In this document: in pieces, positions 1-64,000 of the stretch
Layout of the letters: every line of letters starts with the position of its first letter
Numbering within the stretch: position 1 is the first letter of the stretch
Origin: Chlorobiaceae bacterium
GTDB lineage: Bacteria; Bacteroidota; Chlorobiia; Chlorobiales; Chlorobiaceae
Assembly (NCBI GenBank): GCA_013335405.1
Contig: JAAXVR010000001.1
Span: 1 to 64,000 of the forward strand
Reading direction: 5' to 3'
DNA length: 64,000 nucleotides
Program-made: the position numbers and the translations under genes
Notes under the pieces: generated by a model
Told to the model about the DNA's origin: nothing
Database searches by the model: none
What the model saw: only the letters and a program-made list of their open reading frames with translations

Positions 1-1529
1 GCTCGCTCTCCCAGGTGAAAGCTGAAGTCGACATCTGGAATGAAGTTGCCGAAACGAACGAGTCCAACAACTCATTCACGAAGAATCTTGCCTGCAATAC
101 CGTTCCCGGTCCCGGTCCGATAGGTCCTGGTCCGATAGGCCCTGGTCCGATAGGCCCTGGTCCGATTGGTCCCGGACCCATTTCCCCACTTTTCCGGCCC
201 GATCTTTCAATCGAGGATATCCGCCTTACCCCCGACTGCAGGGTGGCCGTCAGGGTCCGCAACAATGGTCCCGGATCAATACCCGACAACGTCTGGAACA
301 ATCATCAGCCGAAAAGCGCCGGGGTTTACCTGACGATAAACGGCAATAAATGGGGCGGAGGCGCGATCTGGCTTTTCGATCCAGGACGGGCACTCAAAAA
401 CCCGGGAGGAACGGCTGAATATGTCAGCAATCTCAAGGTCACTTCGCCTTCCCAGGTGAAAGCTGAAGTCGATATCTGGAATGTTGTCGCTGAAAACAAC
501 GAGTCCAACAACTGGGCGACAAGAAATCTTGCCTGTGTCGTTCCCGGTCCCGGCCCCGGTCCTGGTGGTTCCGGCTGGTCCGGTGATCTGCAGGTCAAAA
601 TCCAGGGATGTCCTCTCCAGGTGCGTGCCGGACAGGATCTGGGTTCTTCATTCCAGGTATGGGCGAAAAGCGGGTTCAATCATCCCCTGAACAATGTAAC
701 AGTCGATCTCGTATTGCTCTCTGCACCGAACTATCCGGTACCGGCACCCTATGCGAATTATTCCCCCGGTTATCACAGCGGAGTGCTGCTCAAGGGCGGC
801 AGGGAGAACGAGTCGTTTCCGCCTCACGGCATTATCAAAGTCAAGCTGAACGGCAGCAATACCATACCTGCAACTACTCCTCCAGGCACCTATTACCTCG
901 CGGCAGTCGTCGATGCGGGCAACAAGGTCAATGAAACAAAGGAGTTCAACAACGTCGCGTACTGCAAGGTCAAGGTGCTGCCTCCGCTGTTCCCGGTGCA
1001 GCCGATTCATCCTTTCCCGCCGGTGCAGCCGATTCAGCCCCAGCTGCCTCCTGTGCAACCGGTCAATCCGGTGATCCAGGAAGACTGCATTCCGTTCAAC
1101 CCGGCCAATATCGAGGTCAAACTGATCGGCGGCCGGTGGAAGATAGTGGAAGGAAGCCACTGGATTTTCGATTTCGACTCAAGGAAAAACGAGGCATACA
1201 TGGCCTTCAACATCATCAGGCACTACGGCATGAACAGCACCTGTTATGTCGGGCGTCCGAACCCCTCGTTCACCTACATGCTGGTTAACGGCAACGCTCC
1301 CCAGGGTCCTTTCCCCGGAGAAGATGCGCTCGCGTTCAATCCTAACACCATCGAGCTGAAGGAGTTCGCAGGTCGCTGGAAAATCGTTGACGGCAGCCAC
1401 TGGATGTTCGATTTCGGTGCGAACAAGGGTGAGGCGCTCACCGCATACAACATCATCAAGAAGTACGGGTTCCGTTACTCCTGCTTTGTCGGGCGTCCGA
1501 ATGCAAGCTTCATCTATCTGAGGAAATAG
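1..1529 (+). CDS. Secreted CARDB-type repeat protein, 5' end missing
   Basis: The reading frame is open from the first bases of the window, so the N-terminus and any signal peptide lie upstream. The visible 508 residues begin with the tail of one CARDB-like (adhesion-type, Ig-fold) domain. A Gly-Pro linker made of repeated GPGPI follows, then a second CARDB-like unit ending in the same VKAEVDIWN and ESNN motifs, a further beta-rich domain, and a Pro-Val-Gln linker. The C-terminus carries two copies of a roughly 60-residue module with core GRWKIV, GSHW.FDF, NII..YG and C.VGRPN.SF.Y. Repeated Ig-like domains, Pro-rich linkers and paired cysteines fit an exported surface or extracellular protein. 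The ligand is unknown. The end is a clear TAG at 1527-1529. Confidence 0.75.
   Translation, partial: SLSQVKAEVDIWNEVAETNESNNSFTKNLACNTVPGPGPIGPGPIGPGPIGPGPIGPGPISPLFRPDLSIEDIRLTPDCRVAVRVRNNGPGSIPDNVWNNHQPKSAGVYLTINGNKWGGGAIWLFDPGRALKNPGGTAEYVSNLKVTSPSQVKAEVDIWNVVAENNESNNWATRNLACVVPGPGPGPGGSGWSGDLQVKIQGCPLQVRAGQDLGSSFQVWAKSGFNHPLNNVTVDLVLLSAPNYPVPAPYANYSPGYHSGVLLKGGRENESFPPHGIIKVKLNGSNTIPATTPPGTYYLAAVVDAGNKVNETKEFNNVAYCKVKVLPPLFPVQPIHPFPPVQPIQPQLPPVQPVNPVIQEDCIPFNPANIEVKLIGGRWKIVEGSHWIFDFDSRKNEAYMAFNIIRHYGMNSTCYVGRPNPSFTYMLVNGNAPQGPFPGEDALAFNPNTIELKEFAGRWKIVDGSHWMFDFGANKGEALTAYNIIKKYGFRYSCFVGRPNASFIYLRK
108..182 (+). repeat. Five tandem 15-bp units encoding GPGPI
   Basis: Five successive 15-base units, each a variant of GGTCCTGGTCCGATA, encode the GPGPI linker of the secreted repeat protein. 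Units differ by one to three bases. In-frame minisatellites of this sort commonly change copy number between strains, which would alter the spacing between surface domains. Confidence 0.85.
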
Positions 1530-1628
1530 TGCACGAAAGGTTTTTCCTTGCTGATTCCGGTCTCTTTTCCTTCGGGAAAGGAGGCCGGTTTCTTGCCGCC
1601 CGAAACAAAAAGAAAAAGGAGTGATCCC

Positions 1629-2096
1629 ATGCCGATGCGCAAATTGAGGGAATTTCTCGACGGTCACGGTGTCAAGTACTATATCGTCAGCCATTCCCGG
1701 GCCTATACTGCTCTGGAAATAGCCGCAGCTGCACATGTCCCGGGAAAGGAACTAGCAAAGACCGTGATAGTGAAAATCAGGGGGATCCTGGCAATGGTTG
1801 TGCTGCCGGCTTCACGGAAGCTCGATTTTGAACTGCTCTCTGCAATGGCCGGAACAGACGATATTGTACTTGCCGATGAAAAGGATTTCGAAAATCTTTT
1901 CCCCGACTGTGAACTGGGCGCCATGCCTCCGTTCGGCAATCTCTACGGCATGCAGGTATTTGCCGCGGAAGAGCTCGAAGAGGACGATGAAATCGCTTTC
2001 AATGCCGGCGCTCTGACGGAGCTCTTACGTCTTCCCTACGAACAGTACAGGAGACTGGTCCATCCGAGGGTCGGAAAACTTACGATGAACCGGTGA
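1629..2096 (+). CDS. YbaK/EbsC-type aminoacyl-tRNA deacylase domain protein
   Basis: 155 residues, a single YbaK/ProX-editing fold. This family hydrolyses mischarged tRNAs such as Cys-tRNA(Pro) or Ala-tRNA(Pro) in trans. Family hallmarks visible are GKELAKTVIVK, with the conserved lysine near residue 45, a hydrophobic VVLPASRKLDF strand and the GAMPPFG loop near residue 98. The ATG at 1629 is chosen because AAGGAG sits about eight bases upstream and the family begins close to this point; an in-frame earlier start has no ribosome-binding site. Unlike E. coli YbaK, the C-terminus ends with a short extension (RLVHPRVGKL) seen in bacterial YbaK-like proteins. Substrate specificity cannot be read from sequence. 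Confidence 0.8.
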   Translation: MPMRKLREFLDGHGVKYYIVSHSRAYTALEIAAAAHVPGKELAKTVIVKIRGILAMVVLPASRKLDFELLSAMAGTDDIVLADEKDFENLFPDCELGAMPPFGNLYGMQVFAAEELEEDDEIAFNAGALTELLRLPYEQYRRLVHPRVGKLTMNR

Positions 2097-2193
2097 AATG
2101 ATCGGACGGACATAATGATATTTGTCCGGGGAAATGTTACCTTTGCTTCATCATCGCCATCAGGGTTTGACGGCAGTACTTGACATCGGCAGC

Positions 2194-3351
2194 ATGAAAA
2201 AGATTCCATCGTCTCCTATGAAGATTGCGTTATATGCGGGGACTTATGTCAAAGATAAAGACGGCGCAGTAAGAACAATTTATCAACTGGTTTCTTCATT
2301 GAGGAAAGGCGGCCATACCGTCGTTGTCTGGTCCCCGGACGTTTCATCTGCCGACGACTATGACGGAATGACCGTTCACAGGATGCCTTCTGTACCGATC
2401 CCGCTTTATCCTGACTACAGACTCGGTTTTTTCACGGAAGAGACCCGCAGGCAGCTCGATATTTTAGCTCCCGACATCATCCATATTTCCACGCCTGATC
2501 TTATCGGCAGGAAATTTCTTCTGTACGCAAAAAAACACTCCATTCCGGTTGGTTCCGCTTACCATACGGACTTCCCTTCCTATCTTCAATACTACAGGCT
2601 CGGTTTTGCAGAAAACGCGCTCTGGAAATATTTTTGCTGGTTTTACAATACCTGCGATATCGTGCTGGTTCCAAGTGAATCCATGCGTCACAGACTTGAA
2701 GCACGGCGTATCAGTAATGTAGAAATCTGGTCAAGGGGTATAGACAAGGGTCTTTTTGATCCGTCCCGCCGTTCCTTGGAGCTTCGAAAGAAGTGGGATG
2801 CGTCAGAACGGACAGTGTTTGTCTATGCGGGCCGCTTTGTGCATTACAAGGATATCGAAATCGTCATGCAGGTTTATGAGCGCTTCATGCAGGATGGTTA
2901 CCGTGACCGTGTGCGGTTTGTTATGATCGGTTCAGGACCTGCAGAGGATGAGATGAGGGCACGGATGCCTGAAGCTGTTTTCACCGGATACCTGACCGGG
3001 CTTGATCTTCCGGAAGCCTATGCGAGTGGTGATGTTTTTCTGTTTCCATCAACAACCGAAACCTTCTGCAATGTTACCCTTGAAGCGTTTGCCTCGGGGC
3101 TCCCTTGCGTGGTTTCCGATATCGGGGGTTGCGGGGAACTGGTGGACAAGTCGGGGGCAGGATTCGTCGTCAAGGCCGGTGATGCAGATGCGTTCTATCG
3201 TAACTGCCTCGAAATCATCGGTGAACGGGACAGGTTTCTCGATATGCGCCTCAAGGGCCTTGTCTTCTCCGAAAGCAAGTCATGGACTGCCATCAATAAT
3301 GCCCTGATTACGCGGTATATCGAGCTCAAACAGACAAAATCGGCAAAATAG
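2194..3351 (+). CDS. GT4-family glycosyltransferase
   Basis: About 385 residues with the two-Rossmann GT-B fold of family GT4. The N-terminal half begins KIALYAGTYVKDKDGAVRT (acceptor side, with a glycine-rich loop). The C-terminal half has FVYAGRFVHYKDIEIV, the donor-domain opening, and the retaining-transferase E-x7-E signature in ETFCNVTLEAF near residue 300. Overall it resembles the SqdX/MgtA-like lipid glycosyltransferases, so a glycolipid or capsule role is plausible, but donor and acceptor are not determined. The start is uncertain: ATG 2194 and ATG 2218 are both in frame and neither has a good ribosome-binding site; homologues usually begin at the position of 2218. No operon partner is evident. 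Confidence 0.8.
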   Translation: MKKIPSSPMKIALYAGTYVKDKDGAVRTIYQLVSSLRKGGHTVVVWSPDVSSADDYDGMTVHRMPSVPIPLYPDYRLGFFTEETRRQLDILAPDIIHISTPDLIGRKFLLYAKKHSIPVGSAYHTDFPSYLQYYRLGFAENALWKYFCWFYNTCDIVLVPSESMRHRLEARRISNVEIWSRGIDKGLFDPSRRSLELRKKWDASERTVFVYAGRFVHYKDIEIVMQVYERFMQDGYRDRVRFVMIGSGPAEDEMRARMPEAVFTGYLTGLDLPEAYASGDVFLFPSTTETFCNVTLEAFASGLPCVVSDIGGCGELVDKSGAGFVVKAGDADAFYRNCLEIIGERDRFLDMRLKGLVFSESKSWTAINNALITRYIELKQTKSAK

Positions 3352-3589
3352 AGACCAACACCAGCCCATCTCCCTCTTTCCGCTCTGCTGTTTTACTTTC
3401 TTTTGCAACGAAAGATAGTCAGTCACGGCCGTATCGATTGTTGCAAAGGCTTATGTCAGGCTTCGTTCAGTGTGACGATTCGCCTGCTTTAAAAAACTTT
3501 GCCGATCGACGTTTCATGGGCAGTTCGTTGGGATCATGATCCCGGTAGCTTACAGATGGAGTGTTTCCCGGAAACGGGCAGATCAAGTG

Positions 3590-4624
3590 TCAGGGAAGGT
3601 AGTGTTCCATGATATAGCCGAGGCAGTCCTGGCGAATCACGGTTTTGTCCTTTGTGAGCATTGAAGGGATGATATGCTTTGTCGTTCTGATCTGCGAACG
3701 GTCGAGGGCAAAGTATTTTTCTGTGACATCCCGGCCGCGGTTATCGGTGACAAGAAGGCCGGTGTTTTCGTATGAGCTGTACCCGAGAAACGTTCCGGGT
3801 TCCTGATGCCGGAAATTCAGGCTGTCCAGGTTTTCGACGAGCGTTATGCCGCTGCTTTCCGGATTCTTTCCGAAAAATATTTCCGCCTCTTCCCTGAGCG
3901 ATATTTTCGCCGTCGTATGAAAAAGCGAATACGGTATTTCCGGTTGCGTGTCGGGGACCTTGTCCATCTGCAGGCAGAGTTCGAGGAACCGGACCAGATG
4001 CCCGGTGCCTTCACGTTCTCCGGACAACCCGCACTCGACGGTAACCGAGGGGCAGAATCCGGAAAAAGCTTTCGAAATCACTTCGTGCGGCTCGGTAAAA
4101 AAAACGATGGTGGGACTGAACAGCAGCGCGAGGTTGAGAAATTCGGCAGTTACCCTGTTGATGCAGCTGTAGTGGGGATTTTTTCCGGTATTGTTGTGCA
4201 TGTCGATGCACGCGAAAACACCCTCCTTTTTCATGATGTCCAGGAGGCGGTGTGCCATCAGTTGTTCGGGGAGCTTCCCTCCGTTCCAGATCCTGTTGTA
4301 GTCTGGTTCATGGGCGAAACGCCGTATGTTTTTCGCTGATGCGGCGACATTGCCGATGAACAGGAAGATGGTACGGGCAGGTTGTGCCTTGCCACCGGAA
4401 AAAGGCTTCAGTACTTCCTGGAGCGCGAGGAAACCGCTGATCTCGTTGCCGTGGAGAAGGACCGATATGAAAAGGGGCGGTTCTTTCCTTCCTCTTATCC
4501 TGATGAGCGTTGGGCCAGGCAACAAGGTGTCGAGCCCGGTGACGGGGATCACTTCAAAACCGGCGGGAAGCCCGTCCATTTTCGATAAGGTCACTCTGCC
4601 GAAACTTTCTGTTACCATGACCAT
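3590..4624 (-). CDS. M14-type zinc metallo-deacylase (succinylglutamate desuccinylase/aspartoacylase family)
   Basis: 344 residues of the AstE/AspA superfamily. The zinc-binding HxxE occurs as LLHGNE (H58, E61), and the third ligand lies in DMHNNTG (H143). A likely catalytic glutamate is in VTVECGLSGE. These enzymes hydrolyse acyl or peptide-like bonds to free an amino acid. The gene begins 13 bases inside the end of the upstream GCS2-type ligase, so the two are almost certainly co-transcribed and translationally coupled. The pairing suggests that one enzyme makes and the other trims an amide-linked amino acid conjugate, but the substrate is inference. The gene is convergent with the glycosyltransferase, with a 238-base gap lacking an obvious terminator. 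Confidence 0.8.
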   Translation of the reverse strand: MVMVTESFGRVTLSKMDGLPAGFEVIPVTGLDTLLPGPTLIRIRGRKEPPLFISVLLHGNEISGFLALQEVLKPFSGGKAQPARTIFLFIGNVAASAKNIRRFAHEPDYNRIWNGGKLPEQLMAHRLLDIMKKEGVFACIDMHNNTGKNPHYSCINRVTAEFLNLALLFSPTIVFFTEPHEVISKAFSGFCPSVTVECGLSGEREGTGHLVRFLELCLQMDKVPDTQPEIPYSLFHTTAKISLREEAEIFFGKNPESSGITLVENLDSLNFRHQEPGTFLGYSSYENTGLLVTDNRGRDVTEKYFALDRSQIRTTKHIIPSMLTKDKTVIRQDCLGYIMEHYLP

Positions 4625-6051
4625 TCATGCACCGGTTTTTCCTGCTGCTGGTTCCGATAGTACTGTTCGGTCATCCTGCGGAAATCCCTTCCGTGTTTAT
4701 TGATGAAGTTGTTCTGCCACTCCGCTCCTGTTCTGCCTGAAATTACCCTCTCCCTGACGACGCCGTTCAGGTAGTACTCGATATCCCGGGCATCTGCCCC
4801 GGCCTTGTAAAGTGAACGGGCAGCCCCGGGAATAAGTTCTTCGGTGAGAACATCCGAAAGGCGGACCCGTTTTCCCTTCCTCCAGGTTATCTCGGCCCGG
4901 AGTCCGTGTCTTGCTGCGGAATAGAAGTTGGCCCTCGCGTCCTCGAACGGAAGTTCGAGCTCGATACCGGGCGGTTCCGAAACGAGGTGGAGCATCGATC
5001 CGTAAAACCATGCGGCGTTTGCGGCCATATCGGTTATCGTCGGACCGGCAGCCTGTACACGATGTTCTATCCTGAGATGCGGTTGTCCGTTGCTGTCCCA
5101 TCCGATCAGAGGCCGGTTCCAGCGCCATATGGTGCCGTTGTGCAGCAGGGCATGGAACAGTTTCTCGGGCTTATCCTTTGCAATGACCGGCAGGATGACC
5201 GGGAAACCGTCGAGGTTTTCAAGGAATGTTTCGAGAAGAGAGTGACGGGCATAACCGGTGTCGAACGTGACCCTTGAAACGACTCTTCCGTTTTTGTCGG
5301 TGAAGGCAGGGGCCCAGACAGCCTGCTCGAACAGGGGAATGCGGGTTTCTTCCCAGAGCCGTTTTTCGAAGAGGTAAGGAGAGTTTGCCGCAAGGGCTAC
5401 GCTGGGAGCCGAAAGAATCATGGCTGCGTTGTATGCTCTTGTCGCGTTGTCCGGGGAAACCTGGAGATGGAGCTGCAGGGAGGTTGCCGCCGCTTCGGCC
5501 ATTACGTCGTGATGCTCGACGGAAAGCCTTTCGCTTTCACCCTCGATATGGATTTTCAGTGGCCTCTGTTTTCGCAGTTCCAGTATTTCCCTGTTCATTG
5601 CGGTGAATCGAAGGGAATCGGAGATATTCGATATGGTCAGCATCGTATCGCTGATCGTCGGCAATATACCGGCGGTAAGGACCCTGCAGCCGATTGCATC
5701 CGCAGTTTCACGGCATAAACTCCAAAGCTCCTGAAGATTGTCTCGAATGGTACTGATGAACGGTCCCTCGAGCTTTCGGGGAAGGATATTGAGCTCGAAA
5801 TTAAACTTCGAAAGCTCGGGAACGGCAAGGGGATGGTTCATTTTCTCGAGGAAGGCCCTGTTTTCAGGTGCGGGATTGCATTCCCGATCCATCAGCCAGG
5901 CTTCGAGCTCCAGGCCGCACCGGGGCTCCGAACGGTCGAACCGGTCGCCGTGGAACCATTCCATGATGATTTTCGTCTCTTCCCTGAGTTTCTGATGGAA
6001 GAGCTCGAAATCCGAAGGATCGAAGTTCGCTGTGGAAATCTCTGAACCCAT
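4612..6051 (-). CDS. GCS2/YbdK-type carboxylate-amine ligase
   Basis: 479 residues of the glutamate-cysteine ligase family 2 fold, an ATP-dependent ligase forming an amide bond to the gamma-carboxyl of glutamate or a similar acid. Visible signatures are CGLELEAWLMD near residue 45, KFNFELNILP, LQLHLQVSPDNATRAYNAA, and a LRIEHRVQAAGPTITDMAANAAW-like block split over residues 325-350. True substrate assignment within this family is unreliable; many members are not glutathione enzymes. ATG 6051 is chosen because a TATCTTTG promoter-like element sits 58 bases upstream of it (6109-6116), inside the longer open frame. The next gene overlaps its 3' end by 13 bases. Confidence 0.8.
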   Translation of the reverse strand: MGSEISTANFDPSDFELFHQKLREETKIIMEWFHGDRFDRSEPRCGLELEAWLMDRECNPAPENRAFLEKMNHPLAVPELSKFNFELNILPRKLEGPFISTIRDNLQELWSLCRETADAIGCRVLTAGILPTISDTMLTISNISDSLRFTAMNREILELRKQRPLKIHIEGESERLSVEHHDVMAEAAATSLQLHLQVSPDNATRAYNAAMILSAPSVALAANSPYLFEKRLWEETRIPLFEQAVWAPAFTDKNGRVVSRVTFDTGYARHSLLETFLENLDGFPVILPVIAKDKPEKLFHALLHNGTIWRWNRPLIGWDSNGQPHLRIEHRVQAAGPTITDMAANAAWFYGSMLHLVSEPPGIELELPFEDARANFYSAARHGLRAEITWRKGKRVRLSDVLTEELIPGAARSLYKAGADARDIEYYLNGVVRERVISGRTGAEWQNNFINKHGRDFRRMTEQYYRNQQQEKPVHEWSW

Positions 6052-6108
6052 CCCGGCTGATCGGATAAATGACCGAAGTTGTATATGGAGAGCGCATATA
6101 TTACTTTT

Positions 6109-6116
6109 CAAAGATA
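6109..6116 (-). promoter_or_regulatory. TAnnTTTG -7-like element upstream of the GCS2-type ligase
   Basis: On the minus strand the sequence is TATCTTTG, a full match to the Bacteroidetes-type -7 element. No TTG occurs at the expected 19-20 base distance, so only half of the signature is present. Its place between the divergent ligase and SIMPL genes is right for a promoter. Confidence 0.35.
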
Positions 6117-6151
6117 CTGAATATTCCCTTCGAATCTTAAATCCGCTACCC

Positions 6152-6871
6152 ATGGAGAACAGACGCACTCATGAAGCATTCATTCTCGGGGCCTTTCTCT
6201 GCGTTGGGCTCGTCGTGACGGGTTTTCTCCTCTCACAGTCTCTCGCCCGATTCAAGGCCCTGGAGCGTACGGTTTCGGTAAAAGGCCTTTCCGAAAGGGA
6301 TGTCGCTGCTGACATCGCCATATGGCCGATCAAGTTCGAGGTCGCTGCCGATGACCTGCAATCCCTCGTCACCTCGATAGAAGAAAAAAATGCGGTGGTT
6401 CTCGGGTTTCTCCAGAAAAACGGATTCGACCAGAAGGATATATCCGTTTCGGCACCATCCATCACGGACCGTCAGGCACAGAGTTTCGGCGAAGGAAACC
6501 GGTTCAGCATGAGATACGCCGGAAGTTCCACCATAAGCGTCTACACGAAAAACGTGGATCTTGTCAGGGCGACCATAAGGAAACTTGTTGACCTCGGAAA
6601 GATGGGGATCGCGATTTCGGGCCAGAATTACGATTCGAAGACTGAATTTCTGTTTACCGGCCTGAACGGCCTTAAACCGGGCATGATAGAGGAGGCAACG
6701 AACAACGCCAGAATGGTAGCCCAGAAATTCGCCGCAGATTCGAAAAGCCGCCTCGGAAAAATTAAATCGGCAACCCAGGGGCAGTTCACCATCGACGACA
6801 GGGACAGTAACACTCCTTATATCAAGAAGGTCAGGGTGGTATCCACCCTCGAGTATTATCTCTCCGACTGA
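6152..6871 (+). CDS. SIMPL domain (DUF541) membrane-anchored protein
   Basis: 239 residues. An N-terminal hydrophobic helix at about residues 9-29 (FILGAFLCVGLVVTGFLL) anchors or exports the protein. The rest is a SIMPL/DUF541 domain beginning at about residue 40 with VSVKGLSERDVAADIA and ending in the characteristic VRVVSTLEYYL strand. Members include E. coli YggE, tied to oxidative stress tolerance, but the biochemical role is not known. ATG 6152 is preferred to an upstream in-frame start because the hydrophobic helix then sits at the N-terminus. The gene is divergent from the GCS2-type ligase with 100 bases between starts. A second SIMPL gene lies at 15209. Confidence 0.8.
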   Translation: MENRRTHEAFILGAFLCVGLVVTGFLLSQSLARFKALERTVSVKGLSERDVAADIAIWPIKFEVAADDLQSLVTSIEEKNAVVLGFLQKNGFDQKDISVSAPSITDRQAQSFGEGNRFSMRYAGSSTISVYTKNVDLVRATIRKLVDLGKMGIAISGQNYDSKTEFLFTGLNGLKPGMIEEATNNARMVAQKFAADSKSRLGKIKSATQGQFTIDDRDSNTPYIKKVRVVSTLEYYLSD

Positions 6872-7414
6872 AGGTATTTTCAGCTTTCCCTGGAAGAAGA
6901 TGCCGGTGTTGCGAAGCTCCGGTCTCTGCATTCAGCTCCGAAAGCTCCATGTTCCATTCCGGTGCCGGCGTGCACCGGAAAAAACCTCACAGCAGACCTG
7001 AACATGTTACGAACCTGCGTGTTTTTTTCCGGCGCCTGCATCTGTGGGCTTTTTTATCCTGTTGAAACGGTATTGACTTTACCGCAGGAATGTTCCGCAT
7101 GAAGGGGTCTTTCGTGAACTGTTTTCTTGCGGAGGCTTTGTGCAGCTATTTTCCGGCTTGTTCGCGGAACTCTTTCAGGAATCGTGGTTGCTGATTCAAC
7201 GCAGAAGAACCTGCCCGATTGTTGCCTTGCAGATGCTCAATACCGCAGCTGACGCGCACAATGGGTATATGGTTGAACCTCATTTCTTTTTTTTGCAAAA
7301 TCTTTCGATGACGGCGGATTTTCGTTGTGGTTTTTTTGTTTGCATGGTTGTAAGGGCACCATTGTTCCGGTGCGGTCGTCGTCAGTTCATCAACTGCTTA
7401 TAAGAGGGGAGCAT
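6872..7414. other. Intergenic stretch before gnd, no convincing gene
   Basis: About 540 bases without a believable coding region; short open frames here have no ribosome-binding site and unlikely composition. A hairpin with 8-bp arms TTCCGGTG and CACCGGAA spans 6957-6980 but is followed by A residues on the plus strand, so it is not a plus-strand terminator. T-rich tracts occur at 7021-7030 and 7287-7340. Confidence 0.6.
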
Positions 7415-8317
7415 ATGAAGGTCGGGTTCATAGGTCTGGGAAAAATGGGTTTCAACATGGCGGAGAATCTTCTTGAGCACGGTCATGAACTGATCGTGTT
7501 CGATCTGTCCCGGGAAGCCGTTGTCAACCTTGCCTGCAAAGGTGCCGTTGCGGCTGCTTCACTGCGGGAACTTGCGGGCCTTCTGGAACCTCCTCGTGTC
7601 CTGTGGTTAATGGTGCCTGCCGGTGAGCCTGTCGATGGTGTCCTCAGGGAGCTTTCCCCGTTTCTCGTTCCGGGGGATATCGTGGCGGATGGAGGCAATT
7701 CCCGTTATTCCGACTCGATGAGACGATCGGATGAGTTATCTGAAAAAGGCATTGTGTTTCTCGATGCCGGAACCAGCGGGGGTCTCGAAGGGGCGCGCCA
7801 TGGGGCATGCATGATGGTGGGAGGTGAAAGGAGCGCCTTTGAAGCCGTCGAACCACTTCTCGCGGATATGTGTCTTCCCGGCGGTTATGCACACACGGGC
7901 AGATCGGGTTCTGGGCATTTTGCCAAAATGGTCCATAATGGTATCGAATACGGTATGATGCAGGCGATGGGTGAAGGGTTCAATCTGCTCGATGCAAGCG
8001 GGTTCGGTTTCGATCTCGCAGAGGTCGCCCGGCTCTGGTCCAACGGTTCGGTTGTTCGCGGATGGCTCATGGAGCTTGCCTCCCGTGCCTTCCAGCGGGA
8101 TCCCGGGCTCGGCACTATCCAGGGGAAAATTGCCGACTCGGGCGAAGGCCGCTGGACGCTCGAGGCTGCGCTCGAGCAGGGAGTTCCACTCCCTGTCATT
8201 GCGGCATCCCTTTTCAGTCGCTACCGTTCACGATCGGAAAACAACATGTCCGACCGCCTTGTTGCCGCGCTCCGTCATGAGTTCGGCGGGCACGGATTCA
8301 CTGAGAACAAGGGCTGA
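7415..8317 (+). CDS. gnd: 6-phosphogluconate dehydrogenase, short (GndA-like) form
   Basis: 300 residues, the compact form of the oxidative-decarboxylating enzyme converting 6-phosphogluconate to ribulose 5-phosphate. The N-terminal Rossmann motif is [25 protein letters not shown] (near residue 92) and [19 protein letters not shown]-type sequence (near 122) are the substrate-binding signatures, and [13 protein letters not shown] carries the catalytic lysine. The short form is usually NAD-preferring in bacteria (family knowledge). ATG 7415 has AGGGGAG directly upstream at good spacing. zwf follows after 10 bases, and pgl lies convergent just beyond, so the oxidative pentose phosphate branch is assembled here. 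Confidence 0.93.
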
Positions 8318-8327
8318 ATCGGGAAAC

Positions 8328-9764
8328 ATGCGGAAAAAACCTGAAAACTGCATTATCGTCATCTTTGGAGCAGGAAGCGACCTCGCAAGCCGAAAACTAT
8401 TTCCTGCACTTTTCGAACTTGCTGCGAGGGGGCACCTGCCCGAGCATTACCTTATCATGGGGACAGGTCGTGCCGGTATATCGACCGAAGAGTTCCGCCG
8501 GGAGGTGGCGGGGAAACTTGCAAAGTTTGCGCCCGTCGGGCCGGACAAGACGGACGCGCTGGAAGCTTTCATCGGTCGGCTCCGTTACGTGAAGGCCGAT
8601 TTTCTCGAGCCCGGTGATTATGACAATCTTCGCGAACAGCTCGCTGATGCTTCGAGCATTGGCGCATGCGGTTCAAATCTCCTTTTTTATCTCGCCATCC
8701 CCCCTGGTCTTGCTTCGCAGGTCGTCCGCAACCTTGACGGCGCAGGGCTGGGAGGCCGGCAGGTCCGGTGCGGAGAATGGCGGAAAATTGTCGTCGAGAA
8801 ACCCTACGGGACCAACCTCGGAACCGCACGTGAACTGAACCGCATCATTGGAGGAGTTTTCAGCGAAGAGCAGGTTTTCCGGATCGATCACTACCTTGGC
8901 AAGGAGACTGTCCAGAACATTCTCGTGTTCCGTTTTTCCAATGGTATTTTCGAGCCAATCTGGAACCGCCATTTCATCGTGAATGTATCGATAACCATAG
9001 CGGAAGATTTCGGAATAAGAGACCGGGGCGCTTTCTACGAGGAGACCGGTCTTTTGAGGGATATTTTCCAGAACCATGCCCTGCAGCTTCTGGCCGCCGT
9101 GGCCATGGAACCCCCTGTCGATTTTGCCGCCGATTCCGTTCGTGATGAAAAAGCGAAGCTTCTGCGCTCGATACGACTTTTTGACGCTTCGGAGGCATTG
9201 CGGTCTGTTGTGACCGGTCAGTACGAAGGATACCATTCGGAAAAAAATGTCGATCCCGGTTCCCCTGTCGAGACGTTCGCCGCCGTAAAGCTCTTCGTGG
9301 ACAACTGGAGATGGAAGGGGGTGCCTTTCTTTATCAGGGCAGGAAAAAACCTTTCGGAAACCATGACCGAAATAACGGTCACCTTCGGCTGTCCCCCACA
9401 GAATTTTTTCGGACCGGCGGACAGCTGCAGTTACATCGCCAACCAGGTGATTTTCCGCATTCAGCCTGAAGAAACCATCGCGGTAAGGTTCGGCGCGAAA
9501 CGGCCGGGAGAAGAACTGATCACCGACCCTGTTTTCATGAAATTCGACTACAGTACCTCTTTCTCCGAAAAAGGGCTTACCCCTTACCATCGCCTGCTGC
9601 TTGACGCCATGGCTGGAGACCAGATGAATTTCATCAGGCAGGACAGCGTGGAATATTCCTGGGCGATTGTCGATTCGATCAGGAAGTCGCTTGAAGGAAG
9701 GCTTCCCGAGCCCTATGCAGTCCATTCGAACGGTCCCGAATCCTTGCAGGACCTTTACCGTTGA
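8328..9764 (+). CDS. zwf: Glucose-6-phosphate 1-dehydrogenase
   Basis: 478 residues, typical length. It oxidises glucose 6-phosphate to 6-phosphogluconolactone. The active-site block [14 protein letters not shown] (near residue 185) with its catalytic histidines, the [10 protein letters not shown] segment and [17 protein letters not shown] all match the family. The N-terminal coenzyme loop reads [12 protein letters not shown] where the family normally has G-x-x-G-D-L; the second glycine is serine here, an odd change in the nucleotide-binding turn. The ATG at 8328 follows the gnd stop by 10 bases; an in-frame extension upstream overlaps gnd and is rejected. The last 10 bases overlap the convergent pgl gene. 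Confidence 0.92.
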
Positions 9765-10576
9765 GCAATGAACCAGTGCAGGCATCCATTCTTTGGCCTG
9801 ACAAGGCTCGCGGGGAGGTTCTTTTCTCTTCCTGAAACTATCGCTTCAGCGAGTGCGGCTTTGTCAGAGCCTGTAATGAAAAACAGCACACAGCGCGCAT
9901 GATTGATGACCGGCAGGGTGAGTGTCAGTCGCGTTACCGGCGGGTTTGCATATGAGGGAGGATCGACCGCTGTCACCCAGTTCGAGGTTTCTGCAAGTGA
10001 AACGGTATCGCCCGGGAAAAGCGATGCTGTATGCCCGTCGTCGCCCATGCCGAGCATGATGAGGTCGAACACCGGAAATCCTTCGTCGAGATTTCCGTTT
10101 TCCACGTTGAAACAGCTGCAGAGATCCCTTTCATAAGCCAATGCTGCCTCCCTTGCCGGAAGCTTTTCGGCGGGCATTCTGAAAATGTTTTTTTCGACAG
10201 GTCCAGGGCAGTTCAGGAGCGTTTCCCTTGCCATCCTGTAATTGCTCCGGTCATCCAGCGGAGAAACGCACCGTTCGTCAGACCAGAAAATCCGGGTGCT
10301 CTTCCAGGGCATCAGGAGGCTCTTCCTGTCAGCGGAGGAAAATGAACAATCATGCGGCATGCTGCCGACGGTATTTTCTTCGAGCGGTTCTTCCTGTATT
10401 CCGCAGGCAATATCGCGGTAGAGCTGACGGGGAGATGCGCCGCCAGACAGTGCAAAGGAAAACGCGCCACGGGCGCTGACTGCATGCATTGCAGTCCTGA
10501 TGACGAAAACAGCGGCCTCTTCCGCCATTTTCTTTTCATCTCCGGAGTACCGGAGGGTATTCAAGGGTTCGCTCAT
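9755..10576 (-). CDS. pgl: 6-phosphogluconolactonase
   Basis: 273 residues, SugarP-isomerase-like fold of the DevB/Pgl family, hydrolysing the lactone made by Zwf. Signatures are [13 protein letters not shown] near residue 44, [20 protein letters not shown] near residue 95, and [14 protein letters not shown] near residue 175, the last with the catalytic His-Asp pair. Its ATG overlaps the tkt stop codon as ATGA (10573-10576), so translation is likely coupled to transketolase. The 3' end overlaps the zwf 3' end by 10 bases on the opposite strand. A slightly long acidic loop ([14 protein letters not shown]) is inserted after the first motif. Confidence 0.92.
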
Positions 10577-12579
10577 GGTGTACAGGGATCCGCATTGGCT
10601 ATTTTCCTGATTTCGTCAGCCAGACGGGCTGCGGTAAAACCGTATTCCCTTGAAACGACTTTCCCGGGAGCGGACGAGCCGAAACCCTCGATGCCGATGA
10701 TACGTCCCCTGTCGCCCGCATACCTGTGCCAGCCGAAAGGCGAGGCGGCCTCGATGACGAGACGGTTTTTCATATTCGGCGGCAGGACCGAAATTCTGTA
10801 CTCTTCGGGCTGTTCTTCAAAAAGTTCGGTCGACGGCATAGAGACAACCCGCACGCCTATACCCTCTTTTTCAAGAAGACCGGAGGCTTCAAGCGCAAGA
10901 TGGACTTCGGAGCCCGTGGCGATGACAAGGATCCTCGGGGAATCGTCCGGGAGAGTATTCTGCCAGTCCAGTAACACGTAAGCTCCTCTTTGCGCACCTT
11001 CACGGCAGGGAAATCGGGATGCATCGAGTACGGGCAGTGTCTGCCGGGAAAGCACGATAGCGGTGGGTCCGGATCGGCAGAGGGCTGTTTTCCAGGCGGC
11101 TCCGGTTTCGTTCGCGTCCGCAGGACGGAACACGGTGAGTCCGGGAATGGCGCGAAGCATGGCGAGCTGCTCTATCGGCTGGTGGGTAGGTCCATCCTCG
11201 CCCAGCGCGATGCTGTCGTGCGAGAAAAGGAATACGGTCCGCAGTTTCATCAGCGCTGCAAGGCGAATGGCCGGTTTCATGTAATCGGCGAAGACGAGGA
11301 ACGTCGCGCCGTACGGAATGATCATTCCTGCCAGTGCCATGCCGCTCATGAAGGCAGCCATCGCATGTTCGCGGACACCGAACCTGAAATTGGACCCTCC
11401 GGGATTCAGTGGACAGAAATCGCTGCCTTGTTCGAGCAGGGTGCCGCAAGAGGGACCGAGGTCTGCCGACCCCCCGGCGAGGAAAGGGATTGCCCCTTTC
11501 AGCCTGGAGAGCGTCTCTTTTGAAGCCTGTCGGGTCGCGATTTCCTTCGTTGGAGCGAAAACCGGCAGAAGTTCTTCCCAATCAAAGGCATCGTTCTGCA
11601 GAAGCCTGTTCTCAATCAGTTCAGCGGCATCAGGAAACCGCTTCCTGTAGCGTTCAAACATGGAGTTCCATGCTCCTTCGAGTTTTTCTCCTTTTCTCCG
11701 TACTCCGATGAAATACTCCCTGACCTCCGGGGGAACATAAAAGTTCTCCTCTTCAGGGAAACCGAAGGCCTTTTTCACCAGCCGGGCTTCTTCCGGACCG
11801 AGAGGCTCTCCATGGGATGCCGCGCTGTTCTGTTTACCGGGACTGCCGAAACCGATGATGGTTTTTGCAATGATCAGGGAGGGTCGGTCGGTCAAGGTTT
11901 TTGCCCTCATCACCGCCGTTTCGACAGCCCGGGTATCATTACCGTCGATCTCGTCGATATGCCATCCGTAGGCCTGGTAACGCAGTTTGACATTTTCGGT
12001 GAAGGCGAGTGACGTCGGACCTTCAATGGAAATGCCGTTGCTGTCGTAGAGGCAGATAAGCCTGCCGAGGCCGAGATGACCGGCAAGGGAAGAAGCTTCG
12101 CCGCTCACCCCTTCCATCAGGTCTCCGTCGCTGCAGATAACATAGGTGTAATGATCGAACAGATCGAAACCCTCGCGGTTCAGGAGCGCGGCGCAGTGCC
12201 GTTCCGATGCTGCCATGCCGGCGGCGGTCGCGATGCCCTGGCCGAGAGGTCCAGTCGTGGTTTCCACTCCGGGGGTCAGACCGTATTCCGGGTGGCCGGG
12301 GGTTCTGCTTTTCCACTGCCGGAAAGCTTTCAGTTCATCGAGGCCGAGATCGTAACCGGCAAGGTGAAGAAGCGAATAGAGGAGCGCCGAGCCATGACCA
12401 GCCGACAGAACGAACCTGTCCCTGTTCAGCCAGCCGGGATTGGCCGGGTTGTGGTTCATGATCCGGGTAAACAATACACAGGCCATCGGGGCTGCTCCGA
12501 GCGGCAATCCGGGATGGCCCGATTTTGCCCGTTCAACCATATCGACGGCGAGCAGCCTGACGGTATTGACTGCATTCAT
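10573..12579 (-). CDS. tkt: Transketolase
   Basis: 668 residues, thiamine-diphosphate enzyme of the non-oxidative pentose phosphate pathway. The N-terminal region shows [19 protein letters not shown], and the TPP/metal motif is GDGDLMEGV-like ([20 protein letters not shown]) with the downstream N at [10 protein letters not shown]. The central domain begins [11 protein letters not shown] and contains [18 protein letters not shown] with the catalytic glutamate and [21 protein letters not shown] 12579 aligns with the usual family start better than the upstream TTG at 12639. A TTGTGC / TATAAA pair with a 16-base spacer lies at 12675-12702. pgl follows with an ATGA junction. In a green sulfur bacterium this enzyme also supplies pentoses from triose phosphates. 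Confidence 0.93.
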
Positions 12580-12674
12580 GTCGGGTCGGGCGACTTCGAA
12601 CTGCGTTTCTGTATGTTGGCGGCAAGGGCTCACTGGCAATACGGGACAGAAATGTTCTTCAGCATGTTTTTGCT

Positions 12675-12702
12675 TTTATAAGAACTGTTCCGGCATGCAC
12701 AA
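12675..12702 (-). promoter_or_regulatory. Sigma70-like promoter for tkt-pgl
   Basis: Read on the minus strand: TTGTGC, 16 bases, TATAAA. It is the only good -35/-10 pair in the 226-base gap upstream of tkt and leaves a leader of about 90 bases to the chosen ATG. Confidence 0.4.
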
Positions 12703-12805
12703 AGGTTCCTTTTTTCCTGCCGCTTTGTATCTGCAGGTCGGTTGCGTAATTTACGTGAAGATTTCCGGCAACTTCTTTCAAACGATACGCCATACATTTG
12801 TCTGC

Positions 12806-13468
12806 ATGACTCTCAGGGACGGTTACGGTGTTCTTATAGGAACCCTCCAGAAATATTACTGTGATCGCAAGAGGGACGACAGGGAGTATTACCATTGCAA
12901 TATCAGGGTGAGGTCCCGGGGGAAACTGTTTCTCTGTCCGGTCGATCTCGACAGCAAAAACGATGCGAACGGCATCCAGTGGCGTGTGCTCCATCTGGAA
13001 TCCGAGGCGCTTGGGCAGGTTGCAGGATATGAGGAAGGTTGGCATCCCCTCGAAAGCAGGAAAGGGACAGGTGCTCTCGACTACTATCGCAGTGACGCCT
13101 TCAGGCCGGCGAATGAAAGCCTGTTGCCGGGCTATGATATTCCGGTCGTGCAGGAGGATAAAGAAGTTCCCCTCCCCTTTCCGTCATGGAAACAGGGCAG
13201 AGGCGTCGATGCTTTCGCCGATCTCGAGCCGCTTCTTGAGGATTCCAGGAAGCTGTATATTTATGGAGAACGTTTCAGGGTCGGGCATGGCGTGCATAAT
13301 ATCCATCAGAACCAGGGGGATCCTCCCTCCAGCCGCTGGTATGCGGAAAACGGTACGTGGCAGGACGGCGGGGTAGCGGTGCAGCGAAGAGACGGTTCGG
13401 TATCGGCTTTTTTATGTAAATTCAAGACACAGAAGTTTTTTCCTCCTGTGCCTGATGGTACCGTATGA
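12806..13468 (+). CDS. DUF2278 (YukJ-like) protein
   Basis: About 220 residues. The order of conserved pieces matches YukJ-type DUF2278 proteins: a GYGVLIGTLQKYYCDR opening, a central ALDYYRSDAF segment, and a C-terminal GHGVHNIHQNQGDP followed by WQDGGV. The function of the family is unknown; the His/Asn-rich NIHQNQG loop suggests metal or phosphate chemistry, but that is a guess. The ATG at 12806 begins right before the conserved glycine-rich start. An upstream in-frame ATG at 12695 would add an implausible hydrophobic stretch. The ribosome-binding site is weak. The gene stands alone between tkt and a membrane-protein gene. Confidence 0.7.
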   Translation: MTLRDGYGVLIGTLQKYYCDRKRDDREYYHCNIRVRSRGKLFLCPVDLDSKNDANGIQWRVLHLESEALGQVAGYEEGWHPLESRKGTGALDYYRSDAFRPANESLLPGYDIPVVQEDKEVPLPFPSWKQGRGVDAFADLEPLLEDSRKLYIYGERFRVGHGVHNIHQNQGDPPSSRWYAENGTWQDGGVAVQRRDGSVSAFLCKFKTQKFFPPVPDGTV

Positions 13469-13510
13469 CCGTAATTCACATCTTTGTTACAAGCTTTTTC
13501 CTTTTTGCAG

Positions 13511-13541
13511 TTGGCGGCTTGGCTGATTGTGCCTAAATTTC
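13511..13541 (+). promoter_or_regulatory. TTG-N20-TAAATTTC promoter-like site
   Basis: TTG at 13511, a 20-base spacer, then TAAATTTC, seven of eight matches to TAnnTTTG. It lies 134 bases ahead of the membrane-protein gene at 13675, with no gene between. Confidence 0.4.
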
Positions 13542-13674
13542 AGAAGTATCGGAGAGAAAACCGGGATAAATTCATGCCGTCCGATCCGGGCCGGGTTTTT
13601 CCGGAATATTCAGGAACACGTTTTTCCCGGTCTCTGTCAGTTCACTGTAGCGTTCCAACCAAAGGAGAACTACC

Positions 13675-14331
13675 ATGGCAGCGTTTGATTTCGGTTCGAA
13701 AGTGGACCCGCAGTTGTTCGATAAATATTCAGGCACAAGCCTCGAACTGCATGTCAGGGATTATCTCGATCAGGCCTGGAAGATGTTCAAGGAACATGTC
13801 GGCGAGTTTGTCGGATTCACGCTGATCATATTCGTTGCTTCCGCTGTAAGCTCAAGAATGAATTTTGCCGGTTCCATCGTCATTTCTGCAATTACGACAT
13901 CGTTTTATGCCGGATACGCCATAGCGGCCTTCAGGCTTCTCGGAGGCCAGACGTTGCAGTTTTCCGACTTTTTCAAAGGGTTCAATTATTTCCTCCCTCT
14001 TTTCCTTGCCGGACTCGCAGGCGGTTTTCTGGTCTGCATCGGTCTTTTCCTGCTGATAATTCCCGGGATCTATATCGGGGTTTGCTACATGTTCACGACG
14101 TTTCTCATCATCGACTACCGGATGGAGTTCTGGCAGGCAATGGAGACAAGCCGGAAGATAATCTCCCGGCACTGGTTCGCATTTTTCGGTTTCGCTTTTA
14201 TCCTTTTCGCAATCAACATGCTGGGTGTCCTCGCTCTGGGCATCGGGACCCTTGTAAGCATTCCGGTTTCGGCATGTGCTTCTGCGATAGCATACAGGGA
14301 GCTCATCGGTCTTTATTCTGCGGACTGGTGA
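13675..14331 (+). CDS. Uncharacterised multi-pass membrane protein (218 aa)
   Basis: After a soluble N-terminal stretch of about 45 residues there are four or five hydrophobic helices, at roughly 46-62, 67-90, 108-150 (a long hydrophobic block with the helix-breaking IIPGIYIG) and 165-205. The sequence between helices, YRMEFWQAMETSRKIISRHW, is typical of the broad DUF975/GlpQ-type membrane-domain group, where a conserved amphipathic helix precedes the last membrane pair. Function is not known. AAAGGAG lies eight bases before the ATG and fixes the start. A promoter-like TTG-N20-TAAATTTC lies upstream at 13511. Confidence 0.75.
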   Translation: MAAFDFGSKVDPQLFDKYSGTSLELHVRDYLDQAWKMFKEHVGEFVGFTLIIFVASAVSSRMNFAGSIVISAITTSFYAGYAIAAFRLLGGQTLQFSDFFKGFNYFLPLFLAGLAGGFLVCIGLFLLIIPGIYIGVCYMFTTFLIIDYRMEFWQAMETSRKIISRHWFAFFGFAFILFAINMLGVLALGIGTLVSIPVSACASAIAYRELIGLYSADW

Positions 14332-14601
14332 CGACCACCCTTTCCGGATGTCCCTGCTGCAGTTGAGACGGGTTTGCGGGGTATGGACGCTCAAAACACC
14401 TGTTAACCCCGGTTTCCGGTCCGAGGCGCGGGATTTCCGCTCTTCCTGTCCATCGCGGGTCCCTTATTGCCGAAAGTTTCGAGTTTAACAGCTATTTTAT
14501 TATGTTTTAACGGATTGCATTCGGATGGAGTTCTGGCTGAATCGCAACAATGCAATTTGTAACCGTACTTTTTTAATTGAACACTTAAATCATATAAAGC
14601 T

Positions 14602-15087
14602 ATGTCAGAAAAAACATCAGATGCCAGGGGCGTTCTGTCCCAGCTCGAAGCCTTGCTTGACGAGTACATGGTCAACAAAGCGCCGTTTTCCCTGCCGAAG
14701 GAGGTAAAGGAGTTCATCGTCAATGTGTCGCCATACCTGGTGATTATTTTTGCGGTGCTTGCGTTGCCTGTCATTTTCGCCGCGCTTGGCCTGACGGCAA
14801 TACTTTCTCCGTTTGCGGCGCTGGGAGGCTATGGATACTACGGGTTCAGCTGGGGGATCCAGGCCACGATCGGACTCGCTGTCGCCGTTATCACGATGGT
14901 GCTGGAAATCATTGCTGTGCCAGGAATGTTCAAGCGGACGAGGAAAGCGTGGACGCTGCTGTTTTATGCATCCGTGATCAGTCTTGTCGGAAGTATTATC
15001 TCTTTCAGCGGCATTATCGGCGCGATTATCGGCGCGATTATCGGCTGGTATATCCTTTTCCAGGTGAAAGAACTGTACACGAATTGA
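14602..15087 (+). CDS. Small uncharacterised membrane protein (161 aa)
   Basis: Residues 1-45 are soluble and include LDEYMVNKAPFSLPKEVKEF. Four hydrophobic segments follow at about 47-70, 72-90 (glycine/tyrosine-rich), 95-112 and 120-150. The last segment contains a DNA-encoded triple repeat IIGA. No family is recognised with confidence; similar small membrane proteins are common in green sulfur bacteria. The ATG has no clear ribosome-binding site and the preceding 270 bases are AT-rich. It is followed after about 120 bases by the SIMPL gene on the same strand, so co-transcription is possible. Confidence 0.65.
   Translation: MSEKTSDARGVLSQLEALLDEYMVNKAPFSLPKEVKEFIVNVSPYLVIIFAVLALPVIFAALGLTAILSPFAALGGYGYYGFSWGIQATIGLAVAVITMVLEIIAVPGMFKRTRKAWTLLFYASVISLVGSIISFSGIIGAIIGAIIGWYILFQVKELYTN
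15013..15048 (+). repeat. Three 12-bp units in a membrane helix
   Basis: ATTATCGGCGCG occurs twice, followed by ATTATCGGCTGG, encoding IIGA-IIGA-IIGW at the end of the small membrane protein. Loss or gain of a unit would change helix length by four residues without a frameshift. Confidence 0.75.
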
Positions 15088-15208
15088 TGCCTGTTTTTTT
15101 CAGATGAACATACAGCGCCGACCGTTTCCGGATCACTTCGGGACGACCCGACTTCGTGTTTTTCATTCGGGCGTGCGTATGGATACCAAGCTAACCGTGA
15201 AGGGAGCG

Positions 15209-15949
15209 ATGAAAAAGTTATCGTCGATGAAAACGAGGCTTCTCAGTTTCCTTGTCTCTGCGATTCTTGGCATGTCATGTATTCCTTTGCATGCCGGGGC
15301 CGAAGAGAGCCAGCTCCTGGTGACCGCAACGGGAACGATATCTGTGAAGCCCGATATGGCCGAATTCGGAATTGTGGTGAAGTCCGAAGCGAAAACTGCC
15401 GAAAAAGCCTCGACAGAAGCCGCTGCGAGGTATCGTTCCGTCCAGGACGGGCTCAGGAATGCAGGTATTCCCGCTGACGATGCCCCCTCATCATCCTATA
15501 CGGTTTCCCCCCGTTGGGAGTGGGACCAGTCAGCCGGGCGCAATGTTCTTGCCGGTTATACGGCAAGGCATGTCATCCGGGTCAGGGTCAGAAAGCTTGA
15601 CGGTATCGGCAGGGTTATCGATGCTGCAGTTCAGGCTGGAGCCGATGAGGTGCTGAACATAACCTTTTCCTCGAGCCGCTACGGGACGCTCAGGGAAGCG
15701 GCCCTGGCTGCAGCGATGGGTAACGCGAAAAGTGATGCGGCAATCATGGCAAAAGCGGCAGGGGGACGGCTTGGACCACTTATAGAGGCCGGAGAAAGCC
15801 AGCTTCCGCCGAGGGAGCGACCGCAGATGGAGTTCATGGCCATGAAAGCAGCTCCTGCGCCCGCCGTTACCGAAATTGCCCCATCGGATCAGGATATATC
15901 CGTTTCCGTCACAACCCGGTGGAGGTTTATCGGAACACCTGTGAAATAA
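15209..15949 (+). CDS. Secreted SIMPL domain (DUF541) protein
   Basis: 246 residues. A signal peptide of about 35 residues (basic MKKLSSMKTR, hydrophobic LLSFLVSAILGMS, cleavage near HAGA-EE) sends it to the periplasm. The SIMPL domain starts with LLVTATGTISVKPDMAEFGIVV and ends with ISVSVTTRWRF. GAAGGGA six bases before the ATG at 15209 makes this start preferable to two in-frame upstream starts that would bury the signal peptide. The region GESQLPPRERPQMEFMAMKAAPAPAV is a Met/Pro/Ala-rich loop. The domain family is linked to stress tolerance in E. coli (YggE), with no known catalytic activity. A short gap of 30 bases precedes the following membrane-protein gene. Confidence 0.8.
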   Translation: MKKLSSMKTRLLSFLVSAILGMSCIPLHAGAEESQLLVTATGTISVKPDMAEFGIVVKSEAKTAEKASTEAAARYRSVQDGLRNAGIPADDAPSSSYTVSPRWEWDQSAGRNVLAGYTARHVIRVRVRKLDGIGRVIDAAVQAGADEVLNITFSSSRYGTLREAALAAAMGNAKSDAAIMAKAAGGRLGPLIEAGESQLPPRERPQMEFMAMKAAPAPAVTEIAPSDQDISVSVTTRWRFIGTPVK

Positions 15950-15979
15950 ACGGTTTTGCGGTTGAAACCATTTTCAGGG

Positions 15980-16576
15980 ATGAATCCCGTAAGAAAGAAA
16001 ATTCTCGAGCGTTACGAGCAGACCGACGACGGCCGTGTCATTATCGATGTGGCTTCCGGACGGGTCGAAGACCTCTATGAGGATTTCGACAGGACGGCAC
16101 CTTATCACAGGAAGGACCTCGAAGAAGATCTGGTGTACTATCTGACTGAATGCGTGAGGGAAATCGGCAGGGCGGAATTCGTGATCAGGTTCACGTTTGA
16201 ACAGCTCCCGACAGAAGAGCTTATGAACAGGGTACGCACCAGCGTTCACAAATTTTTCATCTATCAGAAAGAGCTCGAGGCAGGCGCGATGAAAAAGATG
16301 CTCCGGACCTCACTGACCCTGTTTGTCATCGGCATTGCGATACTCGGTATTTCTCTCTGGCTGGGCCATCTGACAATCGTGAAAGGGGAGAGGTCGTTCC
16401 TCGACACTTTTTTTCTGGAAGGCATCACCATTGTCGCCTGGGTTTCCATGTGGGAGGGTCTGGCCATGCTTCTTATCAATCTTTTTCCCCATCTCAACCG
16501 CATAGGGCAATATATCAGCATTGCCGAAGCGAAAATCATCTTCGAACTCCAGAATGCAGATCCGCAGCATGCATAA
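15980..16576 (+). CDS. Uncharacterised protein with two C-terminal membrane helices
   Basis: 198 residues. The first 105 residues are soluble and charged, with IIDVASGRVEDLYEDFDR near the start. Hydrophobic helices follow at about 108-128 and 147-167, then a short soluble tail. No family was recognised. The ATG at 15980 lies near a CAGGGA; an upstream TTG at 15956 in the same frame is possible. It follows the SIMPL gene closely and could form a small envelope operon with the preceding two genes. Confidence 0.6.
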   Translation: MNPVRKKILERYEQTDDGRVIIDVASGRVEDLYEDFDRTAPYHRKDLEEDLVYYLTECVREIGRAEFVIRFTFEQLPTEELMNRVRTSVHKFFIYQKELEAGAMKKMLRTSLTLFVIGIAILGISLWLGHLTIVKGERSFLDTFFLEGITIVAWVSMWEGLAMLLINLFPHLNRIGQYISIAEAKIIFELQNADPQHA

Positions 16577-16604
16577 GCGGTTTCCGGCCTGAAGCCCGGC
16601 TGAT

Positions 16605-16634
16605 TTGACTGTTGATGAAAAAAAACTATCTTTG
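16605..16634 (+). promoter_or_regulatory. TTG-N19-TATCTTTG promoter-like site
   Basis: TTG(ACT) at 16605, 19-base spacer, and TATCTTTG, a full match to the Bacteroidetes -7 consensus TAnnTTTG. It is the only strong candidate upstream of the two L,D-transpeptidase genes and would give a leader of about 220 bases. Confidence 0.5.
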
Positions 16635-16861
16635 AGTGTAATTTTTTACTTACCGACACGTATAAGGTGGAAAAAAGCTGATCAAGAGGTTGGCTTCAGT
16701 TGCTGTAGAGCCCGGCAGACAGCTTCATCCGCTTTCGGCCGTGACCGGTTACCATCAGATAACATGATTTATCTGCCGTAAACAGCGTATGGCCGTCACT
16801 GGCAGCCATATGTGAAAAAAAGCGGCAACGATAACAATTATTTCACATTGAGAGGATGATT

Positions 16862-17587
16862 ATGATGAGATTGCTCATAACGCTTTTTTCTGTATTTGCT
16901 TTCGTATTTCCATTGCAGGGCAGCGCAATGTCGTTTGAGGAACAGCTTCTCCATACGAATTTTTCTCCGGTAGCCCGGTTTACGGAGCTCAAGGGCCAGA
17001 TCAGCCCCAAGGTTCTCAAACTCGCCATGTCCGGTTACCGTACCCTCAAGGAACAGGGCAAAGTCCTGCGCGATGGTATTCTGACCATAATCGATTTTGA
17101 CAAACCATCCTGCTCCGAACGTCTTTATGTAATCGACGTAAGCGAAGGCCGACTGCTCTATTCCGGGCTGGTTGCACACGGCAGCGGCAGCGGTGCGCTC
17201 TTCGCGCACTCTTTTTCGAACGATCCCGGTTCGCATCAGAGCAGTCTCGGATTCTATACGACCGGGGATTCCTATGATGGAAAGCACGGCTATTCGCTGA
17301 GGCTGTTCGGTATGGAACCCGGTATCAATGACAATGCCGAAACGAGAAGCATCGTCATTCATGGCGCGGATTACGTATCACACGATTATGTCAGAAGGCA
17401 CGGGCGCCTTGGAAGGAGTCAGGGATGCCCCGCCATTTCATTTGATAGTTTTCTGGAGATCATTGATCTTATCAAGGGCGGAAGCTGCCTGTTCATCTAC
17501 CATGGAGACAGGGGTTATGCTTTCAAATCCTCTATCATCAATCCGGGTCTTGCCAGAATGCCCTCCGGCATAGATCCGTTTTCATAA
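16862..17587 (+). CDS. Murein L,D-transpeptidase catalytic-domain protein (YkuD_2 type)
   Basis: 241 residues with a signal peptide (MMRLLITLFSVFAFVFPLQGSA) and a YkuD_2-like catalytic domain. The catalytic cysteine lies in GRLGRSQGCPAISF near residue 198 and the conserved histidine in SIVIHGADYVS near 166. Such enzymes cut or cross-link meso-diaminopimelate stems in peptidoglycan or attach proteins to it. GAGAGG at 16850-16855 gives six-base spacing to the ATG at 16862; two neighbouring ATGs are alternatives. Only 15 bases separate it from a second, larger L,D-transpeptidase, so the two are probably one operon. Confidence 0.85.
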   Translation: MMRLLITLFSVFAFVFPLQGSAMSFEEQLLHTNFSPVARFTELKGQISPKVLKLAMSGYRTLKEQGKVLRDGILTIIDFDKPSCSERLYVIDVSEGRLLYSGLVAHGSGSGALFAHSFSNDPGSHQSSLGFYTTGDSYDGKHGYSLRLFGMEPGINDNAETRSIVIHGADYVSHDYVRRHGRLGRSQGCPAISFDSFLEIIDLIKGGSCLFIYHGDRGYAFKSSIINPGLARMPSGIDPFS

Positions 17588-17602
17588 TGCATTGACAGAC
17601 GT

Positions 17603-19279
17603 ATGACCGGAATCCTTCTTCTCTGGCTTGCCCTCAGTCCTGTTCAGACCACCTCCGGGAGCCATGCTCCCGTTGTTCAGCAGCAACATCAACATCACGA
17701 TTCTGCTTCGGCAGCGACAGGCAATGCCGCTCTTGTGCGGAATCTTCCGGAAACCATCAGGAGTGTCATCAGGTCGAGCGGGGATAAATGGAAATTCAAC
17801 AGGCACCTCTACCAGTTCTATGCCGGAAGGCATTATCAGACAGTCTGGACCAGGTCAGGGATGGTGACCGAGTTGATTGCCGCTCTTGAAGCTGCTTACG
17901 ACGAAGGTCTCGATCCCCAGGACTACCATATAAAGGAGATACGGGAGCTGATTGCAGGTTTTCCATTGACCCTCGACAGGCAGGCATTGTACGATGTACT
18001 GCTTACCGATGCCTATCTGACGCTTGCCAGCCATCTTCATTACGGAAAGGTTGATCCCGGGCGGATGGAACCGACGTGGAACCCTGGAGATGATCTTTCA
18101 TACAGCGCTCTCGAGTACAGGCTTCAGAATGCCATCGCAACGAATCGGGTTGCGGCGGTTCTCCAGGAAATGCGACCTCAGCAGCAGCTTTACGGTGATT
18201 TAAAAAAAGGGCTTGCAAAGTATCGTTCGATCGCAAAATCCGGAGGCTGGCCTGCAGTTCCCGAAGGTCCTTCCCTGAAACCCGGCGATCGTGATCCGAG
18301 GGTCCTTTTCCTGCGCAAACGGCTTCAGGTATCCGGAGAACTCTCCTCCAGCGTGCAGGACACTTCGAAGGCATACAGTGGTGACATTGTTGAAGCTGTA
18401 AGGCAGTTCCAGAGGCACAACGGCATGGAACCGGACGGAGTGCTCGGGAGCGGAACCCTCAGGGCGATCAATGTTCCCGTCGATCGGAGAATCGATCAGC
18501 TTCGCATCAATCTGGAACGGTCCCGCTGGTTCCTCAACGATCTGGGATCGACCTACATCATGGTGAACATTCCTGATTTCTCCCTGAATTACGTCGAAAA
18601 CGGTACCAGGCTCTGGAACACCAGGGTCATCGTCGGGAAACCCAGCCGTGAAACACCGGTGTTCAAAGCGGATATGCAGTATATCATATTCAATCCCCAG
18701 TGGGTGATTCCTCCTACCATCCTCGAAAAGGATGCGCTTCCGTCGCTTCGCAGGAGTGCGGGCTATCTGGCACAGAAAAAACTCAGGGTTATCGACACGG
18801 AAGGTCATGTTGTCGATCCGGCCTCGGTCAACTGGAATGAATACTCCGCATCGAATTTCCCCTACAAGCTTCAGCAGACGGCCGGCGACCATGGTTCCCT
18901 CGGAAGGATCAAGTTCATGCTTCCGAACAGATATATCGTCTATCTGCACGATACTCCGTCAAAGGATCTGTTCCAGAAGAGTGTCAGGACATTCAGTTCG
19001 GGCTGTATCAGGGTAGAGAAACCACTCGACCTCGCCAGACTGGTGCTTCGCGACAGCGTGAAGTGGAGCGCTACCCGGATAAAGTCGGCAATCGGCACCG
19101 GCAGAACAAGTACCGTTGTTCTGCCGAAAAGGATACCGGTCTACATCCTGTATCTGACAGCAGTCCCTTCAGGTGAAGAGCTGTATTTCCGGGACGATGT
19201 CTATAATCGCGATGATACCCTGATCAAGGCCATGAGCAGGCGTGCTCCAGAAATCAAAAGCGGAGCCGCCAGCCTGTAA
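17603..19279 (+). CDS. L,D-transpeptidase of the YcbB/LdtD type
   Basis: 558 residues. A short hydrophobic N-terminus (ILLLWLALSPV) is the export signal. A scaffold domain follows (LYQFYAGRHYQTVW, then LLTDAYLTLASHLHYGKVDP). A peptidoglycan-binding type 1 domain spans about 227-295 with PRVLFLRKRLQ and VRQFQRHNGMEPDGVLG. The YkuD catalytic domain runs from about 305 to 490, with histidine at YLHDTPSKDLF near 448 and the catalytic cysteine in FSSGCIRVEKP near 467. This arrangement matches E. coli YcbB, which forms 3-3 cross-links. No ribosome-binding site is obvious. A terminator hairpin follows at 19402. Confidence 0.88.
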   Translation: MTGILLLWLALSPVQTTSGSHAPVVQQQHQHHDSASAATGNAALVRNLPETIRSVIRSSGDKWKFNRHLYQFYAGRHYQTVWTRSGMVTELIAALEAAYDEGLDPQDYHIKEIRELIAGFPLTLDRQALYDVLLTDAYLTLASHLHYGKVDPGRMEPTWNPGDDLSYSALEYRLQNAIATNRVAAVLQEMRPQQQLYGDLKKGLAKYRSIAKSGGWPAVPEGPSLKPGDRDPRVLFLRKRLQVSGELSSSVQDTSKAYSGDIVEAVRQFQRHNGMEPDGVLGSGTLRAINVPVDRRIDQLRINLERSRWFLNDLGSTYIMVNIPDFSLNYVENGTRLWNTRVIVGKPSRETPVFKADMQYIIFNPQWVIPPTILEKDALPSLRRSAGYLAQKKLRVIDTEGHVVDPASVNWNEYSASNFPYKLQQTAGDHGSLGRIKFMLPNRYIVYLHDTPSKDLFQKSVRTFSSGCIRVEKPLDLARLVLRDSVKWSATRIKSAIGTGRTSTVVLPKRIPVYILYLTAVPSGEELYFRDDVYNRDDTLIKAMSRRAPEIKSGAASL

Positions 19280-19401
19280 GCCCGGCGTCGAGAGCCGAAG
19301 GTTCCATGTGCCTGCGAATTGTCATCAGGCATGAAAACCGACCTGGACGTCGATACTCCCGGAAGTTTGCAGAGCTAATCACGAATTCATCACCACAGGA
19401 T

Positions 19402-19440
19402 GAGGCTGCCTCACGTTTTCTGACGGGACAGCCTCTTTTT
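19402..19440 (+). terminator. Rho-independent terminator after the L,D-transpeptidase genes
   Basis: GAGGCTG at 19402-19408 pairs with CAGCCTC at 19429-19435, then a T run. It lies 122 bases after the YcbB-type gene and between that gene and the convergent small secreted-protein gene. Confidence 0.7.
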
Positions 19441-19451
19441 CGTTTTTCAGC

Positions 19452-19802
19452 CTATGACCTGTTCCAGATGGAGCCGCCGAAGCCTCCGGTTTTGAAAATG
19501 GACTGCATCTGATTCTGATAGGGACCGGTCTGAAGGATAAGGATGCCTTCCTGCATGATCGATCCTTTCGGTACGTCTGCCCAGCGAAGGATTATCCTGT
19601 TTCCGTCGATGTATCCCGATGCGGTATTCGACCATCCCGGATTGTTCGGATTATGTTCACCGTACCAGAATACTTCTTTTCCAAGCTGACGGACATAGTA
19701 CGTTCCTCCGTCATTGCAGCTCCATCTTCCTGTCAGGTCCGCAAAGGCAAGCGAAGGAATGGAGAAGAGAACAATAAAAAGCAGCGCTTTCAACGTTTTC
19801 AT
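19452..19802 (-). CDS. Small secreted protein with WxCNDGGTYYVRQ motif
   Basis: 116 residues. A clear signal peptide (MKTLKALLFIVLFSIPSLAFA) is followed by a beta-rich domain: LTGRWSCNDGGTYYVRQLGKEVFWYGE, then GYIDGNRIILRWADVP near residue 68 and a glycine-rich end. Small secreted proteins with this W-x-C-N-D-G-G-x-Y-Y opening are scattered among environmental bacteria; the function is unknown, though the fold resembles lipocalin-like or META-like barrels. The gene is convergent with the L,D-transpeptidase operon. GGGAGGCC-type sequence just upstream of the ATG (plus-strand 19803-19812) can serve as its ribosome-binding site. Confidence 0.75.
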   Translation of the reverse strand: MKTLKALLFIVLFSIPSLAFADLTGRWSCNDGGTYYVRQLGKEVFWYGEHNPNNPGWSNTASGYIDGNRIILRWADVPKGSIMQEGILILQTGPYQNQMQSIFKTGGFGGSIWNRS

Positions 19803-20461
19803 GGGGCCTCCCTTGATTGGTTAGAGTAAAATTGGGGATGGGTAAGACGGAACGCTTTCTGTTTCAAAAGCAGAAAATCATGAACAGCCGGCACCGGTTA
19901 ATAATTCCCCTTTCAGGAAATCCACCATACCGTTGCGCGTAAGAGCCGTTAATCTGCCGGATAACGTTATCGTTATACAATATGATGATGCCTCCGGATT
20001 TTTCCGTTTGTTTTAAGAATTGAATAGCATCAATACAGAAAAGTATTTTCATTGATAGAGCAATGAATTTGGTTTTGTCGCAGTATGTCCAGAAACAATT
20101 GTTAACTGCTCGTCGTTTCATGTAATCATTGCTGACAATACCTCGATTTGATATGATATTATGATGTTTTTGTTAACTAATGTTCTTCATGTCAGGTGAG
20201 TCTCGGTCTTAAATGGCGTGTATATAAGTTATAAGCGCAGAGAAAGTGTAGTGAAACGCCATAAGTGGTTAAAAAATATGGAGGCTGAAAGGAGACTGCA
20301 CACTTTATAGATAAATTGCGTAAAAAAAATTTCTTGAGACTGTCAGTTATTCGTATATTTGCTCGTGTAGAATTTGTTGGTCAATTACACATAACCAAAT
20401 AAGAACGTATCGTTATGGGTATGTTTTTATTGATTGAAGTAAAAAAAGGAGAACAATTATC
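19803..20461. other. AT-rich intergenic stretch with no supported gene
   Basis: About 660 bases, visibly more AT-rich than the flanks, with poly-A and poly-T tracts. An 85-codon minus-strand frame (20121 to 19864) exists but its translation is rich in Cys, Phe and Lys with no domain, and it lacks a ribosome-binding site, so it is not called. The plus-strand part beyond 20330 is the leader of the beta-barrel gene. Confidence 0.55.
20334..20361 (+). promoter_or_regulatory. Promoter-like TTG...TATATTTG for the outer-membrane protein gene
   Basis: TATATTTG at 20354-20361 is a full match to TAnnTTTG. The nearest TTG is 17 bases before it, shorter than the 19-20 seen at other sites, so the -33 part is imperfect. 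The leader to the ATG at 20462 would be about 95 bases. Confidence 0.4.
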
Positions 20462-21025
20462 ATGAAAGCAACAAAAGCATTAGTGGCAGCAGGTCTCGCC
20501 GTCATGCTTGGCGCAGGAACTGCAATGGCAGTTGAAGGCCCGAACGTAGGTAAAGTGAGTATCGGTTATCAGGGCATGAATACAGCCGATGAAGAAGGTA
20601 ACTGGGGTCTTAATGGTGTAAGTGCCCGTTACTGGATAAACAACACAACAGCTATTGAAGGCAACTTCTTTTATGGAACTGATTCAGAAGAAGATCCTTA
20701 CGATACCGATGAATGGTCAACGGTCATGGGTACAGTCAAGGTTCTCTATGCACCTGTCGTAAAAGCGAACAGCCGCTTTTATGTAGGTCTGCAGGGCGGT
20801 CTTGGCAGCTTCAATTTTGAGGATCCAGATGAAGATGAATCGGATACATTCTGGATGGTCGAACCTCTTGTCGGTTTCGAGTATAACTTCCCTGGACTGA
20901 CAGAAATTGGTTTCAATGCTGAAGTTGGATATTCCTTCTACAGTGAAACACCTGACAACAGCTGGACTACCGAAGATAATGAGAGCGGTATTGCCTTTTC
21001 TTTCGGTGCTCACTACTACTTCTAA
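20462..21025 (+). CDS. Outer-membrane beta-barrel protein
   Basis: 187 residues with a classic signal peptide, MKATKALVAAGLAVMLGAGTAMA, and a mature part of alternating polar and hydrophobic residues ending in HYYF, the terminal aromatic typical of barrels inserted by the BAM system. It is very acidic, with Asp/Glu-rich loops (TDSEEDPYDTDEW, EDPDEDESD), as in OmpX/OprF-like small barrels. AAGGAG sits ten bases before the ATG. The codon choice and strong ribosome-binding site suggest high expression. A promoter-like element lies upstream and a strong terminator at 21074 follows. The natural role is not known. Confidence 0.8.
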   Translation: MKATKALVAAGLAVMLGAGTAMAVEGPNVGKVSIGYQGMNTADEEGNWGLNGVSARYWINNTTAIEGNFFYGTDSEEDPYDTDEWSTVMGTVKVLYAPVVKANSRFYVGLQGGLGSFNFEDPDEDESDTFWMVEPLVGFEYNFPGLTEIGFNAEVGYSFYSETPDNSWTTEDNESGIAFSFGAHYYF

Positions 21026-21073
21026 GTCGAGCGTTTGACCGGTTCTTCTTTGCGGTTTTCGACTGCAAACCCG

Positions 21074-21104
21074 AAAGCCCTGCTGTGCAAGCAGGGCTTT
21101 TTTT
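21074..21104 (+). terminator. Rho-independent terminator after the beta-barrel gene
   Basis: AGCCCTGCT (21076-21084), loop GTGCA, AGCAGGGCT (21090-21098), then a run of seven T. It separates the beta-barrel gene from the HD-domain gene 28 bases further on. Confidence 0.85.
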
Positions 21105-21131
21105 ATGCGAAACGGAGGAAAAATTATCTGC

Positions 21132-21674
21132 ATGAAATCTGTTATTGAGTCCCAAACCCTGCTCGATGAGCTTCTCGAAGGCGGCAGAAGCATTCTTGGC
21201 AGCGATTACGCCGGCTACCGGAACCACTGTCTGCGCGTTTTCAATTTCGCATACGCTCTTACAGGTGAAAGCGGCGAAAACTCCGACAAGCTTGCAATTG
21301 CTTCTTTTTTCCACGATTACGGTATCTGGGCGGAAGGAACGTTCGATTATCTCTCTCCCTCAAAAAAGCACGCAGCCTGTTTTCTCAGGGAAAAAGGCCT
21401 TGCAGGGTGGTGTGAAGAAATAAGCGAAATGATCGGCTGGCATCACAAGATAACGCCATATAAAGGGAATCCTTCATGGCTGGTGGAGTCATTCAGGAAA
21501 GCCGACTGGATAGACATCTCCGGGGGCATGCTTCGCTTCCGCCTGCCTGATGCTTTTGTCGCGGATGTCATGGATGCATTTCCGAACGAAGGATTCCATA
21601 AGATGCTGCTGACGCTGGCAAAAGCACGGTTTAAAACTCATCCGTTCAATCCGTTGCCGATGATGAGGCTTTAG
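21132..21674 (+). CDS. HD-domain phosphohydrolase-like protein
   Basis: 180 residues. The metal-binding pattern is visible as NHCLRVFNFAYAL (H near residue 36), the paired SFFHDYGIW (HD near residue 62), and MIGWHHKITPY near residue 101. HD proteins hydrolyse phosphate esters, often nucleotides, but the substrate cannot be told here. Met-rich start MKSVIESQTLLDELLEGG is chosen at 21132, with GGAGGA 12 bases upstream; an in-frame ATG at 21105 overlaps the terminator and is rejected. The gene is convergent with metH. Confidence 0.75.
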   Translation: MKSVIESQTLLDELLEGGRSILGSDYAGYRNHCLRVFNFAYALTGESGENSDKLAIASFFHDYGIWAEGTFDYLSPSKKHAACFLREKGLAGWCEEISEMIGWHHKITPYKGNPSWLVESFRKADWIDISGGMLRFRLPDAFVADVMDAFPNEGFHKMLLTLAKARFKTHPFNPLPMMRL

Positions 21675-21681
21675 GCGGGAA

Positions 21682-21702
21682 GTGGGATGTGGGATGTGGG
21701 AT
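21682..21702. repeat. Three tandem GTGGGAT units
   Basis: Three exact, contiguous copies of the heptamer GTGGGAT occur directly after the HD-domain gene stop and before the metH stop. Short tandem repeats such as this are prone to slippage; no function is assigned. Confidence 0.85.
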
Positions 21703-21764
21703 TGTAACTCAAGCCCCGGGAAACAGGGACCGGAAAGCACAACCGCTGCCGGCCCCTCCTTTTG

Positions 21765-24700
21765 TCAGGGGTTGTAGTTAAGAGCGGGTGCCAGCCATTT
21801 TTCCGCTTCCCCGACATCCATGCCTTTCCTTTTTGCGTAATCCTCGACCTGATCCCGGCCGATTTTTCCAAGAATGAAATATTTCGCTGCCGGATGGGCG
21901 AAATAGAAGCCGCTGACCGATGCAGCAGGATTCATGGCGAACGTTTCCGTAAGCGTAACGCCTGTTGCGGTTTCCGCGTTGAGCAGGTCGAACAGTGCGG
22001 CTTTTTCCGTATGGTCGGGACATGCCGGATAGCCGGGTGCCGGACGGATTCCCCGATATTTTTCCGAAATCAGCTCATGTATTTGGAATTCTTCATCCGG
22101 AGCGTACCCCCAGATGTCACGGCGCACTTTTTCATGCAGCATCTCGGCGAAAGCCTCTGCAAGGCGATCTGCAAGCGCCTGCGTCATGATCCGGCGGTAG
22201 TCGTCATGCTCCCCGGCGAAACGCTTCAGGGTCTTTTCGATACCGAGTCCCGCGGTTACCACAAAGCCGCCGATATGATCGGCGATACCGCTTTCGCGGG
22301 ATGCGATAAAATCGGCGAGCGCGAGGTTCGGTTCTCCTTTTTCCTTTTTCTGCTGCTGTCGCAGGGTATGCAGGGTGACCAGCACGTTCGAGCGGGATTC
22401 GTCGGTATAGACTTCGATATCGTCGCCCTGCCCGTTTGCCGGAAAGATGCCCGCGATACCTTTCAGGCCGAGCAGGTTTTCCTTCGAGATCCGGTCGAGC
22501 AGGTCTGCCGCATCGTCGTAAAGTTTCCTTGCTTCGATGCCGAAACGTGCGTCGTCGAAGATGCGCGGATACTGCCCGTGCAGCTCCCATGCTGCAAAAA
22601 ACGGTGTCCAGTCGATATAGGGTCGCAGATCGGCCGCAGTGACGTTTTCGAGAAGCGTTATGCCCGGTTTGAGCGGGTTATGGATCGTCGAAGCGTCGAA
22701 ACGGAGCGAAAGCCGGTTGCGGCGGGCTTCGTCGATCGTGACGAACGATGCAGATGCGTTGCGGGCTGCGTGGCTTTCCCTGAGTGCTGTCTGATCGATT
22801 TTCAGCTTTGCAAGGTAAGCGTCCTTCAATATCGGGTTGAGCAGGCTGCTGACGACAGGAACGCTACGTGAAGCGTCGAGAACCTGAATGACCGGGCCGG
22901 AATAGACGGGCGCGATTTTTACTGCCGTATGCACTTTCGACGTTGTCGCTCCGCCGATCAGGAGAGGGATCCGCATGCCGCGGCGTTCCATTTCGGATGC
23001 AACGTGCACCATTTCGTCGAGCGACGGGGTAATGAGCCCGCTCAGGCCGAGTAGATCCGCTTTTTCCCGTTCGGCTGCATCGAGGATCTTGTCGCAGGGC
23101 ATCATGACACCGATATCGACCACTTCGTAATTGTTGCAGGAGAGTACAACCGAAACAATATTCTTTCCGATGTCGTGCACGTCCCCTTTGACTGTTGCAA
23201 GCAGCACTTTCGCTGCGGGGCGGCTGTCCTTCCGTTCGGCTTTCTCCTTTTCTATGAAAGGCAGGAGGTGGGCGACGGAGCGCTTCATGACGCGGGCACT
23301 TTTGACGACCTGAGGCAGGAACATCCTTCCGTCGGCAAAGAGGTCGCCGATTTCGTTCATGCCGTCCATGAGCGGGCCTTCGATGACCTGGAGGGCGCTT
23401 GGAAAAAGCTTGCGGGCTTCTTCGGTGTCCTCTTCGATATATTCGACAATTCCCTTGATGAGCGCATGGCGAAGCCGTTCGGCAACAGAAGAGTTCCTCC
23501 ATTCGGCAGCTTTCGCTTCGGCTTTTTCGCCGCCTTCACGGACGGTTTCGGCGAATGCCACGAGGCGTTCGGTAGCATCGGGTCTGCGGTTGAGCAGCAC
23601 ATCCTCGACATGCACCAGCAATTGAGGGTCTATGTCTTCATAGATTGCGAGCTGGCCTGCATTGACGATGCCCATGTCGAGCCCGGCATGGATGGCGTGG
23701 AAAAGGAATGCGGCATGCATGGCTTCCCTGACGTTTTCATTGCCGCGGAATGAAAAAGAGACGTTGCTTATGCCGCCCGAAACTTTGGCATGAGGAAGAT
23801 GTTCCTTGATCCAGCGTACCGAGCGGATGAAATCGAGTGCGTAGTTGTTGTGCTCTTCGATACCGGTTGCCACGGTCAGTACGTTCGGGTCGAAAATGAT
23901 GTCCTCGGGCGGGAATCCGACTTCGATGGTCAGAATATCGTAAGCACGTTTGCAGATTTCGATACGGCGCTCGAACGAATCGGCCTGTCCTTCTTCGTCG
24001 AACGCCATAACGACGGCTGCCGCCCCGTACTGGAGGATTTTCCGGGCACGTTCCCTGAAAAGCTCTTCTCCTTCCTTGAGGCTGATGGAGTTCACGATGC
24101 TTTTGCCCTGGACGCACTGCAGGCCGCTTTCGATGACCTGCCATTTCGAGCTGTCGATCATGACAGGGACGCGAGAAATTTCAGGCTCCGAGGCAACGAG
24201 GTTCAGGAACTCCTTCATGACTTTTTCAGAGTCGAGCATACCTTCGTCAACGTTCACATCGATGACCTGGGCGCCGCTCTCGACTTGCTGGCGTGCGATG
24301 GAGAGAGCTTCGTCGTACTTCGATTCCTTGATGAGGCGTGCGAATTTTTTCGAACCTGTCACATTGGTGCGCTCGCCGATGTTGATGAAGCCCGTTGTGC
24401 TGTTTACCCTGAGAGGTTCGAGGCCCGAGAGCAGCAGCTCGTGTTTTTTTACCGGCCTGCAACGCGGTTTCAAAGGTTTGACTGCTTCCGCGATTGCCCT
24501 GATATGGTCCGGCGTCGTGCCGCAGCATCCGCCGACAATGTTCACAAAACCTGATTCGGCAAAGCCGGCGATCTGGGCCGCCATATATTCAGGCGAGTCG
24601 TCGTACTGGCCGAACTCGTTCGGAAGACCGGCATTGGGATAGACGCTGATGTAACTTTCGGCTATGCCTGCAAGGGATTCGATGAAAGGCCTCATCTGTT

Positions 24701-25448
24701 TGGAGCCGAGCGCACAGTTGAGTCCGACGCTCATGAGGTCAGGCATATGGGCGATCGAAATCCAGAACGCTTCGGTAGTCTGGCCTGAAAGTGTGCGGCC
24801 GCTGGCATCCACGACGGTTCCTGAAACCATGACGGGAACCCTCCAGGCGGAAGAGAGGAAAAACACTTCGATGGCGAAAAGCGCGGCCTTGCAGTTCAGG
24901 GTGTCGAACACCGTTTCGACGAGCAGCAGGTCTACGTCTCCATTCCTGAGTCCTTCGAGTTGCACCAGGTAGTTGTCGACGACTTCGCGGAAGCTCACTG
25001 CCCGATAACCGGGATTCGTGACATCGGGTGACAGTGAAAGGGTCTTGTTGGTGGGGCCGATCGAGCCTGCAACGAACCGGGGCTTTTCAGGTGTTTTTGC
25101 CGTATATTCGTCAGCTGCTTTCCTGGCAAGAAGGGCCGCCTGAATGTTCAGTTCCCTTACGACATCCTCGGTATGATAGTCTGCCTGGGAAATAGGGTTC
25201 GCATTGAAGGTATTGGTTTCGATAATATCCGAGCCCGCCTCGAGGAAGTCGCAGTGTATCTCATAAATGACATCGGGACAGGTGAGTACGAGGAGATCAT
25301 TGTTGCCGAGGAGGGGATGGGAGTGCGAAGTGAACCGCGTGCCCCTGTAATCTTCCTCCTTCAGTTTCCGGCGCTGGATCATGGTGCCCATGGCGCCGTC
25401 CAGCACGAGGATGCGTTGTTCGAGCAGGTTGAAAAGTGTGTCCTTCAT
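21765..25448 (-). CDS. metH: Cobalamin-dependent methionine synthase
   Basis: 1227 residues, full length. It transfers methyl from 5-methyltetrahydrofolate through cobalamin to homocysteine. Modules in order: homocysteine-binding barrel with the zinc cysteines in LNCALGSK and [10 protein letters not shown] (near 310); pterin-binding barrel beginning [18 protein letters not shown]; cobalamin cap; B12 domain with [11 protein letters not shown] carrying the cobalt-ligating histidine; and a C-terminal activation domain with [15 protein letters not shown] that binds S-adenosylmethionine. No cobalamin riboswitch consensus is visible in the 290 bases upstream; that gap instead holds a palindromic repeat at 25595. 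It is convergent with the HD-domain gene. Confidence 0.96.
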
Positions 25449-25594
25449 GCAATGAGGCTGAATGCATTAAAAAAAAAGAATATAAGGGATTTCGAGTCAA
25501 ATCCATTGTCCTGAAGCTGCTGGAAGAGGGTTTTGCCGTTATTGCTCCGGAGATCAGAACTGTCAATCCTGCTTAGCAACAATAACTTCGATTT

Positions 25595-25684
25595 TGTCAT
25601 TCTGAGCAAAGTGAAGAATCCATAACTTATTGTTTAGTAACCTAATGGATTCTTCATTCCGCTACGCTTCATTGCGGAATGACA
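25595..25684. repeat. Palindromic intergenic repeat (REP/MITE-like)
   Basis: The left arm (from TGTCATTCTGAGCAAAG and ending GAAGAATCCAT) and the right arm (ATGGATTCTTCATTCC and ending GAATGACA) form a long imperfect inverted repeat around an AT-rich centre. Elements with the CATTCTGAGCxxAGxGAAGAATC core are known as dispersed repeats in several bacterial groups. It separates metH from the esterase-mnmA operon. Only one copy was seen in this window. Confidence 0.7.
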
Positions 25685-25738
25685 GCCCCGTGCCCTGGAT
25701 TTGCTTGCGACTTATTGATGTGGGACCAATAATTACGA

Positions 25739-26413
25739 TCACGCTTTTCTTTCTGTTTGGGGTACTTTTTCCTCCAGCCATGAGCGTACGAGCCTGATAC
25801 CTTCTTCCGGGATCTGATGAGCGACCGGGTATTCGCGATAGACAAGGTCGCGGACATGCTGTTGCAGCCATTCGTTCGCCTGCCGTCCTTTTTCTATCGG
25901 CAGGATATCGTCGTAAAGACCATGCATGACAAGGAACGGCAGGCTTTGCAACTCAGGCTTCAGTTCAGCCTGCAGGGAGTTTCCGGGAAGCTGGCCACTC
26001 AGTGCCATGACACCGTGAAGCAGTTCCGGCGCGTGGAACGCGGTGAGGTAGCTCATGACTGTTCCCTGGCTGAAACCCAGGAGATAGATTTTGTTGCCGG
26101 ACGGCCTGTATTCGCTGATGAGTTCCCTGATGAACACGATGAGCTTGTCGCGGGCATCGGCTGCGGCATCGTAATCGACAGTGATACCGTTGGGGGTGAA
26201 TGCTATCGGGAACCAGCCGAACATGCCGAAATCGAGAAAAACCGGGGCGCGTGCACTGATGTAGCGCATACCTTGAAGGAGCAGGGGAGAAAGCTGCATC
26301 AGGTCTTTTTCGTTGCTTCCGTAACCATGGAGCATGAGCATGAGCGGTGCGTTTTCTGGCTTTACCGGTGGAAAATCCAGAAAGGTCAGGGAAAGGTTTC
26401 TGCGCTGAAGCAT
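25739..26413 (-). CDS. Alpha/beta hydrolase, carboxylesterase/phospholipase family
   Basis: 224 residues of the YpfH/acyl-protein-thioesterase group. The nucleophile motif is LLGFSQGTVMS (serine near residue 115), the acid in MHGLYDDILPI, and the catalytic histidine at PVAHQIPEEG. The LMLMLHGYGSNEKDLM opening supplies the oxyanion region. Substrates in this family range from esters to acylated proteins. The gene starts 12 bases after the end of mnmA on the same strand, so it is the last gene of an mgtE-ETF-QO-mnmA-esterase run. The palindromic repeat follows. Confidence 0.85.
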   Translation of the reverse strand: MLQRRNLSLTFLDFPPVKPENAPLMLMLHGYGSNEKDLMQLSPLLLQGMRYISARAPVFLDFGMFGWFPIAFTPNGITVDYDAAADARDKLIVFIRELISEYRPSGNKIYLLGFSQGTVMSYLTAFHAPELLHGVMALSGQLPGNSLQAELKPELQSLPFLVMHGLYDDILPIEKGRQANEWLQQHVRDLVYREYPVAHQIPEEGIRLVRSWLEEKVPQTERKA

Positions 26414-26425
26414 GACCGTGTTTGA

Positions 26426-27511
26426 TTATTGAGGGATCTCTTTGACGATGCCGGAGATAAACCCACCGCCAAGCAGCTCGTCGTTGCGGTAAAACACAGC
26501 AGCCTGACCGGAAGCCACTGCGTTTTTTGGGATTTCAAAAGTGATCGAGACCGACTCGTCCCGCATGGGTTCTATGGTGCAGGGTGTTTGTGCGTCGCGG
26601 TAACGGATTTTAGCGGAAGCTTTCAGGGGCGTGCATGGCTTTTCGATACCAGTCCAGTTGAGTCCGGTGACAAGGATTTTTCTGCTTTCGAGCGAAGATT
26701 TTTTTCCGACATGGATGCGGTTGTGTTCCGGGTCCAGTGCGTTGACGTAGAGCGCTTCCTTTGCTGAAACGCCCAGTCCCCGGCGCTGTCCGATCGTATA
26801 GAAAGGGTATCCCTGGTGCTTTCCGATGATCCTGCCTTCTTCATCAACCACATCGCCTCCTGCGACTTGATCCGCGAGACCCGGGACGGCGTTTTTCAGA
26901 TAGCTGCAGTAATCGTCCTGCGGTACGAAACAGATCTCCTGGCTTTCCTTTTTTTCAGCGGCTTTTACACCGAAGGAACGTGCCAGAGCGCGAACTTCGG
27001 GTTTGGTGAGTTTTCCGAGGGGAAAAAGGGTCCTGGACAGGTCTTCCTGAGTGAGCATCCAGAGGAAATAGCTCTGGTCTTTCTCCGGATCGGCTCCTTT
27101 GTAAAGACGGTAGCGGTCCTCGCTGAATTCCGTGACGGCATAGTGGCCTGTTGCCACGTAATCGGCGCCGAGAAGCTTTGCCCCTTCGACAAGGCCGAAC
27201 CATTTGACCTTTTTGTTGCATACCATGCAGGGGTTCGGTGTCTTGCCGCCCAGATAGTCCTCCTGGAAATAGCTGATGACCTCGTCCCTGAACCTGCCGC
27301 TCAGGTTGAGACTGAAAACCGGTATCCGGTAGTCCGGATGGTCGCTGATGACGAGTGGTGAGGGTTGCAGGAGAGGATGGTTGTCGACAGCGTCGAGCAC
27401 GCGTATGTTCAGGCCGGTAACCGTGTATCCCTCCCTGGCGAGGAGACATGCGGCAACCGCTGAATCCACTCCTCCCGATATGCCGACAACAATGTTTTTC
27501 TGCCTGTTCAT
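26426..27511 (-). CDS. mnmA: tRNA-specific 2-thiouridylase
   Basis: 361 residues. It puts sulfur on uridine 34 of Lys, Glu and Gln tRNAs. The PP-loop SGGVDSAVAACLL is at residue 11, the first catalytic cysteine in KTPNPCMVCNKKVKW near residue 94, and the second in ESQEICFVPQDDYCSYL near 190, followed by GKHQGYPFYTIGQRRGLGV. These are the standard signatures and the length is typical. The start codon lies only three bases beyond the stop of the ETF-quinone oxidoreductase homologue, so the genes are co-transcribed. Confidence 0.95.
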   Translation of the reverse strand: MNRQKNIVVGISGGVDSAVAACLLAREGYTVTGLNIRVLDAVDNHPLLQPSPLVISDHPDYRIPVFSLNLSGRFRDEVISYFQEDYLGGKTPNPCMVCNKKVKWFGLVEGAKLLGADYVATGHYAVTEFSEDRYRLYKGADPEKDQSYFLWMLTQEDLSRTLFPLGKLTKPEVRALARSFGVKAAEKKESQEICFVPQDDYCSYLKNAVPGLADQVAGGDVVDEEGRIIGKHQGYPFYTIGQRRGLGVSAKEALYVNALDPEHNRIHVGKKSSLESRKILVTGLNWTGIEKPCTPLKASAKIRYRDAQTPCTIEPMRDESVSITFEIPKNAVASGQAAVFYRNDELLGGGFISGIVKEIPQ

Positions 27512-27514
27512 GAC

Positions 27515-29212
27515 TTAAGCGAGTTTGTATCCGGGGCCGCCTCCCCCTTCAGGAGGCACCCAGGCAATGATTCCGTAGGGGTCTGCGATTTCACAGGTCT
27601 TGCAGTGCAGGCAATTCGAAGGATGCAGCCTGAACGATGGCGCAGGTTCATAGGTAACATCGTAAACCTTCGCAGGGCAGAAATGGTTGCAGGGGTTTCC
27701 GTATTCGCTCCGGCACTTGTCCAGACAGATCGTTTCGATATCCCCGGGTTTCACCAGGAGGTGGCAGGGCTGGTCCTCTTCATGCAGGGTTCCCGAGCGA
27801 TAGAGGCTCTCCTCCTTGCTGAAGGTAATGACACCGTCAGGCCTGAAGCCCATTTCCAGTTCATTGAGCGTTTCAATTTCGAGCTTTTGATCTCCCGTGT
27901 CTTTTTCTGTTGTTTTTCCTTTATCACGCAAAGCGGCAATGCCCGGGAACTTCACCCGGAGCCCTGCCTGCACAAGCCCGGCATAGAGGCCGTTTTCGAA
28001 GACTTTCCTGTAGTTTCTCGCCTCGTGAAGCTCTTCGAATGCCCAGGAATTCCTGAAACATTCGCTGTAGGTGTTCAGGCGCTCGCAGGAAAAATCGTTC
28101 CGTACAAGGCAGTCGAAAATCGTTTCAGCCGCAAGGGTTCCGGATTTCATCGCGAGATGGATGCCTTTCTGGCGCTGCAGGTTCACCATACCTGCCGATT
28201 CGCCGGTAACGAGAAAACCCGGTCCCGACAACTGCGGGAGTTCGTCAAAACTCCGTGACGCAATGCTCCTGGCTCCCGATTCAAGCAAGGAGCCGCCTTC
28301 GAGAATGGTCCGGAGGAACGGGTGCTGCTTGAAGAGCTGCAGGTTGAGATGCGGGTCGCACAGAGGGTTCGAGGATCCCAGAGAGGTTACGAACCCCAGG
28401 GAAAGGATAGTTGGCGAAAACGCATAGATCCAGCCTCCTCCGTAACGGTCTGACGGAAGCGGATAGCCGAAGAGGTGGATGATTTCCCCTGCCCTCAGGC
28501 GACCCTCCGGTATCCGCCATGTTTCTTTGAGCCCTGAGGAGTAATAACCACGGTCAGCATCTTTTGCTGACGGAAAAATGCCGGATAGTTGCGGAAGGAA
28601 TGATCCCCGGGATCCTTCCCCGATGATGAAAACGTTTGCTTTCAGGATGATTCCGGGTTCGAACCCCGATTTTCTGCTTCCGTTCCTCCCGACTCCCTTC
28701 TCGTCGGTGACAACGCCCGTGAGGCGGCCATGTTCCATCACGGGAGCGACTGCCGCAGTGCTGTCGAAGAGCTGCACCCCGGCTTCCTGCGCTTTTTCAG
28801 CCAGCCATGCACCGAGTCGGCTGAGCGAAACGAGCAGGCATCCCTTGCTGCTGAAGGCTTCCGGGAGGAATGGAAAAGGAATCTTTTTTCCGGCGGTGAG
28901 AAACATTGCGCTTTCCCGGGAGACTTCCGAAGAGATCGGACAACCCGACACCATGAAGTCCGGAAAGAACTCGTTCAGTGCCCTGGGATCAAGTATGGCG
29001 CCTGAAAGCAGGTGTGCGCCCGGGTAGCGTCCCTTGTCGATGACGGCTATTTCGGGTGAATGTACGCCGTTCCTGCCGAGCAGGCGTTTGAGGTGCAGAG
29101 CCGAAGCGAGGTTTGCAGGCCCCGCCCCGACATAGACAATATCGAAATCCAGTGTTTCACGTTCCGGATGCACACCAGAAGAGTTTTGCGATGAAAAAAA
29201 CGGTTCCTTCAA
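27515..29212 (-). CDS. Electron transfer flavoprotein-quinone oxidoreductase homologue
   Basis: 565 residues from a TTG start. FAD-binding GxGxxN appears as [18 protein letters not shown] near residue 30, and a second nucleotide-binding part as [21 protein letters not shown], matching the family GDAAGFLN.PKIKG region. The C-terminus carries one ferredoxin-like 4Fe-4S module: [18 protein letters not shown], then [13 protein letters not shown] and PEGGGGPGY, diagnostic of ETF-QO. The family passes electrons from electron transfer flavoprotein to quinone; here that would be menaquinone. No etfAB genes lie in the window. The TTG overlaps the mgtE stop as TTGA; a longer in-frame extension inside mgtE is rejected. 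Confidence 0.85.
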
Positions 29213-30591
29213 AGAAGGATGCCGCCCAGAATTAACGAAGCCACGCTGAAGTAGATCACGATTCCCGTCACATCGACGAGGGTTGCCACGAACGGAGCTG
29301 AAGAGACTGCCGGATCGAGACCGATACGCTTGAGGAGCAGAGGCAGCATCGCTCCGGACAGGGTTCCTATAAGCACGATTCCGACAAGTGAAATACCTAT
29401 CGTAACGGCAATGTATGCCCATTGCATGGTGAAATGTCCGAATATCATCGCCCAGGCGATGACCCGGAAAATGCCGATCAGACCGAGGATGCAGCCGAGT
29501 GCGAGCCCTGAAAGGACCTCGCGGCGCATGACCGCCCACCAGTCCCTGATCGTGATCTCCCCGATCGAAAGCGAACGGATGATGAGCGATGCCGCCTGGG
29601 AGCCTGAGTTGCCGCCGCTCGAGATGATGAGCGGGATGAACGTTGCAAGCACGATGGCTTTGGCGAGCTCTCCCTCGTAGAATGCCATGGCTGAAGCTGT
29701 CAGCATTTCACCAAGGAAAAGGACGACCAGCCATACAGCGCGTTTTTTGACGAGCTGGAGGATCGGAAGGTCCATGTAGGGCTCTTCCAGCGCTTCGATA
29801 CCGCCGAATTTCTGGATATCTTCGGTTTCTTCCTCTTCAGCCACATCGAGCATGTCGTCGATCGTGACGACACCGATGAGATACCCGTTCGAATCGACGA
29901 CAGGAAGCGCCACTCTGTCGTATCGCTTGAAGGCGTCGAGAGCGTCTTTCTGGTCCTGGGATGCCGTCAGGGTGACGATTTTTTCCTCTTCTATGATCTC
30001 CTCAACTTTTTTATCCGGGGCGGAGAGCAACAGTTCCCTCGCAAAAAGCTCTCCATTGAGCTTGCCCGCGTCGTCGACCACGTAGATCACGTTCAGTGTT
30101 TCGCTTTCATGCCCGTAGGTGCGGATATAATCGAGAACCTGGTTGATGTTCCTGTCTTTCTTCACGCTGAGGAAGTCCGGGGACATGAGCCTTCCGACAC
30201 TTCCTTCCTGGTAGGCGAGCAGGGTTTTCGCGATCTTGAACTCCTTGAACGACAGGAGCTTCAGCACCTCCTGGGCAACCGGACCGGGAAGTTCCTCGAG
30301 CAGCGCGGTACGGTCGTCCGCCGACATGCTGTTGAGGATATGGCTTACATGTTTTTTTGTAAGGGCCTTCAGCAGGTTCTGCTGGGAATCGAAATCGAGG
30401 TATTCGAACGTTTCCGTTGCAAGGTCTTTCGGCTGCAGCCTGAAGAGGATAGCCTGTTCTTCTTCTGGGAGATCGGAAATGAGCTCTGCGAGGTCAACCG
30501 GCAGCCAGTCCTGGAAAATCCTCTGCAGGGCGCTGAAATTACGTTGTTCGATCAGCTCCCTTATTTCCGGTAAAAGCGGGGTTCCGATCAT
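29209..30591 (-). CDS. mgtE: MgtE-type magnesium transporter
   Basis: 460 residues in the usual order: an N-terminal MgtE_N alpha-helical domain ([20 protein letters not shown]), two CBS domains from about 135 to 255 ([15 protein letters not shown] and [21 protein letters not shown]), and five membrane helices from about 285 with [22 protein letters not shown], the P-loop and pore helix that selects magnesium. The CBS and N domains gate the pore by cytoplasmic magnesium. It is the first gene of a likely operon with ETF-QO, mnmA and an esterase. No M-box riboswitch is evident in the short upstream gap. Confidence 0.95.
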
Positions 30592-30690
30592 GGCTGGAAA
30601 CGGTTTATGGTCGTTTTTTCTGGACTGTGACAGGTGCAGACTAAAAAAGGATATTTTTTCGAACTTTGCAAAAACGGTTTCGGCAGCAGT

Positions 30691-31281
30691 TCACACTCCT
30701 CTTGCTTTGGAGACGTGCGGGTTGCCAATGATGAATTTTCTCCAGGGAAGATCCCGGCTTCTCGAAATGCCGATCCTTCCGCTCGTTCCGACAAGACAAG
30801 GTTCAACGGGAGGGGTATTTTCAAGATAGAACTCCTCTCCGAAGAGGTCTTTGCCGTCGCATTCCGCTTCGATGGCCATTGCTCTGGTGAGTTTTCCGGG
30901 ACCGCTCATCAGGCTGGTGATGTTTTCCGTACCCCTTCTCTTCTGCATGCCGGGGATCCCTTCAAGCGGTTCCATGGCGCGTATGAGCACGGCACCGGCA
31001 CTGTTTTCGGGTTCACTGACGATGTTGAGCATGAAGTGGTTGCCATAGGTGAAGTAGACATAGATGCTTCCGGGCGCCAGGAACATGGAGCGGTTTCTCT
31101 GTGTTCTGCCTTTCCATGCATGACATGCTTCGTCGCCATTGCCCAGGTAGGCTTCGGTTTCGACAATTTTTCCCTTGAGGATGGTGTTGTCCGGCATCAC
31201 GCGCACGAAAATTTTCCCGAGAAGTTTTTCGGCCAGTTCAAGTGTCTGTTTTTCAAAGAATTGCCTGTGCACCCTTTCCAT
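30691..31281 (-). CDS. 3-methyladenine DNA glycosylase (Aag/MPG family)
   Basis: 196 residues of the alkyladenine glycosylase fold. The conserved [21 protein letters not shown] stretch at residue 40, split here by positions, holds the catalytic glutamate; [12 protein letters not shown] and [12 protein letters not shown] are further signatures. It removes alkylated and deaminated purines. ATG 31281 is used; an in-frame start 72 bases upstream at 31353 would overlap the parA promoter region. It is divergent from parA. Confidence 0.9.
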
Positions 31282-31297
31282 GGGGCCCGATAAAAAT

Positions 31298-31325
31298 TTG
31301 TAATGGTTTTTGTATGTATTATAAT
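31298..31325 (+). promoter_or_regulatory. Sigma70-like promoter for parA-parB
   Basis: TTGTAA, a 16-base spacer and a perfect TATAAT at 31320-31325, giving a leader of about 50 bases to the parA ATG at 31380. It lies in the AT-rich gap between divergent genes. Confidence 0.6.
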
Positions 31326-31379
31326 AATGTAACAAGTCATGACGGAACTTCAACTGCTGTAAATTTCCCTGTTTACTTC

Positions 31380-32177
31380 ATGGGCAGAATTATTGCGATT
31401 GCCAACCAGAAGGGGGGGGTAGGAAAAACCACCACTTCTGTCAACATAGCGGCCTCCATTGCCATATCCGAGTTCAGGACACTGCTCATAGATATCGATC
31501 CTCAGGCGAATGCCACCTCCGGGTTCGGAATTGAAACCGGCGATGAGATAGACAACACTTTTTATCAGGTTATGGTCAAGGGGGGAAATATCGAGGATGC
31601 AATCAAACCGACCAGCCTCGAATACCTCGATGTTCTGCCTTCAAACGTGAACCTTGTGGGCATGGAGGTGGAGCTGGTGAACATGAGAGAACGAGAATAT
31701 GTCATGCAGAAAGCACTCCGGGATGTCCGCACCCGTTACGACTATATCATTATCGACTGTCCTCCTTCGCTCGGATTGATAACCCTGAACTCCCTCACGG
31801 CCGCCGATTCGGTGCTGATCCCTGTCCAGGCTGAGTACTACGCACTCGAGGGCCTTGGAAAACTGCTCAATACCATAAGTATCGTCCGCAAGCACCTGAA
31901 TCCGAAACTCGAGATCGAGGGAGTGCTGGTAACGATGTACGACGCGAGGCTCCGGCTGGCGACACAGGTTGCCGAAGAGGTCAGGAAATTTTTCAAGGAC
32001 AAGGTTTACAGGACATACATCCGCAGGAATGTCCGCCTTTCCGAAGCTCCGAGTCACGGCAAGCCTGCACTGCTTTATGATGCGCAGAGCCTGGGATCGA
32101 AAGACTATCTCGATCTTGCACAGGAGATTTTCGAGAGGGACGGGAATATCAACAAATTTAAAGTACGTCAGCAATAA
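31380..32177 (+). CDS. parA: Chromosome partitioning ATPase ParA (Soj)
   Basis: 265 residues. The deviant Walker A motif [14 protein letters not shown] lies at residue 12. Walker A' is [12 protein letters not shown] and the Walker B-like segment [17 protein letters not shown]. Short N-terminus without a helix-turn-helix marks it as chromosomal Soj-type, dimerising on DNA with ATP and driven off by ParB. ATG 31380 opens exactly at the family start; a longer frame from 31242 runs through the promoter. parB follows after 24 bases. Confidence 0.95.
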
Positions 32178-32201
32178 CTGAACGGCAAGGCGGCAAGGTC
32201 T

Positions 32202-33089
32202 ATGGCAAAAAACGCTTTAGGAAGGGGTCTGAAGGCTCTGATCCCTGATGAAGGGTTCGTTTCTGTCTCGAAAGAGGAGGAACAGGAAGTTTCCCAGGAA
32301 GGGACCATCGGCAGCCTGCCGATTGAGAAAATCCGGGTCAACCCGTTTCAGCCCCGCAAGGAATTCGACGAAACCGCACTCGAGGAACTGAAGAATTCGA
32401 TCATCGAAAACGGGATTATTCAGCCGGTAACGGTCTGCAAGGATGGGGACGGGTACCAGCTCATCAGCGGAGAGCGTCGTCTGAGGGCCGTCAAGCAGGC
32501 CGGGTTCAAGTTCATACCCGCCTACGTTATTGAAGCCCGCGATGATTCGAGCAAGCTCGAACTCGCCCTTATTGAAAATATTCAGCGCGAGGATCTGAAC
32601 GCCATCGAGGTTGCCCTTGCACTCAAGAGTCTTACCACGAAATGCCGCCTTACCCAGGACGAGGTTGCGCAGAAAGTCGGAAAGAACCGTTCGACCATCA
32701 GCAATTTTCTGAGGCTCCTGAAACTTCCCCTCCAGGTGCAGGACAGCATACGCAGCCGCGAAATTTCATCCGGTCATGCCAGAGCTCTGATAAACCTGCC
32801 CGGGGAACAGCAGCAGCTCAAGGTCTGGAAGCAGATTCTTGCCCGGCAGCTTTCGGTTCGCCAGACAGAAGCCCTCGTGAACCGTATGTTCAGGGATCAG
32901 CCAAAACATCTTCCTGCGTCCGCCGCGGATCGTTCATCCCACATCGTGCAGCTCGAATCACGACTGAGGGACCGGCTCGCGACAAAAGTACGCATACTGG
33001 AGAAAAAAGGAGGGAAAGGTGAAATCCATATCCAGTATTTTTCGGATGATGATCTCGAAAGGCTTCTGGACATCATGAACCATGAATGA
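32202..33089 (+). CDS. parB: Chromosome partitioning protein ParB (Spo0J)
   Basis: 295 residues. The start AKNALGRGLKALIP is the usual Arg-rich ParA-interaction tail. The CTPase/nuclease-fold domain has FQPRKEFDETALEELKNSI and ISGERRLRAVKQAGF (the GERRxRA CTP-binding box near residue 93), followed by the helix-turn-helix QDEVAQKVGKNRSTISNFLRLLKLP near 155 and a C-terminal dimer domain. It binds parS and slides as a CTP clamp. No complete parS palindrome was seen in the window. Confidence 0.95.
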   Translation: MAKNALGRGLKALIPDEGFVSVSKEEEQEVSQEGTIGSLPIEKIRVNPFQPRKEFDETALEELKNSIIENGIIQPVTVCKDGDGYQLISGERRLRAVKQAGFKFIPAYVIEARDDSSKLELALIENIQREDLNAIEVALALKSLTTKCRLTQDEVAQKVGKNRSTISNFLRLLKLPLQVQDSIRSREISSGHARALINLPGEQQQLKVWKQILARQLSVRQTEALVNRMFRDQPKHLPASAADRSSHIVQLESRLRDRLATKVRILEKKGGKGEIHIQYFSDDDLERLLDIMNHE

Positions 33090-33146
33090 ACACTGCCGGT
33101 CATGCCGGTTTTCATCACTACAAAACGTCAGTACTCGTATCCGATT

Positions 33147-33893
33147 ATGAAGTTCACCCTTGTTGGTAACGGCAGAATGGGCCGGCAGGTCGCCATGGTC
33201 GCCACACAGAGCGGCATCCATGAAATCGCGGCAGTTCTCGATATTGATGCCCGCATTACCCCTGAATCATTCAGCGGCAGTGATGCCGTCATAGATTTCA
33301 CCGTGCGTGATGCTTTTCTCCGGAATCTTCCGGCAATTCTGGAATCAGGGGTTCCGGTTGTTGTCGGCACTACCGGCTGGGATGATGTCCGTGAAGAAGT
33401 GGCCGGTAAAGTTACCGCAGCAGGCTCATCCCTGCTGTATTCCGCCAATTTTTCGCTCGGCGTCAATATTTTCCTGCGTACCCTCCGGGAAGCCGCAAGG
33501 ATGATTTCGCCGTTCGGCCAGTTCGATATCGCTTTCGCCGAGCAGCATCATACAGGGAAAGCGGACTTTCCCAGCGGTACGGCCCTCAGGGCAGCCGACA
33601 TGATTCTCTCCGTGAACAACCGGAAAAAAACGATAGCCACCCAGCTTTCCGCCGATCGCAGGCTGGCTTCCGAGGAACTGCAGGTTGCCGCGATAAGGCT
33701 CGGGAGCGTCTTCGGCAAGCACTCCGCTTTCATCGATTCCGAATCGGACGAGATCGAGATTTCCCATACCGCCAAGAACCGCTCGGGGTTCGCTTCGGGC
33801 GCTGTGGAAGCAGCCGTATGGCTTGCCGGTCGCCACAGGACGGCCCCGGGTTTCTATACCATGGACGATTTTTTAAACGAAAAGCTTTCCTGA
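33147..33893 (+). CDS. dapB: 4-hydroxy-tetrahydrodipicolinate reductase
   Basis: 248 residues. Lysine and diaminopimelate biosynthesis. The N-terminal Rossmann motif is [14 protein letters not shown]. The substrate and catalytic stretch [20 protein letters not shown] near residue 145 carries the key histidines, lysine and the PSGTA phosphate loop. [16 protein letters not shown] is the interdomain signature. ATG 33147 starts at the usual position; an upstream in-frame ATG at 33102 has no support. It follows parB by 57 bases and precedes a membrane-protein gene by 6, probably one operon. Diaminopimelate made here feeds the cross-links that the L,D-transpeptidases act on. Confidence 0.94.
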
Positions 33894-33899
33894 AGAGTT

Positions 33900-34445
33900 A
33901 TGGCTGTTAACAAACCGGTTCAATCTGTACTTCCGGCCGAGGGAAAACTGCATGCGGTGCTTATCGGAGCTGCAATCATTCTCCTGACGACCACCGTTCC
34001 TTACCTCACCATCCTTAATATTTTCCTGTTTTCAGGTATATTCATCGCCGGTGCGGTATCGCTGTATTACACCATCCTGCGTTTCCAGGTCAGGCTGCCT
34101 TACAGTGAAGCCTATCTGACGGGCTGCTTCGCGGGCCTTGCAGGTGGAGCATTGTCGGAGCTCGCAGCTTTCTTTTTCATGAAATTTCTCGATTACAGGC
34201 CCGGAACGGAAAGTTTTTCTCTCGTCGTTGGATGGATGCTTGAAATGGCAAAAGGAAAACCCTCTCTCGAGGAGCAGGTCCAGCAGCTCGTAGCGGCTGA
34301 AAAGCTTGCAATGGCGCCGTTGAAGCTGAGCATTGCGGATCTTTTCATCAACATGGGCATATCCGGTATCATGTATGGGCTGATAGCGGGAATCGGCGGG
34401 GCTTTCGCGGTTCTCCTCCTCAAACGGCATGCAAGGAAAGGCTGA
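33900..34445 (+). CDS. Uncharacterised four-helix membrane protein (DUF4199-like)
   Basis: 181 residues with hydrophobic segments near 19-38, 41-60, 76-95 and 150-172. A charged loop between the third and fourth segments (GWMLEMAKGKPSLEEQVQQLVAAEKL) and the overall plan resemble DUF4199 proteins of Bacteroidetes and Chlorobi, but that match is tentative. It begins six bases after dapB. The function is not known. Confidence 0.6.
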   Translation: MAVNKPVQSVLPAEGKLHAVLIGAAIILLTTTVPYLTILNIFLFSGIFIAGAVSLYYTILRFQVRLPYSEAYLTGCFAGLAGGALSELAAFFFMKFLDYRPGTESFSLVVGWMLEMAKGKPSLEEQVQQLVAAEKLAMAPLKLSIADLFINMGISGIMYGLIAGIGGAFAVLLLKRHARKG

Positions 34446-34460
34446 GGGCTGTTTTCAGGA

Positions 34461-35876
34461 TTAAAGGAACAGACCGCGGTAAAAGTCCCTGTCCGTTTTT
34501 TGCGATCCGGGCAGCACTTCCCATGCTTCGACACGCACATAACGAACAGGCGCCTTCAATGTTCCCACGAGCGCCTTCATCAACCGGTCCAGTGTACCGT
34601 CATCGGGAGCCTCATTCCCGAATGGTTTTATGAATGCGGCAGGCCGATGGCCATATTCCTCATCCGGCACAGGAACGACAACTGCTTCACTGATACCCCG
34701 GATGCCCGTCAGTGCTTTTTCGATTTCTTCGGGATGGATGTTTTCGCCGCCGGAAATAAACATGTTGTCTTTTCTTCCGAATACGGTAACCAGGCCGTCA
34801 TCGCTGACTTGTCCGATGTCCGCGGTATGGAACCATCCTTCCGCATCGGTCTGCGGACGAACAACTCCCCCCAGAAGATAACCGGAAAAGAGACATTCGC
34901 CCCTGACAAGCAGTTCGCCCTCCTGCGTTGCCGAGACATCCCTGAATGGCAGCACGTGTCCGCTGTCCCGCCGAAGGTCATTCACCGGTCCTTGTGTCGT
35001 GGCAATCTGTGATCCCATTTCTGTCGAGCCATAGCTCAGGTAAAGCGGTATTCGCAGGCGCAGGGCTTTTTCGAGAAGCGATTCCGGTGCATGGCTGCCA
35101 CCCAGCAGGATTGCTTTCATTCCTCGAAGCAGCGCTTCAGATTCGGGGTCGTCAAGCAGCCGGTAGAGTTGTGTCGGTACCAGCGAGAGATGGGTAATCG
35201 GGAAGAGTTTCAACGTTTCGCTGATGTTTCCGCCGGGATTTCCCATTGCCATCGAGGCCCCGGAAACGAGGGCCCGGAATATGACGGCATATCCCCCGAT
35301 ATGGTAAAAGGGGAGGGAGAGAAGCCAGCAGTCACCCGGACTGAATGGGATATTGTCATTGGACCCGAGCGCATTGTACCAGTGGTTTGTGAAACTGTGC
35401 ACGGCGGCTTTCGGCGAGCCTGTGCTCGCAGAGGTGTGGATGATGGTTACGGAGCGGTCCGGATTTTCCGGAGTTTCGACGGTATCGCATACCGGGCACG
35501 TACCGGATTCCTCGATGAGCGAGCGGATTGATTGTGTTCCGATACCCGGCAGACTGATCGGCTTGTCGCTCTCTGTGATCAGCAGCTTCGGCCGGAGTGC
35601 CTCAATGGTACCTGCGGTCAGTTTCCGGGGAAACCTGCAGTTGAGGGGGGCAGCGATGAGCCCGGCTTTGAGCAGTCCGAAAAGGAGCAGCGCCATTTCG
35701 GGCGTATTGGGAGAAACAACGGCTACGATATCACCGGGTTTCAGACCTTTCTTCAGGAGGAGGGAGGCAATATTCCGGGCTTTTCGGTCACACTCTTCGT
35801 ATGTTATCGTTTCTTCTGGTGTCATCAGGGCTGGCAGGCTGCCGAAAAGTGCTGCGGCTTTTCCTACAAGGTCCAT
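34461..35876 (-). CDS. menE: o-Succinylbenzoate-CoA ligase
   Basis: 471 residues, adenylate-forming enzyme that activates o-succinylbenzoate for menaquinone synthesis. The AMP-binding loop is IIHTSASTGSPKAAVHSF near residue 150, a slight variant of TSGTTGxPK, followed by SYGSTEMGSQIATT and the GWFHTADIGQVSDDGLVTVFGRKDNMFISGG block with C-terminal hinge near 355-378. The terminal catalytic lysine region is SQKTDRDFYRGLFL. The start lies 13 bases inside the menC end. It is the last gene of menH-B-C-E. Confidence 0.92.
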   Translation of the reverse strand: MDLVGKAAALFGSLPALMTPEETITYEECDRKARNIASLLLKKGLKPGDIVAVVSPNTPEMALLLFGLLKAGLIAAPLNCRFPRKLTAGTIEALRPKLLITESDKPISLPGIGTQSIRSLIEESGTCPVCDTVETPENPDRSVTIIHTSASTGSPKAAVHSFTNHWYNALGSNDNIPFSPGDCWLLSLPFYHIGGYAVIFRALVSGASMAMGNPGGNISETLKLFPITHLSLVPTQLYRLLDDPESEALLRGMKAILLGGSHAPESLLEKALRLRIPLYLSYGSTEMGSQIATTQGPVNDLRRDSGHVLPFRDVSATQEGELLVRGECLFSGYLLGGVVRPQTDAEGWFHTADIGQVSDDGLVTVFGRKDNMFISGGENIHPEEIEKALTGIRGISEAVVVPVPDEEYGHRPAAFIKPFGNEAPDDGTLDRLMKALVGTLKAPVRYVRVEAWEVLPGSQKTDRDFYRGLFL

Positions 35877-36937
35877 ATAGACAGCAGCTTGAGAGTGTGC
35901 AGGTTGACTTTCTGCCCTTCATTGAATGCCTTTCTGGCATCAACCAGGCTGTTGCCGCTTCCGAAGGGAGCCTCTGTAAGATCGTGGTTCAGATATCTGA
36001 AGGTATCGAGGCCGCAGGCGGCGGGTTCCGGGGATGACGTTGCCGCCAGCCAGGCATAGAGGCCGAGGCTGATGCCGCTTTCAAAGGCTGAACTGAGTAC
36101 AGTCTGATGACCTGCACTCGCTGCGCGAAGCATGATTTCTCTGGTCGCCGCAATTCCTCCAAGCCGGTTCGGTTTCAGGATAAGGGCCTTGATTGCTGAT
36201 TTCGGAATCATTCCATACAGTTCGGGATGCTGCCAGAGTGTTTCGTCAAGAGCCGAGCATATCGAGGTTCTTGCATGGAATTCACCGATACAGGCGGCAT
36301 CCTGCAGGGGTTCTTCGATATAGGAGACGCTTCCTGCCGGGAGGTTCCCGGCGAATGCGACTGCCTGCTCGAGCGTGAACGACTGGTTCGCGTCGAGCCT
36401 CAGTTCAATTTCGCTTCCGAACCTGCTGTTCAGGGTATGTATGCACTCGATGGCCGTTGCGGCATTACCGGCATCGACTTTCAGTTTGAAAGCCCGGTAC
36501 CCCAGGTTGTAGAGGGTTTCCGCTTTGCTTGTCACCGACAGGGCGTCGCCGAACAGAAGGGCATTGAGCGGCAGGAGCTCCGTCCCTGCGCTTTCCGGGA
36601 AGAATGATGGCGGGCTGCCCGAAGCGTCAGCCTCAAGATTGATCAATGCCATTTCAATGCCTGTTTGCACGGAAGGATAGAGTCTGTCGGGCAGTGCTCC
36701 GGAAATAGACAACGCGTGGCTGGAGACAAGGTCGACAAGCTGCGCCTCTGCCATGTCGAGTGTTTCCCTGTGCAGGCCGGGAAGCGGTGCTATTTCTCCA
36801 TAGGCCGTTCTTTCACCATCCCTGCATTTCAGTGCAAGCACAATGCCATCCCTTTCGGTGATCCGGTGTCCCCTGATTGTCACCGGCTCAGTGAAGGGGA
36901 TGGCGTAACGGTACAGAAATAGATGAGATATGTTCAA
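35864..36937 (-). CDS. menC: o-Succinylbenzoate synthase
   Basis: 357 residues of the enolase superfamily, dehydrating SHCHC to o-succinylbenzoate. The general-base lysine is in FKLKVDAGN near residue 155. Metal ligands lie in [14 protein letters not shown] (D near residue 180), IEEPLQDAA, and the ALDETL segment, and the second lysine in [10 protein letters not shown] near residue 258. Start is TTG and overlaps the menB stop as TTGA. Domain order and length fit. Its 3' end overlaps menE by 13 bases. Confidence 0.92.
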
Positions 36938-37755
36938 GGTCTCTTCGGGAATTTGCTGAAATCGGGTTTACGTTTCTCTACAAATGCATTTTTTCCTTCC
37001 TGTGCCTCTTCACACATATAATAAAGCATTGTCGCGTTGCCTGCAAGTTCCTGCAAGCCGGCCTGTCCGTCACAATCTGCATTGAGGGCGGATTTCAGGC
37101 AGCGTATGGCCAGTGGAGAGTTTGCAAGGATTTCACGGCACCACTGCAGGGTTTCGTCCTCGAGTCTTTCGAGCGGCACGACCGTGTTGACGAGCCCCAT
37201 TTCAAGCGCCTGCGCTGCATTGTACTGACGGCAGAGGTACCAGATTTCGCGGGCTTTTTTCTGGCCGACGAGACGGGCCATATAACTTGCACCCCATCCA
37301 CCGTCGAACGAGCCTACTTTCGGCCCGGTCTGGCCGAAAACGGCGTTTTCAGCAGCGATGGTAAGGTCGCAGAGCATATGCAGAACATGTCCTCCGCCGA
37401 TGGCATAACCTGCAACCATGGCGATGACAGGTTTCGGGCAGGTACGGATGTCTCTCTGGAAATCGAGCACGTTCAGCCGGTTTGTGCCCTTCGCATCTGC
37501 ATAGCCGGCATAGCCCCTTATTTTCTGGTCACCACCGGAGCAGAACGCCATATCGCCTGCCCCGGTCAGGATGACCACGCCGATAGTTTCATCGTTTCGG
37601 GCATCGCTGAGCGCGGTTATCATCTGCTCCACCGTCTGTGGGCGGAAAGCGTTTCGGACTTCGGGGCGGTTGATGGTGATTTTTGCAATCCCTTCGGCTT
37701 TATGGTAGAGAATGTCGGTAAATTCACCGGAGGGAGTCCAGTTTACAGTGCTCAT
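36934..37755 (-). CDS. menB: 1,4-Dihydroxy-2-naphthoyl-CoA synthase
   Basis: 273 residues, crotonase fold. The signature runs from [11 protein letters not shown] to [20 protein letters not shown] near residues 75-135, and the active-site [20 protein letters not shown] near 143 contains the catalytic aspartate. Bicarbonate-dependent type (Gly at the oxyanion position) is usual for this form. ATG 37755 is chosen as it overlaps the menH stop (ATGA) and begins at the family start; an upstream in-frame extension is dismissed. Its C-terminal [20 protein letters not shown] is standard. Confidence 0.95.
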
Positions 37756-38585
37756 GTCTGCTTGTTTGATGTATGGTGTATGTTGAAAAATGCCTTCAGG
37801 CGTTCGACAAATAGCCCCCTGTTTTCGATGTGCAGCGTATGGCCGCAACCAGGGAAGAGTTCCAAGGCGGAATCAGGGCATAAATTAACCATTTGATGGC
37901 CAATCTCAACGAATTTAACGTCTTTTTCCCCGACAAAAAACAGGACGGGCACCCTGTTGTGCTTCAGTTCGTTCCACAGCGATGGCTGGCGTCCGGTGCC
38001 GAGCAGGCGGAGTGACGCTGCAAGATTCGCGGGGGAACTCTGTTTCCTCATTTTTTCGACTTCTCTGAAAAGCGGGTGGGCTTTCAGAGTTGCGAAAAGC
38101 GGCTGATCGTACCAGGCATCGATGAATCCTTCGAAATTCAGCTCGATTTTCCGGGCGATGCCATCGTCGCTCCGGATACGCTCTCTTCGTTCTTCATCCT
38201 TTGCAAGCCCGGGCGATGCGGAAACAATGACGCTTTTCACGAAAAGCTCCTGGTGACGCAGGAGGAGAGCAAGCGCTATCCTGCCTCCCATGGAATAACC
38301 GGCAAGAAAAAGAGGTCCGGGAAAACTGCTTTTCAGCTTGCAGGCAAGTGCATCGACGGTTGCGGAAAAAAAGGACTCAGGCTCTGCTTCTGCCGGAAGC
38401 CAGGTACCGCCATGGCCCGGGAGGTCGACAAGGATGCTGCGGTAGCGGTCATCCAGAAGTTCCGAGACAGGCATCCAGTCAATTCCCGAGCCCAGAAAAC
38501 CATGCAGGAAGACTATTCCGGGCCGGGCCGGGTTACCGGTTACCGTGATATTGAAATCGGGAATACCGTTTTCCAGTGCCATCAT
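37752..38585 (-). CDS. menH: 2-Succinyl-6-hydroxy-2,4-cyclohexadiene-1-carboxylate synthase
   Basis: 277 residues, alpha/beta hydrolase. The nucleophile elbow is [16 protein letters not shown] near residue 95, the opening is [16 protein letters not shown] and the histidine comes in [12 protein letters not shown] near residue 255, with the acid in VGEKD. Context within the men cluster makes MenH far likelier than a generic hydrolase. It removes pyruvate from SEPHCHC. It is first in the menH-B-C-E block; the menB ATG overlaps its stop codon. Confidence 0.88.
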
Positions 38586-38716
38586 TCAGGTTGCATTGAT
38601 TTGTGAGCCGGTCATGCTACTTATAAGATATCAGGTGAACGCAGGCAGAGGAAACTTCACGGAAAAGTTACGACAGGAAAAACTTTTTTCATGGTCAATC
38701 TGCCTTTTTGTTATAT

Positions 38717-38728
38717 TCACAATTGTGA
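38717..38728. promoter_or_regulatory. Perfect 12-bp palindrome upstream of menH
   Basis: TCACAATTGTGA lies in an AT-rich patch 132 bases upstream of the menH start, between the men genes and the decayed STAS-like copy. Perfect even-length palindromes of this kind can be dimeric repressor or activator sites, but no flanking promoter was convincing. Confidence 0.3.
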
Positions 38729-38810
38729 TAACGGATATACATCACCTGCACTCCCCCCTCTGCAGAGCCGCCGGACCGGAACACGAAGTTATTTATTGAT
38801 AATCATACTG

Positions 38811-39040
38811 TTGAAGTTCGAAGGCAGGATTCTTCATGTTCTCGCATATGCGTTTGATGGACACCGGTATGATCTTCGCCGGTATTTTCCCGCGAATGTG
38901 TCCTGATGCATGACGTTTTCGATCGTCTGCTTCTCCGAAGTTCCTTCCCATACGTTTTTTTCGAATATTTCGTCGTCAAGCGGTGACAAAGACTGATGTT
39001 CTTCACGGACAGCGGAACGGCAAGGCAGCGGTCGCTGATT
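38811..39040 (+). pseudogene. Decayed copy A of a STAS-like gene
   Basis: An N-terminal piece FEGRILHVLAYAFDG..YDLRRY in one frame resembles the start of the intact STAS-like protein at 39209 (VGGILYVEASGYDH..ADVEEY). A C-terminal piece in another frame, FFEYFVVKR-stop-QRLMFFTDSGTAR, aligns with FLESMLINRGQQIRIFTDTASAR of the intact copy. A frameshift and a TGA in place of a glycine codon (38984-38986) separate the parts, and the middle is shortened. It is best read as a dead duplicate. The adjoining bases 38586-38810 contain no gene. Confidence 0.6.
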
Positions 39041-39208
39041 GCGGATACCGACGATGCGCTCCAAACTGATGAGGCTTTGGTATCTTCCCCGGGAATTCGA
39101 TCATTCGATCTTACATAAAATTTTTGTGAGCAGTTCCCTGCTTTATGGTATTTTTCATATTAAGTCAAGGGCTGTGTTCACGTTTTTGAATTCTCAGCTA
39201 ACAGGAAT

Positions 39209-39577
39209 ATGGGTATTCAGTACACGACAAAAACAGTCGGGGGAATTCTTTACGTCGAGGCTTCCGGTTATGACCATTGCCTGGCAGATGTCGAGGAATA
39301 TGTAATCGGGCTTCATAAGGTCTGTCTTGAAAGCGGCGTTCAGCTTGTGCTGTGTGACGAAAGTGCGGTCAAGAATGACCTGAGCTGCCTCGATACCTAT
39401 GAGGTAGGGTTGTTCCTGTCGAGGTTCGTTCCGACATACCTTAGAATCGCGATTGTTTTTAATCCGGATACCAGTTTCGATATCCGTTTTCTGGAAAGCA
39501 TGCTTATCAATCGTGGGCAGCAGATCAGGATATTCACAGACACCGCATCTGCCAGGGAATGGCTGGAGAGCCTCTGA
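39209..39577 (+). CDS. STAS-like (SpoIIAA-fold) domain protein
   Basis: 122 residues. Alternating strands and helices (GILYVEASGYD, EYVIGLHKVCLESGVQLVLCDES, RIAIVFNPD, QQIRIFTDTASAREWLESL) fit the STAS/SpoIIAA-like fold, inferred from pattern only. STAS domains commonly act in phospho-switch signalling or bind ligands on membranes. No partner kinase is adjacent. The gene is flanked by two decayed relatives in the same orientation. The start ATG 39209 is supported by homology to the copies and a weak AGGAA. Function unknown. Confidence 0.65.
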   Translation: MGIQYTTKTVGGILYVEASGYDHCLADVEEYVIGLHKVCLESGVQLVLCDESAVKNDLSCLDTYEVGLFLSRFVPTYLRIAIVFNPDTSFDIRFLESMLINRGQQIRIFTDTASAREWLESL

Positions 39578-39641
39578 CATCGCCCCTGATTGCAGTAATG
39601 ATAACGCAATGTTTCCGTTATCAGGGATTTCGCGAGAACGT

Positions 39642-40018
39642 ATGGCACTTCACTCTGTCTCGAGGAAAGAAGGGGTGACTCTGTTTGTCTGGGTAACCGG
39701 TTCTGACGAAGGTCTCATTGAAGTCCGGCATATCATTCAGGATATGCTCGACAAGGGTGTCCGGCTGAACCTGTGTGATGAAACTGAAATCATTACCTGC
39801 CTCGATACACCATGGGACGTTCGATATCGGGACGTTCCTTGTTAAAAAAATTCCCGACCTCCTTCAGGGTTGCAATCATCTATGATCCGTAGTCCCTCTT
39901 CGATTTCCTTTGTTTCGAAAGTCTTGTCGTGAACCGGGTCCTGCAGCTCAGGATATTCACCGATCAGGAGTCTGCGAAAGCCCGGCTGCCTGCGAATGAT
40001 CATCGGAATGCGCCATGA
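39642..40018 (+). pseudogene. Decayed copy B of the STAS-like gene
   Basis: The first 60 residues in one frame, with GVTLFVWVTGSDEGLIEV and GVRLNLCDET..ITCLDTP, match the intact gene just upstream. After a frameshift the sequence reads DIGTFLVKKIPDLL, then after another RVAIIYDP-stop-SLFDFLCFESLVVNR and LRIFTDQESAKARL, aligning with RIAIVFNPD, FDIRFLESMLINR and IRIFTDTASAREWL. An in-frame TAG (39890-39892) plus two frame changes show that it is inactive. It ends at a TGA near 40018. Confidence 0.75.
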
Positions 40019-40351
40019 TTGCTGAAAGATACCGTTATCCTCTGCTTTTCTGCGTTTTCAGCACCCTCTTGTCGTGGTTTTCCGCATAATGGCAGGGTTC
40101 TTCAATGAATACATCGTAATGCTTCCTGACAGCAAGTTCATACAGGCGGGGGTCGGCTTCTTCTGCTTTCCATCGCGCTCGTTGCGCGGAGGAGTTTTTT
40201 TGTGCCAACAGAATAAGCCTGGAAAAGTATGTTTTTTATTTGATTTCTCTTGTTGGATATCGTAGATTATGAGCATATGCTAATAAATGCATCGGTGAAA
40301 TTGAATGGTTCTTTCAAGTGAAACATTGAAAATGTAACAGGAAGAAAAAGT
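40019..40351. other. Intergenic stretch, no supported gene
   Basis: About 330 bases between the decayed STAS-like copy and the zinc-ribbon gene. Small open frames on both strands lack ribosome-binding sites and recognisable domains. The end is AT-rich, with TTTTTTATTTG near 40230, and probably carries the promoter for the following pair, but no good match to a consensus was found. Confidence 0.55.
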
Positions 40352-40642
40352 ATGGATACCAATGATGAAAGAGTTTTCGGGTGCGTTTCCTGCGGTAGCA
40401 AATGGAGTGTCGTGCATGGTTCAGAACGTCCGGAGATCTGTCCGGAATGCGCAGGCGTCAACATTCATCGTCTTTCATCCGGCGGTGGTTTTGGCGGTGG
40501 ACGGATGGGTGGCGGCAAATGCCGCGGCTTGAAAACGGGACATCATCGCCAGAGATGCGGAAAAGGCCATGGCTTTAGCCAGAGTGGAATCCGGGGGAAT
40601 GAGAGGAATCAAAATGCAGGAAATTCAGGAGAAAATGTATGA
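40352..40642 (+). CDS. Small zinc-ribbon protein, glycine/histidine-rich
   Basis: 96 residues. Two CxxC pairs (GCVSCGSKW and ICPECAGVN) near residues 11 and 31 form a zinc ribbon or rubredoxin-like knuckle. The rest is a low-complexity tail rich in Gly, His, Arg and Lys. AGGAAG lies ten bases ahead of the ATG. The stop codon overlaps the ATG of the following NifX/NifB-like gene (ATGA, 40639-40642), so the two are translationally coupled and probably act on the same metal or cofactor. The specific role is unknown. Confidence 0.7.
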   Translation: MDTNDERVFGCVSCGSKWSVVHGSERPEICPECAGVNIHRLSSGGGFGGGRMGGGKCRGLKTGHHRQRCGKGHGFSQSGIRGNERNQNAGNSGENV

Positions 40643-41007
40643 AAGTGCTCATACCTGTAGAAAAGAATGAGGGTGCCGGTTCGAAAATGTGCGAACATTT
40701 CGGAAGTGCGCCCTGTTTCGCTGTTGCAGATACCGTCAATGGTTCTTTTGAGATCATTGCCAATGCGGGCTGCAATCATGACCATGGACAGTGTTTACCG
40801 GCGGATGCATCGGGAGCGGAGAAGGTGGACGCAGTCATCTGCAAAGGGATAGGCGGACGTGCCGCTGCCCACCTTGGGATGTCTGGTATCGACATCTATA
40901 TGGCAAGTTCGGCAGGAACGGCATCTGAAGCGTTGGAACTTTTCAAAAACGGATTGCTGTTCAAAGCTGACCTTGGGCAGACCTGTGCGGGCCATGGATG
41001 TCACTGA
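40639..41007 (+). CDS. NifX/NifB-type iron-molybdenum cofactor-binding domain protein
   Basis: 122 residues, DiNase_FeMo-co fold: MKVLIPVEKNEGAGSKMCEHFGSAPCFAVAD with the conserved HFG at residue 20, DAVICKGIGGRAAAHLGMSGIDIYM near residue 72. Extra Cys/His at NAGCNHDHGQC and at the C-terminus TCAGHGCH could bind metal. Many such stand-alone proteins occur in anaerobes with no clear link to nitrogenase; the family binds or carries FeMo-co precursors in the known cases. The nif genes are not in view. The start codon is fused to the preceding zinc-ribbon stop. Confidence 0.85.
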   Translation: MKVLIPVEKNEGAGSKMCEHFGSAPCFAVADTVNGSFEIIANAGCNHDHGQCLPADASGAEKVDAVICKGIGGRAAAHLGMSGIDIYMASSAGTASEALELFKNGLLFKADLGQTCAGHGCH

Positions 41008-41208
41008 TTCCGGGTAGCCCGCTCTCCTGAAACGGGACGTGTACTCTGAAATGCGGTTCCGGATAGTACCCTTACAGGGCAGTCACCTCAGCAGGATCCG
41101 CTGTGAGGGAGTCCGGTAATCAGCAGGTATCATTGTCAATGAAGATTGTTTTTTATGGGAAAAAATGCATACATCGATGCCATTGCCTCCGGATGTATCC
41201 TGTGTCGT

Positions 41209-41868
41209 ATGAGCTATTGCCTGAAAGTGTATCCTGTATTCCTGGTTCTTTTGTTCACTGCATGCAGCGGCAACAACAGGGAGCCAATGACCGATCGTGA
41301 CGGAAACAGTTACCATACCGTAACAATCGGCGGGAGGGTATGGGCAGCTGAAAATCTTACGGTATCCCGCTACCGGAACGGTGATTCTATTCCGGAGGTA
41401 AATGATCCCGGAAAATGGTCCGGTCTTACAGACGGAGCCTGGTGCTGGTACTCCAACAACAGCGAAAACGGCAAGTCTTACGGGAAACTGTACAACTGGT
41501 ATGCGGTCAATGATCCGAGAGGGCTGGCTCCGGAAGGCTGGCATGTCGCCACAGACGGCGACTGGTCTTCACTTTCCGAAGCCCTTGGAGGAGATGAGGT
41601 GTCAGGCGGAAAGCTCAAGGCTGATCGCTTCTGGAAAGAGGCGGACAGCCTTGAGGGAAAAAGCGGCATGGCTCTTCTGCCTTCGGGTGCACGACGTGAT
41701 ACGGACGGTGAATTTGTGCTCATGGGCGAATACAGTCGTCATTGGACTTCCTCTGAAATCAATGCCGGGCGAGCATGGGCATGGGCTGTCGGCTATTTCG
41801 ACAAGGCGCTACGCCGAGGAGAAGCAGCAAAGCGTCTGGGTTTCGCCGTACGATGCGTCAAGGACTGA
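41209..41868 (+). CDS. FISUMP-domain lipoprotein
   Basis: 219 residues. Signal peptide CLKVYPVFLVLLFTACSGNN with a lipobox (FTAC) places it as a lipoprotein. The mature part has the Fibrobacter major paralogous domain: DRDGNSYHTVTIGGRVWAAENL, a variable middle with YGKLYNWYAV and GWHVATDGDWSSL, and the ending GFAVRCVKD. The fold is related to the C-type-lectin-like, formylglycine-enzyme group and is found on the cell surface of Bacteroidetes and allies. Role unknown. ATG 41209 is nearest to a normal lipoprotein start. Confidence 0.8.
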   Translation: MSYCLKVYPVFLVLLFTACSGNNREPMTDRDGNSYHTVTIGGRVWAAENLTVSRYRNGDSIPEVNDPGKWSGLTDGAWCWYSNNSENGKSYGKLYNWYAVNDPRGLAPEGWHVATDGDWSSLSEALGGDEVSGGKLKADRFWKEADSLEGKSGMALLPSGARRDTDGEFVLMGEYSRHWTSSEINAGRAWAWAVGYFDKALRRGEAAKRLGFAVRCVKD

Positions 41869-41923
41869 TGTTTGATATCTCCCGCTGGTTTCCGTCGTTA
41901 CAGGCGGAAAAAAGGAATTGACG

Positions 41924-43678
41924 TTACAACGCTGTAAAGTGACGGGCTGCATGTGTGGCGATCCTTGCCTGAAGATCGCGGTGCTGTTCCAGATTGCTCT
42001 TGCGGGTTCCCTTGATTTCAATGACGATACTTTGGCTGTCTGATGAAGCTGCAGTGTAGATATCGGCAAATTCACGATTTGTCGAGGGTGAAGCATAGCG
42101 GAGTCCGAACGTTTCAGCTGCAAGGCGGACGCTGAAATTCTGAGGCGTCGCGAAGTGGGTTTCAAAAACGTCGGTACAGCCTGAAACCGGCAGGAAAGAG
42201 AAAATCCCCCCCCCGTTGTTATTCAGCACAATGATTTTCAGTGGTACCGACAGTTTTGAGGGCAGCGTGAGCGCATTCATGTCATGCAGGAATGCGATAT
42301 CGCCGATGAGGAGCGTGAGCGGTTTGCGGTTTCCTTCAGCAAACCCTGCAGCCGTCGAAATGATGCCGTCTATTCCGCTCGCACCGCGGTTGAGCCCGAT
42401 GTTGATACCATTGGATGAAAGAGTGCATGCATAACTGTCCATATCCCTGACCGGCATGCTGTTTGAAAGAAAGAGCGCTTCGCCGGGAGTGATGAAACGG
42501 GAAACGATGCGTGCGGCTGATATTTCGGTTACCGGATTGCCCGGGTGCGTTTCTTTTTCTATTTCCAGATCGGCTTGCCGGAAAAACTCTTCTGACCTGC
42601 CGATATCGAAGGAAGATGTCCGTTTTCTGCATCCCTTCAGCATGTTTGCCGCCTGTGCCAGTGAACCTTCGACGCTCATGGTGACGTTGAGAACGGGAGA
42701 AAAACGGTTCGGATGATTCCTGAAAACCACAAGGTGTTCAGGTTTCCATTCGCTGAGTGCAGCGGCAGGATGTCTGGAGATGATGTGTCCTCCGAAATGA
42801 AGCACAACGTCAGGTCTGAAACGTTTTCTGAATTCGGGTGACTGCATGGCGAGCTGCCAGGGACACGTCGCATTGCTGAGCCTCAGTCCGGAGGAAAGGT
42901 CTGCATAGAGCGGGACCTGAAGATCCGCGGCAAGCTCTTCTATGGCACGGGCATCGGCGATATCCGTGAGATTTCCCGCGATCAGAAAAGGCTGGCGGGC
43001 TTCTCCGATCAACCGGCGAAGCAGTGAGAGTGTGCGGGTATCGGGTTGTTTTTCCGGAAATACCGGCATTGTCGAAGGGTGTCCGGTTTCATGCCATGAG
43101 CGCAGTGGTTCGAACCATGGGTCGGAATAATCGGGAACTTCCGGTTCAAGGGGTTCGCGGAAGGGCTGGTTCAGGTGAACAGGGCCTGCCGGAGAACCCG
43201 TTGCTTTCGATACGGCATAGGCTGCGGCTGACAGCAGAGAAGCAAGCGGAACCTCTTTTGAAGGAGCCGGAAGCTGCATGTTCCATCTGGTAAAGCTGCC
43301 GAACATGTTCTCCTGCCTGATGGTCTGGTTCGCTCCGCAATCGAGCAGTTCGAATGGGCGGTCGGCAGAGAGCACAACCATCGGGCGGAAGTCCAGCGAC
43401 GCTTCGACGACAGCAGGGTAATAATTTGCGACGGCGGTACCTGACGTGCAGATGAGAACTGCCGGTTTCCCGGTAGCCTTTGCATAACCGAGCGCGAAAA
43501 AACCTGCCGATCGTTCATCCGGAAATATTTTCCAGCGGGTTTTCGGGTTTCTTGCGACGGCTACCGTAAGGGGTGTTGAACGAGAGCCGGGCGAAATGCA
43601 GAAGAAATCGGCACCCTGCCGGACAAGTTCTTCAGTGATGACGGTGCTCCACAGCGAGGTGATTCCGCGGCTGTTCAT
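41924..43678 (-). CDS. menD: 2-Succinyl-5-enolpyruvyl-6-hydroxy-3-cyclohexene-1-carboxylate synthase
   Basis: 584 residues, thiamine-diphosphate enzyme. SPGSRSTPLTVAVARN near residue 32 and TSGTAVANYYPAVVEA near 82 are MenD signatures. The cofactor-binding C-terminal third has LLIGDIAFLHDMNALT, a variant of GDLSFLHDxNGL, then NNNGGGIFSFLPVS. It joins 2-oxoglutarate and isochorismate. ATG 43678 overlaps the menF stop as ATGA. The menD gene ends next to the island that splits it from menH-B-C-E. Confidence 0.94.
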   Translation of the reverse strand: MNSRGITSLWSTVITEELVRQGADFFCISPGSRSTPLTVAVARNPKTRWKIFPDERSAGFFALGYAKATGKPAVLICTSGTAVANYYPAVVEASLDFRPMVVLSADRPFELLDCGANQTIRQENMFGSFTRWNMQLPAPSKEVPLASLLSAAAYAVSKATGSPAGPVHLNQPFREPLEPEVPDYSDPWFEPLRSWHETGHPSTMPVFPEKQPDTRTLSLLRRLIGEARQPFLIAGNLTDIADARAIEELAADLQVPLYADLSSGLRLSNATCPWQLAMQSPEFRKRFRPDVVLHFGGHIISRHPAAALSEWKPEHLVVFRNHPNRFSPVLNVTMSVEGSLAQAANMLKGCRKRTSSFDIGRSEEFFRQADLEIEKETHPGNPVTEISAARIVSRFITPGEALFLSNSMPVRDMDSYACTLSSNGINIGLNRGASGIDGIISTAAGFAEGNRKPLTLLIGDIAFLHDMNALTLPSKLSVPLKIIVLNNNGGGIFSFLPVSGCTDVFETHFATPQNFSVRLAAETFGLRYASPSTNREFADIYTAASSDSQSIVIEIKGTRKSNLEQHRDLQARIATHAARHFTAL

Positions 43679-45105
43679 ACTTCCTGTCGGGTTATGGCCA
43701 ACAGGTCGCCGATTTTCTGGTCTACTTCCTCCCATTCGGACAGTGGATCGGAACCTTTGACCAGTCCTGCGCCGGAATAGAGATAGGCATGGTTTCCGCT
43801 GACAAGGGCCGAGCGTATGGCGACTGAAAATTCAGCCGCATCACGGCTTATCCATCCTGCGGGAGCGGCATACCATCCGCGGCTGAACGGTTCGAGTTCC
43901 ATGATGTGCTGCATTGCGGGTTCCCTTGGCACTCCCCCGACCGCAGGAGTCGGGTGGAGTGTCGTGAGCACGGCACTGTCGTTTTCAAACTCCGGTTTCA
44001 GTTTCGCCGAACAGCGGGTATACAGGTGGGCGAGCCGGTTGAGCTGAAGCACCTGCACGTTCTCTTCCATCTGGATATCGCTCGAAACCTCCAGCAATTC
44101 ATGGTAAATCATGTCCTTGACGAACTTGTGCTCCCGGATGTCCTTTTCCGAATTCAGCAATATTTCGGAGACGTCGAGGCTGTCACCGTTGATTGTTTCC
44201 TTGGAACAGGTACCGGCAAGGGCTTCGGTAAGCAGCAGGTCATTGTTCCGGCGATACAGCCTTTCCGGCGAAAAGCTGAAAAAGGCATTATTTTCGGAAG
44301 GCTCGAAATAGAAATTGTAGATGGAGTTTTTTTGTGATGGATACCGGAGCATGAAAAGGAAGGGCGAAAAACTGTTTTTGAACTCGAGTACCGTCTGGCG
44401 CGCGAGCGCTATTTTTTCCATTTCACCGCTTTCGAAGGTTTCGAGCGCTTTTCTGCAGGTATCCTGCCAGTTTTTTTCGTCAGGATTATAGCAAAGCTTC
44501 ACCAGTTCGGGAAGTTTCAGAGACGGGTAGCCGGTATGAGGGTTGATCTGGTCGATCGTTTTTATGAGTTCCGATATCTTTCTCCCGATATCGTTTTTTT
44601 CTTCGGACCAAAGGTGGCATGAGAGCCGGTAAGCATTGTTTTCAAAGCTCAACTGTACGAGCGGGAGGACAAGAAAGCATGACGAAAATTCTTTCCAGAT
44701 CTGGTCCTGCGTTTCGAGGTTGTTGAAACGGAACCCTCCGAAATAACGTGCTTCGGGATTTTTCTCTGAAATTTTCAGGTCGAACTTACGGTAACTTGAA
44801 GCGTTGTCACCGTTTCCATCAAACTGGATGGTGTCTGCTGAACCGATGCCTGCGACGGCAAAGTCATTTTCACGGTTCATCCAGTAAATCCGGGGAAAGA
44901 CGGTCTGGTTGCCAAGCCATCCTTTCAGATCCAGGGGGTCAACAGCTTGTGAAAAAACGACAAGGGTTCTGCCGGGAAGATTTCCCTGTGAAGCTGTATC
45001 TCGTTCATACCTGACCAAGGCCGATTTAAGGCTGGATACGGCCTTGTCAAAAGGCAGGGGAGGGGCTGAAGGTGTAATGATATTGTAACGCTCACTCATA
45101 TGCAT
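43675..45105 (-). CDS. menF: Isochorismate synthase
   Basis: 476 residues of the chorismate-utilising family. The C-terminal domain shows LLLTEALAGTCSKE near residue 285, EHKFVKDMIYHELL, LHPTPAVGGVPREPA near residue 390 and SRGWYAAPAGWISRD, all standard for MenF/EntC. The N-terminal 180 residues are a beta-rich domain typical of MenF. It commits chorismate to menaquinone. The start at 45105 has a second ATG two codons on. The menD start overlaps its stop codon. Confidence 0.92.
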   Translation of the reverse strand: MHMSERYNIITPSAPPLPFDKAVSSLKSALVRYERDTASQGNLPGRTLVVFSQAVDPLDLKGWLGNQTVFPRIYWMNRENDFAVAGIGSADTIQFDGNGDNASSYRKFDLKISEKNPEARYFGGFRFNNLETQDQIWKEFSSCFLVLPLVQLSFENNAYRLSCHLWSEEKNDIGRKISELIKTIDQINPHTGYPSLKLPELVKLCYNPDEKNWQDTCRKALETFESGEMEKIALARQTVLEFKNSFSPFLFMLRYPSQKNSIYNFYFEPSENNAFFSFSPERLYRRNNDLLLTEALAGTCSKETINGDSLDVSEILLNSEKDIREHKFVKDMIYHELLEVSSDIQMEENVQVLQLNRLAHLYTRCSAKLKPEFENDSAVLTTLHPTPAVGGVPREPAMQHIMELEPFSRGWYAAPAGWISRDAAEFSVAIRSALVSGNHAYLYSGAGLVKGSDPLSEWEEVDQKIGDLLAITRQEV

Positions 45106-45271
45106 TTGTCGGCCTTGTAACTCTCAAACACTCCGGTTATGCGTTTCCCGCCACTGTTTCGTGATACGATTCAGCGAATAAGAGTTTCCGAATATAAAAA
45201 TATTGAGAAGCCGTAAAACACCTTCCGGAAAATACGTTCCTGTAGCAAGGTGTTCTTTCCGGCTGACGTCG

Positions 45272-45874
45272 TCATTTCCCATTGAGATGGTTCTGCAATG
45301 AATGGGCAAGATAATTGTTTTTGTCGAGAAGCCATTCATAAATCGCCATGGCTTCTTTTTTCCTTCCGGTATGGATATAGCAGACCGCAAGGTTGTAGTG
45401 GGCATCGATAAATTCTCTGCTGTTCTCAATAGAAGCGCTGTATGCTTCGGCAGCCTTGTCGAACTGCTGCATCTGCATATAGGTGTTGCCGACATCGTAC
45501 AGCCTGAGGGAGTCTCCGGGAGAGAGATCGAGATATTTCCTGAAATAAGCCAGAGCCTGGGTATAATTCCTCGTGTTGAATGATACCGCTCCAAGCGCAT
45601 GCAGAGCTTTCGAGTTTTCTGCTGGATCGATACCGAGAGCGCTTTTGTACGCTTCTGTGGCTTCCGTGTATCGTTCACGACGAGCCAATGCGTCGCCGAG
45701 AAGCATATAGGACTGTGCGTCTCCCGGGTTTTTCCATACTTTCTGCTGCAGTTTGTTTATTTCATCCTCGCCCGTGCCGCAAGAAGTCAGCAGGGCCAGC
45801 AGGAGTATCAGGAAGAATGAGGGTATGCGGATTGTTCCTTTTTCCGGATGTGGTTCGGTTGCGATCATAATCAT
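45272..45874 (-). CDS. TPR-repeat lipoprotein
   Basis: 200 residues. The N-terminus IRIPSFFLILLLALLTSCGTG has a hydrophobic core and a lipobox (LTSC). Three or more tetratricopeptide repeats follow: AQSYMLLGDALARRERYTEATEAYKSAL, ALHALGAVSFNTRNYTQALAYFRKYLDL, LYDVGNTYMQMQQFDKAAEAYSASI and AHYNLAVCYIHTGRKKEAMAIYEWLL in separate stretches. It would be an outer-membrane-anchored protein-interaction scaffold. ATG 45874 and an ATG two codons later are both possible. It lies upstream of menF, with 166 bases between, so co-transcription is possible but not shown. Confidence 0.8.
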   Translation of the reverse strand: MIMIATEPHPEKGTIRIPSFFLILLLALLTSCGTGEDEINKLQQKVWKNPGDAQSYMLLGDALARRERYTEATEAYKSALGIDPAENSKALHALGAVSFNTRNYTQALAYFRKYLDLSPGDSLRLYDVGNTYMQMQQFDKAAEAYSASIENSREFIDAHYNLAVCYIHTGRKKEAMAIYEWLLDKNNYLAHSLQNHLNGK

Positions 45875-45989
45875 CCAATATACTCACTTCCGGATGGATA
45901 TGGCAATCCCGTTCATGGAACGGACTGAATTTTCAGAGAATATTTCAGAATGGGCGGGCATGTATGTAACTTGTTGAGTGATATGTTTC

Positions 45990-46015
45990 AGAGCCATCTT
46001 CGACGGCTCTTTTTT
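45990..46015 (+). terminator. Terminator-like hairpin upstream of the metal-binding gene
   Basis: AGAGCC (45990-45995), a nine-base loop region ATCTTCGAC, GGCTCT (46005-46010), and a run of T. No plus-strand gene ends close before it; the nearest is over 4 kb upstream. It lies 36 bases before the small metal-binding gene, so it could be an attenuator of that gene, the end of a short unannotated RNA, or chance. Confidence 0.55.
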
Positions 46016-46050
46016 ATAGGGTTAAAGTAACCATAACGGTTTGACATTAT

Positions 46051-46257
46051 ATGAAATTTGAGCTGAACGTAACGGGCATGCGGTGCGGCGGCTGTGAACT
46101 GCTTGTCGTCGAGGCGCTCGGAGAACTTGAAGGGGTCGAAAAAGCCGAGGCTTTCCATGCCTCCGGCACCGTTACTGTTGATTTCGATCCTTCGAAGGTA
46201 ACCCTGGACACAATCAAGGCCCTTATCGGTGAACAGGGTTTCAGTGTACAGGATTGA
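46051..46257 (+). CDS. Heavy-metal-associated domain protein (CopZ-like)
   Basis: 68 residues, one HMA domain with beta-alpha-beta-beta-alpha-beta pattern. The metal site GMRCGGCE at residue 10 has the CxxC. VEKAEAFHASGTVTVDFDP and TIKALIGEQGF complete the fold. Such proteins carry copper(I) or other soft metals. No metal-exporting ATPase is next to it. A terminator-like hairpin lies in its leader. Confidence 0.85.
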   Translation: MKFELNVTGMRCGGCELLVVEALGELEGVEKAEAFHASGTVTVDFDPSKVTLDTIKALIGEQGFSVQD

Positions 46258-46304
46258 CCCTTTTTTCAGGGGGTGATTTCTTATACCAAAAAAGGTGGAG
46301 CAAT

Positions 46305-47051
46305 ATGGCGGCAGAAAAAACCGAACGGCTTGCAGTGCTTATCGATGCCGATAACACACAGCCGGCGATTGTCGAGGGTCTCCTTGCAGAGGTGGCAAAA
46401 TACGGGACGGCAAGTGTAAAAAGGATATATGGCGACTGGACATCGACAGCGCTGAGGGGGTGGAAGGAGGTGCTGCTCGAGCACTCCATACAACCCATCC
46501 AGCAGTTCGGCTATACGAAAGGGAAAAATGCCACCGACAGTGCCATGATCATCGATGCGATGGACCTGCTCTATACAGGCAAATTCAACGGATTCTGCCT
46601 GGTTTCAAGCGACAGCGATTTTACGAAGCTCGCTTCACGTATCAGGGAATCGGGACTTCTCGTTTATGGTTTCGGCGAGAAAAAGACCCCGTCGCCGTTC
46701 GTATCCGCTTGTGACAAATTTATCTATATCGAGGTGCTCAGGGCCAGGATCAACGAGAACGAATCCATTGCGAGGAAATCCATGGCCGAACTCAAACAGG
46801 ACACTCGCCTTGTGCGTCTTCTTCGAAACGCCGTCGAGGCATCATCCGACGAGAGCGGATGGGCGCATCTCGCCACGACCGGAAGCAACATAGCCAAGCA
46901 GTCCCCGGAATTCGACCCCCGTAATTACGGTTACAGCAAGCTTGGGGAACTGATGGCAGCCACCAGGCTGTTCGATTTCGATGAACGGATCATCGGTGAA
47001 GGGCAGTCCAAAGCGATTTATGTTCGTGACAAACGCAAGAAAAACGAATAA
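46305..47051 (+). CDS. NYN-domain ribonuclease-like protein with C-terminal OST-HTH/LOTUS domain
   Basis: 248 residues. The PIN-like NYN domain starts with LAVLIDADNTQPAIVEGLLAE, contains KGKNATDSAMIIDAMDLLYT near residue 75 and FCLVSSDSDFTKLASRIRESG near residue 98, so the acidic catalytic cluster (D10, D12, D78, D101, D103 region) is complete. The tail, LVRLLRNAVEASSDESGWAHL to YGYSKLGELM, is an OST-HTH/LOTUS RNA-binding domain. LabA-like proteins of this plan are common; the RNA target is unknown. AAAGGTGGAG precedes the ATG. Confidence 0.88.
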   Translation: MAAEKTERLAVLIDADNTQPAIVEGLLAEVAKYGTASVKRIYGDWTSTALRGWKEVLLEHSIQPIQQFGYTKGKNATDSAMIIDAMDLLYTGKFNGFCLVSSDSDFTKLASRIRESGLLVYGFGEKKTPSPFVSACDKFIYIEVLRARINENESIARKSMAELKQDTRLVRLLRNAVEASSDESGWAHLATTGSNIAKQSPEFDPRNYGYSKLGELMAATRLFDFDERIIGEGQSKAIYVRDKRKKNE

Positions 47052-47068
47052 ACCAAAGAGGAGGTCCT

Positions 47069-48082
47069 ATGCGATACATCAAGACCGTTCTGCTGTTATT
47101 CTTTGCTTTCGTGCTTTTTCTTCCGGTTCCGGCATCTGCAGTCGATCTGCCGGGTTCCAGGGACAACCCGTTGTTGCGAAGGTTCATCGGGTCGGAGATC
47201 GTGGCTTTTCAGGTCAAACGGTTCGATCAGTATGAACTGCAGACATCAACCTTCTCCCGCTACAATTTCGCGACAAAAAAACGGGATTATGTAAAACCTC
47301 CCCTCAGGCCCGAGGGGAAAATGACTCGCATCTGGTACGAAGCCGCCGGGGATACAGGCTCGCTGGAAGTGTACCGGAACTACCTCAACGAGCTTGTTTC
47401 GAAAGGGTTCGTCATCCTTTATGATTCCAAAAGGGACCCTGCCGCCATAAGCTGGATAAACTACCTGGCACCGTTCAGCCATATTGATATTCAGACCAGC
47501 CGCAGCAATTATATTTTTTACGCTGCCGAAAAAGGAGGAATCTGTGTGGCGAGCGCAAAGAAGAGCCGGCCCGAAGGCGATGTCTACGTTCAGCTGATAG
47601 CCGTGGAGTGGGGCAGGAACGAACCAGTATACAAGGCGCGGCGCGGGGCCTACATTGCTCTTGATATCATCGAAACACAGCCGATGGTGCAGAAAATGGT
47701 GACCGTGACAGCCGACGAGATGTCCCGGTCGATCAGTACGACCGGCAGGGTGTCGCTTTACGGAATCTATTTCGACACGAACAAATCGGATATCAGACCG
47801 GAATCGCGCCCGGCACTGCAGGAGATTGCCTCGCTCCTGAAAAAGCAGCCGGTACTGAAACTGCACGTTGTCGGCCATACGGACAATATCGGAGGCATCG
47901 AGTTCAACATGGGGCTTTCAAAGCGCAGAGCCGATGCCGTAGTGGCTTCGCTTGCAAGGGATTTCGGGATCGCTCCGGCACGTCTGACGGCAAATGGTGT
48001 CGCTTACCTCGCACCTGTCGCACCCAATACGACCGAGCCCGGAAGGGCAAGGAACCGCCGGGTCGAGCTGGTCCCGAGGTGA
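47069..48082 (+). CDS. OmpA-family outer-membrane/peptidoglycan-binding protein
   Basis: 337 residues. Signal peptide MRYIKTVLLLFFAFVLFLPVPASA. The middle 190 residues are a beta-rich region of unknown fold with MTRIWYEAAGDTGSLEVYRNY, somewhat like DUF4892 proteins. The C-terminal OmpA domain begins LYGIYFDTNKSDIRPESRPALQEIA and holds HVVGHTDNIGG and the peptidoglycan-binding NxxLSxxRAxxV pattern as FNMGLSKRRADAV. AGAGGAGG before the ATG is a strong ribosome-binding site. A bidirectional terminator follows at 48171. Confidence 0.9.
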   Translation: MRYIKTVLLLFFAFVLFLPVPASAVDLPGSRDNPLLRRFIGSEIVAFQVKRFDQYELQTSTFSRYNFATKKRDYVKPPLRPEGKMTRIWYEAAGDTGSLEVYRNYLNELVSKGFVILYDSKRDPAAISWINYLAPFSHIDIQTSRSNYIFYAAEKGGICVASAKKSRPEGDVYVQLIAVEWGRNEPVYKARRGAYIALDIIETQPMVQKMVTVTADEMSRSISTTGRVSLYGIYFDTNKSDIRPESRPALQEIASLLKKQPVLKLHVVGHTDNIGGIEFNMGLSKRRADAVVASLARDFGIAPARLTANGVAYLAPVAPNTTEPGRARNRRVELVPR

Positions 48083-48170
48083 TTCCCGGTTGTCAAGTTA
48101 CAGCAGTCATATTGCCGCTGTTCCAGAAAAACGTTTTCCGGCAGGATTCGGTTCGAAAAGAGGAAAAAGC

Positions 48171-48198
48171 AAAAAGCCCTGTGAAGCAGGGCTTTTTT
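48171..48198. terminator. Bidirectional terminator between the OmpA gene and tRNA-Asp
   Basis: AAAAAGCCCTG (48171-48181), loop TGAAG, CAGGGCTTTTTTT (48187-48198). The poly-A/poly-T arms let it end both the plus-strand OmpA transcript and the minus-strand tRNA transcript. Confidence 0.85.
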
Positions 48199-48202
48199 TA
48201 TG

Positions 48203-48277
48203 CGGAGCTGACGGGGCTCGAACCCGCGACCTCCTGCGTGACAGGCAGGCGCTCTAACCAAGCTGAGCTACAGCTCC
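48203..48277 (-). tRNA. tRNA-Asp (anticodon GTC)
   Basis: Read on the minus strand, acceptor GGAGCTG pairs with CAGCTCC. The D-arm TAGCTCAG...GGTTAGAGC, the anticodon stem CCTGC/GCAGG around CTGTCAC with GTC anticodon, and the T-arm GCGGG-TTCGAGC-CCCGT are all present. The 3' CCA is not encoded; the discriminator is G. A promoter-like TTG-N20-TACATTTA lies 13 bases upstream. Confidence 0.97.
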
Positions 48278-48289
48278 GTTAATGAGTTG

Positions 48290-48320
48290 TAAATGTATCG
48301 ACGCCCGGTATAATATCCAA
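48290..48320 (-). promoter_or_regulatory. TTG-N20-TACATTTA promoter for tRNA-Asp
   Basis: On the minus strand TTG, a 20-base spacer and TACATTTA (seven of eight matches to TAnnTTTG) end 12 bases before the tRNA, the expected distance for a short tRNA leader. The remaining bases to 48535, in front of gltA, show no gene. Confidence 0.55.
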
Positions 48321-48535
48321 AAAGAATTTTCATTTTTTCTTCTCATCGACGGTATCAGTCAGGATATGATTTTGTCCGGAGGCAAATTTCTGAAAACGTC
48401 GGAAGCAAAACCGTATTTTTCCACTGAGTATTTTGAAGATTTTCATAATTTCGAGCACGAATGTAATTGGAAATGCCACATCGAACGGCGATGTCATGCT
48501 ACTGTTTTTTTATAATCATTAGATGAGTACCAGCC

Positions 48536-49879
48536 ATGGTCGCTACAGAGTCCAGAAATTCTCTGACTGTCAAGGACAACCGGACAGGGAAGACTTATGA
48601 ATTACCCATCGAGAACGGTGCGATCCTCACATCGGATCTCAGAAAAATCAAAGTTTCGGAAGAGGATTTCGGTCTGCTCGGCTATGACCCGGGTTTCATG
48701 AACACCGCTTCCTGCAAAAGCTCGATTACCTATATCGACGGTGACAGGGGGATCCTTCGTTACCGGGGTTATCCCATCGAACAGCTTGCAGAAAAGAGCA
48801 CGTTCCTGGAAACCGCCTACCTGCTCATCAAGGGAGTGCTTCCCGACAAGGAGCGCCTTGCGGTCTGGACCTACAACATCAGGCACAATACGCTGACCCA
48901 TTCCAACATGAGGGTATTCATGGACGGTTTCCGCTACGATGCCCACCCGATGGGAATCCTTGTCGGCACGATCGGCGCACTTTCAACCTTTTATCCCGAT
49001 GCGAAGGATGTCAGCCACGAAGAGTCCCGCAAGCTGCAGGTGCGAAGGCTGATAGGAAAGATACCTACCCTTGCGGCGCTGAGTTTCAGGCACAGCATGG
49101 GGTTCCCTTATGTCCTGCCTGACGATGAACTGAGCTATACCGGCAACTTCCTTTCGATGATGTTCAAAATGACCGAGCCACGCTACAGGCCTAATCCTGT
49201 TCTTGAACATGCACTCGACGTCCTTTTCATTCTTCATGCCGACCACGAACAGAATTGCTCGACCAGTGCCGTGAGGTCTGTAGGGAGCTCGGGTGTCGAT
49301 CCCTATTCAGCAATTGCTGCAGGATGCGCGGCGCTTTACGGTCCGCTCCACGGCGGTGCGAACGAAGCCGTAATCCATATGCTCAAAAAGATCGGCTCCG
49401 TCGACAAGATACCCGAGTTCATCAAATCCGTCAAGGCGGGCGAAGGCCGTCTCATGGGCTTCGGACACAGAGTGTACAAGAATTACGACCCGAGGGCGAA
49501 AATCATCAAGGAAATCGCTTTCCAGGTGTTCGAGGAAACCGGTCGCAATCCGCTTCTCGATATTGCTCTCGAACTCGAGAGGATTGCGCTCGAAGACGAG
49601 TATTTCGTCAAACGCAAGCTTTATCCGAACGTTGACTTCTATTCCGGGCTGATCTACACTGCCATGGGATTCCCGCTCGAAATGTTTCCGGTACTTTTTG
49701 CTATCGGCAGGGCTCCGGGTTGGCTGGCGCAGTGGATAGAGCAGGTGAGGGACCAGGAACAGAAAATCGCAAGGCCCCGCCAGATCTATCTTGGTGAAGA
49801 TAGCCGCGAATACGTGCCGATCGAGCGGCGTCCGAAAATCAGGCCGGATGAGCAGAAATTCGGTATCTGCAGGCTTTAG
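48536..49879 (+). CDS. gltA: Citrate synthase
   Basis: 447 residues of the long, hexameric type. FMNTASCKSSITYIDGDRGILRYRGYPIEQL is family-typical, split at residues 50-80. Catalytic residues: His in LYGPLHGGANEAV near residue 278, His in GFGHRVYKNYDPRAKII near residue 316, Asp in NVDFYSGLIY near residue 370. It condenses acetyl-CoA with oxaloacetate. Green sulfur bacteria fix CO2 by the reverse TCA cycle, where citrate is cleaved by ATP-citrate lyase, so this enzyme would run in the opposite sense. No ribosome-binding site of the usual kind precedes the ATG. Confidence 0.94.
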   Translation: MVATESRNSLTVKDNRTGKTYELPIENGAILTSDLRKIKVSEEDFGLLGYDPGFMNTASCKSSITYIDGDRGILRYRGYPIEQLAEKSTFLETAYLLIKGVLPDKERLAVWTYNIRHNTLTHSNMRVFMDGFRYDAHPMGILVGTIGALSTFYPDAKDVSHEESRKLQVRRLIGKIPTLAALSFRHSMGFPYVLPDDELSYTGNFLSMMFKMTEPRYRPNPVLEHALDVLFILHADHEQNCSTSAVRSVGSSGVDPYSAIAAGCAALYGPLHGGANEAVIHMLKKIGSVDKIPEFIKSVKAGEGRLMGFGHRVYKNYDPRAKIIKEIAFQVFEETGRNPLLDIALELERIALEDEYFVKRKLYPNVDFYSGLIYTAMGFPLEMFPVLFAIGRAPGWLAQWIEQVRDQEQKIARPRQIYLGEDSREYVPIERRPKIRPDEQKFGICRL

Positions 49880-49934
49880 GTTTTTTCGGGTTGTGGCTGA
49901 AACGTTGTTTATCCATTTAACGCAGGAAGATTTC

Positions 49935-50222
49935 ATGTCCGTTACAGCAAAAGATGTGGCTTATATCGCGGAGCTGGCAAGGCTCAGATTTACAGACGAC
50001 GAGAAGGAAAGGATGACGAGCGAACTCAACGAGATCCTTCTGTATATCGAAAAACTGAAAGAGGTGGATACTGAAGGCGTCGAGCCGCTCAGCGGTATAC
50101 ACGATCTTTCGAATTTCCTTCGCGAAGATGTGGCTTTTCCTTCGCTTTCGCAGGAAGCGGTGCTGCACAATGCGCCTGACCGCCAGGACCGCTTTTTCAA
50201 GGTGCCGAAAGTTATCGGATAA
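49935..50222 (+). CDS. gatC: Aspartyl/glutamyl-tRNA amidotransferase subunit C
   Basis: 95 residues. The small subunit of the GatCAB complex that amidates misacylated Glu-tRNA(Gln) and Asp-tRNA(Asn). DVAYIAELARLRFTDDEKERM and VDTEGVEPLSGIHDLSNFLREDV are the usual blocks. CAGGAAG precedes the ATG at 49935, which matches the family start; longer in-frame extensions enter gltA. gatA and gatB are not in the window. Confidence 0.93.
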   Translation: MSVTAKDVAYIAELARLRFTDDEKERMTSELNEILLYIEKLKEVDTEGVEPLSGIHDLSNFLREDVAFPSLSQEAVLHNAPDRQDRFFKVPKVIG

Positions 50223-50230
50223 CCTGAGGG

Positions 50231-50524
50231 ATGGTCGACATACGTGAGAAGAACGGCAATGCGGTTTTCATGGTCAGGGTGCAACCCCGGTCATCGAAAA
50301 GCATGATTTGCGGTCTTTACAACGGAGGACTGAAAGTTTCCCTCAAAGCGGCACCTGTGGATGATGCCGCCAACGAGGAGTGTATCAGACTTTTTTCAGG
50401 TCTTTTCAGGGTGCCGGTTTCGAGGGTGCAGATCGTTTCCGGAAAGACGTCGCGAACGAAACGCATGATGATCGAAGGGGTGGATTCCGGAACTGCGGCT
50501 TCGGTCCTCGGCAACTGCAGCTGA
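50231..50524 (+). CDS. YggU-family protein (DUF167)
   Basis: 97 residues. The fold markers [37 protein letters not shown], broken here into blocks near residues 15-50, and [16 protein letters not shown] near 65 match DUF167. Function unknown. It starts eight bases after gatC and precedes dtd by 18, so it sits in the gatC-yggU-dtd-kdsB run. Confidence 0.88.
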
Positions 50525-50542
50525 AACACAGGGAAAAACGCT

Positions 50543-50995
50543 ATGCGGGCAGTTATCCAGAGGGTCTCTTCGGCCGAAGTGACGGCGGATGAAGGACGGC
50601 GTTCGGGAATCGGCCGGGGTCTTCTCATCCTGCTGGGTGTCGCGCCAGGCGACGGTGAGCGGGAAACAGCATGGATGAGCAGAAAGATAGCGGCCCTGAG
50701 GATTTTCAACGATCCCGACGGAAAAATGAACCTGTCGCTCACGGATACCGGAGGCGATGCGCTTGTCGTTTCACAGTTCACCCTGTATGGTGATGCGAGC
50801 CGTGGCAACAGACCGGGATTTACAGGCTCGGCAGGTTTCGAAGATGCAAGACCGGTTTATGAGGCATTCGTCACGGCCATCACAGGAGAGCTCGGAAAAC
50901 CGGTAAAGACCGGCTGGTATGGGGCGGAAATGCAGGTATCCCTTGTCAATGACGGTCCCGTGACTCTGATTATCGATTCACCACAACATTCATGA
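50543..50995 (+). CDS. dtd: D-aminoacyl-tRNA deacylase
   Basis: 150 residues. It removes D-amino acids from tRNA. The start [18 protein letters not shown], the active-site [21 protein letters not shown] (SQxT at residue 78) and the C-terminal [14 protein letters not shown] with the cross-subunit GP motif are diagnostic. The stop codon overlaps the kdsB ATG (ATGA at 50992-50995). Confidence 0.96.
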
Positions 50996-51738
50996 ACGTA
51001 GTCATTCTTATTCCCGCAAGGCTCGATTCGACCCGACTTCCCGGCAAGATGCTCGCAGATGTCGAAGGCATGCCGCTGATCGTGAGAACATGGCGGCAGG
51101 CCCTCAAGTCACGCCTCGCAAATCGTGTGGCCGTAGCGACAGACAGTATGGAAATATCGGATGTCCTTCAGGCATACGGTGCAGAAGTTGTCATGACCTC
51201 ATCCGGTCTCACCTGCGGAACCGAGCGGATAGCCGAAGCGGCCCTTCATACAGGAGGGGATGTTTTTGTGAATCTCCAGGGCGATGAGCCGCTTATCAGC
51301 CCTGAAAATATCGATCTTGTCATCGAACCGTTCCTCTGTTCCGAAGCTCCGGATTGCGCGACACTCGTTTTTCCCCTGCAGCCCGGCGACCGCTTGCAGA
51401 TCGATGATCCTCATGTCGTAAAGGTTGTCGTCAGCAGGAAGGGCAATGCCCTCTATTTTTCTCGCAGCCCTGTACCGTTCAGGCGCAACCAGCTTCCTTC
51501 GACGGTATTCTACCGGCATATCGGCCTCTATGCCTTCAAGGCCGCCGTGCTGCAGGAATTCGCATCGCTTCCCTCCTCGATGCTCGAGGAAGCCGAGTCT
51601 CTTGAACAGCTAAGGCTTCTGGAAAACGGCTACCGTATCAGGTGCGTGGTTACCGGTGCCGACACTCCCGGGGTCAACACGATCGAAGAGCTCGAGCTGG
51701 TTCGCAGCATCGTCAGGTGCGGATGTCCTGACCGATGA
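50992..51738 (+). CDS. kdsB: 3-deoxy-manno-octulosonate cytidylyltransferase
   Basis: 248 residues. It makes CMP-Kdo for lipopolysaccharide. [27 protein letters not shown] near the start, [18 protein letters not shown] near residue 90, and [11 protein letters not shown] near 158 are the signatures. Its start overlaps dtd, and the last 26 bases overlap the convergent xseA. Shows that the organism has Kdo-type LPS. Confidence 0.95.
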
Positions 51739-52921
51739 CTGCCGGCAGTGTGCCGTCGTGGAAGTGCAGTTCGACAGGATCTGCAAGGTGGAGATTTCTT
51801 TTTCCGGTTATGAACCGTCCCTCTTTTTTTACCAGCACGTATCCTCTCGCTAGCGTTTTATGGTAATCGAGTATCCCGAGTTGCCGGGTTATCGAAGACC
51901 AGTGGCCTGCGGTTTCATCGAAGCGTAAGAGAAGATTTCGAGCCATGAGCTCCCTGAGCATGCTGATGCGCTCGATGAACTGCTGCATTTCGAGGGGTGG
52001 CCGGTTGAAGGCGTAACTGCTGCAGATCGAGTATATCTGCCTGTCGGCACCTTCGAGTTTCGCAGTTACGAAGTTTTCCTGCCGGGAAAGCAGCAATTCG
52101 ATTCCTTTGAGCAGTTGTCCGGTATCCGGAACGGCAAGTTCCGCTGCGATCGAAGGTGTCCCTGCCCTCAAATCGGCCACCATGTCTGCGATGGTGATGT
52201 CGGTTTCATGTCCGATTGCGCTGATAACCGGGATCGATGAACGGTAAATCGCCTCTGCTACCAGCTCGGTGTTGAAGGCCTGCAGGTCTTCGAGCGATCC
52301 ACCTCCCCTTGCCATGATGATGACTTCAGGTCTCTGGCTCCCTTTTTTCTGTGCATTGAACCAGGCTATGGCTGAAGCGACAGACTCCGCAGCGTTCGAA
52401 CCCTGGACTTTGACCGGGTAGAGCAGGAGGCGTGCCGCCGGGAACCTCCTTGAAAGCACGTTGCTCATATCTTCGATTACTGCGCCGGTAGAAGAGGTTA
52501 CCAGGCCAATCGTTTCCGGGATCGGCGGGATCGTTTTTTTTCTTTCGGAGCTGAAATAACCAGCCTTTGACAGTTTATGGAGCAGCTCGGCGAAGGCCTG
52601 CTGCAGGGCGCCCTCTCCGGCTGGAGTGAGCGATGAGCAGATAAGCTGGTAGCGCCCCGCAGGAGGGTAAACTTCAAGCCTGCCTTCGGCGATGATTTCG
52701 AGGCCGTCCCTCAGTTCCACCTGCAGCGCGCTGGCAGCATTCTTCCAGATGACGGCAGAAATCTGCGCTCCTTCATCCTTGAGGGTCAGGTAGACATGTC
52801 CGGAGGTATGCCTTTTGAGATTGGATATTTCCCCCCTTACCCTGATTTTGGGGAAAAGGATTTCAAGCTCTGTTTTGATGTGCTGTGTCAGCTGGCTGAC
52901 GGAAAGAATCTCTGCTGCCAT
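51713..52921 (-). CDS. xseA: Exodeoxyribonuclease VII large subunit
   Basis: 402 residues. OB-fold N-terminus ([25 protein letters not shown] split over residues 23-48) followed by the catalytic domain with [24 protein letters not shown] near 140, [17 protein letters not shown] near 200 and [26 protein letters not shown] near 232. A coiled region and short C-terminal fold finish the protein. The small subunit gene xseB is not next to it. The convergent overlap with kdsB is 26 bases. Confidence 0.95.
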
Positions 52922-53109
52922 ATCACGAAAAGGTATAAGGTGCCTTCCGAATTGTTCAGGGCAATTTATTGCAGGAGCCGGTAATAAACAAAGAATGGTC
53001 CGTGGTGCTCCGGTTTTCGTTTTCCACGGAGCCCATATCGCAAGGCATGAGGGAGTTTTAGGCGGGGAAGTGTTATATTCGTTTTTTTAATGGAAGGAGC
53101 AGCGAGAGC

Positions 53110-54162
53110 ATGATACCCGGCGATGCAAAGAAAAACGACGGCCTTTCGGATGAACTCGCGGAAAGGCTTTCTCTCGGGATACCGGAGGCCCGTCATCTTG
53201 TTTGTGCCTTTTCGAGGGGGATGGCCGGCGAACTGCTTGCCTCGGGGAATATTTATCTGGGTGGGGTCGGTTTGTTTTCGGTAGCGTATGTTCCCTCCGA
53301 AAAGAAAACAGGCGTGACCGGCATAGTCTATACTTCCCCGCGAAACAGGCTTGTTTTCGATCCTAAAATTTCCGGCAGGGATGACAGCCGGCGTATTGCC
53401 CTGACCGGGGTATCCGTTGCGGACGTTGACGCAGAACGTTTCCGCAGGACGTTGCTTTCCGTGCTTTCCGCCGCCGTCAAACAGAAGCGGGAAATCCGCC
53501 TCAAGGGTTTCGGTATGTTCGCCCATGATGACGGAACGTATACCTTCTTTCCTGAACGGTCTTTCGATGAGCTGCTCAACAGGGAGTATCTCAATCTCGA
53601 CGAGGTTGTCCTGCCTCTGAGGGATCCTGCCGGAGACGTTACCAGGGCCATGAACGGCAGAAAAAACAGGCGCTCCTTGCTGATTGCCGCTATTTTTCTG
53701 TTCGCAGGGCTCCTGCTGGGCGTGCTGTATGTGACTGGATTACCGGGTTCTTTCCAGACAGGCCTGTTCCAGGACAGAACAGATCAGCTCCCTCCGGCCA
53801 GAACGTGGGCATCGAACCAGCCTGCAGAAACGGAGGAGACTCCTGGTGGTGTTCAGAAAGAGCCAGCCGCTCTTGATTCACTGATCCTTGCCGAGGGTGA
53901 CTTTACGATCGTTCTCGCCACTTTCCGAAGAGCGGAAACCGCGAACAGAGAAGCCCGACGCCTTCGATCCGAAGGGTTTCCGGCATTTGTATGGTCTGTT
54001 TCCGACGGCGGCAGGAACTATTTCAGTGTCGCAACCGGCAGGTTTTCCGATATCGGCACAGCAAAGCTGGCGATCGGGAAGTTGCCGGAATCTGTTATAG
54101 GCGATGCCTGTGTACAAAAGGTCATAAAAGAGGTTGTGCTTCATGGAAAAAAAGAATTGTAA
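53110..54162 (+). CDS. HU-fold/SPOR fusion membrane protein
   Basis: 350 residues. The N-terminal 150 residues look like the HU/CCDC81-type fold found in Bacteroidetes proteins: GNIYLGGVGLFSVAY, LVFDPKISGRDD and EIRLKGFGMFAHDDGTYTFFP. A transmembrane helix follows (LLIAAIFLFAGLLLGVLYV near 198-216), then a Pro/Glu-rich linker and a C-terminal SPOR domain (FTIVLATFRRAETANREARRL, FPAFVWSVSDGGRNYFSVATGRF) that binds glycan strands lacking stem peptides at division sites. It is a cytoplasm-to-periplasm protein. The end overlaps the bchY start by 20 bases. Confidence 0.75.
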   Translation: MIPGDAKKNDGLSDELAERLSLGIPEARHLVCAFSRGMAGELLASGNIYLGGVGLFSVAYVPSEKKTGVTGIVYTSPRNRLVFDPKISGRDDSRRIALTGVSVADVDAERFRRTLLSVLSAAVKQKREIRLKGFGMFAHDDGTYTFFPERSFDELLNREYLNLDEVVLPLRDPAGDVTRAMNGRKNRRSLLIAAIFLFAGLLLGVLYVTGLPGSFQTGLFQDRTDQLPPARTWASNQPAETEETPGGVQKEPAALDSLILAEGDFTIVLATFRRAETANREARRLRSEGFPAFVWSVSDGGRNYFSVATGRFSDIGTAKLAIGKLPESVIGDACVQKVIKEVVLHGKKEL

Positions 54163-55390
54163 CCGCCGCATGGCCTTGCATCCGCAGTCGATGTGCCCGG
54201 CGTTCGGCGGGCTGAGGGTGCTCATGAGGATCGATGGCGTCCAGGTCTGCATGGCTGCCGATCAGGGTTGCCTCTACGGCCTCACGTTTGTGTCGCATTT
54301 CTATGCTGCGAGAAAATCGATCGTTTCTCCGGAACTCATGAACGTTCAGATATCGGGTGGAAGCATGATTGACGACCTCCGACGGACGATCGACGAAATC
54401 GCCAGGGATCCATCGGTACGATTCATACCCGTAGTCAGCACTTGCGTCGCCGAGACAGCAGGAATTGCCGAGGAGCTTCTGCCCAGGAGGGCGGGCAATG
54501 CGGAAGTGCTTCTTGTCCGCCTTCCCGCTTTCCAGATCAGGACGCATCCCGAAGCGAAGGATGTTGCCGTGGCGACCCTCCTGAAGCGATTCGGATCGTT
54601 CGATCAGCCTCGAAGGCCAAGGTCGCTTGTCGTGCTCGGCGAAATATTTCCCGTGGATGCCATGACCATCGGTGCCACTCTCCAGAAAATCGGCGTTGAA
54701 TCGGTCATCACCCTTCCGGGCTCAGCCCTCGAGGATTATATCGAGGCCGGCCAGGCCGAAGCTTGTGCAGTGCTCCATCCGTTCTACGAGCGTACGGTAT
54801 CACTGCTGGAAGAGAAAGGGGTCAAGATCGTCAGGGGCAATCCGATCGGCGCGAATGGAACTGCGCAATGGATAAGGCGTATAGGTGAAGCGCTTGCACT
54901 CGATTCCTCGTCGGTCGAGGCAGTAGCCGGGGAAGAAGCCGGTAAAGCGAGAGAGACAATGGCCGGATTCAGCAAGATGCGCGGCAAGGTTATCGTTGCC
55001 GGCTACGAAGGCAATGAGCTGCCTGTAGTTCGCCTGCTGCTCGAAGCGGGGCTCGACGTGCCCTATGCCTCCACCTCGATCGCACAGACCGAGCTCGGCG
55101 AGGAGGACCACAAGGTGCTTACCATGCTTGGTACGGAAATCCGTTACCGGAAATACCTCGAAGAAGACATGGATGCGGTCGAACGGTATTCTCCCGACCT
55201 TGTCATCGGAACGACATCCCTCGACAGCTTTGCGAAGGAACGCGGCATTCCGGCGATCTACTACACGAACAACATCTCGGCCCGCCCTCTTTTCTTTGCT
55301 GCCGGAGCGGCTACCGTGCTCGGCATGATCAGTGGGCTGCTTGAACGCAAGGAAGTGTTCCGGAAGATGAAGGAGTATTTCGAAGGCTGA
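54143..55390 (+). CDS. bchY: Chlorophyllide a reductase subunit Y
   Basis: 415 residues of the nitrogenase-like BchY/NifD-related family. QSMCPAFGGLRVLMRIDGVQVCMAADQGCLYGLTFVSHFYAAR, here read in pieces across residues 16-60, has the cysteines ligating the 4Fe-4S cluster. LGEIFPVDAMTIGATLQKIG and ILHPFYERTV-like VLHPFYERTVSLLEEKG follow the Rhodobacter BchY pattern. With BchX and BchZ it reduces the C7-C8 bond of chlorophyllide a, a step to bacteriochlorophyll a. bchX and bchZ are elsewhere. AAGAGG sits ten bases before the ATG at 54143. Confidence 0.9.
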   Translation: MEKKNCNRRMALHPQSMCPAFGGLRVLMRIDGVQVCMAADQGCLYGLTFVSHFYAARKSIVSPELMNVQISGGSMIDDLRRTIDEIARDPSVRFIPVVSTCVAETAGIAEELLPRRAGNAEVLLVRLPAFQIRTHPEAKDVAVATLLKRFGSFDQPRRPRSLVVLGEIFPVDAMTIGATLQKIGVESVITLPGSALEDYIEAGQAEACAVLHPFYERTVSLLEEKGVKIVRGNPIGANGTAQWIRRIGEALALDSSSVEAVAGEEAGKARETMAGFSKMRGKVIVAGYEGNELPVVRLLLEAGLDVPYASTSIAQTELGEEDHKVLTMLGTEIRYRKYLEEDMDAVERYSPDLVIGTTSLDSFAKERGIPAIYYTNNISARPLFFAAGAATVLGMISGLLERKEVFRKMKEYFEG

Positions 55391-55410
55391 AGGGGAACCT
55401 TCTGCTGAAA

Positions 55411-55443
55411 ACAGAAAAAGCCGGAAATTCCGGCTTTTTCTGT
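55411..55443. terminator. Bidirectional terminator between bchY and frr
   Basis: ACAGAAAAAGCCGG (55411-55424), loop of about five bases, CCGGCTTTTTCTGT (55430-55443). The long perfect hairpin with A and T tracts ends both convergent transcripts. Confidence 0.9.
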
Positions 55444-55469
55444 TCCTTCATTGCTGATGAAGAGGGTGA

Positions 55470-56030
55470 TCAGACTTCCATGATCTCCTTTTCTTTCTGA
55501 GTGATCAGGTCGGTAACCTGTTTTTCAAATTTATGCAGGAGGTCGTCGGCGTCCTTCTTTCCGCGGTTTTTCTCGTCCTCGCTGACCTGTTTGTCTTTTT
55601 CAAGTTTTTCGATCTCGTGGATCATGTCGCGGCGAAGGTTGCGGAGAGATACCTTGGAGTCCTCGCCGAATTTTTTCGTGAGCTTCACGAACTCCTTGCG
55701 TCGCTCTTCGGTAAGGGGAGGTATGCTGATTCTGACATTCTGTCCGTCGGCGGTCGGGTTGAGGCCGAGGTTTGCGTCACGGATGGCGCGTTCGACAGGG
55801 CCGACCATGGATTTGTCCCAGACCTGGACGACAAGGGTATGGACGTCCAGGACGCCCACGTTCCCTACCTGCTTGAGAGGCATCTGCTGGCCGTATGCTT
55901 CCACTTTTACCCTGTCGAGCAGTGCTGTTGTGGCTTTGCCGGTCCTGACCGAAGCGATTTCATGCTGAAACGCCTCGATGGTTTTTTTCATTCGCGGCTC
56001 GAATTTCTGTTGAACATCCCTGACACTCAT
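55470..56030 (-). CDS. frr: Ribosome recycling factor
   Basis: 186 residues, standard length. Triple-helix bundle signatures include KFEPRMKKTIEAFQHEIASVRTGKA (in pieces near residue 10), VVQVWDKSMVGPVERAIRDANLGLNP near 77 and IPPLTEERRKEFVKLTKKFGED near 108. It releases ribosomes after termination with EF-G. ATG 56030 is the family start; the open frame extends upstream into rpmE. It lies 43 bases after rpmE. Confidence 0.96.
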   Translation of the reverse strand: MSVRDVQQKFEPRMKKTIEAFQHEIASVRTGKATTALLDRVKVEAYGQQMPLKQVGNVGVLDVHTLVVQVWDKSMVGPVERAIRDANLGLNPTADGQNVRISIPPLTEERRKEFVKLTKKFGEDSKVSLRNLRRDMIHEIEKLEKDKQVSEDEKNRGKKDADDLLHKFEKQVTDLITQKEKEIMEV

Positions 56031-56073
56031 GGCTGTGGTAAATGAGGATTGGCAGTAATGTAACCGGGGCCGG

Positions 56074-56298
56074 TTATTTCGCGGCCCTGGCCTGTGCGGA
56101 TTTCGCGAAGCGCTTGTTGAAGCGGTCGACACGGCCGGCGGTATCGAGCAAAGTCTGCTTTCCTGTGTAGAAAGGATGGCAGTTGTTACAGATATCGACC
56201 TTGATGGACGGCCTGGTCGAACGGGTTTCAAAGGTGTTGCCGCAGTTCGCGCAATTGACGGTAACGGGCTTGTACTTCGGATGAATATCTGGTTTCAT
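56074..56298 (-). CDS. rpmE: 50S ribosomal protein L31, zinc type
   Basis: 74 residues. The zinc form with CANCGNTF and [13 protein letters not shown], giving the four cysteines of the C+ type. [13 protein letters not shown] is standard. Its promoter-like TTG-N20-TATATTTG is at 56358-56388. frr follows on the same strand. Confidence 0.97.
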
Positions 56299-56357
56299 GA
56301 CTTTCGGTTACTTTGTCGTACAATAAATGATATGGACGGCATTAAATGGTAAAGGTG

Positions 56358-56388
56358 CAAATATACAAGAAATTACTCCCAGTTACAA
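56358..56388 (-). promoter_or_regulatory. TTG-N20-TATATTTG promoter for rpmE-frr
   Basis: On the minus strand TTG, exactly 20 bases, and a perfect TATATTTG. The leader to the rpmE ATG would be about 50 bases. It is the clearest example in the window of the Bacteroidetes -33/-7 pattern. The recG start lies only 10 bases away on the other strand. Confidence 0.65.
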
Positions 56389-56397
56389 CCAATTAAT

Positions 56398-58518
56398 ATG
56401 GCCGGAAACGCTTCTCTCTCCTATCTGAGGGGGGTAGGCCCTAAAAGGGCTTCAGTTCTTAACGAAGCCGGTATCATGACGATCGATGACCTGTACGATT
56501 ATTTTCCGAGGCGCTACCTCGACCGACGCATCATGAAGAGCATCGGCAGTGTGAGGGATGGTGAAACGGTAACGGTGGTCGGCAGGGTACTCAGAACACA
56601 GATCGAGGGAAAAAACAGGGGAAATGCCCGTTTCAAGGCCTGGCTCGGTGACGATACCGGTGTGCTCGAGCTCACATGGTTCCGGGGAGTTCGTTACTTT
56701 TCACGGACAGTCGTTCCGGATGAAGTGCTCGCCGTGCATGGGAAAGTCAATTATTTCGGTCATCAGTTGCAGATGTCGCATCCCGATTATGATCGGCTCA
56801 GCCTTACGATTCGGGACAGGCAGGAAGCGGAGGAGAGCGATATCGAGCTTTATCGGACAGGAAAAATCATTCCGCTTTATCCTGCGACAGAAGCCATGAG
56901 AGAGGCAAACCTCTCCTCGAAGCAGCTCAGAACGATCATGGCGAAGGCTTTCGAGGACTATCCTCCGGGTGTGACGGAAAATCTCAGCCGGGAGATCCTT
57001 GATGCCAACGCTCTTCTTCCGCTTGACAGGGCATATCGTGAAATTCATTTCCCATCCTCACCGGAACTCCTTCAGAGGGCCCGCTACCGGATGAAATGGA
57101 CCGAACTGTTTTTCGCCCAGCTTCTTTTTGCCCTCAGGCACAACGCAATCCGCCAGCAAAGAACGGCGGCCAGTTTTACCCATTCGGGGGAGGTCACGAA
57201 AAAACTCTATGAATCTCTTCCCTACAACCTGACCGGAGCCCAGAAGAATGCGGTCCGGGAGATCTACCACGATCTCAGGAGCGGCAGACCAATGAACCGC
57301 CTGCTTCAGGGGGATGTGGGTTCCGGGAAAACCATCGTTGCCATGTTCTCGATGGCCCTGGCCGCCGACAACGGTTTTCAGTCTGCATTCATGGCCCCGA
57401 CAGAGATCCTTGCCGTGCAGCACTATCTGGTCATGAAGCGGCTGTTCAAGCCTCTCGGTCTCCATGTCGGCCTGCTGACGGGAAAACAGAGGAAAAAAGA
57501 GCGCGAGGCAACTCTTTGCTCGCTTGAATCCGGAGAGCTGCAGATTGCCGTCGGGACACATGCCATGATCGAGGAAGGAGTCATTTACCATGGTCTCGGT
57601 CTGGTAATCATCGACGAGCAGCACCGGTTCGGTGTACTGCAGCGCAAGGCACTGCGGGAGAAAGCCGTTAACCCTCATGTCCTGCTCATGACGGCAACCC
57701 CGATACCGAGAACGCTTGCCATGGGGGCATTCGGGGATCTCGATGTTTCGGTGATACGGGAATTGCCCGCAGGCAGGAGACCCGTAAGAACAATTCTCCG
57801 GCACGAGGATGAGCGGAGAAAGGTCTACGATTTTCTCCGCTCAAGCATTGCGGAAGGACGGCAGGGGTATATTGTCTATCCTCTGGTCGAGGAATCCGAG
57901 AAAGTGGACCTGAAAGCAGCTGTCGAGAGTTTCGGGGAACTTTCCTCAGAGATATTTCCCGATCTTCGTCTCGGGCTGATTCATGGGCAGATGACTCCGG
58001 AGCAGAAGGAGGATGTGATGGACAGGTTCAGGAGCGGAGAGCTGCAGCTGCTTGTAGGTACGACAGTCATAGAGGTGGGTGTTGATGTGCCGAATGCGAC
58101 AGTCATGGTTATCGAACATGCGGAGCGTTTCGGCCTGGCCCAGCTCCACCAGCTGCGCGGCAGGGTCGGACGCGCAAAACACTTGTCGACCTGTTTTCTT
58201 CTTTATGCGAAACAGACACAGGATGCGCGTGAACGTCTCGAAGCGATGGTGTCGACGACGGATGGTTTCGTGATCTCCGAAATCGACGCGAGGATAAGGG
58301 GGGCGGGTAATATCCTTGGAAAAGAGCAGTCCGGGACTTTGAGCGGACTGAAAATCGCCGATATCAATACGGATTTTACTATCATGCAGTCAGCCCGGGA
58401 AGCTGCATTCGGACTGATCGCGTGCGACGGGCGTCTGGAAGAGCCGGGGCATGGCATGATCAGGGCCCATTATCTCCGTCACTACCACGGGAAGATGATC
58501 CTGGCCGATATCGGGTGA
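56398..58518 (+). CDS. recG: ATP-dependent DNA helicase RecG
   Basis: 706 residues. Wedge (OB) domain at residues 60-130, then the helicase core: RLLQGDVGSGKTIVAMFS (Walker A near residue 305), LVIIDEQHRFGVLQR (Walker B near 403), LLMTATPIPRTLAMGAFG (motif III near 430), GRVGRAKHLSTCFLLY (motif VI near 590). It remodels stalled forks and branched DNA. The ATG at 56398 has no ribosome-binding site, but SLSYLRGVGPKRA follows directly, the usual start. Confidence 0.96.
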   Translation: MAGNASLSYLRGVGPKRASVLNEAGIMTIDDLYDYFPRRYLDRRIMKSIGSVRDGETVTVVGRVLRTQIEGKNRGNARFKAWLGDDTGVLELTWFRGVRYFSRTVVPDEVLAVHGKVNYFGHQLQMSHPDYDRLSLTIRDRQEAEESDIELYRTGKIIPLYPATEAMREANLSSKQLRTIMAKAFEDYPPGVTENLSREILDANALLPLDRAYREIHFPSSPELLQRARYRMKWTELFFAQLLFALRHNAIRQQRTAASFTHSGEVTKKLYESLPYNLTGAQKNAVREIYHDLRSGRPMNRLLQGDVGSGKTIVAMFSMALAADNGFQSAFMAPTEILAVQHYLVMKRLFKPLGLHVGLLTGKQRKKEREATLCSLESGELQIAVGTHAMIEEGVIYHGLGLVIIDEQHRFGVLQRKALREKAVNPHVLLMTATPIPRTLAMGAFGDLDVSVIRELPAGRRPVRTILRHEDERRKVYDFLRSSIAEGRQGYIVYPLVEESEKVDLKAAVESFGELSSEIFPDLRLGLIHGQMTPEQKEDVMDRFRSGELQLLVGTTVIEVGVDVPNATVMVIEHAERFGLAQLHQLRGRVGRAKHLSTCFLLYAKQTQDARERLEAMVSTTDGFVISEIDARIRGAGNILGKEQSGTLSGLKIADINTDFTIMQSAREAAFGLIACDGRLEEPGHGMIRAHYLRHYHGKMILADIG

Positions 58519-58574
58519 CCGGGGTGACGTTCCATGATCGTTTGAATTCAACAGAAGTGCAAGGCAGTTCAACC

Positions 58575-59543
58575 ATGAAAACCAGTGAGGGGGATGGCCT
58601 GTTACCGGAAGGTGTCGTGACCGAAGTGGCAGGTGTGTCTTATATCGTTTCGGCAGAAGATGGGAGCGTTTTTCGTTCCCGCACCTTTTCAGGCACGAAA
58701 ACCGAAAACGGGGATTCCTCGCTTGTGGCCGTAGGAGACAGAGTGCTACTGAAAGCTACCGAGTCGGGAAGCGATATGCGCGAGGCTATCATATCGAAAG
58801 TGATGCTGCGCCGAAGCGTACTCGAGCGCAAGAGGGATATTCGCCGCAACCGCAGTAAAGAGAAGGTGCAGGTGATAGCAGCCAATATCGATCTTCTCGT
58901 CGTGGTCGTATCAGCGTTCGAACCGCCCCTCAGTCCTCGCCTGATCGACCGTTATCTCGTATTTGCGGAATCGGAACAGCTCGAAACCCTCATCGTGGTT
59001 AATAAAATGGACCTCGAGGATACAGGTGAAACCAGGGATATCATGAACCTCTACGATTCACTCGATTACCGGGTCATGTACACAAGCTCCATGGATCCGG
59101 ACAGCATCCTGCCGCTCAGTGATGCGCTCGCTGGCAGGGTATCCGCGTTCAGCGGCCATTCGGGTGTCGGGAAATCGACACTCATCAATATGCTCATCGG
59201 CAAGGAGCTTCTCAGAACCGGCGAGACAAGCATGAAAAGCGGCAAAGGGGTGCATACCACCAGCAGCGCTGTGATGGAGCCCCTCCCGGGTGGCGGTTTC
59301 GTCATCGATACGCCCGGTATCAGGGAGTTCAACCTGTCAGGTATCACCAGGGAGAACCTTCGTTTCTACTTCAGGGAGTTTGCCCCCTGCATGCCTGATT
59401 GCACCTATTCATCCTGTACCCATACGGTGGAACCTGGCTGTGGTGTCCGTCGGGCTGCGGAAAACGGTTATATTGATTCTTCGAGGTACGAAAGTTATCT
59501 TGTCATTCTTGATAGCCTTGATGACGAAAACCGGTTCGACTGA
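58575..59543 (+). CDS. rsgA: Small ribosomal subunit biogenesis GTPase RsgA
   Basis: 322 residues. A circularly permuted GTPase: an OB domain first, then NKMD (G4, near residue 140) before SGHSGVGKSTLINMLI (G1, near 195) and DTPGIREF (G3, near 245). The zinc site follows in PCMPDCTYSSCTHTVEPGC. It checks 30S maturation. ATG 58575 leaves 56 bases after recG; an upstream in-frame start inside recG is rejected. Confidence 0.94.
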   Translation: MKTSEGDGLLPEGVVTEVAGVSYIVSAEDGSVFRSRTFSGTKTENGDSSLVAVGDRVLLKATESGSDMREAIISKVMLRRSVLERKRDIRRNRSKEKVQVIAANIDLLVVVVSAFEPPLSPRLIDRYLVFAESEQLETLIVVNKMDLEDTGETRDIMNLYDSLDYRVMYTSSMDPDSILPLSDALAGRVSAFSGHSGVGKSTLINMLIGKELLRTGETSMKSGKGVHTTSSAVMEPLPGGGFVIDTPGIREFNLSGITRENLRFYFREFAPCMPDCTYSSCTHTVEPGCGVRRAAENGYIDSSRYESYLVILDSLDDENRFD

Positions 59544-59638
59544 ACAGCAGTGAAGATTTTTCCGGAAAACCTTCCGTGAAAGTTTCAAAGGGCCGGTGAT
59601 CCTTCCTCGCCAAACAGTCAGCAATAACCATAGTAGCC

Positions 59639-61018
59639 ATGATCACAACCATCAATCCTGCAACAGAGGAAATTATTGCAGAATACGCCACCATGAACGC
59701 CGATCTTCTTGATAAGGTGATAGGCCTTTCCCACCGTGAACAAATGTCATGGAAACTCAGCAGTTTTGCTGAACGCGTCAGGTTGATGAAACGTCTTGCC
59801 GGGCTTCTCCGGCACCAGAAGGAAGAGCATGCGTCACTTATCAGCCGGGAGATGGGAAAACCCTTTGCGCAGGCTGCAGGGGAGGTCGTGAAATCGTCAT
59901 GGGTATGCGACTATTATGCCGACAACGCCGAACGCTTCCTTCAGCCGGAAGAGATCGACCTTGACGGACAGCGAGGCCTGGTGAAATTCGAGCCGCTCGG
60001 GCTCGTACTCGGCGTCATGCCGTGGAATTTTCCTTTCTGGCAGGTTTTCCGCTTTGCTGTTCCCGCCATCATGGCCGGCAACGGTGTCATCCTGAAACAT
60101 GCCCCCAACGTTACAGGTTCGGCTATCGCCATCGAAAAACTGTTCCGGGAGGCAGGCTTTCCGGAACATCTCTACAGGACGGTCCATATCGCGCCTGACG
60201 AGGTCGATCGTCTTTCGGGCTTCATGATCGGCCATCCTTCGATCAAGGCGATCTCCGTTACAGGCAGCACCGCTGCCGGCCGCGCTGTTGCATCAAAGGC
60301 AGGTCAGGCACTGAAGCCCTGCGTGCTTGAGCTTGGTGGCAGCGATCCGTATATCGTTCTCGATGATGCCGATATCAGCCAGGCTGTAGAGGTCTGCGTC
60401 GCGGCCCGTCTCCTCAATGCAGGCCAGAGCTGCATATCGGCTAAGCGTTTCATCGTGCTTTCGGGCATTATCGATACGTTCGAGGGCCTGCTTCTGGGGG
60501 AACTCCGTGCTGCGGTTACGGGGGACCCTTTCGACCACGATGTCCAGATAGGTCCTCTTGCGCGTCGGGACCTTCGAGATCAGCTTCACGACCAGGTCCT
60601 GCGCAGCGTTGCATCTGGCGCGAGGCTGCTGTGCGGCGGAGACATCCCTTCACGAAAAGGGTATTTCTATCCTCCGACACTGCTTTCCGGTGTCCGCAAG
60701 GGGATGGCCGTCTACGGGGAAGAGACTTTCGGTCCGGTTGCCGCGCTCATCGAAGCCGCTGATGACGATGATGCTGTCAGGCTTGCAAATGATTCACCCT
60801 ACGGGCTCGGTTCTGCGGTTATGTCGACAGATCTCCAGCGGGCGCTTGCCGTTGCAGACCGCCTTGAAACCGGCAACTGCTTCATCAACAGCATGGTGAA
60901 ATCCGATCCACGGATGCCGTTCGGCGGCGTGAAAGAGTCCGGGTACGGTCGCGAGCTTTCGTCTTACGGCTTGAAGGAGTTTGTCAATATCAAGTCGTAC
61001 TGTTTCAGCGGACAGTGA
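59639..61018 (+). CDS. NAD(P)-dependent aldehyde dehydrogenase, succinate-semialdehyde type
   Basis: 459 residues. MPWNFPFWQVFRFAVPAIMAGN near residue 125 is the cofactor region. The glutamate is in LELGGSDPYIVLDDADI near residue 225 and the catalytic cysteine in LNAGQSCISAKRF near 258. The length and start resemble the short SSADH group (Sad/GabD-like). It oxidises an aldehyde, probably succinate semialdehyde, to the acid; the substrate is not certain. A DNA stretch of 295 bases to the Nif11 peptide gene follows with no other gene. Confidence 0.88.
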   Translation: MITTINPATEEIIAEYATMNADLLDKVIGLSHREQMSWKLSSFAERVRLMKRLAGLLRHQKEEHASLISREMGKPFAQAAGEVVKSSWVCDYYADNAERFLQPEEIDLDGQRGLVKFEPLGLVLGVMPWNFPFWQVFRFAVPAIMAGNGVILKHAPNVTGSAIAIEKLFREAGFPEHLYRTVHIAPDEVDRLSGFMIGHPSIKAISVTGSTAAGRAVASKAGQALKPCVLELGGSDPYIVLDDADISQAVEVCVAARLLNAGQSCISAKRFIVLSGIIDTFEGLLLGELRAAVTGDPFDHDVQIGPLARRDLRDQLHDQVLRSVASGARLLCGGDIPSRKGYFYPPTLLSGVRKGMAVYGEETFGPVAALIEAADDDDAVRLANDSPYGLGSAVMSTDLQRALAVADRLETGNCFINSMVKSDPRMPFGGVKESGYGRELSSYGLKEFVNIKSYCFSGQ

Positions 61019-61313
61019 TTCCCGGTATTGGTCCATACATGCTGTCAATAAGCCTTTTCGTCTGCTCCATCGATGTTTTGCGTGTTAACTTATTGACAGG
61101 AATTGAACATGTATTGCCTGGGTCTCACAGGTGAAGGATTTCGATAAAAGCGGTAAAGAATGGTTCCTGGTGATGTTGTTATTTCCTGAAAATACAGAAC
61201 GCGGGCTGCTGGAGCATTTCCGTTTTTCGATACCGCCCGATGACAGAATCCCGGGAGCAAAGCGTGCAGAACATCACTTCATACGGAAGAGAAACATCAG
61301 AGGTATGTCAGGC

Positions 61314-61544
61314 TTACCAGGGTGGACAGGGAAAAATATCAAGCAGCCAGGATCCTCCGGATATGTCGTCCTCGGGGTTGCATTCCGAGCTGGTCCGCTG
61401 AATTTCTTCGATACTGCATGAAAAGCCGGCGTCGAATATTGCGCGCAGACGGGCGTTGACATCTTCGATAGCGAGAATGCTCAGGCGGAAGGCTTCATCA
61501 TTTTTCAGCTTGTCTATCAGTGCTCTTGCATGTTCGACCGACAC
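61314..61544 (-). CDS. Nif11-type leader RiPP precursor peptide
   Basis: 76 residues. The start is a GTG at 61544, with AAGGAG six bases upstream (plus-strand 61551-61556), an ideal ribosome-binding site. The leader matches the Nif11-like family: SVEHARALIDKLKNDEAFR, LAIEDVNARLRAIFDAGFSC and IEEIQ, followed by a linker ending in ISGG, a double-glycine cleavage site. The last 12 residues, SWLLDIFPCPPW, are the probable core, with one cysteine, two tryptophans and three prolines. In this family, enzymes modify the core and a C39-peptidase transporter removes the leader; neither is in the window. An upstream in-frame ATG at 61661 falls in a palindromic repeat and is rejected. Confidence 0.8.
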   Translation of the reverse strand: MSVEHARALIDKLKNDEAFRLSILAIEDVNARLRAIFDAGFSCSIEEIQRTSSECNPEDDISGGSWLLDIFPCPPW

Positions 61545-61990
61545 GGTTATCTCCTTGGCTGAAATGGAAAAAGAAAGACGATCAGAAAGGCCCCTCTTTT
61601 TATTTGCCCCGAAGCCCTCGTGCACGGGTTGGTCCCGACTCGTCGGGATCGAAAACCTCATCCCGAAAGCGTTCGGGACTCTGTCTGCCTTGTACTCGCG
61701 CTTCTCACGAAAATAAAGAGATGTGCCTGTATGGATTTCTGCACTGAAAAGATACTCATTTTACGATTGATTTGCGATGCCGCAATCATCCCGGGGTATA
61801 CGGCCGAGTTTATTTCAACGCATGATCGTCAGTTATTCCATCTCAACCCGGCTTTTCGGCAAGCGATGATCATGGATGGGCAGGATGCTGCGGCTGAGTG
61901 ACTGTCAGGGGGGGAGTATCGGTGCGAATAATAATTCGTCGGAAGGTTGTTCCCTGATGATGATGGTTTTACGGAATGTGTAAATGCGTT
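61545..61990. other. Intergenic stretch upstream of the Nif11 peptide, contains a repeat
   Basis: About 445 bases between the peptide start and the end of the kinase gene. It contains the palindromic repeat at 61632 and T-rich stretches, and a minus-strand TATCTTTT at 61747-61754 that resembles a -7 element but has no TTG at the correct distance. Short frames here show no coding character. Confidence 0.5.
61632..61679. repeat. Palindromic repeat with CCCGA/TCGGG arms
   Basis: GTCCCGACTCGTCGGGAT is followed after ten bases by ATCCCGAAAGCGTTCGGGAC, which is nearly its reverse complement; each half is itself a small hairpin. The sequence class resembles dispersed intergenic repeats. It lies 88 bases upstream of the Nif11 peptide start and could be part of its leader or simply an intergenic element. 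Confidence 0.6.
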
Positions 61991-64000
61991 TCAGGGAGTC
62001 CCCGGATTTTTGCCCATATATTTAAACAGGATTTCCTCGAGATCGCTTTTCCGGATTGGCTTGGAGATGTAATCATCCATTCCGCAACTGATGCATTTTT
62101 CACGATCGCCTTTCATCGCATGCGCAGTCATTGCCACGATAGGAATGTCCGGGGTAATGCTTGCCGTATGGTTGGTCCTGATGAATTTTGTTGTTTCATA
62201 TCCGTCCAGTTCAGGCATCTGGCAATCCATGAAAACAAGATCGTAGGGCTTTTTTCCGAGCAACGTCAGGGCTTCTTTACCGCTCGATGCGATATCGGGG
62301 GCGTATCCCAGTTTCTGAAGCATGGAAAAAGCGACTTTCTGGTTGACCAGATTGTCTTCGACAAGAAGGATCTTGAAAGTCCCGGGTGAGCTGGGGATCG
62401 GTTGTTCCATAGTCTTACTGTGTTTACCGGGTAATTTATGCTTTTTTCCTGATGTATGCATAACATCGGAAATCGAACGGTAGAGTTCCGCTCTCCTGAC
62501 AGGTTTCTGCAGGATCCTGAAAACCAGTTCTCCTGCTCGTTTTTTTATTTCACTGTATTTGACGGCAGATACGAGAAGTATTACAGGGCAGACTTTCTTT
62601 TCCTGCAATGTGGAAATGAACCTGAAAAGATCATCGCCTGTTGTGCATTCGGCATTCATGTCAAGGATTACGGCATCCCATGTTTCAGAAGGTTCGTGCT
62701 GTTCGTCGTTTTCGACAAGAACGGACAGGCATTTTTCAATACCCGGCAACGCGATGCTGCTGCATTGCCATGATTCGAGAAGATCGCTGAGCATTTCCCT
62801 TGCATTGGGATTCTTGTTGATGACAAGTATTTTTGCGTGTGCAGCGTCTTTTCCGTTCAGCAAGTGTTCATCAGCCGGCGATTCCTGTTTTTCAAGAGTG
62901 ATATCGAAACTGAATACGGATCCTTCACCCGGCTTGCTTTCCACGGTTATGCTGCCGCCCATTTTTTTGACCAGGTAATTTGAAATGGACAATCCGAGAC
63001 CGGTGCCCCCGTATTTTCTTGATGTCGTGCCATCTGCCTGAACGAATGGTTCGAAAATCGAGTTCAGATTTTCCGGCTTGAGGCCGATACCGGTATCGCT
63101 GACGGTAAAATGGATTACAATGTGGCTCGCAGTTACTCTTTCCGGAATGGCGCTGACAACAATGTCTCCACAGTGGGTGAATTTTACGGCATTTCCGATA
63201 AGATTGACAAGGATCTGGCGGATCCTTACCGGGTCTCCCCTGAGCGCTGAAGGGAAATTCCGGCCGATGAATATGGTGAGCTCGATCCCTTTCGCCTGTG
63301 CTTCCAGCCCGAGCATGCCGCATACATCTTCAATAAGAGAGAGCATATCGAAATCGACGATGTCAAGTTCAAGGCAGTTGGCCTCGATCTTGGAAAAATC
63401 GAGAATATCGTTGATGATCTCCAGCAGACTGTGTCCGCTGTTGATAATGGTATCGACATACATTCGCTGTTCAGGGTCGAGACCAGTATCGATCAGCAGG
63501 TCGGACATGCCGATAACACCGACCATCGGTGTTCGGATTTCGTGACTCATATTGGCAAGAAACTGGCTTTTTGCGGCATTTGCCCTTTCCGCCTCACTTG
63601 CCATTTCCTGTGTATGTCGGACCGATTCTTCAAGTTTCCGGTTTGTTTCGATCAGTTCATTGTGAGCGTTGTTTGCATCTTCGATAAGGTTCAAAAGGGC
63701 ATTTCTCTGGTTTTTCGAATAGACAGGTTCGTTGAGCTCATCGTCATCATCGTCGTTCAAATCCATGCTGGCAATTGAAAATCCCTTTTTCACGCTGCTT
63801 TTGACGGGTTTGAAATTGACATCGATTGACGCAAGTTCGGCCAGAAGATCTTCTTCTTCGGAAATGTAGGTGTTATCATTTTCCCTGGTTTTTTTCATCA
63901 GTTCCTTATTCAGCCGGGAAACCTGTCTTTTCAGTTCGATGTTGCGCATTTCACGGCCGACCATGATCCGGTTGAAGCGTTCGAGGTCGTTCAGCATCTT
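61991..64000 (-). CDS. Hybrid sensor histidine kinase with two receiver domains, N-terminus cut
   Basis: At least 669 residues; the frame is open past the window end. The visible start, [23 protein letters not shown], is the linker typical after an input (PAS or similar) domain. A coiled stretch follows, then the phosphorylated histidine in [18 protein letters not shown] (near 152 of the visible part), the ATP-binding domain with [18 protein letters not shown] and GTGLGLSIS, a first receiver-like domain ([14 protein letters not shown]) lacking the acidic pair, and a second complete receiver ([25 protein letters not shown]). The input signal and final output are unknown. Confidence 0.9.

Follow-up and report, generated by a model that had tools for sequence, protein, structure and literature searches.

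A Nif11-type precursor gene and an intact NHLM exporter in a green sulfur bacterium that has lost a radical SAM maturase by deletion

A Nif11-type precursor gene and an intact NHLM exporter operon are retained in a green sulfur bacterium of the Chlorobiaceae, and the radical SAM maturase found in its relatives has been deleted from its genome. The precursor lies in a window of 64,000 nucleotides (the whole stretch of DNA that was analysed) in a genome of 2.47 Mb and 62 contigs that is 99.99% complete. The best explanation, and a probable one, is that the precursor is cut after its double glycine and exported by the remotely encoded NHLM system, and that an ancestral modification is now lost. 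The features of the window are as follows.

59639..61018, plus strand: gene for a succinate-semialdehyde-dehydrogenase-like (SSADH-like) aldehyde dehydrogenase, the left border of the conserved slot
61314..61544, minus strand: Nif11-type precursor gene, 76 aa, with a GTG start and its stop at 61316-61314 (from the frame read, the leader models, and the orthologues)
61317..61352, minus strand: predicted core SWLLDIFPCPPW, 12 residues (from the sequence and the core motif common to the orthologues)
61353..61544, minus strand: leader, residues 1-64, ending in ISGG (TIGR03798 match to residues 1-58; PF07862 match)
61551..61556, minus strand: ribosome-binding site AAGGAG, with a 6-nt spacer to the GTG (from the sequence)
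61991..64000, continuing to contig position 64606, minus strand: hybrid histidine kinase/response regulator, the right border of the slot; a FIST-domain gene comes next

Sequence comparison confirms that 61314-61544 is a real Nif11-type precursor gene. The initial annotation had described a RiPP-type precursor with a Nif11 leader and a double-glycine core, and its frame, coordinates, strand, start codon, ribosome-binding site and spacer, ISGG motif, and core are all as claimed. The Nif11 leader model TIGR03798 matches residues 1-58 with E=8e-13 and 48.4 bits (curated cut-off 32.3), and PF07862 matches with 31.8 bits (cut-off 23.8). The ISGG motif occupies residues 61-64, and the 12-residue core that follows contains one serine and one cysteine. 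Its sequence identifies the peptide as an N11P precursor of a natural product, and the subfamily to which it belongs has the core pattern [S/T/A]W...(D/E/N)IF(P/L). A PDB sequence search with the peptide gave no match, and scanning the gene for promoters and terminators revealed nothing exceeding chance. Between the kinase and the precursor (61630-61680 of the window) there are two inverted repeats side by side, TCCCGACTCGTCGGGA and TCCCGAAAGCGTTCGGGA; the second of these occurs only once within the window.

The gene and its double glycine are conserved in related genomes, as the annotation had anticipated for a functional precursor. When 98 genomes of the order were searched with profiles and the GTDB species collection was scanned, full-length orthologues came to light in four other genomes (G030, G008, G092, and G105), at 75-82% identity and with the GG in all four. 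These genomes belong to Chlorobium sp. and other Chlorobiaceae MAGs. All four orthologues occupy the same slot, with the SSADH-like gene on one side and, where the contig extends, the hybrid histidine kinase and then the FIST gene on the other. The GTG start is at the same place in two of them, and one or two extra Nif11 genes stand in tandem in the slot of each relative. For the leader, pN is 0.09-0.14 and pS is 0.7-0.85; with synonymous sites unsaturated, the dN/dS of the leader is 0.05-0.14, except between the second copies of G030 and G008, where it is 0.53 with few changes. Core dN/dS lies above the leader values, at 0.11-0.57.

An intact NHLM operon is found on another contig of the same genome (C5, approximately 17.8-24.5 kb), where the search for a C39 peptidase located it. 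It encodes HlyD (TIGR03794, 281 bits), ABC1 with a C39 domain (TIGR03796, 1064 bits), ABC2 (TIGR03797, 902 bits), and a 311-residue protein. The C39 peptidase domain of ABC1 scores 121 bits against PF03412, and the C39 residues Q, C, H, and D are visible. ABC1 is under constraint, with pN of 0.10-0.12 and pS of 0.58-0.67. The 311-residue protein that ends the operon (L106:5825-6760, minus strand) is also present in G008, G092, and G105, and at the thresholds applied it has no match among the Pfam and NCBIfam models. An exporter of this type is found in all five precursor-bearing genomes. The gene order at the orthologous operon of the four relatives is Nif11, a divergent radical SAM gene, HlyD, ABC1, and ABC2; a UspA gene flanks the locus in G092 and G105, and the same UspA gene adjoins HlyD in the genome studied here. 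The first reading of the window contained no processing gene because the exporter is on a different contig. Its proposal of an orphan precursor acting in trans holds in part: there are no processing genes nearby and the C39 transporter is encoded elsewhere, but half of the trans machinery has been lost from the genome.

The lost half is a radical SAM/SPASM maturase. It is present in all four relatives that share the precursor, and a search of the genome studied here for homologues of it gave zero matches. The relatives' enzyme scores best with TIGR04463, Clo7bot, and related models, below all of their cut-offs. The DNA between UspA and HlyD now contains two stumps, in which the first codons of a Nif11 gene are joined to the antisense 5' end of a maturase gene. 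The Nif11 stump is similar to sequences of G008 (86% over 29 bp, E=2.6e-4) and G030 (85% over 26 bp, E=0.011), and the maturase 5' end, with shared upstream sequence that includes the start of HlyD, is similar to G092 (73% over 344 bp, E=3e-41). The stumps overlap at TGCATTGAAAAGAT, which nearly matches both ancestral ends, as expected for a deletion between short repeats. The ATG of the Nif11 stump is lost, and in the maturase stump a frameshift leaves MRPWSCYHTLFLFP followed by a stop. Since both stumps have decayed, an assembly error is unlikely. Relative to G105 and G092, approximately 1.8-1.9 kb is missing; this deletion took the maturase and the neighbouring Nif11 gene. The exporter tree is consistent with the species tree. 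It places this genome as sister to G092 and G105, which both retain the radical SAM gene (support 100), with G030 and G008 outside, so that the loss is a derived trait of this lineage.

Because the precursor and the exporter are on different contigs, we infer their pairing. It is deduced from the presence of the exporter in five of five genomes, the constraint on the exporter, the fact that no GG-type Nif11 besides the window precursor was found in this genome, and the correspondence between leader ends and exporter type. Statements about this genome rest on family and protein searches, in which the other Nif11 gene, on contig C14, had no GG. The precursor leader has a hydrophobic residue at -4 (Ile), while Glu58 at -7 and Ser53 at -12 are not hydrophobic, and the exporter clade to which this genome belongs shows such a pattern as a group. 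Where ABC1 is of the LPWKE-like type, the leaders mostly have hydrophobic residues at -4, -7, and -12 (ELSDEELDEAAGG). Members of the MSFMLFP-type ABC1 clade, which contains this genome and its four partners, mostly have leaders without the -4/-7/-12 pattern, and their GG leaders are without a hydrophobic -7. This correspondence cuts both ways, because the C39 protease LahT requires hydrophobic residues at -7 and -12 and fails without them (PMC10885120).

The most likely mechanism begins with recognition of the 64-residue leader in trans by the exporter encoded on C5 (HlyD, ABC1 with its C39 peptidase, and ABC2). Cleavage would then occur after Gly-Gly, and the 12-residue core would be exported. 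The maturase encoded beside the exporter in the relatives probably modifies cores of this subfamily. With the maturase and the neighbouring Nif11 gene deleted, the present product would most likely be the unmodified 12-mer, or nothing if the system is dying. Continued use of the precursor appears likely. A more specific version is possible and is offered tentatively: the same leader and exporter may have gone on to deliver an unmodified 12-mer after the maturase was lost, the leader end and the C39 domain having diverged together from the -4/-7/-12 rule. No enzyme that modifies the core was found, and the peptide is therefore better called a RiPP precursor by descent than, for its present product, a RiPP.

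Alternatively, the precursor may be a decaying leftover of the maturase loss, and the exporter may serve another, unseen double-glycine peptide. The loss of the neighbouring Nif11 gene along with the maturase is compatible with this, the exporter might also carry substrates outside the Nif11 family, and the difference in substitution rate between precursor and maturase stump is not significant (p 0.06-0.20). However, the frame, start, ribosome-binding site, GG, and core of the precursor are intact, whereas the maturase stump is frameshifted, and the core is still close to that of G092 and G105 (SWLLDIFPCP versus SWLLEIFPCP). No second GG-type Nif11 came to light, and a search for NHLP-type exporter substrates was also empty, although it was weak, since its control gave no match either. 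A leftover is thus an unlikely explanation, and export of the core remains the preferred one.

The possible modifying enzymes that remain in the genome are a pair of CXXX-repeat radical SAM proteins and a B12-binding radical SAM protein. The pair (TIGR04115, 542 bits; TIGR04119, 207 bits) is part of an apparently complete CXXX-repeat peptide system on C5 (L143:5018-9392), which comprises an ABC transporter, the two maturases, and a 68-residue peptide ending in CDGGCGGQCLSGCKDECITVSKN (L143:9186-9392, minus strand). The B12-binding radical SAM gene (L066:8207-9610) directly follows the second Nif11 gene on C14 (L066:7952-8182), which has a conserved tail, LWGN(R/K)I, here LWGNRI. The same arrangement is seen in L018, L021, and L022; four genomes retain the pair, with the enzyme 74-79% identical to the copy studied here, and the pair is possibly a separate peptide-modifying system that acts on the tail. 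In the prochlorosins the enzyme acts in trans on dispersed Nif11 precursors, and this is a precedent for modification of the window core by one of these two systems. Such modification is nevertheless improbable. A CXXX-repeat peptide that suits the CXXX pair is encoded next to it, the Nif11 partner of the C14 enzyme has a different tail without GG, and neither position nor co-occurrence links either enzyme to the window precursor.

Other modification chemistries were also considered. LANC-like synthetases (LanM) were found in none of the 98 genomes of the order, while the control genome was matched, and the lanthipeptide reading was rejected. YcaO cyclodehydratases occur in nine of the 98 but were not found in this genome, and the TOMM/LAP reading was rejected for that reason. 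Of the modifying enzymes that the initial annotation proposed to look for elsewhere in the genome, a lanthipeptide synthetase was not found, and the genome retains just the CXXX-repeat pair and the B12 radical SAM protein. The annotation's suggestion that the peptide is modified at its single cysteine is not supported: the maturase is deleted, neither a LANC-like nor a YcaO enzyme was found, and the cysteine is missing from the direct orthologues of G030 and G008 (two of the four relatives).

Across the family, the cores are diverse and rich in cysteine. The direct orthologues in G092, G105, G030, and G008 have the cores SWLLEIFPCPWYT, SWLLEIFPCPWYS, SWLEDIFPSTIWET, and SWLENIFPPTIWET, respectively. 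Second copies carry TWMWDNMEDIFLCPPKY in G030 and AWMENMEDIFLCPPKY in G008, a diverged copy in G092 has SFSEDIFLCPPKYSF after SAG instead of SGG, and further copies in the slot of G092 and G105 have SLCWTNFCFN. Copies of the leader with other cores, for which a search had been suggested, occur across the Chlorobiales as paralogous leaders with divergent cores: [GA]G is present at positions 51-75 in 92 of 114 unique Nif11 peptides, and the median core length is 16 aa. Cysteine is present in 72 of 91 related cores (4-45 residues) and makes up 8.3% of core residues versus 2.1% of leader residues. It falls in the last three core residues 34 times, compared with a shuffled mean of 22 (p=0.0015, an indicative value only, since the sequences are related). 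These figures suggest that cysteine is a usual target in this family, which agrees with the guess of the initial annotation. DIF-type copies with cysteine also have an acidic residue four positions earlier, and this D/E-x3-C spacing is mentioned only as a note on a possible thioether site.

Several other Nif11 groups were observed. Arrays of Nif11 paralogues, up to 17-19 per genome, occur in the Chlorobiales (L067, L068, L070, L074-L076, and others), and these genomes have very diverse, often cysteine-bearing cores together with a radical SAM maturase of the same type and an NHLM exporter. Another group has cores of the SCCGxTCExE type (L078, L049, L043, L045, and L197:3335-3961), with a different radical SAM/SPASM enzyme nearby in G030 (C14) and G008 (C48). 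In a further set (L036, L038-L041, L044, and L050-L052) the Nif11 proteins have a non-GG tail that hardly varies (ELNHFERWSWEAKLLADWL and very similar sequences), and these are apparently not precursors of secreted peptides.

It is very unlikely that the small protein acts inside the cell, as a partner or signal of the neighbouring hybrid histidine kinase/FIST pair, instead of being a secreted precursor. In this genome and in the three relatives with a visible kinase side (the G092 contig ends), the kinase gene is immediately followed by the precursor gene on the same strand, but the kinase-FIST block has no adjoining Nif11 gene in at least nine other genomes, so that the Nif11 slot is confined to one clade, and the GG site and the conservation of the core are consistent with a precursor that is cleaved. 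The gene is short and has a GTG start, but the likelihood of a chance open reading frame is negligible given two leader models above cut-off and four full-length orthologues that are syntenic and show a strong bias to synonymous changes.

The Nif11 family is already known in Chlorobium, and what is new here is a member with an unusual history of loss. N11P peptides (TIGR03798) with NHLM transporters were described by Haft, Basu and Mitchell in 2010, including those of Chlorobium luteolum and C. phaeobacteroides (PMC2887384). The present system shares with them the leader family, the double glycine, the three-part exporter (TIGR03794/03796/03797), and the bacterial group, but its precursor is remote from the exporter and its modifying enzyme is deleted. 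The C. luteolum N11P was linked to a TOMM cyclodehydratase, not to a radical SAM enzyme (PMC2887384). Prochlorosins, which depend on ProcM and a C39 exporter, are similar in having a Nif11 leader, GG, short variable cores, and dispersed trans precursors; they differ in that no LANC-like synthetase was found in 98 members of the order, and nothing points to lanthionine chemistry. The relatives' maturase scores best against models of radical SAM/SPASM maturases of the sacti-/ranthipeptide type (near TIGR04463, Clo7bot, and PapB), and the frequency of cysteine in the related cores is a further likeness to this type. However, the relatives' enzyme is far below every equivalog cut-off, so that it represents an unnamed branch, and it is absent from the genome studied here.

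The locus offers a view of a natural-product pathway after loss of its tailoring enzyme, with the precursor and exporter intact and both deletion stumps readable. Whether modified cores are required by Nif11 leaders and NHLM exporters can be tested directly with it. It also indicates that an orphan Nif11 precursor can arise by deletion instead of by a trans-acting design. More widely, the Chlorobiales contain a radical SAM/Nif11/NHLM family that is still unnamed and that has dozens of diverse, cysteine-rich cores.
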